Positions 1 through 64,000 of a stretch of 64,000 nt of DNA are shown here, piece after piece; within the stretch, counting starts at the first letter, position 1; the number at the start of each line of letters is the position of its first letter. This stretch comes from Claveliimonas bilis. Lineage in GTDB: Bacteria; Bacillota; Clostridia; Lachnospirales; Lachnospiraceae. The notes beneath the pieces are model-generated. The model was given only the letters and a program-made list of their open reading frames with translations. It ran no database searches and was not told the DNA's origin. The position numbers and the translations under genes are program-made. The stretch is taken from assembly GCF_020892095.1 (NCBI RefSeq), contig NZ_AP024845.1, forward strand, positions 558,001 through 622,000, in the 5' to 3' direction.

Positions 1-612
1 AAAAGCGGTTGCGGAAAAAGTACACTGATCAAACTTTTATCTGGTTATTACTCCACATACAAAGGCAAAATTTTATATGATGATACGGAATTTCATATGC
101 TGGATAAAGATAGTGTGGTCCAGATGTCATCAATCATCCATCAGAATATCTATATGTTTGACGAAACCATATATGACAATATCTGTTTACATGAACATTA
201 TCCAGAGGAACAAGTTGAAAAAGTTATAGCGGACAGCGGATTGACCGAATTTATATCTGAGCTTCCAACCGGCTTGCAATATAGGGTCGGAGAAAATGGC
301 TCTAATCTATCTGGTGGACAAAAACAAAGAATTGCAGTTGCACGTGCTTTGATCAGAAACAAACCTATTCTCATATTAGACGAGGGTACATCTGCCATTG
401 ATATGCAGACAGCATACGATATTGAAAACAGATTATTAAAAATGGAAGATTTAACACTCATAACAATTACCCATCATTTAGAACAAAATTTATTGGATAA
501 GTATGATGAAATCTTTTATATGGAAAATGGTCACATTAAAGAAAGAGGAAGTTTTAATCACCTTATCAATACATCCTCTTGTTTTTCAGAATATTTTCAT
601 TTGAAGAAATAA
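1..612 (+). CDS. ABC transporter ATP-binding domain, C-terminal part (5' truncated by window edge)
   Basis: The frame is open from base 1 and starts inside the Walker A motif (KSGCGKST), so only the last ~204 residues are present. They are the nucleotide-binding domain of an exporter-type ABC protein: a Q-loop region (IIHQNIYMFDETIYDNI), the signature NLSGGQKQR, Walker B (PILILDEGTSAID) and the H-loop (TITHHLE). The domain arrangement in which DNI follows the Q-loop is typical of fused permease/ATPase exporters of peptides, bacteriocins or drugs. The substrate cannot be told from this fragment. It is followed after 15 bp by a sigma-like small gene, a pairing common in mobile elements of Clostridia; that link is an inference. 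Confidence 0.9.
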   Translation, partial: KSGCGKSTLIKLLSGYYSTYKGKILYDDTEFHMLDKDSVVQMSSIIHQNIYMFDETIYDNICLHEHYPEEQVEKVIADSGLTEFISELPTGLQYRVGENGSNLSGGQKQRIAVARALIRNKPILILDEGTSAIDMQTAYDIENRLLKMEDLTLITITHHLEQNLLDKYDEIFYMENGHIKERGSFNHLINTSSCFSEYFHLKK

Positions 613-627
613 AGGACAACAGAGAGA

Positions 628-897
628 ATGAAGACATCTTCTTTTAAAGAAGTCTTCAGACTACAATTCAACGCTTTAATGATGATAATCATAAAAGGCG
701 CGTTGAAGCAAAAGAGAAAGTTGCTTGTCCGACGTTTCAAGCAGGAAGCGTTATTTTGTGAAATGGGTGAAGCAAAGCTGAATGAGCAAGGTAATGTTGA
801 TAAGTATTCTTGCGATACAACGACATTCCCGGTGTTACATTTCACTGTTCAAATATCTGAGATAGTGTCAATAGTTTTTCGCAAAATCAAAACCTAG
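628..897 (+). pseudogene. Sigma-70-like / helix-turn-helix protein of mobile-element type, truncated by IS
   Basis: About 80 codons follow a weak Shine-Dalgarno (aaagga). The protein begins MKTSSFKEVFRLQFNAL and has a later segment LNEQGNVDKYSCDTT. This pattern resembles the N-terminal half of the small sigma-70-like regulators carried by Tn916-type conjugative elements (FQ..QFDAL, then a basic stretch, then L.....DKY). The normal protein continues into a sigma region 4 helix-turn-helix, which is missing. The reading frame runs into the left end of the IS at about 877 and stops at 895-897. It is best seen as a gene interrupted by the insertion. The family assignment is from memory of the sequence pattern and is moderate. 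Confidence 0.5.
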
Positions 898-2208
898 CCG
901 TTTAGCAGCCGGTAGTCAGCCGGCTATGATATCAGACAGCAGATTCTCTTCTGGTTTGAAAAGATGATCCATATTCATATAGCGTCTAGCTCCCCAGCTG
1001 GTTGCTGCTACATGACGCAGTCTGGCACATACGAGCATCAAGGCACTCTGTCCATCGGGAAAAGCACCGATGGCTTTTGTACGGCGTTTAATTTCACGAT
1101 TGAGACGCTCAATTGTGTTATTGGTCCGAATCCGGCTCCAATGCTGTGTGGGAAAATCCATATAGGTCAAGGTTTCCTCGATTCCATCCTCCACCTTTTT
1201 GGCGGCTTTGGAAAGCTCATAGACTGGAGTTTTTCCGATATCTGGAGCGCTTTTTCACGAGCAGCTTCTTTACTCTCCTGTGCATGGATTGCCTTGAGCA
1301 TAAGAGCTACCGCTTTCATCTTGTTACGAGGTGTGACAGAAAATATATTTCTGTAAAAATGAACCGTACAACGTTGATATCTGGCATCTGGAAAGACTTC
1401 CGGAATGGTTTCAAGCATGCCAAGATTTTTATCGCCAATGATCAAACGTACACCAGTAAGCCCGCGTTCTTTCAGCCACACGAAGAAAGAACGCCAGCTT
1501 TCACGATCCTCTTTCATACCTTCCGCAGCGCCAAGGATTTCACGGCAGCCATCCTGACTGACTCCAATAGCAACGAGGATGGAAACATTCTGGATTTCAC
1601 CGCCCCAGCTGCGTTTCAAGTAGACACCATCTACGTAAACATAGGGGTAGTCCCCGGAAAGCGGACGGGTACGCCAGGTTTCGATATGCTCATAAGCTTT
1701 TTTATTCAGGTTACTGATGGTGCCAGGAGAGACTTTCGTTCCCCATAAGGCTTCGGTGATATCCTCCACACGGCGGACGGAAACACCTGCCAGATACATT
1801 TCGATCAGAGCTTCTTCCACGGAGGATTCTCTGCGGCGATATCTTTCAATGATTGCAGTTTCAAAAGGAATGCCTTTGAGTTTTGGAACTTTCAGCTCCA
1901 CTTCCCCAGCGGTAGTATGGAGATTCCGCTTATAATGACCGGAACGATATCCCTGACGATTAGAGGAACGCTCATACTTTTCAGCGTTGACTAATTCGTC
2001 AGCTTCCTTATCGAGCAGGGCGTTTAAAGTTTCTTCGACACTGTTACGGACAAGATCCTTTAAATCGTGCTTTATTAAGTCCTCATTTAGTTGTATAATC
2101 TTATCAGACATGGTTCGATAGCCTCCTTTGATAGATTTGGTTGTGGTGACTTAATTTTACCAAACGGCTATAGACCATGTCTATTTTTATGAAATTGATT
2201 TTGCGAAA
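877..2208 (-). mobile_element. IS256-family insertion sequence with decayed transposase
   Basis: The element is bounded by 14-bp perfect inverted repeats (TTTCGCAAAATCAA at 877-890, its complement at 2195-2208) and encloses one transposase gene on the minus strand. Length of about 1.33 kb fits IS256-type elements. I could not find the 8-9 bp target duplication: the bases outside the left repeat (CAATAGTT) and right repeat (TTAATTAT) do not match. The interrupted sigma-like frame also does not resume to the right. This suggests that DNA next to the element was deleted or exchanged after insertion. Confidence 0.8.
916..2111 (-). pseudogene. IS256-family (Mutator-type) transposase, frameshifted
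   Basis: Two reading frames together make one full IS256 transposase. The first (1167-2111) holds the N-terminus (MSDKIIQLNEDLIKHDL), the zinc/DNA-binding part and two catalytic aspartates (YVDGVYLKRSW and LIIGDKNLGM). The second (from ~1235 down to 916) continues with AAKKVEDGIEETLTYMDFP and the NTIERLNREIKRR motif that carries the third catalytic residue, Glu. One base appears to be missing near 1218-1222, just after KLQSM. Because the catalytic residues are separated, the protein is presumably inactive. Programmed frameshifting is not usual for IS256, so decay or a sequencing error is the simpler explanation. Confidence 0.9.
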
Positions 2209-2306
2209 TTAATTATACGTTATCGAATGGAAAGGCGAGATCCAGACCTCTATGGTAAAGGCTATGTTGAAATTTGAGCTCAAGATTAAAAAGTAACCTA
2301 AATATT
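2209..2306. other. Short stretch right of the IS, possible 3' remnant of a gene
   Basis: Between the IS right end and the retron terminator there is a short open frame on the plus strand (about 2213-2296) ending in IKK-stop. It has no start codon or ribosome site of its own and looks like the tail of a gene whose 5' part was lost at the IS junction. I cannot name the family. Confidence 0.3.
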
Positions 2307-2346
2307 AAAAGGGAGATACACCTATTTTTGCATTATCTCCCTTTTT
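2307..2346 (-). terminator. Intrinsic terminator of the retron operon
   Basis: A 12-bp perfect stem (AAAAGGGAGATA at 2307-2318, complement 2334-2345) encloses a 15-nt loop and is flanked by A/T runs on both sides, so it could work in either direction. It sits 27 bp past the reverse transcriptase stop codon. Confidence 0.85.
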
Positions 2347-2372
2347 CTCTACAAAGAGTCAAATTACGACAA

Positions 2373-4073
2373 CTATTGTATTCTTTCTTTATAATCCTTA
2401 ATCACCACATCAATATTATTTAATAATGGTTTAAACCCTCCAAAATCTATACTGCTATAGTTTTTCATTATATATTGAGAAAAAATTTCTTTACCATAAA
2501 ATTTACTTGTATCATATGTATCTTTTTTACAAAATTTCTTCCCACCAATTTCATGAGAAAGTGTAGCTTCATCAAACAACATTTCAATGTCGCATTCTTC
2601 ACTCTCTCCGACTAATGGTGTTATCATAAGATATAAATTCTCCAACAAATTTATCCATGTTCTAGTACATAATTGCTTTTTTCTATCATCAGAAATTTTA
2701 TTACTTACAAACTTGTATATAGGCTTATTTTTGTTATTCAACTCATTATCAAACAGTAAAATAACAGAGTTAAGCGGAACAGTACTTCCTAAATTTTTAA
2801 ACATTTCTATATAGTTTGGATACTTTTCTCCACCTTCCTCAGAAAAAAATTTATATATATTGTTCATAGTATCTGCACCATCTTTTTTGAAATTCAAAAA
2901 ATAGGCAAACCGTTTGCTTCTCTGCAAAAAAGATACTTTGTACTCAAACTGTCCTTTTGAATTTCTGCTTACTAAATTTGGATACTCTTTCCACAAATTT
3001 TTTAAAGCGGCTTTCAAATAGGTCACATCTGTTTTCCCTTCTGTTACAATTAATGGTTTCGGATTAGCAAAAAAATATTTATAAAATATAAATTGACTAT
3101 ACGCTCTTTCTCTTCCATTAAGATATTCGTATGTAAGTTTCTTCCCTTCCAAATTTAACTTGTTATTATACCATTCTAATTGATTAATAAAAGAAAAGCG
3201 TCCCTCAAGTTGATTAATAGTTCCTTTTATTTCATTTTCAATAAAATATTCTCCCGATTTATACAACTGATAAGCCATCGCTCTAGTTCTTTTATAATAA
3301 TCTCTACTCACATGAAGTTTTTTGTTAACAACAACACCTGTGACTTCTTGCCTAGAATCCCTATATTGGATCCTTGTTTTCTTCTTATTAATGCTGAATC
3401 CGGCATTGATAATTTCCTTTTCCAGTTCTTCAAAGAATATGTTTTTAATGTTTAAGAACTCTTTATTATTTGTGGAAAACGTCAAATCATCAACATATCT
3501 TGTATAGTCTAATCGATATTTCTTTGCTAATTTAGATATTCTTACATCAAATATATTACAAATCAAATTTGTTATTATTGGAGAAGTAGGTGCTCCTTGT
3601 GGTAGTTTACCTTGATAGCATGTCAACTGCGCTATAACAGTTGCCACTTCTGATGGCAACTGGAAACTGCGGTTCTTTAAAAAATAGCCCTGCACTCTTC
3701 CAAAATGAAAAGAATCAAAAAAATTCTCCAAATCAATATTTATAACAAATCTCTTATTTCGGTGAATTTTAGCATTAGTAATAAAACTTTTCTCTTTTTG
3801 AAAAGCATGTGAAATATTAGGATTGACATTACATTTATTCCAGATTTCTTTTTGGCAATTATACAAAGCTTCAGCAAGTTTTCTTTGAATCACTTTTAAA
3901 TCTTTTTGCGGAGCATATATATGTCTAAATCCCCCACTTTTCTTAGGGATCTCAAATGATGTATATAAATCGTCAACTCCTTTAATGTATAAAATATATG
4001 ATAATTTCTTCCTTGGTATATCTAAGAAATCAGCTAGTTCATTTCTGCTTTTTACTTTATCTATTGTATCCAT
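2373..4073 (-). CDS. Retron reverse transcriptase fused to a C-terminal TOPRIM-like domain (Ec67/Eco2-like)
   Basis: 566 residues. The N-terminal ~320 residues are a retron-type reverse transcriptase: the retron-specific NAxxH motif (NAKIH, 100-104), INIDLENFFDS (111-121), QGAPTSP (159-165), the catalytic YVDD (193-196) and the VTG motif (244-246). From ~335 a TOPRIM-like fold follows: PLIVTEGKTD (340-349, invariant Glu) and VILLFDNELN (437-446), where the usual Asp-x-Asp is Asp-Asn-Glu. A fused RT-TOPRIM is the layout of retron Ec67 (Eco2), an anti-phage retron in which the TOPRIM part acts as the effector nuclease; the same role here is inferred. The enzyme would copy the msd part of the RNA encoded just upstream into branched msDNA. 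Low-GC codon use unlike the core genes points to horizontal transfer. Start ATG at 4073 lies 15 bp after the a2 repeat. Confidence 0.95.
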   Translation of the reverse strand: MDTIDKVKSRNELADFLDIPRKKLSYILYIKGVDDLYTSFEIPKKSGGFRHIYAPQKDLKVIQRKLAEALYNCQKEIWNKCNVNPNISHAFQKEKSFITNAKIHRNKRFVINIDLENFFDSFHFGRVQGYFLKNRSFQLPSEVATVIAQLTCYQGKLPQGAPTSPIITNLICNIFDVRISKLAKKYRLDYTRYVDDLTFSTNNKEFLNIKNIFFEELEKEIINAGFSINKKKTRIQYRDSRQEVTGVVVNKKLHVSRDYYKRTRAMAYQLYKSGEYFIENEIKGTINQLEGRFSFINQLEWYNNKLNLEGKKLTYEYLNGRERAYSQFIFYKYFFANPKPLIVTEGKTDVTYLKAALKNLWKEYPNLVSRNSKGQFEYKVSFLQRSKRFAYFLNFKKDGADTMNNIYKFFSEEGGEKYPNYIEMFKNLGSTVPLNSVILLFDNELNNKNKPIYKFVSNKISDDRKKQLCTRTWINLLENLYLMITPLVGESEECDIEMLFDEATLSHEIGGKKFCKKDTYDTSKFYGKEIFSQYIMKNYSSIDFGGFKPLLNNIDVVIKDYKERIQ

Positions 4074-4087
4074 CTCTTCATCCTAAA

Positions 4088-4233
4088 AAACGTGTGGTTA
4101 CTCATTATGCGATGCGTAATATATAATAAAATATACATAAGCATAATACAGATTGATAGAGAGCATATCTTCCTACCATTTTCACCAATACTTGCGAAAC
4201 ACAAGTCCATAATCTAACCACACGTTTATACAC
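4088..4233 (-). ncRNA. Retron msr-msd non-coding RNA
   Basis: The transcript reads right to left. It starts with a1 (AAACGTGTGGTTA, 4227-4215) and ends with a2, its perfect 13-bp complement (4100-4088), the pairing that defines a retron RNA. The base just after a1 is G (position 4214), the expected branching guanosine for 2'-priming. The msr part has a compact hairpin at ~4206-4190: ACTTGTG / TTT loop / CGCAAGT, a 7-bp stem with a UUU loop of the kind recognised by retron RTs. The msd part ends in a long AT-rich imperfect hairpin with a 7-bp base (ATTATGC ~4148-4142 with GCATAAT ~4110-4104). Placement, polarity and spacing to the RT start all fit. Exact msr/msd border is not determined. Confidence 0.88.
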
Positions 4234-4237
4234 TCAA

Positions 4238-4266
4238 ATTTTATCACGAATAGCAATCAGCCTCAA
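4238..4266 (-). promoter_or_regulatory. Promoter of the retron
   Basis: On the minus strand TTGAGG (4266-4261), a 17-bp spacer and TAAAAT (4243-4238) precede the a1 repeat by ~10 bp, so transcription should start at about 4232, at the edge of the msr. Confidence 0.65.
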
Positions 4267-4675
4267 TACAATTATTTTGCACTGGAAGTACTGAAAATAA
4301 TTAACCAAAAATCGTCATACTGGAACGCCTTTCAAAAGTTGTAAACTTGTTGTAAAATTTCTTCTACTATCCAAAAACCTGCATAAAATAAGGGGATTTA
4401 ATAAAAATGGAAGCTCCTGCCGTGGCAGATGAATAGTATTTTTGTCATAAACGAAAATCCTCCTAAAATGCCGTATTCTGCCTCGATTTGCCGACTATAA
4501 ATTTCGTCTAAAATTGTTAAATTTATCACAGAATAAGTAAAATGTAGCAAATCGGGGCAAGTTGAGGCCGTCAATCGTAGTAAAAACGTAGTAGAAATTG
4601 AAGTGTTTTACTACTCTAACCTCCCTAAAGGCAGTGCACCGTGCGCATCTATTAGATCTATATTCATACTATAAA
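4267..4675. other. Non-coding, palindrome-rich stretch between retron and Abi remnant
   Basis: No gene is seen. It holds an imperfect 12-bp inverted repeat (GCCTCGATTTGC near 4478-4489 against GCAAATCGGGGC near 4547-4558) and a second one (GTAGTAAAAAC near 4577 against GTGTTTTACTAC near 4605). These may mark the end of an integrated element that cut the Abi gene; nothing proves it. Confidence 0.4.
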
Positions 4676-5047
4676 TCAAAGAGTTATTATAAAAATTGAT
4701 GAATCCTGTAAGATTAAAGCATCTCCATGTATCAGTAATGCTTCCACTAATCGGACTCTCAATGCTATTTCAATTTTGGAAATCATTGAAAAAATCAGAG
4801 CTGATAATTCCTGATCAAATTGATACAACTGAAAAACATCATCAAACTTAGTTCCAGGAATATACTTTTTTGTCGAATTATCGTATAAATGAAACGAATA
4901 TCCACGCAGGCGGTAAAAACCTACAGATTTCAATGCCTTCTCTACATTTTCCCGAGATGTTATCTCCATTCCAGCGTCAAGGTAAGATTGCATCTGCTGT
5001 TCAATTGTTAATATTCGTTTTGGATATTGATACATAAAACACCCCAT
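4676..5047 (-). pseudogene. Abi_2 family (AbiD/AbiF-like) abortive-infection protein, C-terminally truncated
   Basis: 123 residues match the N-terminal third of Abi_2 proteins: LTIEQQMQSYLDAGMEI, the typical GFYRLRGYSFHLYD, then FDDVFQLYQFDQELSALIF and IEIALRVRLVEALLIHGD. Full-length members are about 300 residues and carry their RNase-type HEPN motif (R-x4-6-H) in the missing part, so no toxin activity is expected. Similarity to the family fades after SSIF, near 4685. ATG at 5035 (MYQYPKRI) is an alternative start to 5047. The gene keeps a strong promoter and a structured leader (5058-5097). Related AbiF systems are reported to be toxin-antitoxin pairs with a non-coding RNA; here only the remnant is left. 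Confidence 0.8.
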
Positions 5048-5057
5048 AAATGAAAAA

Positions 5058-5104
5058 GTCCCACCGGGTTGCGCATGAAAATCAGAGGCGTGGTGGGTTC
5101 TGTT
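5058..5104 (-). ncRNA. Structured leader / candidate antitoxin RNA of the Abi_2 locus
   Basis: Reading leftwards, the predicted transcript begins near 5104 and at once forms a hairpin with a 6-bp base CCCACC (5097-5092) / GGTGGG (5065-5060) enclosing a ~26-nt segment, then a short U run. It lies between a strong promoter and the Abi start codon. Conserved RNAs at this spot are known for AbiF-type systems. I infer a relic of such an RNA; a plain attenuator is the alternative. Confidence 0.5.
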
Positions 5105-5110
5105 AATATT

Positions 5111-5138
5111 ATTATACCGTTTTTATTGCAACTGTCAA
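5111..5138 (-). promoter_or_regulatory. Strong sigma-A promoter of the Abi_2 locus
   Basis: TTGACA (5138-5133), 16-bp spacer, TATAAT (5116-5111) on the minus strand, both hexamers perfect. Confidence 0.8.
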
Positions 5139-5311
5139 GATTTCTTTTTACAGAAAAGAATATGTGTTCTCTTTCAGCACACCCCCTATTGCATCATGTG
5201 TAACAGATGTATACTGCAATGTCAATTATCTATATATCAACTCATTCAATACAAATATCCAGCCGCCGAAACAACGTTTTTTCTTTACCATTGTGCGGCA
5301 CACGGCTTGAA

Positions 5312-5998
5312 TTAACTTTCCACAATCCCTACAATATCTCTCTTTTTGAGAATAACAACCGAGTTATTATCCTTGATTTGTATACTATCAGCAGTAATGG
5401 ATGTTACCATAACTTTTTGATACCCATCTGTAGAAAGTATAAATGTTGCAAGGTTCGGCGAATGCATTTGTATGGTACAAGTCTTACCAAGCAGGGGCTT
5501 GAACGGATCACAAATAGGTGGCATGGTGGCAGGAAGCATCGGAAGCGAATTTTGCTTTCTCCTTCCCAAGTCAAGTTTGGTAACAGTATCAATATGCTGT
5601 TTTAATACTATCCCATATTTCAGGCTCTTACTTCTATCTGTCTGGTAAAAACAAATATATTGATTGTCTTGTCCGACAATGGCAGCCATATAATAACCGC
5701 TATCCCAGTTCTTTAAATCAATATTGCACCACGCTCCAATAAAGCAGCTGTAATCAACACTCTGAACCACCGACGCTTTATCCTGCGGGATTTGAGCATC
5801 TTCACAATCTCTCAACAGATAATCCAACGAGCACTTAAACACCTCGCTCATCTTTAACAGTTTATCCGTCTCAGGATATGCTATATCGCTTTCCCACTTG
5901 CTAATGGCCTGCCTTGATACCCCAAACACAGACGCCAACTGTTCTTGCGTGATATTGTTCTCCTTGCGAAATTTTGATATTTTTTCTCCTAATGTCAT
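5312..5998 (-). CDS. XRE-family transcriptional regulator with unknown C-terminal domain
   Basis: 228 residues. The first ~65 form a Cro/CI-type helix-turn-helix (LGEKISKFRKENNITQEQLA, then VSRQAISKWESDIAYPETDKL), followed by the DYLL segment usual for Firmicutes XRE proteins. Residues ~80-228 form a beta-rich domain (for example GYYMAAIVGQDNQYICFYQT and TADSIQIKDNNSVVILKKRDI) that I do not recognise; it may sense a ligand. A clear Shine-Dalgarno (gggaggt) precedes ATG 5998. The small frame at 6018-6254 lies just upstream in the same direction. No palindromic operator is obvious. Confidence 0.85.
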   Translation of the reverse strand: MTLGEKISKFRKENNITQEQLASVFGVSRQAISKWESDIAYPETDKLLKMSEVFKCSLDYLLRDCEDAQIPQDKASVVQSVDYSCFIGAWCNIDLKNWDSGYYMAAIVGQDNQYICFYQTDRSKSLKYGIVLKQHIDTVTKLDLGRRKQNSLPMLPATMPPICDPFKPLLGKTCTIQMHSPNLATFILSTDGYQKVMVTSITADSIQIKDNNSVVILKKRDIVGIVES

Positions 5999-6017
5999 AA
6001 TGCAACCTCCCGCTTAA

Positions 6018-6254
6018 TCAAACTGTAATATGATTGTACCCATATTCTACGGAAATGCCCACCATCTTTCCGTTTCTAAATGTAAAGTTCAAGTTGCACC
6101 TATGATTATAACTCTGTTTCAAAATGACGGCAACGATGTCTCCGCTTTGAGAAAATATTCTGAAACAAACATTCCCACACCTCCACAATATTTTCATTCT
6201 TCCAACATTGTCAAACTGTTTGAGGGCAGTGGATATTATTTCCCCTGCCCTCAT
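6018..6254 (-). CDS. Small hypothetical protein, possibly a gene remnant
   Basis: 78 codons in the gap between the XRE regulator and a flavodoxin-like gene, read in the same direction as both. The alternating hydrophobic pattern of its C-terminal half (NLNFTFRNGKMVGISVEYGY) looks like beta strands of a real protein, but I cannot assign a family and the ribosome site is weak. It may be the tail of a larger decayed gene. An overlapping frame of equal length on the other strand makes this call uncertain. Confidence 0.35.
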   Translation of the reverse strand: MRAGEIISTALKQFDNVGRMKILWRCGNVCFRIFSQSGDIVAVILKQSYNHRCNLNFTFRNGKMVGISVEYGYNHITV

Positions 6255-6276
6255 AATTTTATATGAATACCTCTAT

Positions 6277-6828
6277 TTACTGAATCGATTTTCCAAGTTC
6301 ATATGCCTTCTGGATTTCAGGTTTATCGTTAATATCTCCCACGTTCATATTACCTCCAGCAAGCACATGGCCGAGATTTTTCCAGCGTAAATGTTCCATC
6401 AGATGGTCATAATAGGTAAGCACATCCTCAAATCCATGGCCTTCGGCGGCCATCAAAAGAACGGATGCCTTGTCATGTCCTCTGAGAAGATTGCCGTCGC
6501 CTTCCTCTAAAGCAAACAAACGGTCAATAGCGGTTCTGATCTGGCCGCTCATATTCCAGTAGTAAAGAGGAGTTGCCAGTACCACCACATCGCATTCCTT
6601 TACCGCCGGATAAATCTGAGCCATATCATCCTTTTGTACGCATGGACATTCCCTACTGCTGTGTCCGCCAAAGCAGCCTTTACAGCCGTGGATTTCCATG
6701 CTGTCAAGAAAGAATTCTGTCACAGTATTCCCAACACTTTCCGCACCTTCGGTAAATGCTTTTACAAGCATGGAGGTATTGCCTTTCTTTCGGGGGCTCC
6801 CATTCAATATCACAATTCTTTTACCCAT
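6277..6828 (-). CDS. Flavodoxin-like NAD(P)H-dependent FMN reductase
   Basis: 183 residues from ATG 6828 (MGKRIVILNGSPRKKGNT), chosen because of the Shine-Dalgarno gaggtg just before it; an upstream start at 6912 would overlap the preceding gene deeply. The FMN phosphate loop NGSPRKKGNTS, the TPLYYWNMSGQIRTAIDR segment and a Cys pair region (GCKGCFGG) place it in the flavodoxin_2/iron-sulfur flavoprotein-like family of cytosolic quinone or nitro-compound reductases. It follows a paralogue (6848-7391) with 19 bp between them, so the two form an operon. Confidence 0.88.
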   Translation of the reverse strand: MGKRIVILNGSPRKKGNTSMLVKAFTEGAESVGNTVTEFFLDSMEIHGCKGCFGGHSSRECPCVQKDDMAQIYPAVKECDVVVLATPLYYWNMSGQIRTAIDRLFALEEGDGNLLRGHDKASVLLMAAEGHGFEDVLTYYDHLMEHLRWKNLGHVLAGGNMNVGDINDKPEIQKAYELGKSIQ

Positions 6829-6847
6829 ATCAAACACCTCGTTTCTC

Positions 6848-7393
6848 TCAAATTTTTTCTGCCAGAGCAGCCGCCTGCCGGCAACCATCTGTTTTCTCAA
6901 TATCACCGACATTCAGTACACCGGGAACCAAAACTTCTCCTGCCATATGCCATTTCATAAGCGCTGCAGAACGCTCGACAGGAATCCGTACACCGTCCAA
7001 AACTGACATATCATTTTCCTCGCAGCAGGCAATCAACAGACATTCCTTTCCGGCAATATCTTTTCCGGCAACACAGAAGGAATACAGCTTATCGATCACC
7101 GCCTTGATCTGTGCAGGAATCGAATACCAATATACCGGCATAGAAAAGACGACTACATCAGCATCCAATACAACCGGCGCAATCAGATTGAAGTCATCAT
7201 CAAAAGAACACGCTTTTCCTGTCTTGTAACAGGTTTCACAGGCATGGCAGCCACCCACATTCATCATGGCTGCGTCAAACCTCGTGACGCTGTACCCTTT
7301 TTCCTCCGCTGCTTTGATAAAAGCGTCCGTCATGGCGAAACTATTGCCATTTTTTCTGGGACTTCCGGTAATTACAACGATTTTTTTACTCAT
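6848..7393 (-). CDS. Flavodoxin family NAD(P)H-dependent oxidoreductase
   Basis: 181 residues, ATG 7393 after a perfect aaaggagg. TGSPRKNGNSFAMTDAF is the FMN-binding loop and FSMPVYWYSIPAQIKAVIDK the second flavin contact typical of this family. A Cys cluster (GGCHACETCYKTGKAC) suggests a redox site as in iron-sulfur flavoproteins, though the full 4Fe-4S pattern is not certain. First gene of a two-gene operon with 6277-6828. Upstream are GTGCG inverted repeats and a promoter with a poor -35, which suggests control by an HxlR-type regulator not encoded in the window. Confidence 0.9.
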   Translation of the reverse strand: MSKKIVVITGSPRKNGNSFAMTDAFIKAAEEKGYSVTRFDAAMMNVGGCHACETCYKTGKACSFDDDFNLIAPVVLDADVVVFSMPVYWYSIPAQIKAVIDKLYSFCVAGKDIAGKECLLIACCEENDMSVLDGVRIPVERSAALMKWHMAGEVLVPGVLNVGDIEKTDGCRQAAALAEKI

Positions 7394-7455
7394 TAGACTC
7401 TGCCTCCTTTAGTATTTTATAGTCGTTTAAACAAAATTAATTTTTCAAGTACTGA

Positions 7456-7510
7456 TATTATAATCATAGCAAGAGTGCGACTAAAAACAAGTACGCACAT
7501 TAAAGTGCGA
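7456..7510 (-). promoter_or_regulatory. Promoter region with GTGCG inverted repeats upstream of the flavin reductase operon
   Basis: On the minus strand TATAAT lies near 7463-7458. Upstream are three copies of one half site: GTGCG 7475-7479, CGCAC 7494-7498, GTGCG 7505-7509, with ACTT/AAGT around them. The layout resembles HxlR-type operators; the regulator is not identified. Confidence 0.45.
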
Positions 7511-7576
7511 TACTTACAGTCAGGTTAAATACTTACCTAAAGGAGAGTATTATCCGCTTATCAGGACAATATAAAA

Positions 7577-7608
7577 GCCTGAGAGATCTCTCTCCCAGGC
7601 TTTTTCGC
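7577..7608. terminator. Bidirectional terminator
   Basis: AAGCCTG and CAGGCTT pair around a GA/TC-rich loop and are followed by a T run on the plus strand and preceded by A residues; it can serve the LRR gene ending at 7676 on the minus strand. Confidence 0.7.
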
Positions 7609-7675
7609 ATTTATTTTTCTTTCCCAAATAGTAGTAAAATTGTAGTCTGCTCTTTTCTCCTATTCGATTTTCCTG

Positions 7676-8980
7676 CTATCTGGCAGCCCGCTTCTTGATA
7701 CAGAAAACGGTAATTGCTCCTGCCGATACAGCCAGCAGCAACGCCCATCCCAAGACATCAGCGCTGTCCCCTGTCTCTGGAGGATTTACACTGTTTTGAG
7801 CTGAAACCTTTTCATCTTTTACATTGCTTTTATCTGTATTTTCATTTCCAGATGGCGCTAATTTGGGAATGCTTTCCGTCTTTGTTGTACCGCATACAGT
7901 ACACGTATATGTTTTCACTCCCTCTGCTTTTTCGGTAGCCTCCTGTGTCACTTTTCCACTGTCCCATTTGTGTCCGGTCGGAGCAACTTCCTGTGTACGC
8001 TCTGCATTGCAGATTGTACATGTATGTTTCATAATGCCTTTATCAGTACAGGTTGCATTCTGTATGATCTGCCACTCGCCAAAAGTGTGCTCTTCTCCGT
8101 CAATAGCGTGAAATGTTAATTTATTTATCTGTCCAGTAGGGGAATTTACGTATTCTTCAGCAACAGTACCTTTGTAACCAATGATACATGCTCCATCAAG
8201 AATCGGTGTTCCTACTATGTTTGTGACTGACTTCGGAATCCATACATATTGTAAATTTGTACATCCATTCAGAAATGTCGCCGGGATTTCTTCTACGCCT
8301 TCTTCTATAATAACTGTTGTCAGGCTGTCACAGCCATAGAAATGCGCGTTACTGCCGCCCCACTTTGAACCCTTTGGAATGGTTACTGATACAAGATTAT
8401 CGCATTCATAGAAAACGTCAGAGGACCATGTTACTCCTTCAGGAAGATGGATCTCTGTGAATCCAGCACCTGCAAAAGCTATATTTCCCACTTCTTCCAA
8501 TCCATTATTAAGATAAACTTCTTTCAGACTTGGATTATAGGCAAATGCAGCAGGTCTGATGTACTTCACAGACGAAGACATGGTTACTTTTTGCAGATTA
8601 CTGTATCTTATCCCCTGGTTTTCATCGGTAGAAAAAGCAAGGTTCGGAATTTCCGTTACTCCTTCCGCAACAACCACTTCTTTGATCTGTTCGGCATATT
8701 GCGCCCATTCGTAGGGTTGGCCCTGAACAAATGGGACGTTTTCACTCAGCGTAAGTACGCCTGCTTCATCTAATTTCCAGCCAGTACCGCTGATTTCTCC
8801 TGCGGTGAAAGGCTGTTCTGTACTTGTCTTGTTTGCTGCATCTTCCGGTTCTAAAGCTAATTCTTTTTGAGTATCAGTTACTGTCACCGCATCCGGCTCT
8901 GCCGCATATACATTCCCGCCATATGACGCTATTCCTGCTGCGAGAAGCAGAGCAAGAGTTCCGCTCACTATTTTCCTCAT
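7676..8980 (-). CDS. BspA-type leucine-rich-repeat surface protein with sortase signal
   Basis: 434 residues from ATG 8980 (MRKIVSGTLALLLAAGIASY), which has a Shine-Dalgarno aaggag; the longer start at 9010 has none. A signal peptide is followed by LRR_5 repeats (about residues 70-270: for example NLQKVTMSSSVKYIRPAAFA, SLTTVIIEEGVEEIPATFLN), then two small Cys-containing repeats with CxxC (CTICNAERTQEVAPTGHKW and CTVCGTTKTESIPKL), a Lys/Asn-rich linker and a C-terminal sortase signal NPPETGD with a membrane helix and the basic tail KKRAAR. It should be anchored to the wall and act in adhesion or host contact, as for other BspA-like proteins. The gene starts near the stop of 9004-9672. Confidence 0.9.
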   Translation of the reverse strand: MRKIVSGTLALLLAAGIASYGGNVYAAEPDAVTVTDTQKELALEPEDAANKTSTEQPFTAGEISGTGWKLDEAGVLTLSENVPFVQGQPYEWAQYAEQIKEVVVAEGVTEIPNLAFSTDENQGIRYSNLQKVTMSSSVKYIRPAAFAYNPSLKEVYLNNGLEEVGNIAFAGAGFTEIHLPEGVTWSSDVFYECDNLVSVTIPKGSKWGGSNAHFYGCDSLTTVIIEEGVEEIPATFLNGCTNLQYVWIPKSVTNIVGTPILDGACIIGYKGTVAEEYVNSPTGQINKLTFHAIDGEEHTFGEWQIIQNATCTDKGIMKHTCTICNAERTQEVAPTGHKWDSGKVTQEATEKAEGVKTYTCTVCGTTKTESIPKLAPSGNENTDKSNVKDEKVSAQNSVNPPETGDSADVLGWALLLAVSAGAITVFCIKKRAAR

Positions 8981-9003
8981 ATTCTCTTCGTCTCCTTTAT
9001 TTT

Positions 9004-9672
9004 TTAACACATTCCTAATTTCTGACGATAATAGAAAGCGTTTGCTTCTATTTCATCTACCGTATCAGGAAACTGCTGCGCCAAACTTGTATTGCTGATC
9101 TTAATGATCGCTGATTTTGTATCCATCTCGCCTCTTGCCAGTGCCTGACGGACATATTCCCTTACATACCAATATTGCTGTCCATCGTTTTCCAATTGAC
9201 TTTTATAGCCGTCAGAGAGCGCTTCCTTTCCTTTTCGTCCGGCTTTGCTTACGGCCATAACTATACCGCTTCCAAAAAGCACTACAAAAAGTACTGTCCC
9301 GATCACCATCAGCGACTGCCAGGCAGAGCCCACACTGCCTGATGCCCCTAAACCGGAAGCAATTATATCAATTCCCAGAATGGCTATCAAAAGTGCAGTA
9401 AACTTTTTATGTCTTTTAAAGAAATTTTCTTTTTTTACCGGTGCATTACTGTTAGGAAACGGATATCCCTGCTGCGGTAATCTTCCAAACACCAACAGTT
9501 CATTCAGATCATGCCGTATCACCGGGTCAAAATATTGCGATCTGTAATGATTGTAAGCCTGCTGAAATTTGGCCTGTACAAACTGTGCTCCCAGCTGTGC
9601 GCCTGTATTTACCGCCAAATTTCCAAGCGTCGCACCTGCGCCTATATCAAATGCATCTTTAAAATATCCCAT
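9004..9672 (-). CDS. Hypothetical membrane protein with two transmembrane helices
   Basis: 222 residues, unrecognised. A Gly/Ala-rich N-terminus (GAGATLGNLAVNTGAQLGAQ) is followed by a soluble stretch, two membrane helices at about 91-109 and 119-141, and a charged C-terminal part (QYWYVREYVRQALARGEMD) rich in Tyr and Arg. The stop lies 23 bp before the start of the LRR gene, so the two are probably co-transcribed. A divergent XRE-type gene starts 114 bp away. Confidence 0.7.
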   Translation of the reverse strand: MGYFKDAFDIGAGATLGNLAVNTGAQLGAQFVQAKFQQAYNHYRSQYFDPVIRHDLNELLVFGRLPQQGYPFPNSNAPVKKENFFKRHKKFTALLIAILGIDIIASGLGASGSVGSAWQSLMVIGTVLFVVLFGSGIVMAVSKAGRKGKEALSDGYKSQLENDGQQYWYVREYVRQALARGEMDTKSAIIKISNTSLAQQFPDTVDEIEANAFYYRQKLGMC

Positions 9673-9785
9673 CTGAATCTCATCTCCTATTTATCACTAT
9701 GGTTTAAATTATATTCAATATATTGAGCATAGTCAATATGAAAAAAGTCATAAAATATAAATATCTTTTGAGGAAAGGACTTTTT

Positions 9786-10001
9786 ATGATTTCGTATGCC
9801 CCTTTTTACAAAACTTTATACGAACAAGGACGTACAGAATATGACTTGATTTACCACCATGGAATATCCAGCCATACTCTGTACCGCATGAAACAGGGAA
9901 AACCAATTACCACAACAACGCTTGATACGCTCTGTTTTATCCTGAATTGTAATGTTTCGGATATTCTTAATTACGTCCCTGATGAAGATGAAGCAAAATA
10001 G
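9786..10001 (+). CDS. Small Cro/CI-type helix-turn-helix regulator
   Basis: 71 residues from ATG 9786 (MISYAPFYKTLYEQG), preceded by gaggaaagg. The pattern YDLIYHHGISSHTLYRMKQGKPITTTTLDTLCFILNCNVSDIL is that of the compact XRE proteins (HTH_26 type) common in Firmicutes accessory DNA. The longer frame from 9723 has no ribosome site. It is transcribed away from 9004-9672 and could control that gene pair; this is an inference from the divergent layout. Confidence 0.85.
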   Translation: MISYAPFYKTLYEQGRTEYDLIYHHGISSHTLYRMKQGKPITTTTLDTLCFILNCNVSDILNYVPDEDEAK

Positions 10002-10018
10002 AAGTCTGTCAGAATTTT

Positions 10019-10243
10019 TCACAAGTTCCGATAGGCTTCTTTCTTTTCTAAGAAGAATTTCACAATATCCTGTTTATGATCTTTTAATCCCGTATACTCC
10101 TGCGACCAATCCAATAATATTTGTGTAATGTCTTCTGTGCTTCTGATTGGAATTTCTTCCAAAGTTTCCGCTATTCCCCATAAGCGGCTAAGTTGAATAG
10201 CTGTCTTTAATGTTTCTTCTGTATACCTGTTTGTTTTATCCAT
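10019..10243 (-). CDS. Small conserved hypothetical protein
   Basis: 74 residues, acidic and helical (YTEETLKTAIQLSRLWGIAE, then IPIRSTEDITQILLDWSQEY). Similar small proteins occur in Lachnospiraceae next to mobile or regulatory genes, but I know no function. ATG 10243 follows ggaggtg. Its end lies 17 bp from the end of the plus-strand regulator 9786-10001. Confidence 0.65.
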   Translation of the reverse strand: MDKTNRYTEETLKTAIQLSRLWGIAETLEEIPIRSTEDITQILLDWSQEYTGLKDHKQDIVKFFLEKKEAYRNL

Positions 10244-10538
10244 AGTCTTTCACCTCCTGCACTCCCATCCGGCGCCGGCAGGCGCTTCTGTTCCGAATGC
10301 TGTGATAAGCATTCGGCATAAAGATAGTTGAGTGAACAAAGTGAACGATATAAGGGGACCTGTCGGCTATGCCGACAGGTCCCCTTATGTTTTTTGATAT
10401 ATGCCGCGAAGCGGCGGCGAAGATTTGTACTATTTCTTCTTATTTCTGTATGATAAACAAACTGAATATTCCAGTCCAGCTATCACAAATCCATTAGCAG
10501 CTCTTTCCTGACAAGAGCATTTTAAAAATAATCGTAAC
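10244..10538. repeat. Intergenic stretch with nested palindromes
   Basis: No gene. It holds four inverted repeats in 170 bp: GGCGCCGGC... near 10272, an 8-bp pair CCGAATGC/GCATTCGG near 10295-10318, an 18-bp perfect stem (10350-10367 with 10371-10388, TAT loop) and GCCGC/GCGGC near 10403-10415. The longest is followed by a T run on the plus strand and would work as a terminator for 9786-10001. Confidence 0.75.
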
Positions 10539-11222
10539 TCATAATTTTGTATTTTCCAATATATTTTGGAGTTGTTCTCCAAAAACAGTTGTTCTAAATG
10601 TTTTTTCTTGTTTTGCTGGAATAGTAATACTTCCTAAAGTTGTTGGTGCAGATATATCTGTCATATACTCTTCATAAATACCTAAAGCAGCTAATCTCAA
10701 AAATGCATCAGGTATTGGAAAAGATATCGTATGCTCAGGTGCTCTTTCCTGTAAAAGGACCTCTTTATCACCGGGAAGAAAACGATCAACAACTTCTGCA
10801 TATTTAGTCAAATCGCTCCAAATTATCCTATCATCCAAATATGCTAAATAAATTTTAGCCAACATCTGAGGCTTTTCAAATCCTACATATCGATCAATCA
10901 AAACCAACAAATACTCCAATTCCTGCTTACGGAAATCTTCATCCTCGACAAATTTCCTACGACGTCTTTCTTGATCATCCTTCGAACAATTACCACTATT
11001 GATTGCGATTATGAACGAACACAACTTTTTCAAACAATGCTTATCATAAACCTTACTTCCAATGCTATATAACTTAAAGGCTGTTCCTACAAACGGAATA
11101 TCTTTTAAGATTCCATCCTCCATACATAAATCTGCGCCAAACTCTATAGTGTTCCCCGCTAACTCTGTTATATCAGCACCTAAAGATTTTTCAAATGATA
11201 CAACCAGATTATTTTCTACCAT
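10539..11222 (-). CDS. Uncharacterised protein with hydrophobic helix, next to Fic
   Basis: 227 residues, function unknown. The N-terminal part has ITELAGNTIEFGADLCMEDG and a hydrophobic IPFVGTAFKLYSIGSKVYD segment (about residues 42-62) that could enter a membrane, then charged helices (RRRRKFVEDEDFRKQELEYL) and a helical middle (KPQMLAKIYLAYLDDRIIWSDL). I recall similar proteins (GILKDIPxVGTxxKL) scattered in bacterial accessory regions without an assigned role. Good ribosome site (gaggtg) before ATG 11222. Low GC and position among retron, Abi and Fic genes make a defence or toxin role possible, not shown. Confidence 0.7.
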   Translation of the reverse strand: MVENNLVVSFEKSLGADITELAGNTIEFGADLCMEDGILKDIPFVGTAFKLYSIGSKVYDKHCLKKLCSFIIAINSGNCSKDDQERRRRKFVEDEDFRKQELEYLLVLIDRYVGFEKPQMLAKIYLAYLDDRIIWSDLTKYAEVVDRFLPGDKEVLLQERAPEHTISFPIPDAFLRLAALGIYEEYMTDISAPTTLGSITIPAKQEKTFRTTVFGEQLQNILENTKL

Positions 11223-11346
11223 GATTACACCTCTATCTTGAAGGGATCAAAACAGTTTCAGATTGTCCTCAAAGTTCTTTTTCCCTTTCGCATTAGTTTC
11301 CAACCCAAAACCTTTTTGCATTTTTGCGCTGCAACACTTCATTTGC

Positions 11347-11958
11347 TTACCGTTCTGTTAATTCTTCAGTCTTGAAAACATAATAACCTTCATAATAATA
11401 GCTGTGGTCAATACCCTTCATATAGATTTCCCGGTCATAAATATTATCTGTCAGAGCATTTTTCAACAGAAACTTAATTTCAATGTCTTTAATCGGACTT
11501 CGTTCCATGGCAAGAAGATAATCCTCTTTATCCACCTTGCTCCAGTCCACCACATAACCGATTTCTTTTTTCAGCATCAGATCAAGCCATATTCTTGTAC
11601 TTCTTCCATTTCCTTCTCTAAATGGATGGGCAACATTCATTTCTACATACTTTTCAACAATTTCATCAAAGGTTGACTGCGGCATGCGATCAATACTTTG
11701 TAGTGCCGCTTCCAGATATAGCAGAGGTGCAAACCTGAAATTTCCTTTGGACAGATTCACCTTACGAAGCTTACCGGCAAAATCATAAATCTCTTCAAAA
11801 AGATATTTGTGAATAGCTGCAAGGCTTGCATATGTTCCCGGTTCCAGTTTTTCCAGAAATCCTGTTTCAAACATTTCTGCTGCTTTTTGCTTACTGATTT
11901 TTTCCTCCGCTCTTGCCAATTCTGTTGAATCTGTAATACCCAATTTATTTTCAAGCAT
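11347..11958 (-). CDS. Fic-domain AMP transferase, class III (C-terminal self-inhibition)
   Basis: 203 residues. The catalytic loop HPFREGNGRSTR (about 116-127) is intact, with the catalytic His, the Asn and both Arg, so the protein should transfer AMP from ATP to a hydroxyl of a target protein. The C-terminus carries SYYYEG, fitting the inhibitory motif [S/T]xxxE[G/N]; at the C-terminus this defines class III Fic proteins such as the one of Neisseria meningitidis, which it resembles closely (RSTRIWLDLMLKK, AMERSPIKDIEIKFLLK). Class III enzymes are self-inhibited and need no separate antitoxin, matching the lack of a fic-antitoxin gene here. Start ATG 11958 follows gaggt. Target unknown; class III relatives modify DNA gyrase and topoisomerase IV. 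Confidence 0.93.
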   Translation of the reverse strand: MLENKLGITDSTELARAEEKISKQKAAEMFETGFLEKLEPGTYASLAAIHKYLFEEIYDFAGKLRKVNLSKGNFRFAPLLYLEAALQSIDRMPQSTFDEIVEKYVEMNVAHPFREGNGRSTRIWLDLMLKKEIGYVVDWSKVDKEDYLLAMERSPIKDIEIKFLLKNALTDNIYDREIYMKGIDHSYYYEGYYVFKTEELTER

Positions 11959-12012
11959 GTTTTTACCTCACATTCGTTTACACTCTGATTTGTAAATATC
12001 ATATTATTGTTA

Positions 12013-12195
12013 TTATATCATATAATCGGCAATAAACTTACTCTTTCTCTTTTCGATAATAATATCATTGCCGCTTTCCATTGCAACAGACATCCCTATT
12101 CCAGAAACCTCGGCAGGTGCCTCGTATGAGTCAGAATGTTCGGCAAGAACCAATTCTCCATTTGCTGCAAGATTCGCTACAAGTTGTACTCTCAT
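12013..12195 (-). pseudogene. Truncated dihydrofolate-reductase-like (RibD C-terminal family) protein
   Basis: 60 residues with a perfect ribosome site (aggagg) before ATG 12195. VQLVANLAANGELVLAEHSDSYEAP and GIGMSVAMESGNDII look like the first third of RibD C-terminal/DHFR-like reductases (VANxSANGxxLLAE). The normal protein is ~180-230 residues; the frame ends abruptly at 12013, a few bases before the Fic region, so the gene has lost its 3' part. A full paralogue of the same broad family is at 20425-21111. Confidence 0.5.
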
Positions 12196-12370
12196 TTACT
12201 ACCTCCTGAATTAAATTTATTTTAGATAAGCAATTGGAGCTGCTTATTTCCCATAACCGAATCATAATAAGAGAAATTTAACCAATCAATGGTCTCTTTT
12301 GAGCAGGCAGACGGAATAAGCCACTCTTTATTTTCATACGTTGCTTAATTTTTATTGAATGGTGATAAAT

Positions 12371-12576
12371 ATGATATTAACAGGAAACGAAGATTTAAGA
12401 GTTCAGAAAACAATTGAGGCAATCCACCAAACTTTTGAAAAAATGTTGATCGAAATGTAATTGCCTTTTATACTGATTGGTTTAGCAGAGGAAAAAAAGA
12501 ATACCTGGAGCAAATGACATCAATAGCAGTAACTCTCATTTGTACCGGCGTTACCGGACTGCTGCCCCCATCTTGA
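12371..12576 (+). pseudogene. TetR-family regulator remnant with internal deletion
   Basis: The first frame (12371-12460) encodes 29 residues with LRVQKTIEAIHQTFEKML, the usual start of a TetR DNA-binding domain. A second frame (about 12467-12576) encodes DWFSRGKKEYLEQM and IAVTLICTGVTGLL, resembling the end of the same kind of protein. The ~150 residues between them are missing. It faces the truncated reductase gene, as a regulator and target pair would, so both partners of a former divergent pair have decayed. Confidence 0.45.
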
Positions 12577-12580
12577 ATGT

Positions 12581-13456
12581 TTAAGATTCAATCAGATTTT
12601 GTAATACCTCTCCAATGTCTCTGTTAATACAGATAGACTGGTCTTCAATGTTCTTTGGAACGTAGGCTTCCCCATAGTTTACGCAGGCATAGACAGCTTT
12701 CGGATTTTCCACTGTCATCCTCCAGAAGGGATACTTAATGATCACCGGAGTGTTAGCGCCCACCCCAAGTTCCAAAAACAGTACTTTCTCCCCTTTGTGC
12801 TGACGAATAAACTCGTTATAACAGCCTGCTGCCGCATGCCATCCTTCATCTTCCACAAAAGTCCCATCCACCCGCAGGTTCATTGTCATAGGAGCACCGC
12901 ATACCGGGCATTTGGGGATCAATTCCGTAGGGATTTTCATTTCCTTTTGCTGTAAAACCATCTGCCGCACCGTTTTCTCGTTGTCATAGGTCTTCTGATG
13001 ACAAGGCTTAGAGCATTGCCACAAACCATAATCTCCTTGAGTGTAAAACAACCGTTCTTTATCAAACCCGGCCATCTGAAACTGATGGTCTACATTTGTT
13101 GTAAGGACAAAATAATCTTTCTTCTTTACCAGTTCCAGCAGATCGCGGTAAGGCTTTCCCACGCCGACTTCATAGCGGTTGATCAGAATATGACGGCTCC
13201 ACCAGGCCCAGTATTCCTCCAGGGTATCATATGGATAAAATCCGCCGGAATACATATCCTGTATTCCATACTTTTCTTGAAAATCTGCAAAGTTCTTCTC
13301 AAACCTCTCCCCGCTGTAGGACATTCCTGCAGAAGCGGACAGCCCTGCACCTGCACCGATCACAATGGCATCGGCTGTTTCGATTTCCTGTTTTAACTTT
13401 TCAATTTTTTCCAAGTAATCTCCTGTAAATGTTGAGATCGGTCTCCTTAAAAACAT
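12581..13456 (-). CDS. Class M sirtuin (SirTM-like protein ADP-ribosyltransferase)
   Basis: 291 residues. The NAD site GAGAGLSASAGMSYSGERF (about 37-55), TTNVDHQF (the sirtuin TxNxD, with Val where most have Ile) and ELGVGANTP are present, with two Cys pairs (CSKPC and CPVCG) for structural zinc. The middle QGDYGLWQCSKPCHQKTY and KMTEL-type segment IPTELIPKCPVCGAP follow closely the SirTM proteins of Streptococcus and Staphylococcus, which ADP-ribosylate a lipoylated GcvH-like protein rather than remove acyl groups. In those species SirTM sits with a macrodomain hydrolase, GcvH-L and a lipoate ligase; none is here. ATG 13456 is the first start; a later ATG is not needed. A nitroreductase gene precedes it by 31 bp. 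Confidence 0.85.
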   Translation of the reverse strand: MFLRRPISTFTGDYLEKIEKLKQEIETADAIVIGAGAGLSASAGMSYSGERFEKNFADFQEKYGIQDMYSGGFYPYDTLEEYWAWWSRHILINRYEVGVGKPYRDLLELVKKKDYFVLTTNVDHQFQMAGFDKERLFYTQGDYGLWQCSKPCHQKTYDNEKTVRQMVLQQKEMKIPTELIPKCPVCGAPMTMNLRVDGTFVEDEGWHAAAGCYNEFIRQHKGEKVLFLELGVGANTPVIIKYPFWRMTVENPKAVYACVNYGEAYVPKNIEDQSICINRDIGEVLQNLIES

Positions 13457-13487
13457 TAAATATCACCTCAAAACTTTATGCTGATCA

Positions 13488-14138
13488 TCAAAGATTTTTT
13501 CCGGTTGCTGCTTCAAAATGGTATTTGACAATTCCAAGATCAATCTTTGTATAAAACCCAAAACCGGATACCTTTGCGGATACTTTATCTCCATTTAGCT
13601 CAAAAAGGAATTTCTGCTGATTCATTGCAGTAGGAGCGAGCATAACAGCGTTCATTCCTTTTTTAAACCAGTCAGGCGCTGCTCCACTTACCTTTGTTAC
13701 ATCTGAAAGCAACCTGTTTTTATGTGTAGCGCCCTGATTTTTTCCATAACCTAATGATATCAGGCATACCTGTTTCTCTCCTCTTCCAATTTCAGCGGCG
13801 CTTTTACCATGGGTCATTGCCACCCAGCAGGTATTTAATCCCAGAGACTGTGCAAGAAGAACCAGTTTTTCTCCATAGTAACCGCTCTTTTCGTCAAGAT
13901 CGGCTCCTTTAGGCCCTACAAGTGCGATATAATTATGCACTCCTGCAAATTTACCGTAGTGTGCCATCATGGAATCAAAACATTTCGGTTCATCAAAAAA
14001 GATCTGTATATGAAGCCCGCTTTCTTTATTGACCGCTTCAATCTCTTTCAGCAGAATGTTTCTCTTTTTGGCTTCGATTTTTTTATCTTCATACTGACGT
14101 ACACTGTGCCTCTGTTCCATTATTTTAATAATATTCAT
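13488..14138 (-). CDS. Nitroreductase family protein (TM1586-type)
   Basis: 216 residues. MEQRHSVRQYEDKKIE is the N-terminal FMN-contact region of nitroreductases, and YYGEKLVLLAQSLGLNTCW is the second family signature. The second half (APDWFKKGMNAVMLAPTAMNQQ) matches the duplicated-fold variant (TM1586 NiRdase type) seen in Clostridia. It would reduce nitro compounds or quinones in the cytosol with FMN and NAD(P)H. Co-directional with the SirTM-like gene 31 bp downstream, so probably one operon. Confidence 0.88.
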   Translation of the reverse strand: MNIIKIMEQRHSVRQYEDKKIEAKKRNILLKEIEAVNKESGLHIQIFFDEPKCFDSMMAHYGKFAGVHNYIALVGPKGADLDEKSGYYGEKLVLLAQSLGLNTCWVAMTHGKSAAEIGRGEKQVCLISLGYGKNQGATHKNRLLSDVTKVSGAAPDWFKKGMNAVMLAPTAMNQQKFLFELNGDKVSAKVSGFGFYTKIDLGIVKYHFEAATGKNL

Positions 14139-14222
14139 TCTGACCTTCCCTTCGTGTCATTTTTCATAAAAAATTATATCATAATTATTCTCAAATAGTT
14201 CCCTCTCAATAAATAAAAGTGA

Positions 14223-14228
14223 TATAAT
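14223..14228 (+). promoter_or_regulatory. -10 box of the FHA/kinase operon
   Basis: A perfect TATAAT lies 70 bp before the chosen start (14299). The -35 is poor. Its position argues against the upstream ATG at 14236, which would leave almost no leader. Confidence 0.55.
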
Positions 14229-14298
14229 AGAATAAATGTTTGTGCGCTCCATGGCAATATATAGGAGCAGCTTTAATTGGAGGGGGAATTTACAGAAA

Positions 14299-15120
14299 AT
14301 GTTTTCGACCAAACAGACATCCATCTATTTTAAAAAAATCGCAAGGATTGCCTTCCGGGAGCGGGTATGGAAATTCGTGATCTTTGCTGTAATTATCGCG
14401 ACTTTGGTTGCTGCTATCGTAGGCGACGATATGTTTACTACCTATGAAAGCACCAAATCCGGATTTTTCACGATCGCCTCAGCCTGCATCTGGATCGGAA
14501 TCTTCAATTCCGTTCAATCAATCTGTAAAGAACACGAAATCATCCGCGCCGAGTACCGCCAGGGAATGAAACTTTCTGCATATATTTCTGCCAATATTTT
14601 CTGGCAGATGCTTCTCTGTCTGGTGCAGAGTGTGGTGATTTTTGCCGTATGCAATGTGTTTATCGACTTTAATTCCGACGGAATTATTACCAGTGCCTAT
14701 GTGGAATATTTTATTACCATTTTTCTGCTGACTTTTGGGTCTGCTGTTATGGGTATTATGTTATCTTCTATCGCCGGCAATCCTACCACCGCTATGACGA
14801 TCATGCCTTTTGTACTGATCCTGCAGTTGATCATGAGCGGTGTACTGTTTGAATTAAGCGGCACCAGTGAAAAAATTGCGTACATTACCTTCAGTAAATG
14901 GGGAATGTCCGCTTTTGGAAGTATTGCAGACCTGAATAACGCAAAATATCCTCTGAAGATCAGTGAAGCCTATCCCATGGTAGAACGTCTGGAAACAGAA
15001 GCCTGCTATGATTGTGTAGCCAGCAACCTTCTCACTGCCTGGGGATGGTGCATCGGATTGATCCTGTGCTTTGCTGTGATCAGCATACTGAGTCTGAAAA
15101 TTAAAAACAGAGATTCTTAA
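14299..15120 (+). CDS. ABC-2 type permease of FHA-linked ABC transporter
   Basis: 273 residues from ATG 14299 (MFSTKQTSIYFKKIARIAF), preceded by ggaggggg. Six membrane helices can be traced, for example WKFVIFAVIIATLVAAIVG, TIASACIWIGIFNSV, FWQMLLCLVQSVVIFAVC, FITIFLLTFGSAVMGIML, TIMPFVLILQLIMSGVLF and the C-terminal WGWCIGLILCFAVISIL. The motif KEHEIIRAEYRQGMKLSAY is the coupling-helix region (E-R-E) of ABCG-type permeases. The ATPase partner is the next gene (48 bp on), so this is a split ABCG-like half transporter. Substrate is unknown; an export role linked to the envelope is inferred from the neighbours. Confidence 0.85.
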   Translation: MFSTKQTSIYFKKIARIAFRERVWKFVIFAVIIATLVAAIVGDDMFTTYESTKSGFFTIASACIWIGIFNSVQSICKEHEIIRAEYRQGMKLSAYISANIFWQMLLCLVQSVVIFAVCNVFIDFNSDGIITSAYVEYFITIFLLTFGSAVMGIMLSSIAGNPTTAMTIMPFVLILQLIMSGVLFELSGTSEKIAYITFSKWGMSAFGSIADLNNAKYPLKISEAYPMVERLETEACYDCVASNLLTAWGWCIGLILCFAVISILSLKIKNRDS

Positions 15121-15168
15121 TATCTTTATATAAAAAATAGCAATACATAAGAGAATGGGAGAAAATAC

Positions 15169-16731
15169 ATGATGGACAGCGAAAGAACAATTGCCTTTGT
15201 CCCGGAGGAACAGAGAGGAAAAACCGCGACGCTGATTATTTTAGACATGAGAAACCGACCGGTAGTGGTACCTTTACAGGGCAATATGACTCTCGGAAGA
15301 GATTACGACAAATCAAACTGTGATATTCGTGTACAGTCCAGGATCACAGGACGCCGGCACGGTGAATTTGTTTACAGTGATGTATATCAGGACTACTACT
15401 ACATTGACAATAACAGTGTGAACGGCACTTATATAAACGGGAACAAACTGACCTCACAGGATGGTAGAACATCTGCCCCATATAAGCTCCAGGAAGGAGA
15501 CGTTCTAAGAATTGACCATTCCCGGCTGGATGATCCTCATCCGGAAGCAGTTCTTATGATTTTTACATGGAGCTATACCCTGGGCTCCAGATGGACCGTA
15601 CGATCTATAAAGGGACTGGCAGAGATTCGGATCGGACGGGATGAAAAAAATACCATTGTTCTGGATGATCTTCTGATCTCACGTACCCACGCTGTAATCC
15701 GGAAGGAAAACGGTCAATGCTGGATCGAGGATATCCACAGTCAAAACGGCGTGCGGGTCAACGGCAGAGAGATAGAAAAAAGCCAGCTTCTGTATGAGCA
15801 CGATGTTGTTCGGATCGGTAATACCATTCTCATTTTGTGGGCCGACACGATCATTTACAATATCTTCACTAAAGAAGAAGGTCAGCTCTCTGTGAACATC
15901 CGGAAAATGGCGGTGAATTTCGGGCGAAAGACCCTCATCAAGGATATTGAGTTTGAAGCGGAAAATACAGACTTTGTCCTTATCCTTGGCGGATCCGGTG
16001 CCGGTAAAACAACGCTGATCAATACGATTCTCGGAGAAAAAAAGGCAGACGGAGAAATCTTGCTGGACGGTCAGAACCTATATCGAAATTTTAAATATAT
16101 GAAAACAAAAATCGGTCTGGTGCCTCAGTTTTTAAATCTCCGTCTGAATGACAAAGTAAGGGAAACCCTGATGGATGTAGCGGAAATCAAATTACCCAAG
16201 CAGGATTATTCTCATCAGGACAAGCTTAGGCGCGTGCAGGATACTATGGAAAAGGTCGGTGTCCAAAACCTAAGTGAACACCTCATCAGCCAGCTAAGCG
16301 GCGGACAGAAAAAGAAAGTATCGGTAGCCGCACAGCTTATCGGCTTCCAGAAAGTATTTATCTGTGATGAGCCTGACTCCGGACTGGATGCAGCATCCCG
16401 CATGCAGCAGATGGAAATTTTAAAGGAGATCGCTGATAACGGGAAGATCGTCATGGTAATTTCCCATGAACCGGACGATGCCGTCAACAGTGTAACAGGG
16501 GAAAGCCTGTTTACAAAAGTACTTGTCATCGCCAAAAGCACAAAAGAACAGTGCGGTCAAATGGCTTTCTATGGAACGGTCCCGGAGGCGCTGGAGTTTT
16601 TCCAGGTAAAGCGTCTTCAGGATATTATGTTGGAAATCAATCCTACTTATGAAGGTGGCAAAGGAAGAGCAGACTATTACATTCAAAAATATACATTACA
16701 GCCTAAGAAACGAGGGAGGAACAAAAGATGA
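15169..16731 (+). CDS. ABC transporter ATPase with two N-terminal FHA domains
   Basis: 520 residues. FHA domain 1 (about 40-105: LGRDYDKSNCDIRV, SRITGRRHGEF, NNSVNGTYINGNKL) and FHA domain 2 (about 157-220: IRIGRDEKNTIVLDD, LISRTHAVI, SQNGVRVNGREI) each keep the Gly-Arg, Ser-Arg-x-His and Asn-Gly signatures that read phosphothreonine. Then comes an ABC domain with Walker A GGSGAGKTT, signature LSGGQKKKV, Walker B VFICDEPDSGLDA and an H-loop. The tail is basic. The likely signal is the kinase encoded by the next gene, whose start codon overlaps this stop (ATGA at 16728-16731). This suggests that transport is switched by phosphorylation, which is an inference. Confidence 0.93.
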   Translation: MMDSERTIAFVPEEQRGKTATLIILDMRNRPVVVPLQGNMTLGRDYDKSNCDIRVQSRITGRRHGEFVYSDVYQDYYYIDNNSVNGTYINGNKLTSQDGRTSAPYKLQEGDVLRIDHSRLDDPHPEAVLMIFTWSYTLGSRWTVRSIKGLAEIRIGRDEKNTIVLDDLLISRTHAVIRKENGQCWIEDIHSQNGVRVNGREIEKSQLLYEHDVVRIGNTILILWADTIIYNIFTKEEGQLSVNIRKMAVNFGRKTLIKDIEFEAENTDFVLILGGSGAGKTTLINTILGEKKADGEILLDGQNLYRNFKYMKTKIGLVPQFLNLRLNDKVRETLMDVAEIKLPKQDYSHQDKLRRVQDTMEKVGVQNLSEHLISQLSGGQKKKVSVAAQLIGFQKVFICDEPDSGLDAASRMQQMEILKEIADNGKIVMVISHEPDDAVNSVTGESLFTKVLVIAKSTKEQCGQMAFYGTVPEALEFFQVKRLQDIMLEINPTYEGGKGRADYYIQKYTLQPKKRGRNKR

Positions 16732-18956
16732 AAAAGTATTGTTTGAATTGTATGCGTGAAATTACTACAGGTACGCTCTGTGCAGACTGTGTAGGCAAAA
16801 AAATTCCAGAGACTGTGCCTCATCAGCTGAAGCCGGGAACGATACTGAATGGAAAATACCTGGTTGGAAATGTAATTGGTGAAGGAGGATTCGGAATCAC
16901 CTACATCGGGCGTGATACCGTATTGGAAACCAAGGTTGCAATTAAGGAATTTTATCCTGTTGGACGCATTAATAGAAATAATGAAGTTTCCAGTAACTTA
17001 ACGATCTCTACTGAAGAGCAGAGAGATTTTATCCGAAAAGGCAGGGATCGGTTTCTTGCTGAGGCAAGAAATATTGCGCAGTTTTCATCAGAACCTGGTA
17101 TTGTAAATGTAAAGGATTTTTTTGAAGAAAACGAGACAGCCTATATTATAATGGAATATCTTGAGGGAAAGACGCTGGCTGCCCATATCAAAGAGTGCGG
17201 TCCCATGGACGCTGAAAAAGTACGGGTACTCATGCTTCCGCTTGCAGAAGCATTGTCAAAAATACATAAGCTGGGCGTCATTCATCGGGATATCAGCCCG
17301 GACAATATCATGTACCTGAATCAAGGCATCTGCAAACTAATGGACTTTGGTTCCGCCCGTTACTTTATGCAGCAGGATCAGGAGCTTACCAGTACCGTCA
17401 AGAGAGGCTATACACCGGAGGAACAGTATACCAGCACCGGAAATCAGGGCCCCTGGACAGATGTCTACGGATTGTGCGCCACCATATATAAATGCATTAC
17501 AGGAACGACTCCGGCTGATGCCATTGATCGTATGGCCTATGACAGTCTGAAGCGTCCATCCGAGTTGGGAGTAAGGATTTCTCCTGAATTTGAAAATGCC
17601 ATCATGTGCGGCTTGGCTTTGCATGCGAAGGATCGCTGTCAGAGCATGGATGAATTGCTTCGACTTATGCAGGGCAGTACCCCTGAGACAACCGGAAATG
17701 AAGCGGAAGATTCTGACGCCACCATGTTTGCTGATCAGACATATTTTTCGCAGAATAACCCTACTTATACTCAGCCGACCTACACTCATACGCAGCCGAC
17801 CTATACCCATACTCAGTCTACTACCGGTTACGGCCAGCCGGGAATGTATGATCCGGACGATACAAACAACAGGCAGGCTTCTCCTGAACGCAAAAAGAAA
17901 AAATTCCTGATCCCCGCTATTGTAGGCGGTATCGCAGTTGCCGCAGCAGCCGGCTTTATCATCTGGAACGTTGTGGGCAACGACAGTGAGGAAATAGAAA
18001 CCTTCGGAGATTACTATGTGACTGGATGTAAGGAAGTACTCAAACTTCGGGAAACTGAGGATGAGGACAGCAAGATCCTGACGAAATTAGACAATGGGGA
18101 AAAGGTATCTTTAGTGGAACGAACAGAAAATGACTCCTGGAAAGTTTACGTAGAGGCCGAAGACCTTACGGGATATCTGGATTATCACTATCTGACCAAC
18201 GAACGGGACGCTGCAATGGAACCTATTGAAAAGTATGTAAATGTATCCGGCGACGAGCAGCTGACCATCTTAAGCACTACAGAAGAGGATGCTACTTCTA
18301 TCGGCATTCTTGAGAGAGGCGATGAAATCACAGTGATGGCAACGCCCGGAGATACCTATGCTTATATTTACGCTCCGGAAGTCAAGACATTCGGCTATGT
18401 TGACCAGTCAAAACTGTCTGACGAGGAACCAGCGGAAGAAAAAGAAACTACAGATGCTGCTGCATCCAACCAGGCACAGAGTACCGGCGATGTATTCGGC
18501 CCCGGCAATCCGCCATCCAGTAATCTGGGTGTATACTATGTAAATGTGCAGAAAGGATACCTGGCTCTCCGCAATGCCAAGAGCTATGACGCATCCAATG
18601 AAATCGGAAAAATGTATAATGGGGAGTCTGTATATGCACTTCGGAATGATGGTGAATACTGGTATGTCTACTCTCCAACTTTGGGCAGCTATGGATATAC
18701 AAATGCCACTTACCTTCGTTCCTCATCTCAAGGAAAGATTTCTTCCAGCAGCGGATCCACCTATTACGCAAGCGTTTCTTCCGGTTATCTGGCACTGCGA
18801 AATGATACTGCTTACGATGCTTCCAATGAAATTGGCAAAATTGCCAACGGACAGCCGGTGGAAGTCGTAGACACCTCCTCCGGAACCTACTGGTATGTAT
18901 ATGTGCCAAGTCTGAATCAGTACGGATATGTAAACAGTGAATATTTGAGGAAATAA
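16728..18956 (+). CDS. Transmembrane Ser/Thr protein kinase with zinc ribbon and extracellular SH3-like repeats
   Basis: 742 residues. A four-Cys zinc ribbon opens the protein (CLNC..., CADC, residues 5-21). The kinase domain spans about 43-315: Gly loop GEGGFGITY, VAIKEFY (Lys), catalytic loop HRDISPDN (canonical Lys replaced by Ser), DFGSAR and APE-like TPEEQY. A Tyr/Thr/Gln-rich linker with a short repeat (TYTHTQP, ~345-370) may be autophosphorylated. A membrane helix lies at about 395-415 (FLIPAIVGGIAVAAAAGFII). Outside are four SH3-like segments; the last two are close copies (GYLALRN.., YDASNEIGK, YWYVY, YGY.N..YLR). PknB-type kinases usually carry PASTA domains here; SH3-like domains could bind wall peptides. 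Start overlaps the previous stop; next gene follows by 3 bp. Confidence 0.93.
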   Translation: MKKYCLNCMREITTGTLCADCVGKKIPETVPHQLKPGTILNGKYLVGNVIGEGGFGITYIGRDTVLETKVAIKEFYPVGRINRNNEVSSNLTISTEEQRDFIRKGRDRFLAEARNIAQFSSEPGIVNVKDFFEENETAYIIMEYLEGKTLAAHIKECGPMDAEKVRVLMLPLAEALSKIHKLGVIHRDISPDNIMYLNQGICKLMDFGSARYFMQQDQELTSTVKRGYTPEEQYTSTGNQGPWTDVYGLCATIYKCITGTTPADAIDRMAYDSLKRPSELGVRISPEFENAIMCGLALHAKDRCQSMDELLRLMQGSTPETTGNEAEDSDATMFADQTYFSQNNPTYTQPTYTHTQPTYTHTQSTTGYGQPGMYDPDDTNNRQASPERKKKKFLIPAIVGGIAVAAAAGFIIWNVVGNDSEEIETFGDYYVTGCKEVLKLRETEDEDSKILTKLDNGEKVSLVERTENDSWKVYVEAEDLTGYLDYHYLTNERDAAMEPIEKYVNVSGDEQLTILSTTEEDATSIGILERGDEITVMATPGDTYAYIYAPEVKTFGYVDQSKLSDEEPAEEKETTDAAASNQAQSTGDVFGPGNPPSSNLGVYYVNVQKGYLALRNAKSYDASNEIGKMYNGESVYALRNDGEYWYVYSPTLGSYGYTNATYLRSSSQGKISSSSGSTYYASVSSGYLALRNDTAYDASNEIGKIANGQPVEVVDTSSGTYWYVYVPSLNQYGYVNSEYLRK

Positions 18957-18959
18957 GGC

Positions 18960-19913
18960 ATGAAAAAGAAAGTTATCATTCTGCTGCTCGTCCTTCTTGT
19001 AATCATCGGGACCTCTGCCGGTATCTTTATTCTGTATAACCAGGCAGTTGCAGACAAAGAAGAGAAAACTGCTGATCCTATTAAGATCGAGACCCCGGAG
19101 AAACCAACAGAACCGGAGGAAGAGCTTAAAAAAGAAGAAGAGCCTCAGCAACCGGAGGAACCGTCACCGCCTCCGGCAGAGACATCTTCCTCAAGCAAGG
19201 CATCTGAGATCCAAAGCCGGCTGGAACAACTGGTCAATACAGAATACAATGCCGGAGGCAGCGTCGCTATATGCACAGGACGAGTGGATGAGAATGATCT
19301 GGCTTCAGTAAACAGCAGTCCCATGCAGGCTGCCAGCCTGATCAAGCTCTATGTCGCCGGCTGTGTATATGAGAATTATGAAAAAGTCACCGCCTATGAT
19401 TCTTACGGCGGTGAGACCGAAAACCTTATTAAATCTATGATCACTGTCAGCGACAATACATCCTGCAATACACTGGTAAACCGATTGGGAGACGGTGTAG
19501 ATCAGAACGGTATGGCACTGGTAAATCAGTACTGTACCGCCCATGGCTTTTCTGATACGCATATGGGACGGCTGATGCTTCATCCCAACGATATAGATGA
19601 CAATTATACATCTGTCAAAGACTGCTGCAACTTTCTCAAAATGGCGAATGCCGGCCAGCTGGAGGGAGCCTCCACTATCCTGGATTACATGAATCAGCAG
19701 GAACGCCGCGGCAAAATCCCCTCTGGTCTTCCTGCCGGTGTTTCCTCCGGAAATAAAACCGGGGAGCTTTCTGATGTGGAAAATGATGCCGCCATCGTAT
19801 ATGCAGACAGCGGCACCTATGTACTGTGCGTCATGTCACAGAATCTGTCTGACGCATATACTGCCAGACAGTTTATTATCCGCACTTCCAGTGTTGTATA
19901 TGAAATGATGTAA
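18960..19913 (+). CDS. Membrane-anchored class A beta-lactamase-like serine hydrolase
   Basis: 317 residues. An N-terminal helix (VIILLLVLLVIIGTSAGIFIL) anchors it, followed by a long Pro/Glu/Ser-rich spacer (about 35-80). The hydrolase part has the three motifs of class A enzymes: SLIK (SxxK), SDN (VSDNTSCN) and KTG (NKTGELSD); no clear Glu166-type ExxxN loop is visible, so beta-lactam hydrolysis is uncertain. It may act on peptidoglycan peptides. Last gene of the FHA/kinase operon, 3 bp after the kinase, and the only enzyme of the set placed outside the membrane, which fits a module that senses or trims the wall. Confidence 0.9.
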   Translation: MKKKVIILLLVLLVIIGTSAGIFILYNQAVADKEEKTADPIKIETPEKPTEPEEELKKEEEPQQPEEPSPPPAETSSSSKASEIQSRLEQLVNTEYNAGGSVAICTGRVDENDLASVNSSPMQAASLIKLYVAGCVYENYEKVTAYDSYGGETENLIKSMITVSDNTSCNTLVNRLGDGVDQNGMALVNQYCTAHGFSDTHMGRLMLHPNDIDDNYTSVKDCCNFLKMANAGQLEGASTILDYMNQQERRGKIPSGLPAGVSSGNKTGELSDVENDAAIVYADSGTYVLCVMSQNLSDAYTARQFIIRTSSVVYEMM

Positions 19914-19922
19914 CCTTTTCAA

Positions 19923-19958
19923 TGGGCAGGTACATGGCGAAAGCCGTACCTGCCTGAT
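19923..19958. terminator. Bidirectional terminator
   Basis: GGCAGGTAC/GTACCTGCC with an inner GGC-gaaa-GCC hairpin, followed by a T-rich run on the plus strand. It closes the kinase operon and also lies at the 3' end of the cupin gene on the other strand. Confidence 0.8.
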
Positions 19959-19959
19959 T

Positions 19960-20397
19960 TTATTCCAGATTTCCGTACTCATCATCTGTAACAGGTTCGC
20001 ACCACTCATTTGAGGTATCTTCTCCCGGAGCCTCAAATGCAATATGGCTGAACCAGGAATCTTTCTTTGCCCCATGCCAGTGCTTCACACCCGCCGGAAT
20101 ATAGATGACGCTGCCCGGCTCCAAGCTGATCGGATCCTTTCCTTCTTCCTGGTACCAGCCCTCTCCGGCCGTACACAAAAGGATCTGTCCGCCGCCCTTG
20201 GCAGCGTGATGGATATGCCAGTTGTTGCGGCATCCCGGCTCAAAAGTTACATTGGAGATCATCAGCGGACACTGTCCCGGATCTGTCAAAGGATTCAGAA
20301 ACGATTCGCCGATAAAGTACTGTGCAAAGTTAACATTTGCCTCCCCTTTTCCAAATACGTTTGCCTGTTCAAAATCTGTCTCGTTCAAATATCTCAT
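19960..20397 (-). CDS. Cupin-domain protein
   Basis: 145 residues. The cupin metal site is clear: WHIHHAAKGGGQILLCTAGEGWYQEEG (motif 1, with His-x-His and Glu) and PGSVIYIPAGVKHWHGA (motif 2, His). Such small cupins often accompany carboxymuconolactone decarboxylase-like peroxidases or aldo-keto reductases and may be isomerases or sensors; the reaction here is unknown. ATG 20397 follows ggagg. It is downstream of the RibD-like gene by 28 bp, so the two may be one operon. Confidence 0.88.
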   Translation of the reverse strand: MRYLNETDFEQANVFGKGEANVNFAQYFIGESFLNPLTDPGQCPLMISNVTFEPGCRNNWHIHHAAKGGGQILLCTAGEGWYQEEGKDPISLEPGSVIYIPAGVKHWHGAKKDSWFSHIAFEAPGEDTSNEWCEPVTDDEYGNLE

Positions 20398-20424
20398 TTT
20401 TATCCTCCACTATTTTTATTGATA

Positions 20425-21111
20425 CTATTTCTTATTTTCCACCTGGTACCGCAGCCAGACGGCTCCATCGTCGTAAGACTCCATACTGGAAAGCTTCAAA
20501 TGGAAAGGTTCCGTCTCCATAGGAAGCCCGTCAAATGCAGCTGCCATTCCTTTTCTTCCATCGATTCCCGGAGCCAGCAGGATGCTCACTTCATCTAAAA
20601 GTCCTGCCGCAAGAAAGCCTGCGTTGATGGCCCCTCCTCCTACAACGGACATCCTCTCAACGCCAAATTCATCAGCAAGAATTTCCACTGCCCGTTCAAG
20701 ATTGATTCTTTCTTTTCCGCAGGCGATCCAGGAAATATTTCTTGCATCCAGATAGGCAAGATATTCTTTTGTGACCTGCTCGCTTGTAAGAATAAGAAGC
20801 GGAGTTTCACTGCCATCTTGCTCCGGCCAAAGCAGGGTTCCTTTTGTGTCTGTTACAACGCTGTAGCCCGCAGCGTCCGCCTTTTTTGAAAAACCTTCCT
20901 GTCCGAAAATATCCTGCTGTTCAGGTGTAAATGTCCCTTCTTCCGCCATTTCCAGCTGCGCTGTCACCCGTCCACTTAAGGAAGTCGGCGTATTCAGGGC
21001 ATGGAGTGTTTCATAATACTCTTTTACTCCCTCCAGCTTTGCCGTCATTCCGCAGTCAATTCGTCCATCAACAGCTGTCATCATATGACAGATAATATGT
21101 GGCCTGTTCAT
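20425..21111 (-). CDS. RibD C-terminal domain (dihydrofolate reductase-like) oxidoreductase
   Basis: 228 residues. HIICHMMTAVDGRIDCG is the N-terminal strand-loop of RibD C-terminal family reductases, VERMSVVGGGAINAGFLAAGLLDEVSILLAP is the NADPH-binding GGG and LxDE motif. There is no deaminase domain, so it is not the riboflavin enzyme itself; these stand-alone proteins are NADPH reductases of unknown substrate. No sign of damage. Start ATG 21111 with a weak aggatgatgga. Confidence 0.88.
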   Translation of the reverse strand: MNRPHIICHMMTAVDGRIDCGMTAKLEGVKEYYETLHALNTPTSLSGRVTAQLEMAEEGTFTPEQQDIFGQEGFSKKADAAGYSVVTDTKGTLLWPEQDGSETPLLILTSEQVTKEYLAYLDARNISWIACGKERINLERAVEILADEFGVERMSVVGGGAINAGFLAAGLLDEVSILLAPGIDGRKGMAAAFDGLPMETEPFHLKLSSMESYDDGAVWLRYQVENKK

Positions 21112-21260
21112 TTTCTTCCATCATCCTTTCTATTTCCTAATTATTTATATGCACAAAAACAGGTGCCCCCGGATTGATCTTCTCTTTTCCGGCGACACCT
21201 ATATTGTATTCCTGTTCTTTTCATATGTCCAATGCCTATGTTTTATATAGATATATACAA

Positions 21261-22066
21261 TTAGCACATACTTTTGATATGCTCTAAAAATTTGCCGGCA
21301 GCTCCAAAATTGGGCTGAAACTTCTTCCATGCAAGAACTGTTGTCATAGACAGTTCCGGATAAAGAGGTCTGAATACCATCCTGCTATTTTCAAATAAAT
21401 TGACAGCTCCCTCTACTGTCAGTGCAGAGGCAATTCCATCGGCTACCAGCATTACAACATTGGTTATGATATTATGAGTAGCAAAAATGTTCAGTCGGGA
21501 AAGCTTCTCTCCCATCCAGTTCTCCAACTCTTTCTGCAGGGAGACACGGTCCGTGGTAATAAGGGGGATATCAAACAGATCTTCTTTTCCTTCATGCGGA
21601 TATAATCAAACTTTGTCACATCGATAGGCTCCAGCAAAAATCCGAAATCAAGAAGCCCCTGCTCCAATCGTTCCTTTACATATTCAGCGCTGTTTGTATA
21701 AAGCTGATACTGCACTTTCGGATATTTCTTCCGAAAACTGTCCATTGCCAGTCCAAGAAAGCGCATGGTAAGCAGCCCGCCGCTTCCTATAGAAATCACG
21801 CCCTCTATGTCGGCCTGCTCTTCAAATTCACTTTCAATTTTATTCATCAAAGTTACGACCTCTTCCGCACGCCGGCGCAGCATGACGCCTGCATCGGTAG
21901 GCTGCAGATGTTTGCCCCGGACAAAAAGCTGCACTCCGATTTCTTCCTCCAGCTGCGCCATCTGACGGCTGAGGGTGGGCTGTGTAATGTGCAGAACCTC
22001 TGCTGCCCGCGTTATATTTTCTTCTCTGACAACTGCCAGAAAATATTGTAAGGCACGAATTTCCAT
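21261..22066 (-). pseudogene. LysR-family regulator with a frameshift
   Basis: The N-terminal frame (from 22066) has a complete LysR winged helix (EIRALQYFLAVVREENITRAAEVLHITQPTLSRQMAQLEE) and part of the effector domain. Family similarity breaks after DYIRMKEK near 21590 and resumes in another frame as DLFDIPLITTDRVSL, continuing to LEHIKSMC at 21261. One inserted or lost base in the A/G-rich run (gaaaagaagatc) explains it. Whole length would be about 268 residues, a little short for the family. It may be a true mutation or a sequencing error. The neighbour RibD-like/cupin pair could be its former target. Confidence 0.85.
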
Positions 22067-22160
22067 GCAGATCCTCCTGTTTTTTGTTCTGCCTCAATTA
22101 TAATGCACCCGTCCTGCCCCTGCAACGTCTGATTAACAGATTGATACTGCAGCATTTTTC

Positions 22161-24047
22161 TTAAGCTGCAAAGTTCCCTGTATATAGTTGATAATATTTT
22201 CCTTTTGCCGCGATCAGCTCATCATGGGTGCCCTTTTCGATGATGCGTCCCTGTTCCATTACCATAATGCAGTCCGAGTTTTTGACTGTAGACAGACGGT
22301 GGGCAATGACAAATGTTGTCCTTCCCTTCATCAGAGCATCCATTCCATCCTGCACCAGTTTTTCCGTACGGGTATCAATGGAGGAAGTAGCCTCATCCAG
22401 AATCAGCGCCGGCGGATCAGCCACAGCAGCACAGGCAATCGCCAGAAGCTGTCTCTGTCCCTGACTCAAATTAGCGCCGTCTCCGGTAAGCTGTGTCTGA
22501 TACCCTTCCGGCAGGCGCCTGATAAAGCCATCGGCATTTGCCAGCTTTGCAGCGCGGATACATTCTTCATCTGTTGCATCCAGCTTACCGTAGCGAATAT
22601 TATCCATAACCGTTCCGGTAAATAAATGGGTATCCTGCAGCACCATTCCCAGTGATCTTCTTAGATCCTGCTTTTTGATTTTATTGATATTAATACCGTC
22701 ATAACGAATCTTACCGTCTGCAATATCATAGAAGCGGTTGATCAGATTGGTGATCGTAGTCTTACCCGCTCCGGTAGCTCCTACAAAGGCAATCTTCTGG
22801 CCTGGTTTTGCCCAGAGACTGATGTTATGCAGTACGATTTTATCATCCGTATATCCGAAATCCACATCATCAAAGACAACTTTTCCTTCCTGTTTTGTGT
22901 ACGTAACTGTCCCCTCCGCCTTATGGGGATGTTTCCACGCCCACAGATTTGTGCGGACGGCTGATTCTATAAGCTGGCCTTTCTCATCTTCTTTTGCGTT
23001 GACCAATTCCACATATCCGTCATCTTCCTCCGCTTCCTGATCCATCAGATCAAAGACTCTCTGCGCACCTGCTGCCGCATTGACAACAAAATTCAGCTGC
23101 TGGCTCACCTGCGTAATCGGATTGGTAAAGCTTTTATTCAGTCCCACAAATGCAATGACTGTTCCGATCGTAACTCCGGCAAGTCCATTCACCCCCAGGA
23201 TAGCTCCCACAATCGCCACAAGCGCATAACTGATCCAGCCGATATTGGCGTTGACCGGCATCAGCAGATTGGCATAGGTGTTTGCCTTATCTGCACTGTC
23301 TCTTAACTTTTCATTTACTTTGTGAAACTCTTCTATGGCGGCCTGCTCATGGCAGAAGACTTTCACTACCTTCTGGCCATCCAGCATTTCTTCAATGAAC
23401 CCGTCTACTGCTCCCAGGTCAATCTGCTGCCGGATAAAGTATTTTCCGGACAATCCGGATAATTTGGAAGTGACAAAAAGCATGACTGCAGCTGTCAAAA
23501 TTGAGATCACCGTCAGCGCCGGATTCAAAATCAGCATGGTAACCAACGTGGCGGTCATGGTAATCACTGAGTTAATGATCTGGGGAACGCTCTGACTTAG
23601 CAGCTGTCTCAAAGTATCTACATCATTCGTATAGACAGACATAATATCTCCGTGGGCATGTGTATCAAAATATTTAATCGGCAGCGCTTCCATTTTACAA
23701 AATAAATCATCCCGCAGATGCAGCATCGTTCCCTGACTCACATTTACCATAATTCGGTTGTAAGCAAATGCAGAGAGAACGCCGACAGCCATCACACACG
23801 CCAGATAAAAAAGGTCTTTCGCCAGATTGCTGAAATCATTGGAGCCGCTCTCCAGCATAGGCATAATATAATTATCTACCAGCTTTTGCGGGAAGGTCGC
23901 CCCCACAACTGTGGCAATAGCCGTAACAATGATACAGGCAACCACGATCAGAAACAAATATTTGTAATAGTGAAGCATATATCGGATGACCCGTCCCACC
24001 ATCTTTATGGCTCTGTTTGCCCCGGGTCTGGATTTTTTCTCGTTCAT
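22161..24047 (-). CDS. ABC exporter half-transporter (permease-ATPase), second subunit
   Basis: 628 residues. Six membrane helices in the first ~330 residues (for example YLFLIVVACIIVTAIATVVG) form an ABC_membrane domain; the ATPase follows with Walker A GATGAGKTT, signature NLSQGQRQL, Walker B ALILDEATSSID and H-loop AHRLST. An insert of ~60 residues between the two parts (EEDDGYVELVNAKEDEKG) is typical of the B subunit of heterodimeric multidrug exporters such as LmrCD/TM287-288. The signature here has Gln where the partner has Gly (NVSGGQKQR). ATG 24047 follows ggagg, 21 bp after the partner gene. Confidence 0.93.
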   Translation of the reverse strand: MNEKKSRPGANRAIKMVGRVIRYMLHYYKYLFLIVVACIIVTAIATVVGATFPQKLVDNYIMPMLESGSNDFSNLAKDLFYLACVMAVGVLSAFAYNRIMVNVSQGTMLHLRDDLFCKMEALPIKYFDTHAHGDIMSVYTNDVDTLRQLLSQSVPQIINSVITMTATLVTMLILNPALTVISILTAAVMLFVTSKLSGLSGKYFIRQQIDLGAVDGFIEEMLDGQKVVKVFCHEQAAIEEFHKVNEKLRDSADKANTYANLLMPVNANIGWISYALVAIVGAILGVNGLAGVTIGTVIAFVGLNKSFTNPITQVSQQLNFVVNAAAGAQRVFDLMDQEAEEDDGYVELVNAKEDEKGQLIESAVRTNLWAWKHPHKAEGTVTYTKQEGKVVFDDVDFGYTDDKIVLHNISLWAKPGQKIAFVGATGAGKTTITNLINRFYDIADGKIRYDGININKIKKQDLRRSLGMVLQDTHLFTGTVMDNIRYGKLDATDEECIRAAKLANADGFIRRLPEGYQTQLTGDGANLSQGQRQLLAIACAAVADPPALILDEATSSIDTRTEKLVQDGMDALMKGRTTFVIAHRLSTVKNSDCIMVMEQGRIIEKGTHDELIAAKGKYYQLYTGNFAA

Positions 24048-24068
24048 AAATCAGTTTCCTCCTTTCAT

Positions 24069-25808
24069 TTAAGCGGGCTGGTCGAAGTCGCCGCCGCCTT
24101 CCATCTGCGACGTATAAATCTCCTGATAAATTGCATTGCTCTTCAGTAGATTTTCATGGGTGTCAAAAGCATCTACCTTTCCATCATCCAGTACCAGAAT
24201 CCTGTCTGCTGACTGAACGCTGGAGATACGCTGGGCAATAATGATCTTGGTTGTTCCGGGTATCATTGTTCTAAATGCTGCCCGGATACTGGCATCTGTG
24301 GCCGTATCAACCGCGCTGGTAGAATCATCCAGGATCAGTATTTTGGGCTTTTTCAGAAGCGCACGTGCAATACAGAGCCGTTGTTTCTGACCGCCTGAAA
24401 CATTGGCGCCGCCCCTTTCGATTCTGGCGTGATAACCGCCCGGCATTTTTTCGATAAACTCATCTGCGCAGGCAGCTTTGCAGGCCTCTATGCACTCTTC
24501 TTCTGCAGCATCCGGATTTCCCCACCGCAGGTTATCGAGAATACTGCCTGAAAACAGCGTATTTTTCTGCAGCACCACAGAAACCTGATTTCGCAGGACT
24601 TCTGTATCGTACCGCCGGACATCCACGCCGCCCACACATACAGACCCTTCATCCACATCATATAAACGGCATATTAAGTTGACGAGACTGCTCTTGCCGG
24701 CACCGGTGCCTCCGATCACTCCTACTGTCTCTCCGCTTTTTATATGAAGGTCAATATCTGACAGAGCATTTTTTCCGCTGCCGTGCTTGTAGGAAAAATT
24801 CACGTGATTAAAGTCTACACGCCCGTCTGTAATTTCCTCTATCGGATTTTCCGGATCTTTCAAATCTGCTTCTTCGCTTAGTACTTCACTGATACGCCGG
24901 ATACTGGCAAGAGACATACTGATCATAACCACAACCATAGAAAGCATCATAAGGCTCATTAAAAGAGACATGACATAGCTGAAAAGACTTGTCAGCTCTC
25001 CTGTAGTCATAGAACCGCCTACAATAAATTTCGCTCCCAGCCAGGAAACAGAAATAATACAGAAATAGACCGCTACCATCATGGCCGGATTGTTGAACGC
25101 CAGCAGTCCTTCTGCTTTAACGGAAAGATCATAAAGTGTTTTCGACGCTTTTGAAAATTTTATATTTTCATGTTCTTCACGCACAAAAGCCTTCACCACC
25201 CGGATGGCCGTTACATTTTCCTGAACACTGGCATTTAGGTCATCGTATTTCCGGAAAACCTGACGGAAAATCTTGAGGGTGACAACCATAATGATTCCGA
25301 TCACAGCCACAAGAAAGATAACGGCAATCAGAAACATAACACTTAACCGCGGGCTGATGATCAGGCACATTACAAAACTGAAGATCAGATTCAGCGGCGC
25401 ACGGACTGCCACTCGAACGATCATCATAAATGCATTCTGTACATTTGTAATATCCGTAGTCATGCGTGTCACCAAACCGGGGACACTGAATTTATCAATA
25501 TTAGAAAAAGAAAAAGTCTGTATATTAGCATAAATTGCTTCCCGCAGATTGGCCGACAGTCCGGAAGCCGCACTTGCTGCATTTTTTCCTGCTGTAGCGC
25601 CAAATACCAGACTCAAAAAAGCCATAAGGACCATCAGTGCCCCATATCGGTAAACGACCGGCAAATTTCCTGCTTCCAGCCCCCTGTCAATAATGATGGA
25701 AGTGACAAAGGGCATCAGAATTTCCATAATAACTTCAAGGGTCGTCAGGCTAATACACAGAAAGGTGCTGCGCTTATACTTTCCCAGCTGCTGTAAAACT
25801 TTTCTCAT
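24069..25808 (-). CDS. ABC exporter half-transporter (permease-ATPase), first subunit
   Basis: 579 residues from ATG 25808 (MRKVLQQLGKYKRSTFLCIS), chosen for its ggaggt; it overlaps the 3' end of the MarR gene by ~35 bp. Membrane domain in the first ~310 residues, then Walker A GGTGAGKSS, signature NVSGGQKQR, Walker B ILILDDSTSAVD and AQRISS. In Walker B the catalytic Glu is replaced by Asp (LDDSTSAVD), the degenerate site usual for one half of heterodimeric exporters. With 22161-24047 it would export drugs or other amphipathic compounds across the membrane. MarR-ABC-ABC is a common, locally controlled drug-efflux layout. Confidence 0.93.
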   Translation of the reverse strand: MRKVLQQLGKYKRSTFLCISLTTLEVIMEILMPFVTSIIIDRGLEAGNLPVVYRYGALMVLMAFLSLVFGATAGKNAASAASGLSANLREAIYANIQTFSFSNIDKFSVPGLVTRMTTDITNVQNAFMMIVRVAVRAPLNLIFSFVMCLIISPRLSVMFLIAVIFLVAVIGIIMVVTLKIFRQVFRKYDDLNASVQENVTAIRVVKAFVREEHENIKFSKASKTLYDLSVKAEGLLAFNNPAMMVAVYFCIISVSWLGAKFIVGGSMTTGELTSLFSYVMSLLMSLMMLSMVVVMISMSLASIRRISEVLSEEADLKDPENPIEEITDGRVDFNHVNFSYKHGSGKNALSDIDLHIKSGETVGVIGGTGAGKSSLVNLICRLYDVDEGSVCVGGVDVRRYDTEVLRNQVSVVLQKNTLFSGSILDNLRWGNPDAAEEECIEACKAACADEFIEKMPGGYHARIERGGANVSGGQKQRLCIARALLKKPKILILDDSTSAVDTATDASIRAAFRTMIPGTTKIIIAQRISSVQSADRILVLDDGKVDAFDTHENLLKSNAIYQEIYTSQMEGGGDFDQPA

Positions 25809-26271
25809 GTTTATAAAACCTCCCGTCTTCTTTTTTTTCTTTATGCTCCGTACGTTCACACTGCTCCAAAATCTTCTGCTCTAATTCCCGCAGTTTCATT
25901 TTCTCCTGACAGTTAAGAGCGCTGCAGATTTTATCTTCTGTCTGCCTGGCCCTTTTTAAAAATTCCTCTTTATCTGCCATAAGCTTTTCCGTCGGAAGCA
26001 CTTTCTTTTTCCGGATATCTTCCGGATTTTCCTGAAAGTAGAGATAACCTTCTTTTATCAGTTTTTTGATCATTGCGGACAGTGTCGCTTTCGATACTCC
26101 AATTTCATGGTATAATTCCGTAAGATACGTACCTTTCACGTGATGCCTCAAAATATACACCAGAAAATAAACCTGGATGCCGGTCACATTTTTGTCCTTC
26201 AAATTCATTTCCAGCTGCATCGTCCAATTCAGACTGATTTTCCTCATCATATAAAGCAATTCTTCATCCAT
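25774..26271 (-). CDS. MarR-family transcriptional regulator
   Basis: 165 residues from ATG 26271, with aggaggt 10 bp before; GTG 26283 is an alternative. The winged helix runs from GIQVYFLVYILRHH through YLTELYHEIGVSKATLSAMIKKLIKEGYLYFQENPEDIRKKKVLPTEK, with the beta-wing Asp-Arg replaced by DIRKK. The C-terminus is highly charged. It is the first gene of the exporter operon, overlapping the next start, so it probably represses its own operon until a ligand binds. Confidence 0.9.
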   Translation of the reverse strand: MDEELLYMMRKISLNWTMQLEMNLKDKNVTGIQVYFLVYILRHHVKGTYLTELYHEIGVSKATLSAMIKKLIKEGYLYFQENPEDIRKKKVLPTEKLMADKEEFLKRARQTEDKICSALNCQEKMKLRELEQKILEQCERTEHKEKKEDGRFYKHEKSFTAAGKV

Positions 26272-26430
26272 TTGTATAAACACCTCCTAGAGATCACGGA
26301 ATTGTTTAAGTCTGAACAGTTCGTACCCTTACTTTCTGTCCGATATAAATTGTACAGCAGATTTCTGCAAAAGTTAAATTTAAAATTATTATTATCTATA
26401 AATATTTTTTATAAATAATGTGAATTTCAA

Positions 26431-26459
26431 TTGCATGGAAAATAAAAAGACCTTATAAT
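26431..26459 (+). promoter_or_regulatory. Promoter of the LysR gene
   Basis: TTGCAT (26431-26436), 17-bp spacer, TATAAT (26454-26459), 51 bp before the start codon. Confidence 0.65.
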
Positions 26460-26509
26460 AAATTCAGATTTGATAACAGAATGATATTTGCCTTACAGGA
26501 GGATTTCTT

Positions 26510-27382
26510 ATGAATACGATACAGTTAGAATGCTTTGTAGCTGTTGCAGAGCATTTAAATTTTTCCAAAGCTTCCCAGGCTCTTAAGATCACACAGCCTG
26601 CTGTGAGCCATCAGGTTCAAACACTGGAAGAAGAACTTGGCGTAAAACTGTTCGCCCGTAACAGCCGAAATGTAACTCTCACACCAGAAGGAATCCTTTT
26701 CCTTTCAGATGCGGAACTTATTTTGAAAACTGCCCATTCGGCAAAGGAACGTCTGGGAAAACATGATCATTTTCTCCCCTTTGATTTAGGATGTCATAAT
26801 CACACAGAACTGAATCTTCTGCCGGCAGCACTGCAAAAACTTTCAGAAGAATTTCCTCTTCTCCGCCCTTCCATGCGCCTTGTCCCCTTCCCCTCTTTGC
26901 TCAGCCTGGTAGAAAACAATCAGATTCTGGCCGCTCTTAGCATAAAAGAAACGCAAAAAAAGCTCCCTCTGTCTTTCAGGGAACTTTGTCTTGCTCCTAT
27001 TGCTTGTATCTGTTCGCCGGAACATCCGCTGGCCCAATATAAAACCCTGACACTAAGCCGGCTTTCCGGAAATTTTATTGCCTGTTCTCCCAGGCAGACA
27101 TCCAGTTCTGTTTTTGCGGCTCACAGTCAGATCCTTACAAAGCTTCCCCCGGAGCAACACTATCTGACCGAGAATATTGAAAGCGCCTTTACGCTGGCAA
27201 AGGCCCAGATCGGCTATACTCTGTACCCGGATATTCCCCTGGCAAGGGAAGCCGGATTATGTTATATTCCTGTAACCGATCTGCCGAAAGTACCTTTTGG
27301 AGTATACTTCCAATATCATCACGATCATCAGGCATTAAAGCGCTTCCTTTCTATAATGCCCCGGCTGCTCCAGGAAAGCTGA
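26510..27382 (+). CDS. LysR-family transcriptional regulator
   Basis: 290 residues, full length. Winged helix: IQLECFVAVAEHLNFSKASQALKITQPAVSHQVQTLEEELGVKLFARN. The effector-binding domain follows from ~90 (CHNHTELNLLPAALQKL... FIACSPRQTSSS ... AKAQIGYTLYP). Good ribosome site (aggagg) before ATG 26510. It is transcribed divergently from the MarR-ABC operon and convergently with the rRNA methyltransferase; its target is unclear, as no metabolic gene is adjacent in divergent orientation. Confidence 0.92.
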   Translation: MNTIQLECFVAVAEHLNFSKASQALKITQPAVSHQVQTLEEELGVKLFARNSRNVTLTPEGILFLSDAELILKTAHSAKERLGKHDHFLPFDLGCHNHTELNLLPAALQKLSEEFPLLRPSMRLVPFPSLLSLVENNQILAALSIKETQKKLPLSFRELCLAPIACICSPEHPLAQYKTLTLSRLSGNFIACSPRQTSSSVFAAHSQILTKLPPEQHYLTENIESAFTLAKAQIGYTLYPDIPLAREAGLCYIPVTDLPKVPFGVYFQYHHDHQALKRFLSIMPRLLQES

Positions 27383-27386
27383 TGCA

Positions 27387-28586
27387 TTATTCCCGGCACA
27401 CCTGGAAAATGTAGAATTTCAAATAATAAGACTCATCTGCCGCCCACAGAATCGGATGATCAGCGGCCTGCGTCCGAAACTCCACCTGCCTCAACCGCAC
27501 ATGTGCTCCTGCCGCCGCCTGGCGTATGGTTTTTGTAAAAAGTTCAAAATCCATAAAATGAGAACAGGAACAAGTTGCCAGATATCCTCCGTCTTTGACA
27601 AGTTTCATTCCCCGGATATTGATCTCTCGATATCCCTTGACTGCATTTTTTATGGAATTTCTTGACTTTGTAAATGCAGGCGGATCCAGGATAACCAAAT
27701 CGTATTCTTCTTTTTGCTCTACCAGCTTTGGAAGCAACTCAAACACATCTTCCGCAATAAATTTGACTTTTTCTTCCAGATGATTCAATTTTGCATTCTC
27801 TTCTGCCTGACGGACTGCCAGTTCTGAAGCGTCCACTCCAAGGACACTTCTGGCACCGGCTGCACCTGCATTCAGCGCAAAGGAACCGGTATGGGTAAAG
27901 CAGTCCAAAACTTTTGCTCCCCCGCACAATTTCTGGATTGCAAGACGATTATATTTCTGATCCAGAAAAAATCCTGTTTTTTGTCCATCTTTTACATCCA
28001 CAATATATTTCACGCCATTTTCCACTATGGGCACAAAGGTATCAAATTCAGGGCCGAAAAATCCTTTTGTTTTTTTCAATCCCTCTTTTTCTCTTTCTTT
28101 CGCGTCGCTTCTCTCATAAATGCCCCGGATGCAGATTCCATCTTCTTCCAGCACCTCTTTTAAAAGTCCCATGACCATTTCTTTCCTTCGGTCCATCCCA
28201 AAAGACAGTGCCTGAAATACCAGAACATCCGAGAATTTGTCTACAACCAGCCCCGGCAGGAAATCCGCCTCCCCGAACACAACACGGCAGCTGGATGTAT
28301 CCACTGTTTTCTTTCGATAATCCCATGCATCTGCAAGCCTCTTTCGAAAAAATTCCTCGTTGATATCCTGATCTTTATCTCTTGTAAGCATACGGACTCT
28401 TATTTTGGAATGGCTGTTGATATATCCTTTCCCCATGGGATAACCGTCAAAGTCATGCACCATTACAATATCCCCATCTTCAAAACTTCCCACGGTTGTC
28501 TCAATCTCATTGTCAAAAATCCATGCTCCTCCTGCTTTTAAAGAACGTCCCTCACCTTTTTTTAATGTCACTAATGCCATACTCAT
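27387..28586 (-). CDS. rlmI: Class I SAM-dependent 23S rRNA cytosine methyltransferase (RlmI-like)
   Basis: 399 residues from ATG 28586 (MSMALVTLKKGEGRSLKAGG) with aggagg upstream; the longer frame reaching 28757 has no ribosome site. N-terminal PUA domain (about 1-80: VTLKKGEGRSLKAGGAWIF), central RNA-binding part, then the Rossmann methyltransferase: VLDCFTHTGSFALNAGAAGA (SAM), VLGVDASELAV, DLVILDPPAFTKS (catalytic DPP) and TCSCSHFMD with the Cys nucleophile expected for m5C enzymes. E. coli RlmI methylates C1962 of 23S rRNA; the same job here is inferred from architecture. Confidence 0.9.
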   Translation of the reverse strand: MSMALVTLKKGEGRSLKAGGAWIFDNEIETTVGSFEDGDIVMVHDFDGYPMGKGYINSHSKIRVRMLTRDKDQDINEEFFRKRLADAWDYRKKTVDTSSCRVVFGEADFLPGLVVDKFSDVLVFQALSFGMDRRKEMVMGLLKEVLEEDGICIRGIYERSDAKEREKEGLKKTKGFFGPEFDTFVPIVENGVKYIVDVKDGQKTGFFLDQKYNRLAIQKLCGGAKVLDCFTHTGSFALNAGAAGARSVLGVDASELAVRQAEENAKLNHLEEKVKFIAEDVFELLPKLVEQKEEYDLVILDPPAFTKSRNSIKNAVKGYREINIRGMKLVKDGGYLATCSCSHFMDFELFTKTIRQAAAGAHVRLRQVEFRTQAADHPILWAADESYYLKFYIFQVCRE

Positions 28587-28722
28587 ATCCTTTTCCTCCT
28601 GTTGTATTTCCATCTTAAATCCCTCGCTGCCATTTGTAAATACAGGATTGTTTTTTCTATATTCCGGAGGTATACTGATATTGCAAAATATTTCATAATT
28701 ATGATAAAGGAGTTGTTTGATC

Positions 28723-29235
28723 ATGTTGAGTGAAAAAGTTTCACAGTTATTAAACACACAGGTAAATAAAGAGTTTTATTCCGCCTATCTTTACTTGAGT
28801 TTTTCAAACTTCTATAAAGAACAGGGGCTGGACGGTTTTGCAAACTGGTACCAGATCCAGGCACAGGAAGAAAGAGACCACGCTATGCTCTTTATCCAGT
28901 ACATGCAGAATAACGATGTTCCTGTTACCTTTGAATCCATAGACAAACCGGACGCTGTACTTTCCGAGAAAATGGATCCTCTGAAAGCAGGCTATGAGCA
29001 CGAACAATATGTGACAGGACTGATCCATACCATTTATGAAGCTGCTTATGAAGCAAAAGATTTCCGTACCATGCAGTTCCTTGACTGGTTTGTAAAAGAG
29101 CAGGGTGAGGAAGAAACAAATGCCAGCGACCTGATCAAAAAAATGGAGCTTTTCGGAGACGACGCCAAGAGCCTCTATATGCTGGATCAGGAATTGGGCG
29201 GAAGAACATACACTGCTCCGTCACTCACTTTGTAA
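28723..29235 (+). CDS. ftnA: Ferritin (non-haem, bacterial Ftn type)
   Basis: 170 residues from ATG 28723 with aaggag; the TTG at 28717 is less likely. The four-helix bundle carries the diiron ligands: NKEFYSAYLYLS (Glu), QAQEERDHAMLF (Glu-x-x-His) and WFVKEQGEEE (Glu/Gln). It would oxidise and store iron in a 24-mer shell and lower oxidative damage. Single gene, ended by a perfect hairpin at 29261-29286. A possible promoter TTGTTT-17-TATACT lies about 60 bp upstream. Confidence 0.95.
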   Translation: MLSEKVSQLLNTQVNKEFYSAYLYLSFSNFYKEQGLDGFANWYQIQAQEERDHAMLFIQYMQNNDVPVTFESIDKPDAVLSEKMDPLKAGYEHEQYVTGLIHTIYEAAYEAKDFRTMQFLDWFVKEQGEEETNASDLIKKMELFGDDAKSLYMLDQELGGRTYTAPSLTL

Positions 29236-29260
29236 ATTTATCCTTTCCATTATCGCAAAA

Positions 29261-29290
29261 AAGGTGCACAGACATCTGTGCACCTTCTCT
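29261..29290. terminator. Bidirectional terminator between ferritin and the 3H repressor
   Basis: AAGGTGCACAGA and its perfect complement form a hairpin with a very small loop; T-rich on the plus side, A-rich on the other. Confidence 0.85.
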
Positions 29291-29292
29291 AT

Positions 29293-29799
29293 TTATTCTA
29301 CCAGGAATCCTCTCTTTTTCAATTCACTTTCGATCATATCTAATGTCTCTTCACTGTCGGCAGTCACCTTATGATAATGATAGTTGGACGTAATATTTTT
29401 CAGAGGACTTGATTTCCCGCTATGTATATCTTCCATAAATTCAGCCACCTTACGTCTGGAGCTGACATGAAGCGGCGCTTCCAGATGTCCGTAGACTCTG
29501 TGATTAACCATAACATTTTCTGCGCATCCTCCCAGGTCTACGATCGCGCACAGTTCTTCTTCCAGCTGTTCGTCTGTATGCTGTACTTTAAAAACTCTGC
29601 TTACTTCCGCCGGACCGTTTAAAATATACCCTCTGTTTGTAGAAATAATATCGTATCCCGAAGCCCGGATCAGTGCAATGTCCTGCACGATAACCTGACG
29701 GCTTACCTGATAGTCTTCTGCAAGCTGTTTTCCGGCAACCGGAACTTTGCTGTTTCGTATCTGCCGGATGATATTTTCTCTTCGCTCTGAACCAGTCAT
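29293..29799 (-). CDS. niaR: HTH and 3H-domain transcriptional repressor (NiaR type)
   Basis: 168 residues. An HTH_11 winged helix (RRENIIRQIRNSKVPVAGKQLAEDYQVSRQVIVQDIALIRASGYDI) is followed by a 3H domain whose three conserved histidines are visible (VNHRVYGHLEAPLH). The family includes NiaR, which binds nicotinate and represses niacin uptake and NAD synthesis genes in Firmicutes. Its own targets are not in the window unless it acts on the adjacent bioY, which faces the other way 174 bp upstream. The ligand is therefore inferred from family only. Confidence 0.88.
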   Translation of the reverse strand: MTGSERRENIIRQIRNSKVPVAGKQLAEDYQVSRQVIVQDIALIRASGYDIISTNRGYILNGPAEVSRVFKVQHTDEQLEEELCAIVDLGGCAENVMVNHRVYGHLEAPLHVSSRRKVAEFMEDIHSGKSSPLKNITSNYHYHKVTADSEETLDMIESELKKRGFLVE

Positions 29800-29881
29800 C
29801 TTTTTGTTACCTCCATCTCTAAAGAATTATATCACATTGTTCCTTTTTATGAAACCATGGAGAAATGAAACCTTCGCTTTC

Positions 29882-29910
29882 TTGACAAGTTTACATGCCA
29901 CTTTTATAAT
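29882..29910 (+). promoter_or_regulatory. Strong promoter of bioY
   Basis: TTGACA (29882-29887), 17-bp spacer, TATAAT (29905-29910): both hexamers perfect. No BirA-type palindrome could be recognised in it. Confidence 0.85.
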
Positions 29911-29973
29911 ATAATTCGTTACAGTTCAATCGTATGCCAAAATGCATACTTTCACATAAGCAGGTGTATCATC

Positions 29974-30576
29974 TTGAAAGAATACTCTAAAGAAAAAACT
30001 ATGCAAAAGCCGGAACGGAAAGTGCAGCAGCTTACTTTGTGCGGTCTTTTTACCGCGCTGACTGCTATCGGCGCCTTTATTCAGATCAGTATTCCTGTGG
30101 AGCCCTTTCCCATGCATTTTACTCTGCAGTTTTTCTTTTCACTGCTCGCCGGGTTTGTACTTGGCGGCAGACTTGGCGCTTTAAGCGTGGGAATCTATCT
30201 TCTCATCGGCTTATGCGGAGTACCTGTATTTGCATCAGGCGGAGGCCCTTCCTATCTCCTGAAGCCAACCTTCGGCTTTCTCTTAGGATTTGTCTTTGCC
30301 GCCGGTGTTACCGGATGGCTGTCTGAAAAGTTTCCTCCTCAAAAAATATGGGGATACCTTTTCATTTCAACTGCCGGATTTGCAGTGATGTATCTTTCCG
30401 GAAACTTATATTTTTATTTTGTCAGCAACTATGTTATCCATGTTCCGGTTTCCTGGAAACTTGTTCTCATAAACTGCTTTTTCCTTACGGCTGCCGGCGA
30501 TTATCTTTTATGTATTCTGGCTTCCATCACAGCCAGACGGCTTCTTATCCTGAAAAAAAAGATACTTTCCAACTGA
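29974..30576 (+). CDS. bioY: BioY biotin transporter (ECF substrate-binding subunit)
   Basis: 200 residues with six membrane helices. LCGLFTALTAIGAFIQISIP, MHFTLQFFFSLLAGFVLGGRLGALSVGIYLLIGLCGVPVFA and GPSYLLKPTFGFLLGF are the BioY signatures. It binds biotin and works with the shared ECF module (EcfA/A'/T) encoded elsewhere, so the cell probably scavenges biotin. The frame starts with TTG 29974 (aggtg 7 bp before); ATG 30001 is an equally typical BioY start but has no good ribosome site. Confidence 0.93.
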   Translation: MKEYSKEKTMQKPERKVQQLTLCGLFTALTAIGAFIQISIPVEPFPMHFTLQFFFSLLAGFVLGGRLGALSVGIYLLIGLCGVPVFASGGGPSYLLKPTFGFLLGFVFAAGVTGWLSEKFPPQKIWGYLFISTAGFAVMYLSGNLYFYFVSNYVIHVPVSWKLVLINCFFLTAAGDYLLCILASITARRLLILKKKILSN

Positions 30577-30606
30577 CAGATATTCAGATTGGAAAGTATT
30601 TTTTTA
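30563..30606. terminator. Terminator after bioY, also serving the acyl-ligase operon
   Basis: ACTTTCCAA and its complement enclose an inner ctga/tcag pair and are followed by TATTTTTTT on the plus strand; A-rich on the other side. Confidence 0.8.
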
Positions 30607-32127
30607 CTGCTGTCTTTTTATTTTGCGGGAGGTGGTTTTTTCAAACTCTTGCTCTCGTACCTTTAATCTATATATCCTTTTATGCAAAGGCGCACTTTGA
30701 TTATAGTCATCAATTAGTTTCTGAAGTGCTGATTTTATATCTTTTATATGTTTCTTTTTCACATATTCTTCGCTCGGAAATATTTCCGCTTCAATCACTC
30801 CATCACATTCTCTCACCAGAACTTCCTGTACAAGACGGCTTTCACCCAATTTATTTTCCAACTCTTCCGGCGATACGTTTTCCCCGTTTTTTGTAATGAT
30901 CAGATTTTTCTTTCTTCCTGTCAGGAATACAAAACCCTCTTCATCCACATACCCCAGATCCCCTGTCTTCAGCCAGCCATCTGACAGTGTTTCCTTCGTT
31001 TCATCCGGCATCTTATAATATCCCTGCATGACGCTGCTTCCTTTTACCCAAAGTTCGCCGTCCACAGTCTTTGCCCTGCAATTCGGAAGAAGCTGTCCTA
31101 CGCTTTCTTTTTTCATGTTCCAGCTTACATTATTACTGATAACCGGCGCACATTCCGTCATTCCGTATCCTTGCAGAATTGTGATCCCATAGCGTTTAAA
31201 AAGATCAATATAATCCGGATTCAGATAAGCGCCTCCGCTGCAGATTGTGTGAAGCTGCTTTCCAAATACTTTTGCCTTCACAATAGCCGGCGGGATCAGG
31301 GATGCATCCTCCAGCTTCCTTGCCAGTGTTTCAATCATAAGCGGAACCATTAAAATCATTTCCGGCTGAAACAGCTTGATATTTTTGGCAACTCTCATAA
31401 GGGAGTCGTTGATGCATACCACCGCTCCCAGAGACATTCCCTTTAGGATATCCATACTCAGACAATAAGCGTGATGGATGGGAAGGACAGATAAAAGCAC
31501 CGTTTTCTCCGGAATCTTCATATCCAGGCAGGTAGCGTTTTCTGCCATGTTTCTGTGTGTCAGCATGACGCCTTTGCTCTTTCCCGTCGTTCCAGACGTA
31601 AACATGATGGTACAGAGCTGATCCGGATCCGGCATTTCCTGGAAACTGCCCCTGTTTTCTTCCAAAAGACCTGAAAAGGACAGAACCTTATCGCTTTCTC
31701 TTCTTCCGCCTTGTTCCTTTTGCATGGAAATAATATCCTTCAATTTCGGACAGACTTTCTCCGCCATTTCCTGCACATCTCTGCGGCAGTCGTCCGCTAC
31801 CAGCACCGTAACATCTGCGCGATTTATTAATTCACAGACTTCGTCTGCCGGAAGCGAGACATCCAGCGGCACCGCTACACTTCCGCTGTTTACAGTTCCA
31901 AAGTAGGCAGTCAGCCATTCATAAGATGTCTTTCCGATCACAGCCACATGGTTCCCCTTTTGTCCCAGGCTTTCAAGGGTACGTGAAAATGCTTCACTAT
32001 CCTCTTTCAGCTGAGTATATGTCCTGGACACAATTTCATTTTTCCCGGCTTTATATCTCACCGCATCCTCTGAACCATATTTTTCTTCTGTACGTGTCAA
32101 TATCTCACGAATTGTAGTACAAATCAT
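30604..32127 (-). CDS. AMP-forming acyl/aryl-CoA or acyl-ACP ligase (ANL superfamily)
   Basis: 507 residues. P-loop motif IMFTSGTTGKSKGVMLTH (174-191), LQGYGMTECAP (A5), GWLKTGDLGY (A7), and a C-terminal KTTSRKIKR with the catalytic Lys, so both half-reactions should work: adenylation of a carboxylate, then transfer to a thiol. The gene lies 17 bp after an acyl carrier protein and within the cluster 30604-35122, so the natural acceptor is probably that ACP. The carboxylate (fatty or aromatic acid) cannot be told from sequence. Last gene of the operon. Confidence 0.92.
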   Translation of the reverse strand: MICTTIREILTRTEEKYGSEDAVRYKAGKNEIVSRTYTQLKEDSEAFSRTLESLGQKGNHVAVIGKTSYEWLTAYFGTVNSGSVAVPLDVSLPADEVCELINRADVTVLVADDCRRDVQEMAEKVCPKLKDIISMQKEQGGRRESDKVLSFSGLLEENRGSFQEMPDPDQLCTIMFTSGTTGKSKGVMLTHRNMAENATCLDMKIPEKTVLLSVLPIHHAYCLSMDILKGMSLGAVVCINDSLMRVAKNIKLFQPEMILMVPLMIETLARKLEDASLIPPAIVKAKVFGKQLHTICSGGAYLNPDYIDLFKRYGITILQGYGMTECAPVISNNVSWNMKKESVGQLLPNCRAKTVDGELWVKGSSVMQGYYKMPDETKETLSDGWLKTGDLGYVDEEGFVFLTGRKKNLIITKNGENVSPEELENKLGESRLVQEVLVRECDGVIEAEIFPSEEYVKKKHIKDIKSALQKLIDDYNQSAPLHKRIYRLKVREQEFEKTTSRKIKRQQ

Positions 32128-32144
32128 TTTCCTGATCCCTTCCC

Positions 32145-32378
32145 TTACTTTTCTGCTGTCAGCTTCTCCAGATAGTCTGCCGCTTCCTGTACAGTGCGGA
32201 TATCAGCTGCCTCTGTCTGCTCGATCTCCACATCAAATTCTTCCTCAAGTTCGCCCAGCATACTCATAAAATCAAAAGACGTGAATCCAAGATCTTCTAT
32301 AAAACGGGAGTCCGGATGTATATTTTCCTGTTCCACTTCCACATATTCACAAATAATTTCTGTCAGTTTTTCAAACAT
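32145..32378 (-). CDS. Acyl carrier protein of the condensation-domain cluster
   Basis: 77 residues, very acidic. The phosphopantetheine attachment site is EDLGFTSFDFMSM with Ser34; the DLG-x-x-S form is that of stand-alone ACPs/PCPs rather than fatty acid AcpP (DSL-type). It sits between a condensation-domain protein and an AMP-forming ligase, so it most likely carries the acyl group the ligase loads and the condensation enzyme transfers. No phosphopantetheinyl transferase gene is in the cluster; the cellular enzyme would have to serve. Confidence 0.92.
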   Translation of the reverse strand: MFEKLTEIICEYVEVEQENIHPDSRFIEDLGFTSFDFMSMLGELEEEFDVEIEQTEAADIRTVQEAADYLEKLTAEK

Positions 32379-32407
32379 TTCCTTTTCCTCTTTTCATAAA
32401 TTTATGA

Positions 32408-33811
32408 CTAAATCAACTTAATAATTTCTCCAATCTTAAGATTTGGATTTTCCACACCTTTGAACATGATCTTGCAGAGATAATAGTACAGGTATTCCAG
32501 GTCTTCTCTTGATACTGCTTTCACCTGATGCTCAAAATTAAAATCCAGTCCGTTATCTTCCGGTCTGTGCATGACCGTCAGATACATTGCCTGCGTTGTG
32601 GCTCCGTTGGGATACCATTTTGTCTTATATTTAATATCCCCCAGCTGCTCCAGCCCCTTTTCTTTCAGTGTCATAGGCTGATAGGTCAGCGACATCGGCT
32701 CATAAGTAAGGCCCGGTTCATGAGGATATACCATTGCCCGATGCGCAAAATATTCAACCGGATCATAATTTGCATGGCGGAAATATTCATTTTGTTTATC
32801 CCGGATCTCATAAATCCCCTCCAGAAAGCTCTTCTCCCCAGATATGACGGTCCGGAACGGAAAAGAATGGATCCTCGTACCTCCCGACTTTTTTTCTTTC
32901 AGCGTTGCTCTTCTTGCAATTGCCATATTGATGGACACATCGTCATTTCCATTCATTTTCTGAAAATAAGTCCGAAGTCCCATCATGAGCAGACAAGCCA
33001 AAGAGACATGGTTCTCTTCGCAGAATGCCATAAGTCTCCTGGTCGGTTCTTCCTCCAGATGGAAAATATCAATGGCGGAATCTACGGAATCTGACGTATT
33101 AAAAGCTGCCCTTAATGTGGGATCATTATAGTTTTTTCTGGCCTCTTCAAGTTTTTCCGGTCCTCTAAGCCCGTTGTATATAGGCTCTGACTCTTCAATC
33201 ATCTTCTCAAAGAATTCCCTGTCTTTTTGCTGCGCTCTGCTTCCCGCCTCATAGGCAAGATCTCTTTGAATCTGCTCCACATAGGAAGCCATGTCCTTAG
33301 GATACGGAACCCCCTCATATTTAGCGTTGCAGTACAGCTCAATAATATCTTTCAGAAAAGCGATCAAAGACTGGGCGTCCAATGTCCTATGATCTCCGAG
33401 AAGATATATACCGTTATAGCCATCCGGCATGCGGATCATAACAATCCGGTTCATGGGAGAATCTTGAAGTCTGAAGGGTACCTTGGTCCAGGACTTCATC
33501 TCTTCTTCTGCTTCTTCCATGGTTCGTCCGGAAAAATCTACAAATTCTATTTCCCTTTCTTCTTGATCCACAATGTACTGATAAATGCTCCCGTCTTTAT
33601 CTTTTGCAAAACGTACCCGCATTCCTTCACTCCGCTCATAAGCCTTATAAATAGCCTGTCGCAGCACATCCCAGTCAATATCTGTTTCAATAGTCAGACT
33701 GGTTCCGATATTCAGAACTTCCTTTTTCGGGCACTTTTCCTGATAAAAGAAATGAAATTTCTGTGCGGCAGTCAGCGGATATACCGGATGTCCTTTTCGT
33801 TTTCTCATCAT
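32408..33811 (-). CDS. Stand-alone condensation-domain acyltransferase
   Basis: 467 residues. YPLTAAQKFHFFYQEKCP opens a CAT-like fold (C-domain motif 1-like). The active site reads GDHRTLDAQSL (His141, Asp145) in place of the usual HHxxxDG, keeping the catalytic second His and the Asp. A second domain follows (SLACLLMMGLRTYFQKMNG; SINMAIARRATL). Proteins of this kind join an ACP-bound acyl group to an amine or alcohol, as free-standing C domains or wax/alcohol acyltransferases do. Start ATG overlaps the hydrolase stop (ATGA), so the two are translated together. Product unknown. Confidence 0.85.
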   Translation of the reverse strand: MMRKRKGHPVYPLTAAQKFHFFYQEKCPKKEVLNIGTSLTIETDIDWDVLRQAIYKAYERSEGMRVRFAKDKDGSIYQYIVDQEEREIEFVDFSGRTMEEAEEEMKSWTKVPFRLQDSPMNRIVMIRMPDGYNGIYLLGDHRTLDAQSLIAFLKDIIELYCNAKYEGVPYPKDMASYVEQIQRDLAYEAGSRAQQKDREFFEKMIEESEPIYNGLRGPEKLEEARKNYNDPTLRAAFNTSDSVDSAIDIFHLEEEPTRRLMAFCEENHVSLACLLMMGLRTYFQKMNGNDDVSINMAIARRATLKEKKSGGTRIHSFPFRTVISGEKSFLEGIYEIRDKQNEYFRHANYDPVEYFAHRAMVYPHEPGLTYEPMSLTYQPMTLKEKGLEQLGDIKYKTKWYPNGATTQAMYLTVMHRPEDNGLDFNFEHQVKAVSREDLEYLYYYLCKIMFKGVENPNLKIGEIIKLI

Positions 33812-34752
33812 TTTATAATTCCTCCTATAAATGCATTGAGGGCTTCTTCATACATTTCTCTCTCTTTATAATAGCTTTCTGCATGTCCGGCTCCCGGCAC
33901 GATCAACTTTGATTTTAGAGCCCCGTAATTCTCATAAATCTCTTCACACATAGAGCAGGGGACAAATCTGTCCTTCTCTCCATGGATCAAAAGAGCCGGA
34001 ACTTTGGCCTTTCTTACTTCCCGGGCTGCATTGCATTCGTCCAGGCCGTATCCTGCCCGGCGTTTGTTTACCCGGTCTGCAATGGGGATCATGGGAAAAG
34101 CAGGAAGATGGTACATCGTTTTCAGCACATGAGTAAATACATATTTCGGTGAAGTAAAGGCGCAGTCGGATACGATTCCCTTTACCTGTTCAGGAAGCTC
34201 AAGCCCTGCCGTCATCAAGACAGTCGCTCCTCCCATGGATGTACCATGAAGAAGGATCTGTACCTCTTCCCCTGCCTCGTCTATCATCCACCGGATCCAT
34301 TCCAGCGCATCCCACCGGTCCGCACATCCAAATCCTATGTATTCCCCTTCACTCTGCCCATGGGCGCGTTCATCTGCCAGAAGCATGCGAAATCCTTTTT
34401 CCAGATAGTATTTTGAAAGTCCGATATAGTCGCTCATTCCCTGGCTCGTATATCCGTGGAAACAGATCACTGCCTTATTTCCTTCTTCTCCTTTAAAGTA
34501 AGTCCCATGGAGCTTTAAACCGTCTTTAGATTTTATATATACATCTTTGTGCGGCTGAGACAGCATCCACTTTTTTCTCGCTTTCATAAAAGGTTCATAC
34601 TGATGCCAGTCCGTGCCTGACATCTTGATCGTACGCTCGGTCTTTGCCTCTGACCTCTTCATAGTGCGTCGGTAGAAATAGGCGGTTCCTCCTATTCCGG
34701 CAGATGTCAGGCTAAGAAGCGCTGCTGCCGCTGTTTTGATCACTCGTTTCAT
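33808..34752 (-). CDS. Membrane-anchored alpha/beta hydrolase
   Basis: 314 residues. An N-terminal helix (about 5-27) probably anchors it. The hydrolase fold has VICFHGYTSQG, ADERAHGQSEG, the nucleophile elbow HGTSMGG (Ser172), IHGEKDRFVP (Asp) and GAGHAESYY (His), a complete triad. The closest type is the YqkD/FrsA-like hydrolases. In this operon it could be a thioesterase or esterase that releases or edits the product. It overlaps the condensation gene by 4 bp. Confidence 0.9.
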   Translation of the reverse strand: MKRVIKTAAAALLSLTSAGIGGTAYFYRRTMKRSEAKTERTIKMSGTDWHQYEPFMKARKKWMLSQPHKDVYIKSKDGLKLHGTYFKGEEGNKAVICFHGYTSQGMSDYIGLSKYYLEKGFRMLLADERAHGQSEGEYIGFGCADRWDALEWIRWMIDEAGEEVQILLHGTSMGGATVLMTAGLELPEQVKGIVSDCAFTSPKYVFTHVLKTMYHLPAFPMIPIADRVNKRRAGYGLDECNAAREVRKAKVPALLIHGEKDRFVPCSMCEEIYENYGALKSKLIVPGAGHAESYYKEREMYEEALNAFIGGIIK

Positions 34753-34786
34753 TTCTTCACCGATCCTTTTCCTGTTTTACCTTTTT

Positions 34787-35122
34787 CTATTTCTTTTTCC
34801 TGCTGTCAATAAACTGTTTCAGTTTTAAAGCTTTCTCTATATTTCCTTCTACTTTCAGTTTTCCAAGGGTTACCGCCAGGATCGGATCCTGCTTCCCGGA
34901 TGCTATCTTCATCAAAGTCTCTGCTGTACAGATAAACATGGCATCCCTGTCAAAATACTCATAAGGCTCTACATACAATTTCCCTTCTTTTACTTCCACA
35001 TAAAAAATTCCTTCTGCCTCCCCTGTAATATTGAACTGATAGGCCAGGTGCTCGGTTATATCGCTTACATCCGCCTCCATGAACATTCCTTTTACCTCTG
35101 CAAACATATCCGCATAAGTCAT
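34787..35122 (-). CDS. SCP2 sterol-carrier-like lipid-binding protein
   Basis: 111 residues. The small SCP2 fold is recognised by YQFNITGEAEGIFYVEVKEGKLYVEP, DAMFICTAETLMKIASGKQDP and LKVEGNIEKALKLKQF. These proteins bind long acyl chains in a hydrophobic tunnel. It is the first gene of the cluster, 33 bp before the hydrolase, and follows a strong ribosome site (aaaggagg). Its presence supports a lipid substrate or product for the cluster. Confidence 0.9.
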   Translation of the reverse strand: MTYADMFAEVKGMFMEADVSDITEHLAYQFNITGEAEGIFYVEVKEGKLYVEPYEYFDRDAMFICTAETLMKIASGKQDPILAVTLGKLKVEGNIEKALKLKQFIDSRKKK

Positions 35123-35143
35123 TCTACATTTTCCTCCTTTTTT

Positions 35144-35204
35144 CGACCATTGGTCGTATCTTTTCTGTTGTTAAAATATCATCTTTTCGACTATCGGTCA
35201 ATAG
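35144..35204 (-). promoter_or_regulatory. Promoter and two TetR operators of the acyl-condensation cluster
   Basis: On the minus strand TTGACC, 17-bp spacer and TATTTT (about 35202-35174) form the promoter. One site, CGACTATCGGTC (35188-35199), covers the -35. The second, CGACCATTGGTCG (35144-35156), is a near-perfect palindrome between start site and ribosome site. The shared CGAC...GGTC pattern points to the TetR-type regulator divergently encoded at 35335. Confidence 0.75.
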
Positions 35205-35334
35205 TGATTACGCTAAAATACCGGAAGGATTTTCCGTCATTTTTGTAAGGATTTTCATTGGCTTTTCTGATACATCTGTGCTATACTAAGCTGTAAATCA
35301 AAATGACAGCAACAGAAAGGAAAAGGCGAGGCAG

Positions 35335-35946
35335 ATGGCCAATCAGGCAAAATACGAAAAAATTTTGGATGCACTTCAGACTCTTCTGGAAGACCGCAGC
35401 ATACAGACAATATCCGTCAGCGAAATTGCGCAGACTGCCGGTATCGGGAAAGGCAGTATCTACTATTACTTTCCGTCCAAAAATGCGATCCTGGATGCAC
35501 TGATCCAAAGAAATTACGAAAAGCCCATACAAACTGCCCGCAGTCTTACAAGCCAGCCGGATATTTCCCCCTTTACACGCATGGCAATGATCTTCCAGGC
35601 ATGCCGCAATTCTTCTTCTGAATTTTTGAAATCCGAAGGAACGACTGCATCCGGCGCTCAGGAAAAGGCCTTTCTGCATCAAAAATATTTAAATCATCTG
35701 ATTTCCGAACTAAAGCCGGAGCTGGCAGCGATCATACGTCAGGGAATTGAGAGAGGAGAAATCCATTTCGACCGTTCGGAAGCCCTGGCCGAAATTGTCT
35801 TGATTGTTTTGACCGTAAAATTGGATAACACACTGATTCCATCTACACGTGAGGAAATAGAAGATACCATTGCCGGCCTTGCCTCTCTTCTTGAAAAAGG
35901 GACAGAAAATCCGACCGGATCCTTAAATTTTTTAATGACAATATAA
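35335..35946 (+). CDS. TetR-family regulator, probable repressor of the acyl-condensation cluster
   Basis: 203 residues. The DNA-binding domain is clear: AKYEKILDALQTLLEDRSIQTISVSEIAQTAGIGKGSIYYYFPSKNAILDALI. The C-terminal ligand domain has no recognisable specificity. Start ATG 35335 follows aaaggaaaaggcgag. The gene faces the SCP2-hydrolase-condensation-ACP-ligase operon over 212 bp that contain two matching palindromes, the usual layout of an autorepressor with a lipid-like inducer; the inducer is unknown. Confidence 0.9.
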   Translation: MANQAKYEKILDALQTLLEDRSIQTISVSEIAQTAGIGKGSIYYYFPSKNAILDALIQRNYEKPIQTARSLTSQPDISPFTRMAMIFQACRNSSSEFLKSEGTTASGAQEKAFLHQKYLNHLISELKPELAAIIRQGIERGEIHFDRSEALAEIVLIVLTVKLDNTLIPSTREEIEDTIAGLASLLEKGTENPTGSLNFLMTI

Positions 35947-35990
35947 AAAGCCGAGACAGTGTTCATAAACTGTCTCAGCTTTATTTTTTT
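35947..35990. terminator. Bidirectional terminator
   Basis: AAAGCCGAGACAGT (35947-35960) pairs with ACTGTCTCAGCTTT (35969-35982) with one mismatch; T run on the plus side. It overlaps the very end of the ABC1 kinase gene. Confidence 0.85.
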
Positions 35991-37564
35991 GAAAAAAGAT
36001 GTTTGATAAATACATACATAACAATTCCAAAAGCGATAAGATATCCCAGCGCTCCCAGTGCCGGGATTCCCCATATCTTCGGCTTCATATCTGTTGTACA
36101 GATAATACTGGAACTGATAAGAAGCGCCATTACCCACAGTCCCATTACAATATTCTGCACCATTCTTCTTAGAAGCCGTGAAAGTTCTGTGGAAGCATGG
36201 AGATCCAGATTAACGCGCGTCTGACCCTTCAGATATCCCTGTACGGCATCGGCTACAAGGGTCGGAATATCAAGCGCTCTGTGAAAAGCCCGGTAAAAAC
36301 TTTTTCCGCTGCTTTTCAGCTCCTTCTTCCAATCAAAATTTTTCAGCAGACTTTCCTTGATCCTTCCGGCAGCAATCTCAACCATATTGATCTCCGGTGA
36401 AATTTCTGCCAGCACCCCTTCCATGTGTGTCAGACCTCTTGCAAGCATCGTAAGACCATGAGGCATAATAATTCCATTTTCCTTCATGACATCCATGAGA
36501 TCCATAGTGATGGCAGCGACATCAATATTCCCCATATCCACTCTTCCATATTTGGATAAAAGGTTGTTGATATCCTCATACAGACGGCTGGGATCCGGCG
36601 GTTCCTTGAACTCGCCCAGAATCATAACTGCATCCTGAATCATTCCAATGTCATTTGCAGCCACACCGCGTACAGCCTTTGCAATCTGCTCCCTGTCTCT
36701 CTCTGTAAGCCGTCCCATCATCCCCATGTCAATCCATATGATCTTGCCGTCACGGATTCTTAAGTTACCGGGATGGGGATCCGCATGAAAAAAGCCGTCC
36801 TCAATGATCTGCTTCATATAATTATCTGCAAGTTTACTTCCAATCTCTTTCAGATCATAGCCGTTCTCCAGAAGCGCTGTCTTATCATCAACCTCAAATC
36901 CATCAATATATTCCATAACAAGGACATGAAGGGTCGTATATTCCTGGTAAAGAACGGGAGTCCCCACAAAGGAAATTCCTTCATTTTTCTTGGCAAACTC
37001 TTCCATGTTAGCCGCTTCTGTAAGAAAGTTCATTTCCTCACGGGTCACATCCCAAAGCTCATTTAAAACCATGTCAATATCCACCATGCCCTTGATAGTG
37101 GCAGACGGAATCAGCTTTGCCGCTTTTCTAAGCAACGCAATGTCCCGGGCCATCATCTCATAAATTCCCCTTCGCTGCACTTTAATCACAACGGGAGATC
37201 CGTCCTTTAATACAGCCCGGTGTACCTGTGCGATAGAGGCAGAACCGAGAGGCTTTTCACTGATTTCCTTAAAAATAGTCCCCCAGGCACAGCCATAAGA
37301 ATCTTCTATCACATCAGAAACTTCTGAAAAAGGCATCGGTTTTACATCTGATCTTAATTTCATCAGCTCATCGCAGTATTTTTTTGGAAGAATATCAGAA
37401 TGCATGGACATGATCTGTCCGATCTTGATATAAGTCGGTCCCAGATCTTCCAGGATCAGCCTTAATTTTTCCGGAGTCAGCCCTCTGGTGATCTCATACT
37501 TTCGAAGGATATCCACCATTTCCCGAAGCCGGCTTTTATATTCTCCGGATTCTTTTTTACTCAT
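35981..37564 (-). CDS. ABC1/UbiB-family atypical kinase
   Basis: 527 residues from ATG 37564, whose codon overlaps the phasin stop. Family motifs: LGPTYIKIGQIMS (KxGQ), KPLGSASIAQVHRA (Ala-rich loop), VVIKVQRRGI (Lys), FFHADPHPGNL and DMGMMG. The C-terminal ~60 residues form two membrane helices (NIVMGLWVMALLISSSI; GALGYLIAFGIVMYVFI). UbiB/Coq8 proteins are ATPases that help extract lipid or quinone substrates from membranes. No ubiquinone or menaquinone gene is present here, so the substrate may be another lipid. The phasin-like gene is its partner in many Clostridia. Confidence 0.93.
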   Translation of the reverse strand: MSKKESGEYKSRLREMVDILRKYEITRGLTPEKLRLILEDLGPTYIKIGQIMSMHSDILPKKYCDELMKLRSDVKPMPFSEVSDVIEDSYGCAWGTIFKEISEKPLGSASIAQVHRAVLKDGSPVVIKVQRRGIYEMMARDIALLRKAAKLIPSATIKGMVDIDMVLNELWDVTREEMNFLTEAANMEEFAKKNEGISFVGTPVLYQEYTTLHVLVMEYIDGFEVDDKTALLENGYDLKEIGSKLADNYMKQIIEDGFFHADPHPGNLRIRDGKIIWIDMGMMGRLTERDREQIAKAVRGVAANDIGMIQDAVMILGEFKEPPDPSRLYEDINNLLSKYGRVDMGNIDVAAITMDLMDVMKENGIIMPHGLTMLARGLTHMEGVLAEISPEINMVEIAAGRIKESLLKNFDWKKELKSSGKSFYRAFHRALDIPTLVADAVQGYLKGQTRVNLDLHASTELSRLLRRMVQNIVMGLWVMALLISSSIICTTDMKPKIWGIPALGALGYLIAFGIVMYVFIKHLFSKK

Positions 37565-37871
37565 CGGATTCCTCAGCCTCTTTTGCAAGAATACGGTCCT
37601 TCAAAGCCTGTATCTGCTCCGGCGTCATTTTATCCAACAGCTCGTCCAACTCCTCCGGAGAGGAAGCCTTGACAGAGACATTGACCTTATCTTTCATCGT
37701 TTTTTTGATATTATGCTTCAATTCTTCATTAAGGGCTTTTCCCTGCTCTACAGTCAATTCCCCTTTTTTTACCATTTCATCCAGCACTTCTTTTGACTTT
37801 TCTGTCGTTACTGCCACTGCTCCAATCCCTGCCAGCAGTATCTTTTTCATGCCATCTCCAAAATTTTCCAT
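37557..37871 (-). CDS. Phasin-like coiled-coil protein
   Basis: 104 residues. A short hydrophobic start (MKKILLAGIGAVAVTTEKSKEVLDEMVKKGELTVEQGKALNEEL) is the PhaF/PhaI-like heptad pattern found in small Firmicutes proteins annotated as polyhydroxyalkanoate regulators, followed by a charged C-terminus (MTPEQIQALKDRILAKE). No PHA synthase is in the window. The gene overlaps the ABC1 kinase start, so a joint role at membrane lipids or lipid droplets is the more natural guess. Confidence 0.8.
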   Translation of the reverse strand: MENFGDGMKKILLAGIGAVAVTTEKSKEVLDEMVKKGELTVEQGKALNEELKHNIKKTMKDKVNVSVKASSPEELDELLDKMTPEQIQALKDRILAKEAEESDE

Positions 37872-37913
37872 TGTCCAGTCTCCTTTCTACCCAATCTGAT
37901 ATATTCCGGTTTC

Positions 37914-38300
37914 CTATATGAAAATCTGATCCGCAAACCGCAAAAATTCCGGAACAAAGATCATAACTCCTGCCACTGCAGCCATAATAGAGGCGATCAG
38001 GACTGCCCCGGCGGCAGCATCCTTTGCCAGCTTTGCCAGCGGTCTTCTCTCCTCCGTCACAAGATCTACCACTGCTTCCACTGCTGTATTCACCATTTCC
38101 AGCGCCATGATGAGCCCAAACAAACTAAAACACAGGCACCATTTTATCACGGAAATCTGAAAAAAAATACCGGCTGCAATAACCAGGATCATCATGCAAC
38201 AGTGAATCTTCATATTTCTCTCTTTTTTTATGACTGCAAATATTCCCTCAAATGCATAACCAAAACTTTTGTAAATGGGATCCTTTTTGGGCTTTTCCAT
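37914..38300 (-). CDS. dgkA: Diacylglycerol/undecaprenol kinase (DgkA family)
   Basis: 128 residues from ATG 38300 (MEKPKKDPIYKSFGYAFEGI) with gggagga before it. Three membrane helices and the family signature ALEMVNTAVEAVVDLVTEERRPLAKLAKDAAAGAVL with the catalytic Glu and the Asn/Thr pair. In Gram-positives this family mainly phosphorylates undecaprenol to recycle the wall lipid carrier. It is upstream of the phasin/ABC1 pair by 42 bp, forming a lipid-themed operon. Confidence 0.92.
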   Translation of the reverse strand: MEKPKKDPIYKSFGYAFEGIFAVIKKERNMKIHCCMMILVIAAGIFFQISVIKWCLCFSLFGLIMALEMVNTAVEAVVDLVTEERRPLAKLAKDAAAGAVLIASIMAAVAGVMIFVPEFLRFADQIFI

Positions 38301-38347
38301 ATAGTTTTTCCTCCCGGAAACAAATTGTATAATCATTATAGCAGATT

Positions 38348-39643
38348 TTAAGAGAAAAATCTTCGTTTGCCTTCAAATATCTCCACAATTGTCTTTTCTG
38401 TTCCTGTCATGCCAGGCGAAGCGATCAGCCCCATATTTCGCATTGTCTCCTCCGGTGTTTTCCCGTTAATTCCGTGTACATCGTCAATATAGATTCCATG
38501 CATTGCAAAATCTACGGATTTATATGCCGCATCCACTGCTGCGATTCCCTTCATCGTACACCCCTGATTTCCCCCGTCACAGATCATTCCTGTAATACTG
38601 CTGGCCATATTGTTTAGGGTATGGGCCATCATTTCCACTGTGCCTCCCCTTAAATATACGAGAGCGCATGCCATGCCTGATCCTGCTGCAATGGCACAGC
38701 CGCAGAATGCGGACAATTTTCCCGAGTATTCCTTAATATACATACAGACAAGATAGCTAAGAGCCGTTGCCCTCAAGAGTTGTTCTTTCGTATATCCGTT
38801 TACTTTATACGCTCCATATAAAGGCATTGTCGCAATAATTCCGTGGGCGCCTGACCCGGTAATACTCATAGCGGGCTTATCCAGACCTATTACTCTTGCC
38901 TCAATCGCCGCATTACACAAAAGCGAAGCCGTCGCCTGCTCATCTTTGGAAATTTCTTTTCCATCGTTCATGTTAAGAAGCTGACGGGCAAATGTAGTTC
39001 TTGGACTTTCCAGCCCTTCATGGAACAGCGCCAGATTTGTCTGATATGCTTCTTCTATAAAGGAAATCTCCTCAATCGGCACGGAATCAGCATATTCATA
39101 AAGCTCCTTTAATGTATAGCGATGAATCGGGTGTACTGTCTCCTCTTCTTCCTGTACCGGGTAACTGTCCTTCGGCTCCGTTCCAAAGACTTCCTTTCCA
39201 TTTACAGTAATTTCTGTAATGTTGGTGTGAGAGTCCCGAATCGTCACACATGCTGTATCTTCTGCTGTTTCCACCTCCGCTTTAATAAAAATCCGGCTCG
39301 TAATCCCCTCCAGTCTGGCTGTTATCTTTCCTTCTTCCAGCATTTTTCTTGCTTCCTGTACATCTGCATCCTTTACATCCGCCAGAGATTCCAGTCCCTT
39401 ATCCGGGTCGGCAGCCACTGCTCCAAGAGCGGCCGCAAAGGCACTCCCCACTTCAGTTGTTCCGGGGATCCCGCATGTGAAGGCGTTCTTGTACATTCCG
39501 CTGTTCATGGATACTGTAACCTTCTCTACTGTCCCCTTTGTATAGCTTTTTGCTTTCGCCACCGCAAAAGCAATCGCTCCCGGCTCTGTTACCCCAAGCG
39601 CCGGCTTCATATCATCCTTTATCATCTGTGAAAGTTCATGCAT
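38348..39643 (-). CDS. cyuA: L-cysteine desulfidase family protein (CyuA / YhaM)
   Basis: 431 residues, full length. VTEPGAIAFAVAKAKSY, MYKNAFTCGIPGTTEVGSAFAAALG, the Cys-rich AFCGCAIAAGSGMAC and ICDGGNQGC are the signature of oxygen-sensitive Fe-S enzymes of the serine dehydratase alpha / UPF0597 family. They split L-cysteine to pyruvate, ammonia and sulfide. An Fe-S cluster bound by those Cys is expected. Single gene; ATG 39643 follows aaaggagg. Sulfide release from cysteine is a common trait of gut Lachnospiraceae. Confidence 0.92.
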   Translation of the reverse strand: MHELSQMIKDDMKPALGVTEPGAIAFAVAKAKSYTKGTVEKVTVSMNSGMYKNAFTCGIPGTTEVGSAFAAALGAVAADPDKGLESLADVKDADVQEARKMLEEGKITARLEGITSRIFIKAEVETAEDTACVTIRDSHTNITEITVNGKEVFGTEPKDSYPVQEEEETVHPIHRYTLKELYEYADSVPIEEISFIEEAYQTNLALFHEGLESPRTTFARQLLNMNDGKEISKDEQATASLLCNAAIEARVIGLDKPAMSITGSGAHGIIATMPLYGAYKVNGYTKEQLLRATALSYLVCMYIKEYSGKLSAFCGCAIAAGSGMACALVYLRGGTVEMMAHTLNNMASSITGMICDGGNQGCTMKGIAAVDAAYKSVDFAMHGIYIDDVHGINGKTPEETMRNMGLIASPGMTGTEKTIVEIFEGKRRFFS

Positions 39644-39708
39644 AATGAATCTCCTCCTTTTCTCTCATCATACAATAGAATGCTCCCCGGAATCAAGGAC
39701 ACAAATAA

Positions 39709-39738
39709 GGGACGGAAGTTTTTAAAAACCTCCGTCCC
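39709..39738. terminator. Terminator overlapping the ptsI stop codon
   Basis: GGGACGGAAGTTTTT and AAAAACCTCCGTCCC form a 15-bp stem with one mismatch whose inner part contains the stop codon of ptsI (39722-39724). Confidence 0.7.
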
Positions 39739-41353
39739 CTATTTTCGTCTTTCTGATAATCTCCCGGATCGGCAGCACGCTTCCCGGTGATACCGACAAT
39801 TCGTCCACGCCCATTTTCAGGAATGTTTCCGTCAAAGTTGTATCTGCGCCAAGCTCCCCGCAGATACCTACCCAGCAGTTTTCTTTATGACCGTTTTCCA
39901 CTGTCATACGAATCATTTCCAAGACTGCCGGATGATGAGAATCATAAATGTTATCCAGCTTTGCATTCTGACGGTCAATCGCCAGCGTATACTGGGTCAG
40001 ATCATTTGTTCCAAGACTGAAGAAATCCACTTCCCTGGCAAGCTGTGCGCTGATCATAACCGCCGCCGGCGTTTCAATCATAACGCCCTGTTCCACATCC
40101 CCGTATGGAATGCCCTTTTCGTCCAGCTCTGCCTTGATCTCTTCCACATATTTCTTTGCCTGGAGCACTTCATTTACAGAGATGATCATGGGATACATGA
40201 TGCCAATGTTTCCATATGCGCTGGCACGAAGCAGCGCGCGGAGCTGTGTCTTAAAAATCTCCGGGCGGTCAAGACAGATGCGGATCGCCCGATATCCCAT
40301 TGCCGGATTTTCTTCATGATCCAGATTAAAATAATCTGCCTGTTTATCGGCCCCGATATCCAGCGTACGGATGATCACCTTCTTACCTGCCATGGTCTCT
40401 GCCACCGTGCGGTATGCCTGGAACTGTTCTTCTTCTGTCGGGAAAGTATCTTTTTCCAGATACAAAAATTCACTCCGAAAAAGCCCTATGCCGTCCGCAT
40501 CATTGGCAAGCACCCTTGCCACATCGCCCACACTGCCGATATTGGCGTAAAGCCGGATTTTCTTTCCATCCAGGGTGACGTCTTCTTTACCCTTCAGCTG
40601 AAGAAGCAGTTCTCTTTGCCGTTCTTCCTCTCTTTTCTTCTCCTGATAAGAAGCAAGGAGTTCCTCGTCAGGCTCTACGATCAATTCACCCTTTACCCCG
40701 TCAATCACTGCCATCTTCCCATTCATTTCTTCACTGACCGGAATACCGATCAAGGCGGGAATATTCATTGTACGTGCCAGAATAGCCGTATGGGAATTAG
40801 AAGAACCAAGCTCTGTCACAAATCCAAGCAGTTTGGATTTGTCCATCTGAACAGTCTCGCTGGGCGCCAGATCCTTTGCCGCCAGGATCACCGGCACATC
40901 TCCAAGATCTCCATCTGCATTTTTTCCCTGAAGGATTCTTACGACACGCTCTGCAATATCCTTGATATCGGCAGATCTTGCCTGGAAATATTCATCATCC
41001 ATCTGTGAAAACATCAGCGAAAAATTATCTCCCGTGGAAGCGACCGCATATTCTGCGTTGACCTTCTGAGCTTCGATCATATTTTTAATGGAATCGTTAA
41101 AATCGTCATCCTCCAGCATCATTCCATGTACTTCGAAAATAGCGGCGCCTGTCTCTCCCACTTCTTTCAGTGCTTTTTCATAAAGGGCATTCAACTGATC
41201 GGATGCCTGGCCTTTCGCCTCTTCATAACGTTTCCATTCTGCTTCCGTATCAGTAATGCTCCTCCTTTGCACCATCTGTTCTTCTTTGGAGTAATAGAGG
41301 ATTTTACCTATAGTAATTCCTTTAAGAATCGATTTCCCCTGATAAATTTTCAT
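39722..41353 (-). CDS. ptsI: PTS Enzyme I (phosphoenolpyruvate-protein phosphotransferase)
   Basis: 543 residues. N-terminal HPr-binding helices, the phosphohistidine domain with GSSNSHTAILARTMNIPALIG (active His), then the PEP-binding barrel: LYANIGSVGD, GIGLFRSEFLYL, NPAMGYRAIRICLD and the Cys motif CGELGAD. It takes phosphate from PEP and passes it to HPr (next gene upstream, 12 bp). Unusually it lies at the end of a trehalose operon instead of in a free ptsHI operon, so trehalose induction could raise the general PTS; this is an inference. Confidence 0.95.
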   Translation of the reverse strand: MKIYQGKSILKGITIGKILYYSKEEQMVQRRSITDTEAEWKRYEEAKGQASDQLNALYEKALKEVGETGAAIFEVHGMMLEDDDFNDSIKNMIEAQKVNAEYAVASTGDNFSLMFSQMDDEYFQARSADIKDIAERVVRILQGKNADGDLGDVPVILAAKDLAPSETVQMDKSKLLGFVTELGSSNSHTAILARTMNIPALIGIPVSEEMNGKMAVIDGVKGELIVEPDEELLASYQEKKREEERQRELLLQLKGKEDVTLDGKKIRLYANIGSVGDVARVLANDADGIGLFRSEFLYLEKDTFPTEEEQFQAYRTVAETMAGKKVIIRTLDIGADKQADYFNLDHEENPAMGYRAIRICLDRPEIFKTQLRALLRASAYGNIGIMYPMIISVNEVLQAKKYVEEIKAELDEKGIPYGDVEQGVMIETPAAVMISAQLAREVDFFSLGTNDLTQYTLAIDRQNAKLDNIYDSHHPAVLEMIRMTVENGHKENCWVGICGELGADTTLTETFLKMGVDELSVSPGSVLPIREIIRKTKIGDGGF

Positions 41354-41365
41354 GGCGCACCTCTT

Positions 41366-41623
41366 TTATAAATTTGCTTTCATAAACTCTTCCATTGCAG
41401 CGATGGCGGCGTCTTCATCCGCTCCCTCTGCAGTAATGGTAATCTCTGCTCCCTGTTTTAAGCCCATTCCCATAATAGCCAGAAGCTTTCCTGCTTCCGC
41501 TTTCTTTCCGTTTCCTTCCAGCGTAATGACAGACTGGAATTTCTTTGCTTCTTTTACAAGAAGTCCTGCCGGTCTTGCGTGAATACCAAGTTCATCCTGA
41601 ATAGTGTACTGAAATGTTTTCAT
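41366..41623 (-). CDS. ptsH: HPr-like phosphocarrier protein without Ser46
   Basis: 85 residues. The active-site loop GIHARPAG with His15 is intact, so it can take phosphate from Enzyme I and give it to EIIA domains. At the regulatory position the sequence reads AEAGKLLAIMGMG, with Lys46 where most Firmicutes HPr have the Ser that HPr kinase phosphorylates for CcpA-mediated catabolite repression. The protein therefore looks like a transport-only HPr, unless a second copy exists elsewhere. Between treA (17 bp) and ptsI (12 bp). The same change occurs in some other Lachnospiraceae HPr as far as I recall. Confidence 0.95.
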   Translation of the reverse strand: MKTFQYTIQDELGIHARPAGLLVKEAKKFQSVITLEGNGKKAEAGKLLAIMGMGLKQGAEITITAEGADEDAAIAAMEEFMKANL

Positions 41624-41640
41624 AGTTATCTTCTCCTCTC

Positions 41641-43287
41641 TTACTTATATAAAATCATTGTCTCATATGGTTTCAAAATTACTTCTGTTCCATTTATATC
41701 CTGCTTCTCATAGTTGCCAAGCAGACATTCATACAGCTCCAAATCCTCTCCTGCATCCCAGCGGACGTGATTTCCGTAAAAATTGTTGATTACCAGAAGC
41801 TCTTTTCCTTTATAATATCGCTTATAAGCAAAAATAGAAAGGTGTTTTTCTGCTTTTGGCTCAAACTCTCCGTATGCAATAATATCATACTCTTTACGAA
41901 GCCGAATCAGCTTTTTATAAAATATAAACACAGAATCCGGATCCTGAAGCTCCGTTTCAGCGTTGATAAAACAGGTGTTTTCATTAACCTGAATCCATGG
42001 ATTCCCTTCTGTAAATCCTCCGTTTATTCCATCACTCCACTGCATAGGCGTCCTGCTGTTGTCCCTGGAATGGATCTGAAGGATCTGATAGGCATTCTCT
42101 TTCGACAACCCCTTCTCCTGCAAAATCCGGAAATGATTCAGACTTTCCACATCTTTATATTGGGAAATATCCGTAAATCCTGCATTTGTCATGCCCAGTT
42201 CTTCTCCCTGATAAATGTAGGGTGTTCCGCGCAGACAGTGAATAGCTGCCGCCAGCATTTTCGCCGATTCCTTCCAGTATTTCTCAGTATTGCCAAACCT
42301 GGAGACCACTCTCGGCTGATCATGATTGCACCAAAACACTGCATTCCACGCGTGATTTTCCGCCATATGAGTCTGCCAGTCAAACAGGATATTCTTCAGT
42401 TTCTGGAAGTCAAAGGGCACAATAACCCACTTTTCATTTCCCATAAAATCCACTTTCAGATGATGGAAACTAAACACCATTGAAAGCTCTTTACCGTCCT
42501 CATTTGCATAGCGGTAACAGTTTTCCATGGAAGTGCTGGACATTTCTCCTACTGTAATAATTTCGGCATCTGTACCAAATGTTGTTTCATTCAGCTCCTG
42601 CAGGTATTTGTGTATATTAGGGCCGTCTGTATAAAAACGCCTTCCATCCCCCTCATAGTCATCCTTGAACTCTCCTTTGCTGATCAGATTGACCACATCA
42701 AAACGGAAGCCCTCTACTCCTTTAGCCATCCAAAATTTTACAATCTTCTGGATCTCTTTTCTTACTTCTTCATTATCCCAGTTCAGATCCGGCTGGGTCA
42801 CATCGAAAAGATGAAGGTAATATTCATCAAACTTTTCTACATACTCCCATGCATTCCCGCCGAATTTACTCTCCCAGTTAGTGGGCGGCTCTCCATTTGC
42901 CTTTCCCCTTTTGAAAATGTAAAAATCCTTGTATTTCGGGTCGCCTGCAAGCGCCTTCTGAAACCACTCATGACGGCTTGACGTATGATTGAACACCATA
43001 TCCAGCATGAGCTTGATTCCTCTTTTTTTAGCCTCTCTTGACAGTTCCTCAAAATCCTCCATTGTTCCGTACCGCGGGTCAATGTTATAGTAATCTTCCA
43101 CATCATATCCATTGTCATTTTGAGGTGATACGAAGAAGGGCGTCATCCAGATATAATCCGCTCCCAGATCTTTTATATAATCCAGTTTCGCAGTAACTCC
43201 TTTCAGATCACCAAGACCATCCCCATCTGTATCGTAAAATGACTTTGGATAAATCTGATATACGACACTTTTCTTAAAATCTGCCAT
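41641..43287 (-). CDS. treA: Trehalose-6-phosphate hydrolase (GH13 phospho-alpha-glucosidase)
   Basis: 548 residues. GH13 regions: VVYQIYPKSFYDTDGDGLGDLKG, DMVFNHTSS, GFRFDVVNLI (nucleophile Asp), TVGEMSS (acid/base Glu) and WCNHDQPRVVS. The long NHTSSRHEWFQ segment and the length fit TreA/TreC rather than oligo-1,6-glucosidase, and the gene follows the trehalose-type EIIBCA by 15 bp. It splits trehalose 6-phosphate to glucose and glucose 6-phosphate in the cytosol. Related enzymes act on other glucosides, so substrate rests on context as well. Confidence 0.9.
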   Translation of the reverse strand: MADFKKSVVYQIYPKSFYDTDGDGLGDLKGVTAKLDYIKDLGADYIWMTPFFVSPQNDNGYDVEDYYNIDPRYGTMEDFEELSREAKKRGIKLMLDMVFNHTSSRHEWFQKALAGDPKYKDFYIFKRGKANGEPPTNWESKFGGNAWEYVEKFDEYYLHLFDVTQPDLNWDNEEVRKEIQKIVKFWMAKGVEGFRFDVVNLISKGEFKDDYEGDGRRFYTDGPNIHKYLQELNETTFGTDAEIITVGEMSSTSMENCYRYANEDGKELSMVFSFHHLKVDFMGNEKWVIVPFDFQKLKNILFDWQTHMAENHAWNAVFWCNHDQPRVVSRFGNTEKYWKESAKMLAAAIHCLRGTPYIYQGEELGMTNAGFTDISQYKDVESLNHFRILQEKGLSKENAYQILQIHSRDNSRTPMQWSDGINGGFTEGNPWIQVNENTCFINAETELQDPDSVFIFYKKLIRLRKEYDIIAYGEFEPKAEKHLSIFAYKRYYKGKELLVINNFYGNHVRWDAGEDLELYECLLGNYEKQDINGTEVILKPYETMILYK

Positions 43288-43302
43288 CCTTTTTTCCTCC
43301 TG

Positions 43303-45288
43303 TTATTCAAAACGAATCACTGGTGTCTCCCCCGCTTCTGCTTCCATTCCGGACAGATATTCGATATTCTTTGCGCTTCCCTCCTCTGTTACAATAAAGA
43401 CTGTTACAGAAGGGTGCCCCGCTGCGTGGATCTTTTCCTTATCAAATCGGATGAGTCCTTCTCCTGCTCTCACTTTCTGTCCTTCTTCCACAAGAAGGGT
43501 AAATCCTTCTCCATTCATGTCAACGGTATCTACCCCGACATGGATCAAAAGCTCCATGCCATTGGCAAATGTCAGCCCACATGCGTGGCCTGTATCTGCC
43601 ATGACTGCATTGACTGTTGCATCAGCCGGCGCCACGACTGTATCACTGGATGGCTCAATGGCAATTCCATCTCCCATAACATGCTGTGAAAATACATTGT
43701 CCGGCACATCATCCAGTGGGATTACTTTTCCGGAAAGCCCTGCTTTCAGTTCTGTCAAAGCCTCCTCTTTTGGCGCTGTTGCAATTCCTTCGGCAGCCCC
43801 TTCCTTTGCTGTATCTGCTTCTGACTTTTCTGTATCTGCAGCCGTCATTTCTATATCCTCACCCAGGAAATCTGTGTTTGACAGCTTCTTCTTTCCAACA
43901 ATCAATGTCAGAAGAAACGGCACCACAATCGCCACCGCCATAGCCAGCAGGAAGTAAAGGTAAAATTCCGGCTTAATAGAAAGGATTCCCGGGAGCCCTC
44001 CTACACCGATACTGAATGCCTGAACGCCGCTGCCTACTGAAATCATAGCTGCAATACAGGATCCCGCCATGCCGCAGATCAGCGGAAATCCATACTTCAA
44101 ATTCACACCGAAAAGGGCCGGTTCTGTAACGCCAAGGTAACAGGAAATACATGCCGGAATATTAACCTGCTGTGCACGTTCATTTTTCTTCTGCAGCACA
44201 GACATTGCAAGAACTGCAGATCCCTGGGCAATATTAGAAAGGGCGATCATAGGCCACAGAATTGTTCCGTCATATAAATTTGTAAGCTGTGAGTCGATTG
44301 CATTTGTCATATGATGCAGTCCTGTCATAACGATCGGTGCATATAAAAGTCCGAATACACCTGCAAATACTACCCCAAACGGAGACATCAGGCCATTGTA
44401 AACCACATTTGCAATAGCGTCTCCGATCTTCCAGCCGATCGGCCCTACAATGGTATGTGCGATGATGACTGACGGTACAAGGGAACAGAAAGGCACCACG
44501 ATCATGCTGATCACTTCCGGACAGTGCTTCTTAAAAAATTTCTCCAGATACACCAGCACGAAACCGGCCAGCATAGCTGCGATCACCTGGCCCTGATAGC
44601 CGATCATCTCTACCTTAGCGAATCCAAAATCCCATACCGGAATCTCTCCTGCCGGAGTATCAGCCACACTAAAGCCATTGAGAAGCTGTGAGGATACCAG
44701 CGTCAGTCCGAGAATAATACCGAGAATCTGTGTCGTTCCCATTTTCTTTGTAATAGACCACACGATACCTACCGGCAGCAAATGAAATACCGCTTCTCCA
44801 ATAAGCCACAGGAACTGATATGTTCCTGCCCAGAACTGTGAAATATCTGCAAGACTTTCTGTTCCGTTATGAAAGAAATTAATTTCACCGATGACATTTC
44901 GAAAACCCAGAATAAGACCGCCGCAGATCAGAGCCGGTATCAACGGAGCAAAAATCTCTCCCAGCGCTCCCATTATTTTCTGCAGAGGATTCTGGTTCGC
45001 TTTTGCCGCTGCCTTTACGGCGTCTTTACTGACTCCTTCGATTCCTGCATATGCAGTAAATTCATTATAAAATACAGCCACATCGTTCCCTATAATAACC
45101 TGATACTGCCCTGCCTGAGTAAAGGTTCCCTTTACACTGGGAATCTTCTCGATTCCTTTTTCATCTGCTTTTTCAGGATCTACAAGTACAAATCGCATCC
45201 GGGTCATACAGTGTGAGACAGCCTGGATATTTTCCTTCCCTCCGATCAGAGTCAGAAGCTGTCTGACATCATTTTCATACTTTGCCAT
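43303..45288 (-). CDS. treP: PTS trehalose-type EIIBCA permease
   Basis: 661 residues from ATG 45288 (MAKYENDVRQLLTLIGG) after aaggagag. EIIB: AVSHCMTRMRFVLVD with phosphocysteine Cys27. EIIC: about ten membrane helices (for example PLIPALICGGLILGF; GLHHMTNAID; GVTEPALFGVNLKYGFP). EIIA at the C-terminus: VVAPADATV and ELLIHVGVDTVDM with phospho-His583. TreP of Bacillus lacks the EIIA part; here it is fused. The acid linker (~470-510) joins EIIC to EIIA. It imports trehalose as the 6-phosphate for treA. First gene of the treP-treA-ptsH-ptsI operon. Confidence 0.93.
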   Translation of the reverse strand: MAKYENDVRQLLTLIGGKENIQAVSHCMTRMRFVLVDPEKADEKGIEKIPSVKGTFTQAGQYQVIIGNDVAVFYNEFTAYAGIEGVSKDAVKAAAKANQNPLQKIMGALGEIFAPLIPALICGGLILGFRNVIGEINFFHNGTESLADISQFWAGTYQFLWLIGEAVFHLLPVGIVWSITKKMGTTQILGIILGLTLVSSQLLNGFSVADTPAGEIPVWDFGFAKVEMIGYQGQVIAAMLAGFVLVYLEKFFKKHCPEVISMIVVPFCSLVPSVIIAHTIVGPIGWKIGDAIANVVYNGLMSPFGVVFAGVFGLLYAPIVMTGLHHMTNAIDSQLTNLYDGTILWPMIALSNIAQGSAVLAMSVLQKKNERAQQVNIPACISCYLGVTEPALFGVNLKYGFPLICGMAGSCIAAMISVGSGVQAFSIGVGGLPGILSIKPEFYLYFLLAMAVAIVVPFLLTLIVGKKKLSNTDFLGEDIEMTAADTEKSEADTAKEGAAEGIATAPKEEALTELKAGLSGKVIPLDDVPDNVFSQHVMGDGIAIEPSSDTVVAPADATVNAVMADTGHACGLTFANGMELLIHVGVDTVDMNGEGFTLLVEEGQKVRAGEGLIRFDKEKIHAAGHPSVTVFIVTEEGSAKNIEYLSGMEAEAGETPVIRFE

Positions 45289-45310
45289 CGTTTTCTCTCC
45301 TTCCGTTCCA

Positions 45311-45354
45311 ACTTGTTTGAACAAGTATAAAATATCACACTTGTTTAAACATGT
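45311..45354 (-). promoter_or_regulatory. Promoter with two TreR-type palindromic operators
   Basis: ACTTGTTTGAACAAGT (45311-45326) is a perfect palindrome and ACTTGTTTAAACATGT (45339-45354) a close copy, 28 bp apart, on the same face of the helix. The minus-strand promoter TTGACA-17-TATTTT overlaps the second site. They lie between treP and the divergent GntR-type gene, the expected sites for it. Confidence 0.85.
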
Positions 45355-45431
45355 CAAGAATATTCCTTGACTTCTCCTATTTTACCCACTTATAATATGA
45401 ATTAGTAAAAAGGAAGACTGGATGTGAAAAA

Positions 45432-46181
45432 ATGCCAAAGAGTAAATATGAAGCCATTTATCGGGATCTGAAACAGAAAATAGAGGAGGGAGACTTTGCC
45501 TCCCAGGAATTGCTCCCTTCAGAGCATTCCCTTATCCAGACATACGACTGTTCCCGAAACACCGTACGCCGCGCTATTTCCGAGCTTGTATCTGACGGGT
45601 ATGTCCAGACTCTTCAGGGAAAAGGCGTACGCAATATTTTTCGTCCGGTAGCTCAGGCTGCCTTTACCATCGGCGGGATTGAATCTTTTAAAGAATCATC
45701 ACAGCGCAATCATAAAAAAGGCAGGACAAGAGTTTTACAGTTTATGGAACTGATCGCCGATGAAAAAATTTCTCTCCGTACCGGATTCGAAAAAGGAAGC
45801 GAGCTTTACTATCTGCAGCGGCTTCATTATCTGGATGAAAAACCGCTGATCCTGAATCACAACTATTTTCTTAAAAGTGCAGCTGAAGGACTGACTCCCG
45901 AGATTGCCGAGGATTCCATCTATGAATATTTGGAAAATATTCTACACATGACCATCGTAAACAGCCAGAGGATCATGACCGTTGAAAAGATCACACAGAT
46001 CGACGAGAAATATCTGGAGCTGGATGCCAATGACTACAACTGCATGGCGGTCATCACCAGCCGCACCTACAACGGCGACGGCATAATGTTTGAATTTACA
46101 CAGTCCCGCCACCGTCCGGATTACTTCAGTTTTCAGGATAATGCTATACGTAAGTCTCCTCTTGTCAGATCAGATTTTTAA
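45432..46181 (+). CDS. treR: GntR/UTRA-family trehalose operon regulator
   Basis: 249 residues. N-terminal GntR winged helix (YEAIYRDLKQKIEEGDFASQELLPSEHSLIQTYDCSRNTVRRAISELVSDGYVQTLQGKG) and a UTRA ligand domain (about 90-240; LYYLQRLHYLDEKPLILNHNYF, IYEYLENIL, EFTQSRHRPDYFSF). TreR of Bacillus has the same build and senses trehalose 6-phosphate. It is transcribed away from treP across two matching palindromes, so it should repress the operon. Its 3' end overlaps the scrB 3' end by 4 bp, tail to tail. Confidence 0.9.
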   Translation: MPKSKYEAIYRDLKQKIEEGDFASQELLPSEHSLIQTYDCSRNTVRRAISELVSDGYVQTLQGKGVRNIFRPVAQAAFTIGGIESFKESSQRNHKKGRTRVLQFMELIADEKISLRTGFEKGSELYYLQRLHYLDEKPLILNHNYFLKSAAEGLTPEIAEDSIYEYLENILHMTIVNSQRIMTVEKITQIDEKYLELDANDYNCMAVITSRTYNGDGIMFEFTQSRHRPDYFSFQDNAIRKSPLVRSDF

Positions 46182-47587
46182 AAAACGGTCTCTATGATAC
46201 TGGCGCCTTTACAACAGATTTCCATAGAATAATGCCGGGGATAATATCTTGTAGAAAATACCAGTTCTCCGTCGTTGATGAAAACTTCTACCGAAGAAAC
46301 ATCCGCCAGTATTTCTACCTGACGGAGGACCGCTACTTCTGACCGCCGTACGCCGCGTCCTCCCGATGTTCCTTCTTTATCCCGGTTTTCAAATTCCATT
46401 CTGAAATATCCTTCTTTATATTCCAATAGAAGTTCCTCTCCTAAAACCGCCCGGAAACGATTGGCTTTTATCCCGGAAACACGAATGTCATACACTTTCG
46501 CACCTTCTGCCGAAAGGTAGTCCCTCTCTTCTCTTTCCGCTTTTTTCCACTGTTCCAGTTCCCGAACCGGCCTTTGACAGATTTTACCGTCTTTTTTGTA
46601 CAATTCTCTTGGGAAAGTAAAACAATGCTGCCATCCCTCCCGAATCGTGGAGATATTTCCATATTCTTCACAGTCCGGCATTCCCATCCACGCCAGCAAA
46701 ATGATACGTCCGTCTTCTGCCTGAAAGCTTTGAGGCGCATAAAAATCAAATCCGTAATCCCACAACTGATACTCTGACAGATAACTGTCTGTCATAATGT
46801 CCCCTTCTACGAAAAAATAGCCGGACTGATAAACATTTCTCTCTTCCCAGATACCGCCTGTCAGCCCCTGTACAGATGCGGATAAAATATTCTGTCCATC
46901 TACAGTAAAGTAATCGGGACATTCCCACATATACCCAAAGGGGCTTGATGTAGAAATCCGTTTCTTAGGTTTCCAGTTTATCCTGTCGTCGGATTCAAAA
47001 ATCTGTACCTGCCCCGCATTATCTTTCGTTCTGACTCCCTGAACCATATAATAGCGGCCTTTTTCTTTCCACACTTTCGGATCCCGTACATGGCAGCTTA
47101 AATCCGAAGGATAGTCCCCGTTTCTCATCAAAAGCTTTTTCGGACCGAAGTTCAGGCCATCTTTGCTCTCTGCAAGAATAGTGTTGCCTTCCCTTCCCTC
47201 TAAAATGTAATCATATTCTTTATCTTCCAGCTTTACATTTCCGGTGTAATAAAGATACATCTTCCCTTCGTCAATGAGCGCACAGCCTGAGTACACGCCA
47301 TGGCAGTCAAAGGGCTGATCAGGATAAAGAGCTGTATCTTTATACTCCCACCGGATCATATCTTTGCTTACTGCATGCCCCCACATTTTCACTCCGCCGT
47401 TGACATCAAAAGGCGAATATTGAAAAAACGCATGGTAAATCCCCTGAAACTGACACAGCCCATTGGGATCATTCAGCCATCCTACCGGAGGCATTAAGTG
47501 CAGTTTCTGCCGGAAACGGCTCCCCGGATCCGCCGTTTGTTCCACCATATCTGTCATATGTTTTAAATCTCTGGTCAACGCATTCAT
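46178..47587 (-). CDS. scrB: Sucrose-6-phosphate hydrolase (GH32)
   Basis: 469 residues. GH32 motifs: GWLNDPNGLCQF (nucleophile Asp), FQYSPFD, DCHGVYSGCA, CHVRDPKVW (RDP) and MWECPDYF (acid/base Glu). The C-terminal beta-sandwich module follows from ~330. It has no signal peptide, fitting a cytosolic enzyme that splits sucrose 6-phosphate into glucose 6-phosphate and fructose. The PTS permease ends 19 bp before its start; the ribosome site is gcaggag. Confidence 0.92.
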   Translation of the reverse strand: MNALTRDLKHMTDMVEQTADPGSRFRQKLHLMPPVGWLNDPNGLCQFQGIYHAFFQYSPFDVNGGVKMWGHAVSKDMIRWEYKDTALYPDQPFDCHGVYSGCALIDEGKMYLYYTGNVKLEDKEYDYILEGREGNTILAESKDGLNFGPKKLLMRNGDYPSDLSCHVRDPKVWKEKGRYYMVQGVRTKDNAGQVQIFESDDRINWKPKKRISTSSPFGYMWECPDYFTVDGQNILSASVQGLTGGIWEERNVYQSGYFFVEGDIMTDSYLSEYQLWDYGFDFYAPQSFQAEDGRIILLAWMGMPDCEEYGNISTIREGWQHCFTFPRELYKKDGKICQRPVRELEQWKKAEREERDYLSAEGAKVYDIRVSGIKANRFRAVLGEELLLEYKEGYFRMEFENRDKEGTSGGRGVRRSEVAVLRQVEILADVSSVEVFINDGELVFSTRYYPRHYSMEICCKGASIIETVF

Positions 47588-47606
47588 ATTGATCTTCTCC
47601 TGCCGC

Positions 47607-49526
47607 CTATTCCTTTTTTATTGTCATTACAACACTCTCATGCCCTACCTGCGCCGGATCCGCCTTTGTTACAGCGGCAAAATCATCGGCATTTGTCAGG
47701 ATCATCATTGTGACCGTTTCATAGCCCGCTTTGCGGATCTCATCTAAATCCGCCTCGATCAGTACATCTCCTGCCTGTACCTGATCTCCATCTGATACTT
47801 TCTTTACAAAACCTTTTCCCTCCATTTTCACCGTATCAATCCCAATATGGATCAAAAGCTCTCCCCCGGCTTTTGTAGTAAGGCAGACCGCATGTCCCGT
47901 ATCGTAAATACTGGAAATTTCTCCATCGCAGGGCGCTGTAATTTTGCCGTCCTCCGGAATGATTGCCGTTGTTGCCCCCAAAATTTCCGCTGCAAATGTC
48001 TCATCTGACACCTGTGAAAGAGGAATCATTTCACCCTGTACAGGACTGAAAAGGAACTCTTCTGTTTCCCTTTTCTCTATAGCTGCGCTGCTTGGCTCTA
48101 CTGATTTCTCTATCGATTTCTCCGTCAGTTGTCCCGCCGGCTTTGTATCTTTATAGATCATAAAAGAAATCACGAATGCAACACCTACCGCAATTGCCAT
48201 TTCAATGATATATTGAATCGGCTGCTCCAGACAGAGCAAGACTCCGAAAATACCTGTCACGCCGGTTCCCTTCGCTCCCAGATGTACAATGGACGCATAC
48301 AGAGCACCGCATCCGCCGCCGATACATCCTGCAATAAATGGTTTAAAAAACCTTAAATTCACACCGAAGATTGCCGGTTCCGTAATTCCCATAAATGCAC
48401 TTAAAGAAGAAGGAAGCGCAAGGGATTTTATTTTTTTATCTCTGGACTTCAGCCCAACTGCCAGCGCTGCCGCACCCTGTGCTACATTTGCCGCGCTTGC
48501 AAGAGGCAGCCAGTAGGTCACGCCATACTGGGCAAGCTGTCCAAGATCAATCGCTGTATACATCTGATGAATGCCTGTCACCACTGTAGGCGCATACAGC
48601 GCTCCCATCACGAGGCTTCCAAGACCCAGCGGAAGAGTAAGCAGCCACTGGATCGCATCCAGAACCGCATTTTCCGCCCACACAAATACAGGGCCGATGG
48701 CTGCCAAAGTAAGATATCCTGTCACAAACACACTGACAAGAGGGGTTACAAAAAGATCCAGAACTTCCGGCACAACCTTATGCAGCTTCTTCTCCAGCAC
48801 AGACATAAGCCACACTGCAATTACTACCGGGATGACATGTCCCTGATAACCTACCATATCAATATCATACAGTCCGAAGAAAACAGACTGTGTCGCCTGA
48901 ACTCCCTGCTCTGCTACTGTATAGGCATTCTGAAGGCTCGGATGGATCATGATCATACCGATAACTGCCCCCAGATAAGGATTTGCCCCGAAAGCCTTTG
49001 CCGCTGAAAATCCAATCAGTATCTGCAGGAAAGAATATGCAATATTGCTGAAAAGATTGGCAAAAACATAAATAGAACTGGACGTATCAATATGCAAAAA
49101 GCCATTATTGTTCATAAAATCCAGAGAATTCATGATTCCCATAAGAAAACCGCTGGCAACAATAGCCGGAATAATGGGAACAAAAATATCCCCCAGAAGC
49201 TTGATCGCTCTCATAAAGACATTCTGCTTCTGCGCCGCCGCTTCTTTGGCTTCCGCCTTTGTGCTGGCAGTGATGCCGCCCAGGCTTACAAATTCATCAA
49301 ATACTTTATTGACAGTCCCTGTTCCGAGGATGATCTGGAGCTGGCCCGAGGCCTCAAAGACTCCTTTTACTCCATCTACGTTTTCCAATGCTTCTCTGTC
49401 TGCTTTCGAATTGTCTGAAATAACCAGCCTAAGTCTCGTCGCACAGTGTGCCGCCGAGATAATGTTCTGACTTCCGCCTACAAGATCCAGTATTTCCCGT
49501 GCGGTCTTTTGATAATCCATTGCCAT
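47607..49526 (-). CDS. PTS EIIBCA permease, sucrose/beta-glucoside family
   Basis: 639 residues. EIIB: SAAHCATRLRLVISD with Cys28. EIIC helices with the family segments ALYAPTVVTGIHQMYTAID and FMGITEPAIFGVNLRFFKP. EIIA: LFSPVQGEMIPLSQV, KITAPCDGEI and ELLIHIGIDTVKMEGKGF (phospho-His). The sequence belongs to the BglF/ScrA-type family; the adjacent GH32 gene makes sucrose the likely substrate. It shares layout with treP, including the fused EIIA. HPr from 41366 would feed it. ATG 49526 (MAMDYQ) follows a modest gaggg; ATG 49520 is the alternative. Confidence 0.92.
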   Translation of the reverse strand: MAMDYQKTAREILDLVGGSQNIISAAHCATRLRLVISDNSKADREALENVDGVKGVFEASGQLQIILGTGTVNKVFDEFVSLGGITASTKAEAKEAAAQKQNVFMRAIKLLGDIFVPIIPAIVASGFLMGIMNSLDFMNNNGFLHIDTSSSIYVFANLFSNIAYSFLQILIGFSAAKAFGANPYLGAVIGMIMIHPSLQNAYTVAEQGVQATQSVFFGLYDIDMVGYQGHVIPVVIAVWLMSVLEKKLHKVVPEVLDLFVTPLVSVFVTGYLTLAAIGPVFVWAENAVLDAIQWLLTLPLGLGSLVMGALYAPTVVTGIHQMYTAIDLGQLAQYGVTYWLPLASAANVAQGAAALAVGLKSRDKKIKSLALPSSLSAFMGITEPAIFGVNLRFFKPFIAGCIGGGCGALYASIVHLGAKGTGVTGIFGVLLCLEQPIQYIIEMAIAVGVAFVISFMIYKDTKPAGQLTEKSIEKSVEPSSAAIEKRETEEFLFSPVQGEMIPLSQVSDETFAAEILGATTAIIPEDGKITAPCDGEISSIYDTGHAVCLTTKAGGELLIHIGIDTVKMEGKGFVKKVSDGDQVQAGDVLIEADLDEIRKAGYETVTMMILTNADDFAAVTKADPAQVGHESVVMTIKKE

Positions 49527-49546
49527 AACCCTCTTTTCACTCCTTT

Positions 49547-49566
49547 ATATGTAATCGATTTCATAT
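49547..49566 (-). promoter_or_regulatory. LacI-type operator upstream of the sucrose operon
   Basis: ATATGTAATCGATTTCATAT is a 20-bp palindrome with one mismatched pair around AATCGATT, the typical shape of LacI/ScrR sites. It lies 20 bp before the permease start, where a bound repressor would block transcription. Confidence 0.75.
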
Positions 49567-49587
49567 TTTTCGAATTTATCATAAATA

Positions 49588-49618
49588 AAAAAATGCCATT
49601 TGTAAAGATGGCATTTTT
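49588..49618 (-). terminator. Terminator of the dehydrogenase-like/LacI operon
   Basis: AAAAATGCCAT and ATGGCATTTTT form an 11-bp stem with an 8-nt loop between the regulator gene and the sucrose operon. Confidence 0.85.
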
Positions 49619-49683
49619 ACTGATTTTTCTATTCTCTTTTTGTGAAAATTTACAACTTTCCATTCACATCCGGTATATCAAAA

Positions 49684-50676
49684 TTATTCTCTCTTTTTTT
49701 CACTCTGCAGATTTTTTATCTCATATCCCAACTTCATCTGCACGGAAATATCCTGGCCGTTTTCTATAATGTCAATGAGAAGCTCCGCACCTTTAACCCC
49801 GCTTGTCTTATATCCGAAATGGACAGTGGGGATTCCCCCTGTTACTGCTTTCAGAAACTGGTTGTCACCGAATCCTGTAATCTGTATACTCCCTTTTCTT
49901 TCCGGAAAATCTTTCTGAATCGCTTCCAACGCTCCGGCCGCTATGGTATCCGTAGCACACGATATGATATCGATATCACTATTATCCCGAAGCAGTTCGA
50001 AAGCCTTTTCATAGCCGGACTCCATGGTAAACTTTGCTTCCTTCCGAAGTCCGTCCTTCATTTTCATTCCACATTTGGCAAGACCGGATAGGAAACCGTC
50101 CTCTCTTCCTGTTCCGACCGCTTTGTCCTCCCTTGTTACGCCAATATATGCGATCTTCTGCTTGCCGGACTTTCCTACATATATTCCCATTTCTTTCGCT
50201 GCGCCGTAATCGTCGTGATAGACACAGTTCTCGCCTTCCAAGTGCTGCCCGATAACGACAATAGGTATTTTTGTCTCACGGATATGCTTTCTGTGCTTTC
50301 TTGTCAGGATAGTCGCGATCAGGATCACTCCGTCTACCGGATAATTTTCAAACAGCTCCATATATTCCAGCTCTTTCTCCGGATTATTGTCTGTTATGGC
50401 AAGAAGCATCTGGTATCCCTTTTCCTGCAGTATCTTTCCAATGCCGTCTGTCACTCTGCTGATGGTTTCAGAACTGATTTTCGGAACCACCACTCCCACA
50501 AGCCTCGTCTGTCTGGTACGAAGGTTCCTTGCCTGGACAGAAGGCCTATATCCGGTCTTTTCAATAATCTCACGGATCTTTTCCTTCTTTTCCTCGCTGA
50601 CATATCCTCCATTGAGATATCTTGACACTGCTGCGCTTGATACCCCGGCAAGACGGGCAATTTCCTTAATGGTCAT
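49684..50676 (-). CDS. LacI-family regulator of the sucrose operon
   Basis: 330 residues. The DNA-binding head TIKEIARLAGVSSAAVSRYLNGGYVSEEKKEKI and hinge RNLRTRQTRLVGVVVP are typical; the periplasmic-binding-like ligand domain follows (VDGVILIATILTRKHRKHIRE, ISCATDTIAAGALEAIQ, VHFGYKTSGVKGAELL). ScrR-like function is inferred from the operator in front of the adjacent sucrose-type permease. Its start codon lies within the end of the dehydrogenase-like gene, so the two are co-translated. Confidence 0.92.
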   Translation of the reverse strand: MTIKEIARLAGVSSAAVSRYLNGGYVSEEKKEKIREIIEKTGYRPSVQARNLRTRQTRLVGVVVPKISSETISRVTDGIGKILQEKGYQMLLAITDNNPEKELEYMELFENYPVDGVILIATILTRKHRKHIRETKIPIVVIGQHLEGENCVYHDDYGAAKEMGIYVGKSGKQKIAYIGVTREDKAVGTGREDGFLSGLAKCGMKMKDGLRKEAKFTMESGYEKAFELLRDNSDIDIISCATDTIAAGALEAIQKDFPERKGSIQITGFGDNQFLKAVTGGIPTVHFGYKTSGVKGAELLIDIIENGQDISVQMKLGYEIKNLQSEKKRE

Positions 50677-51580
50677 AGCCGGTTTCCTCCAAAAACTCTT
50701 TCAGATTCACAAGCACTTTTTCATTCAGCCTTGCAACAGCCTGACTTGTCATGCCCGAAGATTTTTTCAGACAGGAAACATGATCATACTGCAGCAATTC
50801 CTCCTCCCCAAGTCCCATCAGTGTATCGCAAAAATACCAGGTATTTTCTTTTTGCAGCCACTTCTTCATGGCTTCTGCATCAAAACAGGGGCTTAAGGCA
50901 GTATTGAAAAGAATGGTATTGTCTCCCATAATATCCATTTCTCTTTCATGGAGAAGGACCACATTTTTGCTAAGGCAGCTGCAGATTACATTGCAGGAAG
51001 CAAGAAGCTCATCCAGTTCCAGATAATGGTATCCGCGCCTCTCTTCCAGCTCTCTTTTCCTTGTCCTGCTGTAATAGCTGACGTCAGCGCCAAAAGCTGA
51101 CAGAGCGGCAGCAACAGCCTGGGCGCTTGCCCCCATTCCCAGGATACCTGCGCGGATCCCGGAAACTTCCGATTCTACGCCAAGAAAAGGCGGATGTCCT
51201 CCTGTTCCCTGAAGCATACGGATCACTTCTCCGATCACATATTCCGCTACTCCCTGATCCCCGTAATCACGGACTCCTTTCACACAGATTCCCTGCTCCC
51301 TCGCATAGCGGATATCTACATTAGAACTGGTCTCAGAATAAAGGCTGCAGCACATACCGATATATTTCAGATTTTTGCACTCTTTCAGCACTGCTTCTCC
51401 GATAGGGTACCGGTAGCTCACAAAGATTGCATCCGAATCACCGATCCGTTTTATGATCTCCTCCTCATTTTCGGGAAATGTGTCATAAAAGACAGCCTCC
51501 TCAAAATATTTCTCTACTTCTCTTTTCGTTTCATCCAGGAGAGATACCGGCTCAATTGCTGTTATTTTCTTTAATTTCAT
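50666..51580 (-). CDS. D-2-hydroxyacid dehydrogenase-like protein lacking catalytic residues
   Basis: 304 residues. The fold is that of D-isomer 2-hydroxyacid dehydrogenases: an N-terminal half with DAIFVSYRYPIGEAVLKECKNLKYIGMC, and a NAD-binding half with GILGMGASAQAVAAAL and ADVSYYSRTRKR. But the catalytic Arg (usually in NxxRG) is absent: the segment reads ILFNTALSPCFD. The final His (usually TPHxA) is replaced too (LKKSSGMTSQAVAR). It may be a NAD-binding sensor or a decayed enzyme. Coupled to the LacI-type gene by 11 bp overlap, which is unusual. A promoter TTGCCT-17-TATGAT precedes it. Confidence 0.85.
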   Translation of the reverse strand: MKLKKITAIEPVSLLDETKREVEKYFEEAVFYDTFPENEEEIIKRIGDSDAIFVSYRYPIGEAVLKECKNLKYIGMCCSLYSETSSNVDIRYAREQGICVKGVRDYGDQGVAEYVIGEVIRMLQGTGGHPPFLGVESEVSGIRAGILGMGASAQAVAAALSAFGADVSYYSRTRKRELEERRGYHYLELDELLASCNVICSCLSKNVVLLHEREMDIMGDNTILFNTALSPCFDAEAMKKWLQKENTWYFCDTLMGLGEEELLQYDHVSCLKKSSGMTSQAVARLNEKVLVNLKEFLEETGYDH

Positions 51581-51666
51581 ATGTGACTTCCTCCGAATTT
51601 CGCATCTGTTTCCATCATAACACCGAATGAAGATGGAGGCAATATGCCTTCAAGATGTCTGCCGCA

Positions 51667-51706
51667 GAAAAATAAGCGTACCACTATTTCTAATGGTACG
51701 CTTATA
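51667..51706 (-). terminator. Terminator of ppdK
   Basis: TAAGCGTACCA (51673-51683) and its perfect complement (51694-51704), with a T run on the minus-strand side. Confidence 0.9.
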
Positions 51707-51739
51707 ATCATTTTAACTAGAAACTCTGACCGTTTTCGC

Positions 51740-54367
51740 CTATTTCTGTGCGATTGCTGCCTGTGCTGCTGCCAGACGTGCGATCGGTACACGGAACGGT
51801 GAGCAGGATACATAGTCAAGTCCAAGGCTATGGCAGAACTCTACAGAGCTTGGATCTCCACCGTGCTCTCCACAGATACCTACGTGCAGTTTTTCGTTAA
51901 CTGGCTTTCCTAAGTCGATTGCCATCTTCATCAGCTTGCCAACGCCATCCTGATCCAGTTTTGCAAATGGATCGTTCTCGAAGATCTTAGCGTCATAGTA
52001 AGCATCCAGGAATTTTCCAGCGTCATCACGTGAGAAGCCGTATGTCATCTGTGTCAGGTCGTTTGTACCGAAGCAGAAGAAGTCAGCTTCTTTTGCAATC
52101 TCATCAGCTGTCAGAGCAGCTCTTGGGATCTCGATCATTGTACCAACTTCGTACTTCAGATCGCTTCCTGCTGCTGCGATTTCAGCATCTGCTGTCTCAA
52201 CAACGAATTTCTTCACATATTTCAGCTCTTTGATATCTCCAACAAGCGGGATCATGATCTCCGGCTGTACTTTCCATTCCGGATGAGCTTTCTGTACATT
52301 GATAGCTGCACGGATAACAGCTTTTGTCTGCATCTTTGCGATTTCCGGATATGTCACTGCCAGACGGCATCCACGATGTCCCATCATTGGGTTGAACTCA
52401 TGCAGGCTGTCGATAACAGCTTTGATCTGCTCAACTGTCTTGCCCTGTGCATCAGCCAGTTTTTTGATGTCTTCTTCCTCTGTCGGAACGAACTCATGAA
52501 GCGGTGGGTCAAGGAAACGGATCGTTACCGGGTTTCCTTCCAGAGCCTCATACAGTTTCTCGAAGTCTCCCTGCTGTTCCGGAAGGATCTTCTCCAGTGC
52601 AGCTTCTCTTTCTTCTACTGTCTCAGCGCAGATCATTTCACGGAATGCATCGATTCTGTTACCTTCGAAGAACATATGCTCTGTACGGCAAAGTCCGATA
52701 CCTTCTGCTCCAAGTTCGCGTGCTTTCTTAGCGTCTGCAGGTGTATCTGCATTTGTACGAACCTTCATTGTTCTGTATTTGTCAGCCCATCCCATGATTC
52801 TTCCGAACTCTCCAGCGATTGTTGCATCTACTGTCGGGATGATTCCGTCATAGATATTACCTGTGGATCCGTCAAGTGAGATTGCATCTCCCTCGTGGAA
52901 CTCTTTTCCTGCAAGTGTAAATTTCTTGTTTGCCTCATCCATTACGATGTCACCGCATCCGGATACACAGCATGTACCCATTCCACGTGCAACAACGGCA
53001 GCGTGAGATGTCATACCACCACGAACTGTCAGGATACCCTGTGCAGATTTCATACCTGTGATATCTTCCGGTGATGTCTCAAGACGTACAAGTACAACTT
53101 TCTCTCCTCTTGCAGCCCATTCTACAGCGTCATCTGCTGTAAATACGATCTTACCGCATGCAGCTCCCGGAGATGCTCCAAGTGCTTTTGCCATCGGTGT
53201 AGCTGCCTTAAGAGCAGCAGCGTCGAACTGCGGATGAAGCAGAGAGTCAAGGTTTCTCGGATCGATCATAGCAACTGCTTCTTCTTCTGATCTCATTCCC
53301 TCATCAACAAGGTCACAAGCGATCTTCAGAGCAGCTTTTGCTGTTCTCTTTCCGTTACGTGTCTGAAGCATATACAGTTTACCATGCTCTACAGTAAACT
53401 CCATATCCTGCATATCTCTGTAGTGTGTTTCCAGAGTCTTGCACACTTCTTTGAACTGTGCGAAAGCTTCCGGGAATTTCTCTTCCATTTCGGAAATGTG
53501 CATAGGAGTACGAACACCAGCAACAACGTCCTCTCCCTGTGCATTTGTAAGGAACTCACCGAAGAGTCCGTTCTCTCCTGTAGCAGGGTCACGTGTAAAT
53601 GCAACACCTGTACCACAGTCATCACCCATGTTACCGAATGCCATCATCTGTACGTTGACAGCTGTTCCCCATGAGTACGGAATGTCGTTGTCACGACGGT
53701 ATACGTTTGCTCTCGGGTTGTCCCAGGAACGGAACACGGCTTTTACAGCACCCATCAGCTGCTCTTTTGCATCTGCCGGGAAATCTGAACCGATCTTCTC
53801 TTTGTACTCAGCTTTGAACTGTCCTGCAAGAGTCTTCAGATCCTCTGCTGTCAGCTCTACGTCCTGAGTTACGCCTTTTTCTTCTTTCATCTTATCGATG
53901 AGCTCTTCAAAATATTTCTTTCCAACTTCCATTACGACGTCAGAATACATCTGGATGAATCTTCTGTAGCAGTCCCAAGCCCAGCGTGGATTGCCGGAAG
54001 CTTCTGCCAGAGTCTCAACAACTTCCTCATTAAGACCAAGGTTCAGGATTGTATCCATCATACCTGGCATGGAAGCTCTTGCACCGGAACGCACGGAAAC
54101 GAGAAGCGGATTCTGCTTGTCCCCGAATTTCTTTCCTGTGATCTCTTCCAGTTTAGCCATGGCGTCCATGATCTGTCCCATGATTTCATCATTGATCTTT
54201 CTGCCATCTTCATAGTACTGAGTACAAGCCTCTGTCGTAACCGTAAATCCCTGTGGTACCGGCAGTCCAAGGCCTGTCATCTCTGCCAGGTTTGCACCTT
54301 TGCCACCCAGAAGGTTTCTCATAGTTGCGTTACCTTCTGTGAACATATAAACCCATTTTGTTGCCAT
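51740..54367 (-). CDS. ppdK: Pyruvate, phosphate dikinase
   Basis: 875 residues from ATG 54367 (MATKWVYMFTEGN), preceded by aggaggt; the longer frame start at 54412 lacks one. ATP-grasp domain: LLGGKGANLAEMTGLGLPVPQGF and the ARASMPGMMDTILNLG loop. Swivelling phosphohistidine domain: GGMTSHAAVVARGMGTCCV (active His, with the regulatory Thr two residues before it). PEP/pyruvate barrel: GIGLCRTEHMF, MGHRGCRLAVTYPE, VGTMIEIPRAAL and VGICGEHGGDP (Cys). It converts PEP, AMP and PPi to pyruvate, ATP and Pi, a major glycolytic step in anaerobic Clostridia. Single gene. Confidence 0.97.
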   Translation of the reverse strand: MATKWVYMFTEGNATMRNLLGGKGANLAEMTGLGLPVPQGFTVTTEACTQYYEDGRKINDEIMGQIMDAMAKLEEITGKKFGDKQNPLLVSVRSGARASMPGMMDTILNLGLNEEVVETLAEASGNPRWAWDCYRRFIQMYSDVVMEVGKKYFEELIDKMKEEKGVTQDVELTAEDLKTLAGQFKAEYKEKIGSDFPADAKEQLMGAVKAVFRSWDNPRANVYRRDNDIPYSWGTAVNVQMMAFGNMGDDCGTGVAFTRDPATGENGLFGEFLTNAQGEDVVAGVRTPMHISEMEEKFPEAFAQFKEVCKTLETHYRDMQDMEFTVEHGKLYMLQTRNGKRTAKAALKIACDLVDEGMRSEEEAVAMIDPRNLDSLLHPQFDAAALKAATPMAKALGASPGAACGKIVFTADDAVEWAARGEKVVLVRLETSPEDITGMKSAQGILTVRGGMTSHAAVVARGMGTCCVSGCGDIVMDEANKKFTLAGKEFHEGDAISLDGSTGNIYDGIIPTVDATIAGEFGRIMGWADKYRTMKVRTNADTPADAKKARELGAEGIGLCRTEHMFFEGNRIDAFREMICAETVEEREAALEKILPEQQGDFEKLYEALEGNPVTIRFLDPPLHEFVPTEEEDIKKLADAQGKTVEQIKAVIDSLHEFNPMMGHRGCRLAVTYPEIAKMQTKAVIRAAINVQKAHPEWKVQPEIMIPLVGDIKELKYVKKFVVETADAEIAAAGSDLKYEVGTMIEIPRAALTADEIAKEADFFCFGTNDLTQMTYGFSRDDAGKFLDAYYDAKIFENDPFAKLDQDGVGKLMKMAIDLGKPVNEKLHVGICGEHGGDPSSVEFCHSLGLDYVSCSPFRVPIARLAAAQAAIAQK

Positions 54368-54417
54368 GTTCCAATGACCTCCTAAAAAATTTTTCTTTCT
54401 AGTAATTTGCACATAAT

Positions 54418-54446
54418 ATTTTAAAGGTTTTGCTATGGTTCGTCAA
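54418..54446 (-). promoter_or_regulatory. Promoter of ppdK
   Basis: TTGACG (54446-54441), 17-bp spacer, TAAAAT (54423-54418), about 50 bp before the start codon. Confidence 0.75.
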
Positions 54447-54481
54447 GCCCTTCACAGCTAAGATTTCAAAGAATATAGGGC

Positions 54482-55513
54482 CTATTGAATGAACATAGCA
54501 TCCCCGAAGGAAAAGAATCTGTATTTTTCCTTCACAGCCTCTTCATATGCCGCCAAAATATGTTCCCGCCCGGCTAACGCTGACACCAGCATAAGCAAGG
54601 TAGATTCCGGCAGATGGAAATTTGTGATCAGGCAGTCCAGTACTTTAAACCGGTATCCCGGATAGATGAAAATATCCGTCCATCCGCTTCCCGCCTTCAC
54701 TCTTCCATTTTCATCTGCCGCCGACTCTACTGTTCTGCAGCTTGTCGTTCCCACGCAGATGATCCTTCCTCCCTTTTCTTTTGCCCGGTTGATCTTCGCA
54801 GCCTCTTCTTCTTCAATCCGATAAAATTCGGAATGCATGTGATGATCCAGAATATTTTCCGCTTTTACCGGGCGGAAAGTGCCAAGCCCCACATGGAGAG
54901 TGACGCTGGCAACATCCACCCCCTTCTCCTTGATCTGTTCCAGAAGTTCGGGGGTGAAATGAAGCCCCGCTGTAGGCGCTGCTGCTGACCCGCTGTTCTT
55001 TGCATATACAGTCTGATAACGGTTTTTATCTTCCAGCTGATGCGTAATATAAGGCGGCAGAGGCATCTGGCCCAGCTGATCCAGAATTTCTTCAAAAATT
55101 CCTTCATAACTGAATTTCACCAGACGGTTCCCCTCTTCCACAATATCAATGACCTCCCCTACAAGAAGTCCTTCTCCAAAACTGATCTTAGCTCCCGGCT
55201 TTGCCTTTTTCCCAGGCTTCACCAGCGTCTCCCACACCTGATCCGATTTCCGTTTCAGCAGCAGGATCTCTATTTTTGCATCTGTTCCTACCTTGGATCC
55301 GATCAGGCGGGCGGGAATGACTTTTGTGTCATTGATCACCAGACAGTCTCCCGGATTCAGATAATCTATAATGTCCCGGAATACATGGTGGGACACTTCC
55401 CCCGTCTCCTTGTCAAGGACAAGAAGCCGGGACGAGGACCGGTCCTTTAAGGGATCCTGGGCGATCAGCTCCTGTGGAAGCTCAAAGCTGAAATCCTGTC
55501 GTTTCATTTCCAT
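54482..55513 (-). CDS. queA: tRNA preQ1 S-adenosylmethionine ribosyltransferase-isomerase
   Basis: 343 residues from ATG 55513 with aagggag upstream; ATG 55507 is the near alternative. [74 protein letters not shown] and [20 protein letters not shown] are QueA signatures. It adds the cyclopentene ring of queuosine from SAM to preQ1 at tRNA wobble position 34. It follows pheT by 13 bp, so it is read from the pheST transcript. No other queuosine gene is in the window. Confidence 0.96.
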
Positions 55514-55526
55514 TTTTCTTTCTCCC

Positions 55527-57947
55527 TTATTTCCGGAGTTCAATGCCCATACCCTCCAGCTCTTTCAGAATATGACCCATTGCTTTTGTCACATCAGCAT
55601 CCTCCAGCGTCTTGTCCTTTGCACGGAACACGATAGAATAAGCAATTGACTTATATCCTGCTTTGATCTGTGCTCCCTCATAAAGGTCAAACAGCTTGTA
55701 GCTTTCCAGATAGCTTCCGCCTTTTTGCTCGATCACTTCCTCAATCTGTCCTACCATGATCTCTTTTGGTACAACCATACTGATGTCTCGTGTAACAGCC
55801 GGGAATTTTGCGATTCCTTCATATTTCCGGTCAAAGCCTGCACGGGATACGATTTCCGGCATATCAATAACTGCAATGTAGGCTCTCTCTCCGATTCCGT
55901 ATGTGTCAGCTACATCCGGATGTACCTCGCCGAGATATCCTACGACCACTCCGTCATACACAATATTTGCCTGGCGTCCCGGATGCAGATACGGTTTCCC
56001 GGAATCCGGACGATAGATCTCTTTCTTATGCAGTCCGGCCTTTTCAAAAAATTCTTCCACAACACCTTTCATATGGAAGAAATCGCCTTTTCCATACATT
56101 CCAAGTGTAAACTGCATTCTCTCCTCCGGAAGCTCTGTAAGAGGCAGAGTTTTAGGAAGATAAATATTTCCCAGCTCATAGAGACGCACATTCTTATTTC
56201 TGCGGTTGTAATTAGTGGCAAGTGAAGTAAGCATTCCATTTAAGGATGTTGTCCGCATAATGCTGTAGTCCTCGCCAAGGGGATTCATGATCTCCACTGC
56301 TTTTCTAAGCTCTGAATCCTCCGGAAGCAGCAGCTTGTCAAATACCTTCGGACTTTCAAAGGAATAGGTCATAGCCTGGCTGAAGCCACAGAACTCTGCA
56401 ATATTGCGGGCTACTTCTTCAATCCGAAGCTTGAAGGACAGTTTTCCTGTTGTAGCCTCTCCTTTTGGAAGTGTAGTCGGGATATTGTCATATCCGTAAA
56501 ATCTCGCAACTTCTTCCGCAAGATCTGCAAGTCTCAAAAGATCCTGACGGAACGTAGGAGCGATCACTTCGTTTGTATTCTCGTCATACTCCAGATCGAT
56601 CATCTTGAAATAGGAAAGCATGTCTTCTTTCGGGATATCTGTCCCAAGCAGTTCATTGATAGCGTCGGCATCAAAAGGAACTCTCACCGGCTCTCTCTTC
56701 GTTCCATAGACGTCAACCATGCCGCCCACTACTTCTCCGGCTCCCAGTTCTTCCACCAGCTGGCAGGCGCGGTCGATAGCTGCCTGTGCATTATTGGGAT
56801 CAAGACCCTTTTCAAATTTTCCGGAAGCATCCGTACGAAGCCCTACTTTTTTGCTTGATTTACGGATATTTGTCCCATCGAAACATGCAGCCTCAAAAAG
56901 CATGGTCTGTACATTATCTGTGATCATGGAATTTTCGCCGCCCATGATTCCGGCAATACCAACAGATTTTTCTCCGTCACAGATCATCAAAATGGAATCA
57001 TCCAGCTGTCTTTCCTGACCGTCCAGAGTTGTAAATTTCTCTCCGTTTTCTGCTCTTCTGACAATAATCTCATGACCTGCAATGGTGTCCAGATCATAAG
57101 CATGCATCGGCTGACCGTATTCCTCCATCACATAGTTTGTGATATCAACTACATTATTGATAGGACGGATTCCCACAGATGCAAGTCTTCTCTGCATCCA
57201 TTCCGGTGAAGGGCCGATCTTGATATTTTTCACCACTCTTGCACAGTATCTCGGGCAGAGCTCTTCATCCCTAACCGTCACTTTAATATAGTCATTCACA
57301 TCCTCGCTGTTTCCGGTAGGAGTGACAACCGGCGGATGGAACTCTTTGCGGAAGGTAGCTGCCGCTTCCCGGGCAATGCCCACTACGCTGAAGCAGTCTA
57401 CTCGGTTTGAAGTGATCTCATATTCAAACACCACATCATCAAGGCCCAGTGCTTTCACTGCATCTGCTCCCACTTCGGCATCTTCCGGCATAATATAAAT
57501 TCCGCTCTCGGGAGCATTCGGATACATATCCTTACTGGAACCAAGCTCTTCGATGGAGCACATCATTCCATCACTTTCCACTCCGCGGAGCTTTCCTTTC
57601 TTGATCTTAATTCCTCCTGCTACGCGGCTGCCCGGTTCATGGCCTCCTGCCACGCATCCGCCGGCCAGTACCACCGGAACCTTATCTCCTTCTTTTACAT
57701 TCGGCGCACCGGTTACGATCTGGATGGTTTCTGTACCGATATTCACCTGACAGATGATCAGTTTGTCTGCATCCGGATGCTTCTCAATCTTATCGATCTG
57801 CCCGATCACAATTTTGTCCAGGTCCGCATCCATGATTTCATATCCTTCTACCTTTGTTCCGGAAAGTGTCATCGCATCTGTATACTCCTGTGCGGTAACG
57901 TCAAGATCCGGAACATACGCTTTTATCCATGATAATGATGTATTCAT
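55527..57947 (-). CDS. pheT: Phenylalanine-tRNA ligase beta subunit
   Basis: 806 residues, full length. N-terminal tRNA-binding (EMAP-like) domain at 40-150 ([23 protein letters not shown]), B3/B4 editing part ([22 protein letters not shown]), B5 domain and the C-terminal ferredoxin-fold anticodon-binding domain ([26 protein letters not shown]). With PheS it charges tRNA-Phe as an alpha2-beta2 enzyme, and its B3/B4 part removes mischarged Tyr. ATG 57947 follows aaaaggag. The pheS gene lies 115 bp upstream, a wide gap filled by a tandem repeat. Confidence 0.97.
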
Positions 57948-58006
57948 TGTGTTCTCCTTTTCGTTATTTTTTTGACGGGGGACGTAACAAACTTTAAGTT
58001 TACTAC

Positions 58007-58062
58007 GTGTCGAATTAATATATACCCTGTGTCAAATTGATATATACCCTGTGTAAAACTGA
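58007..58062. repeat. 22-bp tandem repeat between pheS and pheT
   Basis: Two units of 22 bp (58007-58028 and 58029-58050) of the form GTGTC-AATT-ATATATACCCT differ at two positions, and a partial third (58051-58062) runs into the pheS stop codon. Confidence 0.8.
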
Positions 58063-59082
58063 CTAAAACTGTTTCAAAAACCGGATATCATTCTCATACA
58101 GCAGCCTCATATCGTCGATCTCGTACTTCAGAAGCGTGATTCGCTCCAGTCCTACTCCGAATGCAAATCCTGTATACTCTTCCGGATCAATGCCGCACAT
58201 TTCCAGTACATGAGGATGTACCATACCGCATCCTAAAATCTCGATCCAGCCGGATCCTTTACAGAAACGGCAGCCTTTTCCGCCGCATTTAAAGCAGGTA
58301 ACGTCTACCTCCGCGCTGGGTTCTGTGAATGGGAAGTGATGAGGTCTGAATTTTGTTTTTGTCTCAGGTCCGAACAATTCCTTGGCAAACACCTCCAACG
58401 TTCCCTTGAGATCGGCAAAAGAAATGTTTTTGTCTACTACGAGACCTTCAATCTGGTGGAAGGACGGAGAATGTGTTGCATCCACCTCATCAGAACGGAA
58501 TACTCTTCCGGGAGCGATCATACGGATCGGCAGCTTGCCTTCTTCCATGACGCGCGCCTGAACCGGAGACGTCTGGGTACGAAGGACAATGTCCTTATTT
58601 ATATAGAATGTATCCTGCTCGTCTTTTGCCGGATGGTCTGCCGGAATGTTCAGTTTCTCGAAATTGTACAGGTCATACTCTACTTCCGGTCCTTCTACAA
58701 CTTCATATCCCATTCCGATGAAAATACGTTCTACTTCTTCCAGGACCGTTGTATTTGGATGACGGTGTCCCACCATATTTTTCTTAGCCGGAAGTGTGAC
58801 GTCGATCACTTCCTGGCTCAACTTTTCTTCCCGGATCTTTCTTTCCATTTTCTGCTTGGTTTCTTCCAAGAGTTCTTCAATAGAAGCTCTTGTCTCATTT
58901 ACAAGCTGTCCTACTTTTGGTCTTTCTTCCGGAGCAACATCCTTCATACTCTTAAGAACTGCCGTCAACTCTCCTTTTTTCCCAAGGAAACGTACACGCA
59001 CCTCATTGAGCTTTTCCGGCATGTCGGAAGCTTCAATCTGACGAATGGCTTCTTCTTTGATGCTTTGTAATTTCTCTTTCAT
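58063..59082 (-). CDS. pheS: Phenylalanine-tRNA ligase alpha subunit
   Basis: 339 residues from ATG 59082 ([15 protein letters not shown]) after aaggag; the frame open to 59100 gives no better site. N-terminal coiled coil, then class II motifs: [21 protein letters not shown] (motif 1), [12 protein letters not shown] and [25 protein letters not shown] (motif 2), and [16 protein letters not shown] (motif 3), with [10 protein letters not shown] between. The CxxC...CxxC insert ([15 protein letters not shown]) is found in Gram-positive and many other PheS. First gene of pheS-pheT-queA, controlled by the T-box upstream. Confidence 0.97.
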
Positions 59083-59177
59083 CCTTCTTCTCCTTTTCAT
59101 GATAAAAAATAATAAAATATCAGATTTTATATAGAGGGAGTCCTGTTTTTACAGAGGAAATAAAGCTTCCGCACAAC

Positions 59178-59460
59178 AAAAAAACCTCCTCCCTCAAAAG
59201 GGACGAGGCTAACCCGCGGTACCACCCTGATTCCTGCACAGCTTTTGCCGGCAGACTCTCATATATGCGTAACGTGCATGAACGGCACATCCTACTTCTT
59301 ACAGGCTCAAAAGCCATCCTGTTCAGACATGCAGCTCGCGTGGGAAATTCATTCGCCGTCTGAACCTGAGGAAACTTTCAGCCCTTTGATCTCCTCTCTC
59401 TGCCGGAAAACGGGTCACTACTTACACGGTCAAAGCTTTTATAATTTGAATTGCTTTATC
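59178..59460 (-). promoter_or_regulatory. T-box leader of the pheST operon
   Basis: Reading leftwards, the T-box TGGTACCGCGGG is at 59224-59213 and pairs with uncharged tRNA ends. It is followed by a terminator stem (CCTCGTCCCT / AGGGAGGAGG, loop TTTG, about 59207-59184) and a run of seven T. Upstream are the AGAGAGGAG stretch and a long stem GTTCAGAC/GTCTGAAC. A TTC triplet in GAATTTCCC (near 59348) is a candidate Phe specifier codon. Low charged tRNA-Phe would favour the antiterminator and transcription of pheST. Confidence 0.93.
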
Positions 59461-59461
59461 C

Positions 59462-59489
59462 ATTGTAACACAAGCTTCCCGGATGTCAA
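59462..59489 (-). promoter_or_regulatory. Promoter of the T-box/pheST transcript
   Basis: TTGACA (59489-59484), 16-bp spacer, TACAAT (59467-59462), just before the leader. Confidence 0.75.
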
Positions 59490-59498
59490 GCCAAAAAC

Positions 59499-60323
59499 CT
59501 ATGCCTTTTGGAAGATTTTATCTCCCAGAAGCTTATTAAATTCTCCTCCCAGTAAAATACTGTACATACAGAAATACAGCCAGAGCATAATAAGGACAAT
59601 CGTAGTCAAGCTTCCGTACATACTGGAAAATCCCTGAAAAATATCTACATATACCGAGAAAACCCACGAAATCACCATCCATCCGATTGCTGCAAATACA
59701 GAGCCCGGAAGCTGCTTTACAAACCGGTCCTTTCTGTTGGGCAGGAATTTATAGATCAGAAGAGAAAATCCCATCAGAACCACCGGGGTGATCAACGCTC
59801 TCTTATCAATCATCCAGTCTGCCAGAGGTTCCAAAAATTCCGCATGAGTAGAAATGAAAATATTGAGTGAATTACCGAAAACCGACACAACCAGAAGCAG
59901 CAGAATTACGATAATAAAAAGCACTGTATAAATAGTAGAGCGGATCCGGAGGAAAATATAACTTCTTGTCTCCGGACATTCATAGATACAGTTCAGTCCG
60001 GAAGTCATTGCCAGAACACCTTTCCCCGCCGACCACAGAGCCACAATAATAGTCACAGGAATGATACCCATGGACTGATTATAAACCTGATTGACAATAG
60101 ATATCATCAGCGAATCCACAGAAGAAGGGAACACCTGCATTACCGCCGTCATCACATCCGCTTTTGTCACAGGCGTATACTGCACTAAAGTCAGTAAAAG
60201 AAGGATGATCGGGATCATACAGAGCATGAAAAAATATGCTGACTGCGCTGCATATGCGCCGACATGCGCTTTTGTCACATCTTCGGATACTGTTGCTGCT
60301 TTCTGGAAAATCTTTTTTAACAT
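59499..60323 (-). CDS. YihY/BrkB-family inner membrane protein
   Basis: 274 residues from ATG 60323 (MLKKIFQKAATVSEDVTKAHV), chosen for gggggaaagag before it. Six or seven membrane helices, with the family signatures AAQSAYFFMLCMIPIILLLLTL, ALWSAGKGVLAMTSGLNCIYE and FKQLPGSVFAAIGW-like PGSVFAAIGWMVISWVFSVYVD. Formerly called ribonuclease BN by error; the true role is unknown, possibly transport or lipid-related. The next gene upstream (SpoIID-like) ends 59 bp away, so it may share its transcript. Confidence 0.9.
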   Translation of the reverse strand: MLKKIFQKAATVSEDVTKAHVGAYAAQSAYFFMLCMIPIILLLLTLVQYTPVTKADVMTAVMQVFPSSVDSLMISIVNQVYNQSMGIIPVTIIVALWSAGKGVLAMTSGLNCIYECPETRSYIFLRIRSTIYTVLFIIVILLLLVVSVFGNSLNIFISTHAEFLEPLADWMIDKRALITPVVLMGFSLLIYKFLPNRKDRFVKQLPGSVFAAIGWMVISWVFSVYVDIFQGFSSMYGSLTTIVLIMLWLYFCMYSILLGGEFNKLLGDKIFQKA

Positions 60324-60381
60324 CTCTTTCCCCCGCCGTTTTTCTAGTGCAATCATACCATCAGTCCGTACTTTATTCAAG

Positions 60382-61695
60382 CTATTCTATTTCTATCCCC
60401 TGATAGAAAAGCTTTAATATCTCTTGATAATTCTTCCCCTGTTTCGCCATTTCATTCGCTCCATTCTGGCTCATTCCGATTCCATGTCCGAATCCGCCTC
60501 CGCGAATAACAAAGACACCGTCCTGTTTTTCAATAGTAAAAAATGCGCTTGGCAATAATGCACTGCCCTCACTCTGTGAACCATCATTCTTCGTAATCTG
60601 ATATCCGCCTCCGCCAAGGGCACTGCGGATTTTATTTTCCGTCTGAACTGTCACTGTATTTTTGTCACCGACAGCAGTAAGTTCCACTGCTACATCTCCA
60701 GCCCCTCTCTTTGTCACTTCCACCTGACTTAAAGTTCCTACATCTGTCCCTGTATTTTGCGAGATCAGCCGTGACAGCGTATCAATGGGAATGACAGCCT
60801 CCCACCGATACCAGGGCAGATTTTTCTCATAATCCTGCCCGCTGTCATCGCAGACCGAGACGCTCTGAAGATAACCGTTCCCCTCGCCTGGCGCATTTCC
60901 CCAGGCCTCCATGTTTGTCGTTTGCCCGCTGGAGGTAGAATAGTAATATGTAGTAGCAATTGTCCCTTTATATTTTACAACTTCCCCTTCCGTCTCACGC
61001 ACCGCCTGGGAAGATCTTTCCTGTGGCTGGCTGTTATTATATACCTGAAAATCCGTACTGTCATTTACATGGGCTTCATATTCCGGATAGCCGTAACTTT
61101 CCATCTGTCTTCTTGCATAACTTCTTGCACATACCGCCTGCGCTTTCAGTGCTTCCAGTTCATAGGAAGCCGGCATTTCACTTGGAACAACTCCGCACAG
61201 ATAGGACTCCATGGAAAGTTCATTGATCACTGCTATCCCGCCGGATACCGCCCGAAGTTCCAGCATTCCATCATAGGAGGGCGTACCGTAACCTCTGGAT
61301 ATACTTTCTAAAGTCACTTTTCCCTCCTTGTTCAAAGGTTCAATTCTGATATTTCCCTTCTGAAATCTGGCATCATCCGGCAAAATCTGACAAACTTCCT
61401 CTTTGTTCCATTCGATGGATTCTCCGCCGCAGCTGATCCGCAGTCCATATGGAGAAGAAACCCGCACTTCTGAATGGATTTCCGACTGATACCCGTCTGT
61501 CATAATAAGGACTCTGATAGTATCGCCCCCTGAAACCGTCTGATTTTTCTCCTCATTTTCCAGAGCAAGTTCACTTTCTGTTTTGCTTCCTCCGGCTCCC
61601 CCTTTCTGATCGGAAAGGATTCTTACCATTCCTGTCACTAGCAGTATCCATATAAAAATGGCAATGATATATCTTCCATAAACTTTTCTTTTCAA
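60382..61695 (-). CDS. SpoIID/LytB-domain peptidoglycan lytic transglycosylase
   Basis: 437 residues with a TTG start at 61695 (agaggga upstream). One N-terminal membrane helix (YIIAIFIWILLVTGMVRIL). SpoIID core: VPSEMPASYELEALKAQAVCARSYARRQM with the catalytic Glu in PSEMP, then YNNSQPQERSSQAVRETEGEVVKYKGTIATTYYYSTSSGQT and the C-terminal GGFGHGIGMSQNGANEMA. SpoIID cuts glycan strands during engulfment in sporulation. It lacks the usual spoIID partners (spoIIQ, spoIIID) nearby, and LytB-domain homologues occur in vegetative cells, so its stage is unsure. Confidence 0.9.
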   Translation of the reverse strand: MKRKVYGRYIIAIFIWILLVTGMVRILSDQKGGAGGSKTESELALENEEKNQTVSGGDTIRVLIMTDGYQSEIHSEVRVSSPYGLRISCGGESIEWNKEEVCQILPDDARFQKGNIRIEPLNKEGKVTLESISRGYGTPSYDGMLELRAVSGGIAVINELSMESYLCGVVPSEMPASYELEALKAQAVCARSYARRQMESYGYPEYEAHVNDSTDFQVYNNSQPQERSSQAVRETEGEVVKYKGTIATTYYYSTSSGQTTNMEAWGNAPGEGNGYLQSVSVCDDSGQDYEKNLPWYRWEAVIPIDTLSRLISQNTGTDVGTLSQVEVTKRGAGDVAVELTAVGDKNTVTVQTENKIRSALGGGGYQITKNDGSQSEGSALLPSAFFTIEKQDGVFVIRGGGFGHGIGMSQNGANEMAKQGKNYQEILKLFYQGIEIE

Positions 61696-61734
61696 TCTGT
61701 TCCCTCTTGTCCGTTTCTTTTCTCTAAATGTATG

Positions 61735-61765
61735 AAAAAAGGCAGCCGCATATGCGCTGCTGCCC
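61735..61765 (-). terminator. Terminator of the probable 6S RNA
   Basis: GGCAGC and GCTGCC with an inner CGCA/TGCG hairpin; on the minus strand six T follow the stem. Confidence 0.8.
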
Positions 61766-61961
61766 TTTATCTTTTGTACATCCCCAAAATGCCGGTTCCT
61801 GTATTTTGACTCCTAGCCGCAGCCAGGTGGGTGTCCGCATCTGCTTTTCTGCCTTCCCCTCCTAAAATGGGGGCATGACATATTACAGAGATAATAAGAG
61901 TCCCGTTTAAAGTTTTGTAGGTTCAAAATTACAGGAATTATCGTGCATCCCAGGTTTCCTA
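61741..61961 (-). ncRNA. ssrS: Probable 6S RNA (SsrS)
   Basis: About 220 nt, no coding frame, its own strong promoter and terminator. The ends pair: CCTGTAATTTTGA (61935-61923) with TCAAAATACAGG (61809-61798), closing a long irregular hairpin with a large central part that includes AAACGGGACTC and CCACCTGGC. This promoter-like open bubble between paired arms is the shape of 6S RNA, which binds the housekeeping RNA polymerase. The call rests on structure and remembered Clostridia sequences; SRP RNA and tmRNA were considered and do not fit. Confidence 0.65.
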
Positions 61962-61967
61962 AAAGAT

Positions 61968-61996
61968 ATTATACTCTATTATTCCCCGGTTTTCAA
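61968..61996 (-). promoter_or_regulatory. Promoter of the probable 6S RNA, inside the kinase gene 3' end
   Basis: TTGAAA (61996-61991), 17-bp spacer, TATAAT (61973-61968). The -35 and most of the spacer lie in the last codons of the histidine kinase. Confidence 0.8.
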
Positions 61997-62887
61997 CCCA
62001 AATATACGCCACCCCATTTCTATGATAAACCATTCCTTTTCTTTTTTGGCATGAATGGAAATCCCCATACGCTCGCACAATGTTTTTGCAATGGAAAGAC
62101 CAAGACCGGTGGATTCCCGGCCGTTTTCCACCGTATAAAACCGCTCAAACAGCTTGCCCGCCTCCACTTCATCAAGCTTTGAAGCATGATTTGCAAATTG
62201 CAGGTTCCCGTCCTTGTGCAGGACGATCCGAAGATCTCCGTCGCTGTATTTTACTGCATTATTGATAATATTCCCGAAAACACGAAGAAGGGCATCCCGG
62301 TTGGCTATCTTAACGACCGCTTCTTCCGGCATGCTTATGAAAGGTTCTATCTCTTTTTCCTTTAAGACTGCATAAAATCCCGCCAGGCTTTCAGCCAGCA
62401 CTTCTCCGATGTCTACTTTCTCCCTCTCCTGATATTTTTCAGCAGAAACGATCACCGAGTACTGAAACAGCTCTTCTGTCAGCTTCGTCATTGCCCTGAT
62501 CCGATTTTTCATAATATCAAGCGCTTCTCTGACTTCCGGCGATACTTCTTCCCGGTCCAGGAACTGCATATATCCGCTCAAAGCTGTCAGGGGTGTGCGA
62601 AGATCGTGGGAAATATTGGTAACGGCAGTTTTCAGCTCCGTATCTCCCAACTCATAGCGCAGCCTCTCTTTTCGTAAATATTTCACCTGGCGGTCAAGAT
62701 CTTCCGCCAGAGCACACATTTTTTTATCGCCGCTGCTGATATCTATTCCCACATTTGTGTCTTCTGTCAGCCTTTCTTTCATCTGGCAGCGGATTTCATC
62801 CGCCGCCTTACGCATAAGAAAAATTTTGATTCCAAGTGCTGCACAGATACAGATCAGCACAATGCAGATACTGCCAACTAACATCAT
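61979..62887 (-). CDS. Sensor histidine kinase linked to an ABC transporter
   Basis: 302 residues from ATG 62887 (MMLVGSICIVLICICAALG), chosen for ggagg 7 bp upstream; the GTG at 62932 has none. A single N-terminal membrane helix and no sensor domain to speak of: a coiled linker, then the H-box NISHDLRTPLTALSGYM (phospho-His), N-box NIINNAVKYS, and GLGLSIAK. Such intramembrane-type kinases next to ABC permeases often respond to cell-wall-active peptides through their transporter. The gene ends in the 6S RNA promoter. The response regulator should be upstream, beyond the window. Confidence 0.9.
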   Translation of the reverse strand: MMLVGSICIVLICICAALGIKIFLMRKAADEIRCQMKERLTEDTNVGIDISSGDKKMCALAEDLDRQVKYLRKERLRYELGDTELKTAVTNISHDLRTPLTALSGYMQFLDREEVSPEVREALDIMKNRIRAMTKLTEELFQYSVIVSAEKYQEREKVDIGEVLAESLAGFYAVLKEKEIEPFISMPEEAVVKIANRDALLRVFGNIINNAVKYSDGDLRIVLHKDGNLQFANHASKLDEVEAGKLFERFYTVENGRESTGLGLSIAKTLCERMGISIHAKKEKEWFIIEMGWRIFGLKTGE

Positions 62888-62944
62888 TTTCTTTCCTCCA
62901 AAGCGCCGTCCTGTACCGATACTCCTGTCCACAGTCCGTGCATT

Positions 62945-63781
62945 TTATTTCAGATCTTTTCTGCGAAAGCCCAGCAATCCTGCCAGATTGGCTCCCGCTA
63001 TGACGATCAGAGAATACACTCCAAGCAGAGCCGGATGGTCTGTCCCCATTCCCCCTCCTATGGTGTAGCCCTGACCCTGGGGGATAAAATCAAGCCAGAA
63101 CTGGTACCACTGCCTTGCGCTTCCAGTGAGATACCGCTCATTTCTCACCTGTTCCATCACAATGGTTCCATCAGCCATCTTCTTCGCCGCATCGTAAAAT
63201 TCCGGCATTGTCAGCATATTGGCAAGATAGCTTCCAAGCATAAGAAGAGCAAAGGTTCCCACCTGGCAGAGCACCGCCACTGCCGCCTTGTTCTGGCAGA
63301 GCATGGAAACGCAGGTATACATGGCCACCTCACTGCAGATCAGGAGCGCGCCCACACAGGAACCAATCCCCATGATCTTTAAAAATTCCGCCTTAAATCC
63401 AAACATTGGGATTGCGATCACACTTACAACAAGGGAATAGCAGGCCTGCATAAAAATCCCCGCCGCCGCACAGGTCACATAGCCGGACAGATAGATATCA
63501 TTCCTTGTACATCCTGTTACCAGCTTATTTCTTATGGTTCCGTCGCTGTACTCTGTTCCCAGGAACAGGTTGGTGAATGCCGCCAGCGCCATAGGCAGCA
63601 TCAGGTAGGAGTTTAAAAAGATCCTCGGAAATTCCCCCGACATATCCACATCATAGTTTATCATCGCATTGTATTGACTGATACAGACGATCACCCCAAA
63701 CAGACACACCACCGCTGTCGTGATCCATAACACCCGATCCTTCCAAAGTCTTGCAAAATTTGCACGCAGCAGTCTACGCAT
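62945..63781 (-). CDS. ABC-2 type permease
   Basis: 278 residues from ATG 63781 (MRRLLRANFARLWKDRVLW) with gggagg 8 bp before; GTG 63790 is the alternative. Six membrane helices can be traced: WITTAVVCLFGVIVCIS, YLMLPMALAAFTNLFLG, YVTCAAAGIFMQACYSL, IGSCVGALLICSEVAMY, VAVLCQVGTFALLMLGSYL and a last one before GFRRKDLK. GTEYSDGTIRNKLVTGCTRNDIYLS is the motif of lantibiotic-immunity and YhcI-type permeases. Its start overlaps the ATPase stop by several bases. It would export or expel an antimicrobial peptide or similar compound. Confidence 0.9.
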   Translation of the reverse strand: MRRLLRANFARLWKDRVLWITTAVVCLFGVIVCISQYNAMINYDVDMSGEFPRIFLNSYLMLPMALAAFTNLFLGTEYSDGTIRNKLVTGCTRNDIYLSGYVTCAAAGIFMQACYSLVVSVIAIPMFGFKAEFLKIMGIGSCVGALLICSEVAMYTCVSMLCQNKAAVAVLCQVGTFALLMLGSYLANMLTMPEFYDAAKKMADGTIVMEQVRNERYLTGSARQWYQFWLDFIPQGQGYTIGGGMGTDHPALLGVYSLIVIAGANLAGLLGFRRKDLK

Positions 63782-64000
63782 GGCTCTCACCTCCCATCAG
63801 GTTGATGTAATAACTCTCCAGGCTTTCATCCTTTTCTGCCATCTGCTTTATCTTGCATCCTTCTTTTTCCAGAGCAAGAACCAACTCTGTCACATCCCAG
63901 CTTCCAAACACATCTGCTCCGGAAGCGGATGTAACCGCATACTCCATATCTCTGGCCTCCAAAACCCGGACAAGGGCAGACAGATCCGTCACTTCCAGGT
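63774..64000 (-). CDS. ABC transporter ATP-binding protein, C-terminal end (cut by window edge)
   Basis: The last ~75 residues of a protein that continues past base 64000. The sequence VTDLSALVRVLEARDMEYAVT, VTELVLALEKEGCKIKQMAEKDESLESYYINLMGG is the usual accessory tail of CcmA/BcrA-type ATPases (S-L-E-x-x-Y/F), which follows the nucleotide-binding domain. It overlaps the permease start and so forms the ATPase half of this transporter. Confidence 0.85.
   Translation of the reverse strand, partial: LEVTDLSALVRVLEARDMEYAVTSASGADVFGSWDVTELVLALEKEGCKIKQMAEKDESLESYYINLMGGESHA

Follow-up and report, generated by a model that had tools for sequence, protein, structure and literature searches.

The window is a stretch of 64,000 nucleotides of contig NZ_AP024845.1 from Claveliimonas bilis. 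It contains one minus-strand operon, which encodes an SCP2-like protein, an anchored alpha/beta hydrolase, a free condensation (C) protein, an acyl carrier protein (ACP or T) and an AMP-forming ligase (A), and a TetR-family gene that diverges from this operon. All six assignments (ligase, ACP, C, hydrolase, SCP2 and TetR) pass the Pfam cut-offs. The genes and the elements that border them are as follows.

30562..30599, no strand: probable terminator, inverted repeat ATACTTTCCAA / TTGGAAAGTAT followed by TTTTTT, where the BioY and ligase genes converge (sequence inspection)
30604..32127, minus: A, stand-alone AMP-forming fatty-acyl ligase, 507 aa (PF00501, 231 bits)
32145..32378, minus: T, free acyl carrier protein, 77 aa (PF00550, 54 bits)
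32408..33811, minus: C, free-standing condensation protein, 467 aa (PF00668, 140 bits)
33808..34752, minus: alpha/beta hydrolase with an N-terminal membrane anchor (Hydrolase_4/Abhydrolase_1, ~55 bits)
34787..35122, minus: SCP2-like lipid-binding protein, 111 aa (PF02036, 52 bits)
35335..35946, plus: TetR-family regulator, divergent from the operon (PF00440, 48 bits)
35947..35982, no strand: two-way terminator-like stem of 14 pairs, between the converging TetR and UbiB-like genes

The coordinates and Pfam matches confirm the original prediction of five genes at this place, which are on the minus strand, and of a 4-bp overlap between the hydrolase stop and the C start (33808-33811). The limits of 30604-35204 proposed for the cassette enclose these genes, but not the entire unit. 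The TetR gene is also part of the cassette, and therefore its natural limits are approximately 30577-35980, with the BioY-side inverted repeat at one edge and the UbiB-side stem at the other. All six genes are under purifying selection, with pN values of 0.08-0.24 as compared to pS values of 0.54-0.90. The dN/dS values are 0.05-0.12 where dS is unsaturated, although dS is often saturated. The genes are functional, because the catalytic residues of C, ACP, hydrolase and ligase are kept and the non-synonymous change is far less than the synonymous change in all six.

Condensation protein and its partners

The top structure match of the C protein is OaaC (PDB 12KH), with 402 bits, an E-value of 4e-119 and 40% identity. 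The next match is an ordinary NRPS, with 52 bits. OaaC is a free condensation enzyme of Coprococcus eutactus, which joins OaaACP-bound oleate to 5-aminovalerate and is strict for its amine, and OaaA is the ligase of this system (PMC13142362). The OaaC homodimer is taken apart by holo-ACP. The catalytic motif of the window C protein is D140-H141-R-T-L-D145-A146 (DHRTLDA), which is of the noncanonical DHxxxDA form and matches the (D/H)HxxxD[S/A/G] motif by which fatty acid amide (FAA) enzymes are recognized. H141, D145, A146 and Q147 are invariant in 81 aligned sequences. In the published FAA set, the Asp residue is most often followed by Ser (42%), then by Ala (36%) and Gly (17%), and FAA C domains adjoin starter C domains in the published tree (PMC13142362).

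The genes for the free-standing C, T and A proteins are adjacent to one another in C-T-A order without a megasynthase, and the C protein is the sole condensation domain of the genome. According to PMC13142362 and PMC13060934, gene clusters of this type, for fatty acid amides in gut Clostridia, were described by Chang et al. in 2021. They are termed 'CTA operons' in PMC13060934, in which C-T-A homologues are surveyed across 36 Lachnospiraceae species, with at least 70% identity over 80% to a C and A protein catalogued by Chang et al. as the criterion. Thus, the description of the product as unknown in the original prediction is out of date. Judging from these similarities, the operon is very probably an FAA (CTA) cassette, in which an amide would be synthesized by C-T-A, and its most likely function is to attach a fatty acid to a small amine by N-acylation. 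This chemistry has been described before; the less familiar part of the cassette is its conserved accessory genes and paired repressor sites.

The window cassette resembles oaaA-oaaACP-oaaC of C. eutactus in its free-standing C, ACP and A genes, its Lachnospiraceae host, its (D/H)HxxxD(S/A) motif and the full-length homology of its C protein. It differs from this system in that the catalytic Asp residue is followed by Ala in the window protein but by Ser in OaaC, at 40% identity between the two, and in that it adds to the OaaC-type arrangement SCP2 and hydrolase genes upstream and a divergent TetR gene with paired operators. It also resembles the three-gene C-T-A operon of Blautia wexlerae, another member of Lachnospiraceae, which has been linked to N-acyl ethanolamines, acyl dopamine and fatty-acid detoxification (PMC13060934). 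Acyl amines are higher in CTA-positive Blautia and Coprococcus (PMC13060934). The starter C domains of lipopeptide NRPSs, which work with a free fatty-acyl ligase and ACP, share the fatty acyl donor with the window system, but the latter has no NRPS module, no carrier-bound acceptor and no other C domain in the genome.

The best NCBIfam match of the ligase is a long-chain fatty-acid ligase, with 267 bits under a cut-off of 476, as compared to 153 bits for an amino-acid adenylation domain. Its P-loop (TSGTTGKSKG) and A10 lysine are kept in the relatives wherever they are aligned. We infer that this protein supplies the ACP with an activated fatty acid. The phosphopantetheine serine of the ACP (S34) is invariant in 79 aligned sequences. 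The genome gives a single match to 4'-phosphopantetheinyl transferases (PPTases), a protein of 213 aa (G000:C1:1300255-1300896) that is classed as Sfp-type by its length and motifs. Absence of a PPTase, as originally noted, is thus correct for the window but not for the genome. AcpS is not found in the genome, but it may nonetheless be present, because 6 of 14 control genomes likewise give no match to its profile. One Sfp-type PPTase may prime both fatty-acid synthesis and the C-T-A pathway, because the sole PPTase found is of this type and AcpS is undetected. No protein encoded in the genome matches the aromatic-type PLP decarboxylase family (PF00282) above the family cut-off, suggesting that the amine may come from outside.

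The hydrolase triad S172/D261/H290 is invariant and the hydrophobic N-terminus is kept in 73 sequences. The nearest solved structure of the hydrolase is that of a generic esterase, with 59 bits. The SCP2 protein matches the SCP2 structures 4uei and 1c44.

Two branches of the condensation protein

The C protein is found in 65 of 396 Lachnospiraceae genomes, and its matches fall into two groups. The first group is 51-100% identical to the window protein and is present in 45 genomes, and the second consists of 20 matches with 34-40% identity. There is also one outlier with 27%. Both types occur together in one genome. The residue following the catalytic Asp is Ala in nearly all members of the window's group and mostly Ser in the OaaC group. 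In the tree, the window's Ala branch is supported at 0.97 and is sister to the Ser branch that holds OaaC; this tree includes a single NRPS outgroup, and the separation from NRPS rests mainly on the difference between 402 and 52 bits. OaaC is 54-57% identical to the nearest members of the Ser branch, as compared to 40% to the window protein. The window's branch is very likely already represented among the 127 published FAA sequences, because Ala accounts for 36% of that set.

Among the 82 Ala-type loci with full flanks, the C-T-A order is kept in all, and the full order TetR<- SCP2-> hydrolase-> C-> T-> A-> is kept in 69. In the other 13 loci, TetR, SCP2 or hydrolase is missing or displaced. 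A search for the same gene order in other genomes had been suggested with the original prediction, with separation of the genes in most relatives as the result that would speak against a functional unit. Conservation of the order in 69 of the 82 loci is the opposite of such separation. SCP2 and hydrolase are absent from a few Ala-type loci, suggesting that they may be helpful rather than essential.

SCP2 is not detected in Ser-branch loci with the Ala-branch profile. In 7 of 18 Ser-type loci, C has nearby an anchored hydrolase that retains its GxSxG, and a TetR-family gene is often located downstream of A and faces it. These results indicate that both branches repeatedly have hydrolase and TetR as partners, and that SCP2 and a divergent TetR mark the Ala branch. 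SCP2, hydrolase and TetR are mentioned in neither PMC13142362 nor PMC13060934, although they may be present in the clusters of Chang et al. 2021.

Some other arrangements are observed among these loci. In the OaaC-type operons (L125-L133), the ligase gene is often followed by a different TetR-family gene, the product of which has the conserved start DERYxxxxEAIxDAF and represents a second, different regulation of the same pathway. Two large Lachnospiraceae genomes (L135 and L138) contain an OaaC-like C gene that stands by itself, without an A or T gene in its vicinity, and the neighbours of the L138 gene are unrelated. These genes are either orphan or decaying copies or are served by carriers elsewhere. 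Locus L139 encodes a divergent C protein with 36% identity and the motif NHMIQDSSG in a rearranged order, C-A-T; this protein is located at the base of the window's branch in the tree.

Paired operators and the TetR regulator

The region between the SCP2 and TetR genes contains the following elements, all on the minus strand.

35173..35201, minus: operon promoter, -35 TTGACC (35201-35196), 17-bp spacer, -10 TATTTT (35178-35173)
35186..35202, minus: operator 1, ATTGACCGATAGTCGAA, overlapping the -35 box
35142..35158, minus: operator 2, TACGACCAATGGTCGAA, lying 44 bp beyond operator 1 in the downstream direction, shortly after the expected start of transcription

Operator 2 lies ~10 bp beyond the expected start. 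In the operator search, the two sites are placed at 35187-35199 (operator 1) and 35143-35155 (operator 2). The probable promoter of the TetR gene itself (35258-35287) is located outside the operators. The -35 sequence TTGACC is present in 73 of 76 relatives, and the -10 sequence is conserved (T in 65, A in 63 and T in 63 of the 76) at the same 17-bp spacing.

The operator consensus ATTGACCRNYGGTCGAA (GACC-N3-GGTC) is present in all 86 TetR-SCP2 intergenic regions, in two copies in 77 of them, and the copies are spaced by 44 bp in 48 regions, 43 bp in 19 and 45 bp in 7. The shifted-palindrome controls GAC-N4-GTC, GAC-N6-GTC and GAC-N7-GTC are present in 4, 7 and 26 of these regions respectively. 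Two operators had been predicted at the promoter from the window alone, and they are conserved far beyond chance (86 of 86 regions against 4-26 for the controls). The paired site with a spacing of 43-45 bp occurs once per locus in 84 of 107 Ala-type loci (1.47 Mb), in which it is not found at five other spacings. It is not found in 18 Ser-type loci either. Exact operators are not found elsewhere in the genome of the window, and looser matches are fewer than those of the reversed-pattern control. The regulator thus looks local, because exact sites are present only at this promoter.

These sites, judged by their position and conservation, are very probably the target of TetR, and their layout is that expected for a repressor that blocks the polymerase. 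TetR would bind both operators and block transcription until a ligand releases it. The regulator shows a weak likeness to FadR-type regulators of fatty acids (FATransRegFadRBac, 40 bits, below the cut-off). Its ligand is most likely a fatty acid or an acyl compound, and a fatty acid in particular is a possible candidate, at somewhat less than an even chance.

Function, alternatives and spread of the cassette

By homology with OaaA/OaaACP, for which these steps have been shown, the ligase would adenylate a fatty acid and load it onto the free ACP, which the Sfp-type PPTase of the genome would prime. The C protein, as a homologue of OaaC, would then use the acyl-ACP to acylate a small amine that diffuses freely, and release an N-acyl amide. 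The membrane-anchored hydrolase most likely cleaves an ester at the membrane and thereby provides the fatty acid, and the SCP2 protein is most likely a carrier of the incoming fatty acid or the product. Both assignments are tentative, that of the hydrolase as a fatty-acid releaser no less than that of SCP2 as a carrier. The likely use to the cell would be conversion of toxic free fatty acids to harmless amides, as proposed for B. wexlerae. This role fits the observation that fatty acids are toxic to Blautia and that added amines rescue growth (PMC13060934).

SCP2 and hydrolase are general lipid proteins, and some condensation-type domains make esters. It could therefore be considered that the C protein acylates an alcohol, or that the acyl-ACP supplies membrane lipids, and that SCP2 and hydrolase assist in the handling of lipids. 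Such ester synthesis or lipid remodelling is, however, unlikely, because free amines are converted to amides by the nearest characterised relative (PMC13142362), the motif is of the FAA type and the C-T-A order is that of amide operons. The original prediction that the parts suffice to activate a carboxylic acid, load it onto the ACP and transfer it to an amine or alcohol is thus supported for the acyl amide and disfavoured for the ester, because OaaA, OaaACP and OaaC have been shown to perform the former chemistry (PMC13142362). C, T and A also form the domain set of an NRPS, and might represent a truncated or starter fragment that acts with modules elsewhere in the genome. It is extremely improbable that they do so, because the C protein clusters with OaaC and is distant from the C domains of ordinary NRPSs, and this reading is rejected for this genome, because it has no second condensation domain.

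Detoxification or scavenging of fatty acids may instead be the real function, with the amide as a by-product and any available nucleophile as the amine. The hydrolase and SCP2 would then take up host or diet lipid, and TetR would sense free fatty acid. The work on B. wexlerae (PMC13060934) and the weak likeness of TetR to FadR-type regulators (40 bits, below the cut-off) are consistent with this possibility, which is substantial but falls somewhat short of an even chance. The published C enzyme is, however, strict for its amine (PMC13142362), suggesting that a particular product matters. This alternative overlaps the main explanation, amide synthesis by C-T-A, and differs from it in purpose but not in chemistry.

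The cassette type is widespread in gut bacteria, and the lipids produced by FAA operons are active on human G-protein-coupled receptors. If the TetR ligand switches the six-gene form on, diet-derived fatty acids could set the lipid output of gut bacteria, and the conserved paired operator provides a direct handle on this dietary-induction idea. The six genes together with the paired operator are also a stricter signature for counting in metagenomes than C-T-A alone.

The BioY and UbiB-like genes that flank the cassette are only 23-116 bp apart in four congeners (L153-L156), in which the cassette site is empty. These four congeners have their own diverged six-gene cassettes, which are 72% identical and are located in a different context with none of the window's neighbours. 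The window copy thus occupies a site that the congeners leave empty, and it arrived as a six-gene unit. For a marker protein encoded in the window (51740-54412), the identity is 96% and 93% to genomes labelled Mediterraneibacter intestinipullorum and Lachnoclostridium sp. An169 respectively, but 69% to Fusicatenibacter intestinigallinarum and strain An817. The window C protein shows the reverse order, with 74-75% identity to the former two and 82-83% identity to the latter two. This conflict points to horizontal transfer, which is the simplest reading of the presence of the cassette, although loss and regain may also account for it. No copy on a plasmid is found among 72,556 plasmids.

The present analysis adds to the published FAA systems a six-gene branch, paired operators and evidence for movement as a cassette. 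These points may be combined into a broader proposal, which is rather speculative. The Ala branch would be a distinct, self-contained six-gene form of the FAA pathway, with free fatty acid serving as substrate and inducer alike: sensed by TetR on the paired operators, released from lipid by the anchored hydrolase, delivered by SCP2 and joined to an amine by C-T-A. The whole unit would move between Lachnospiraceae as one cassette.

Beyond the UbiB-side edge (window 35981-37871), there is a phasin-like gene and, after it, a gene for a UbiB/ABC1-like kinase, in an anaerobe. This pair of genes is kept beside BioY in the congeners.
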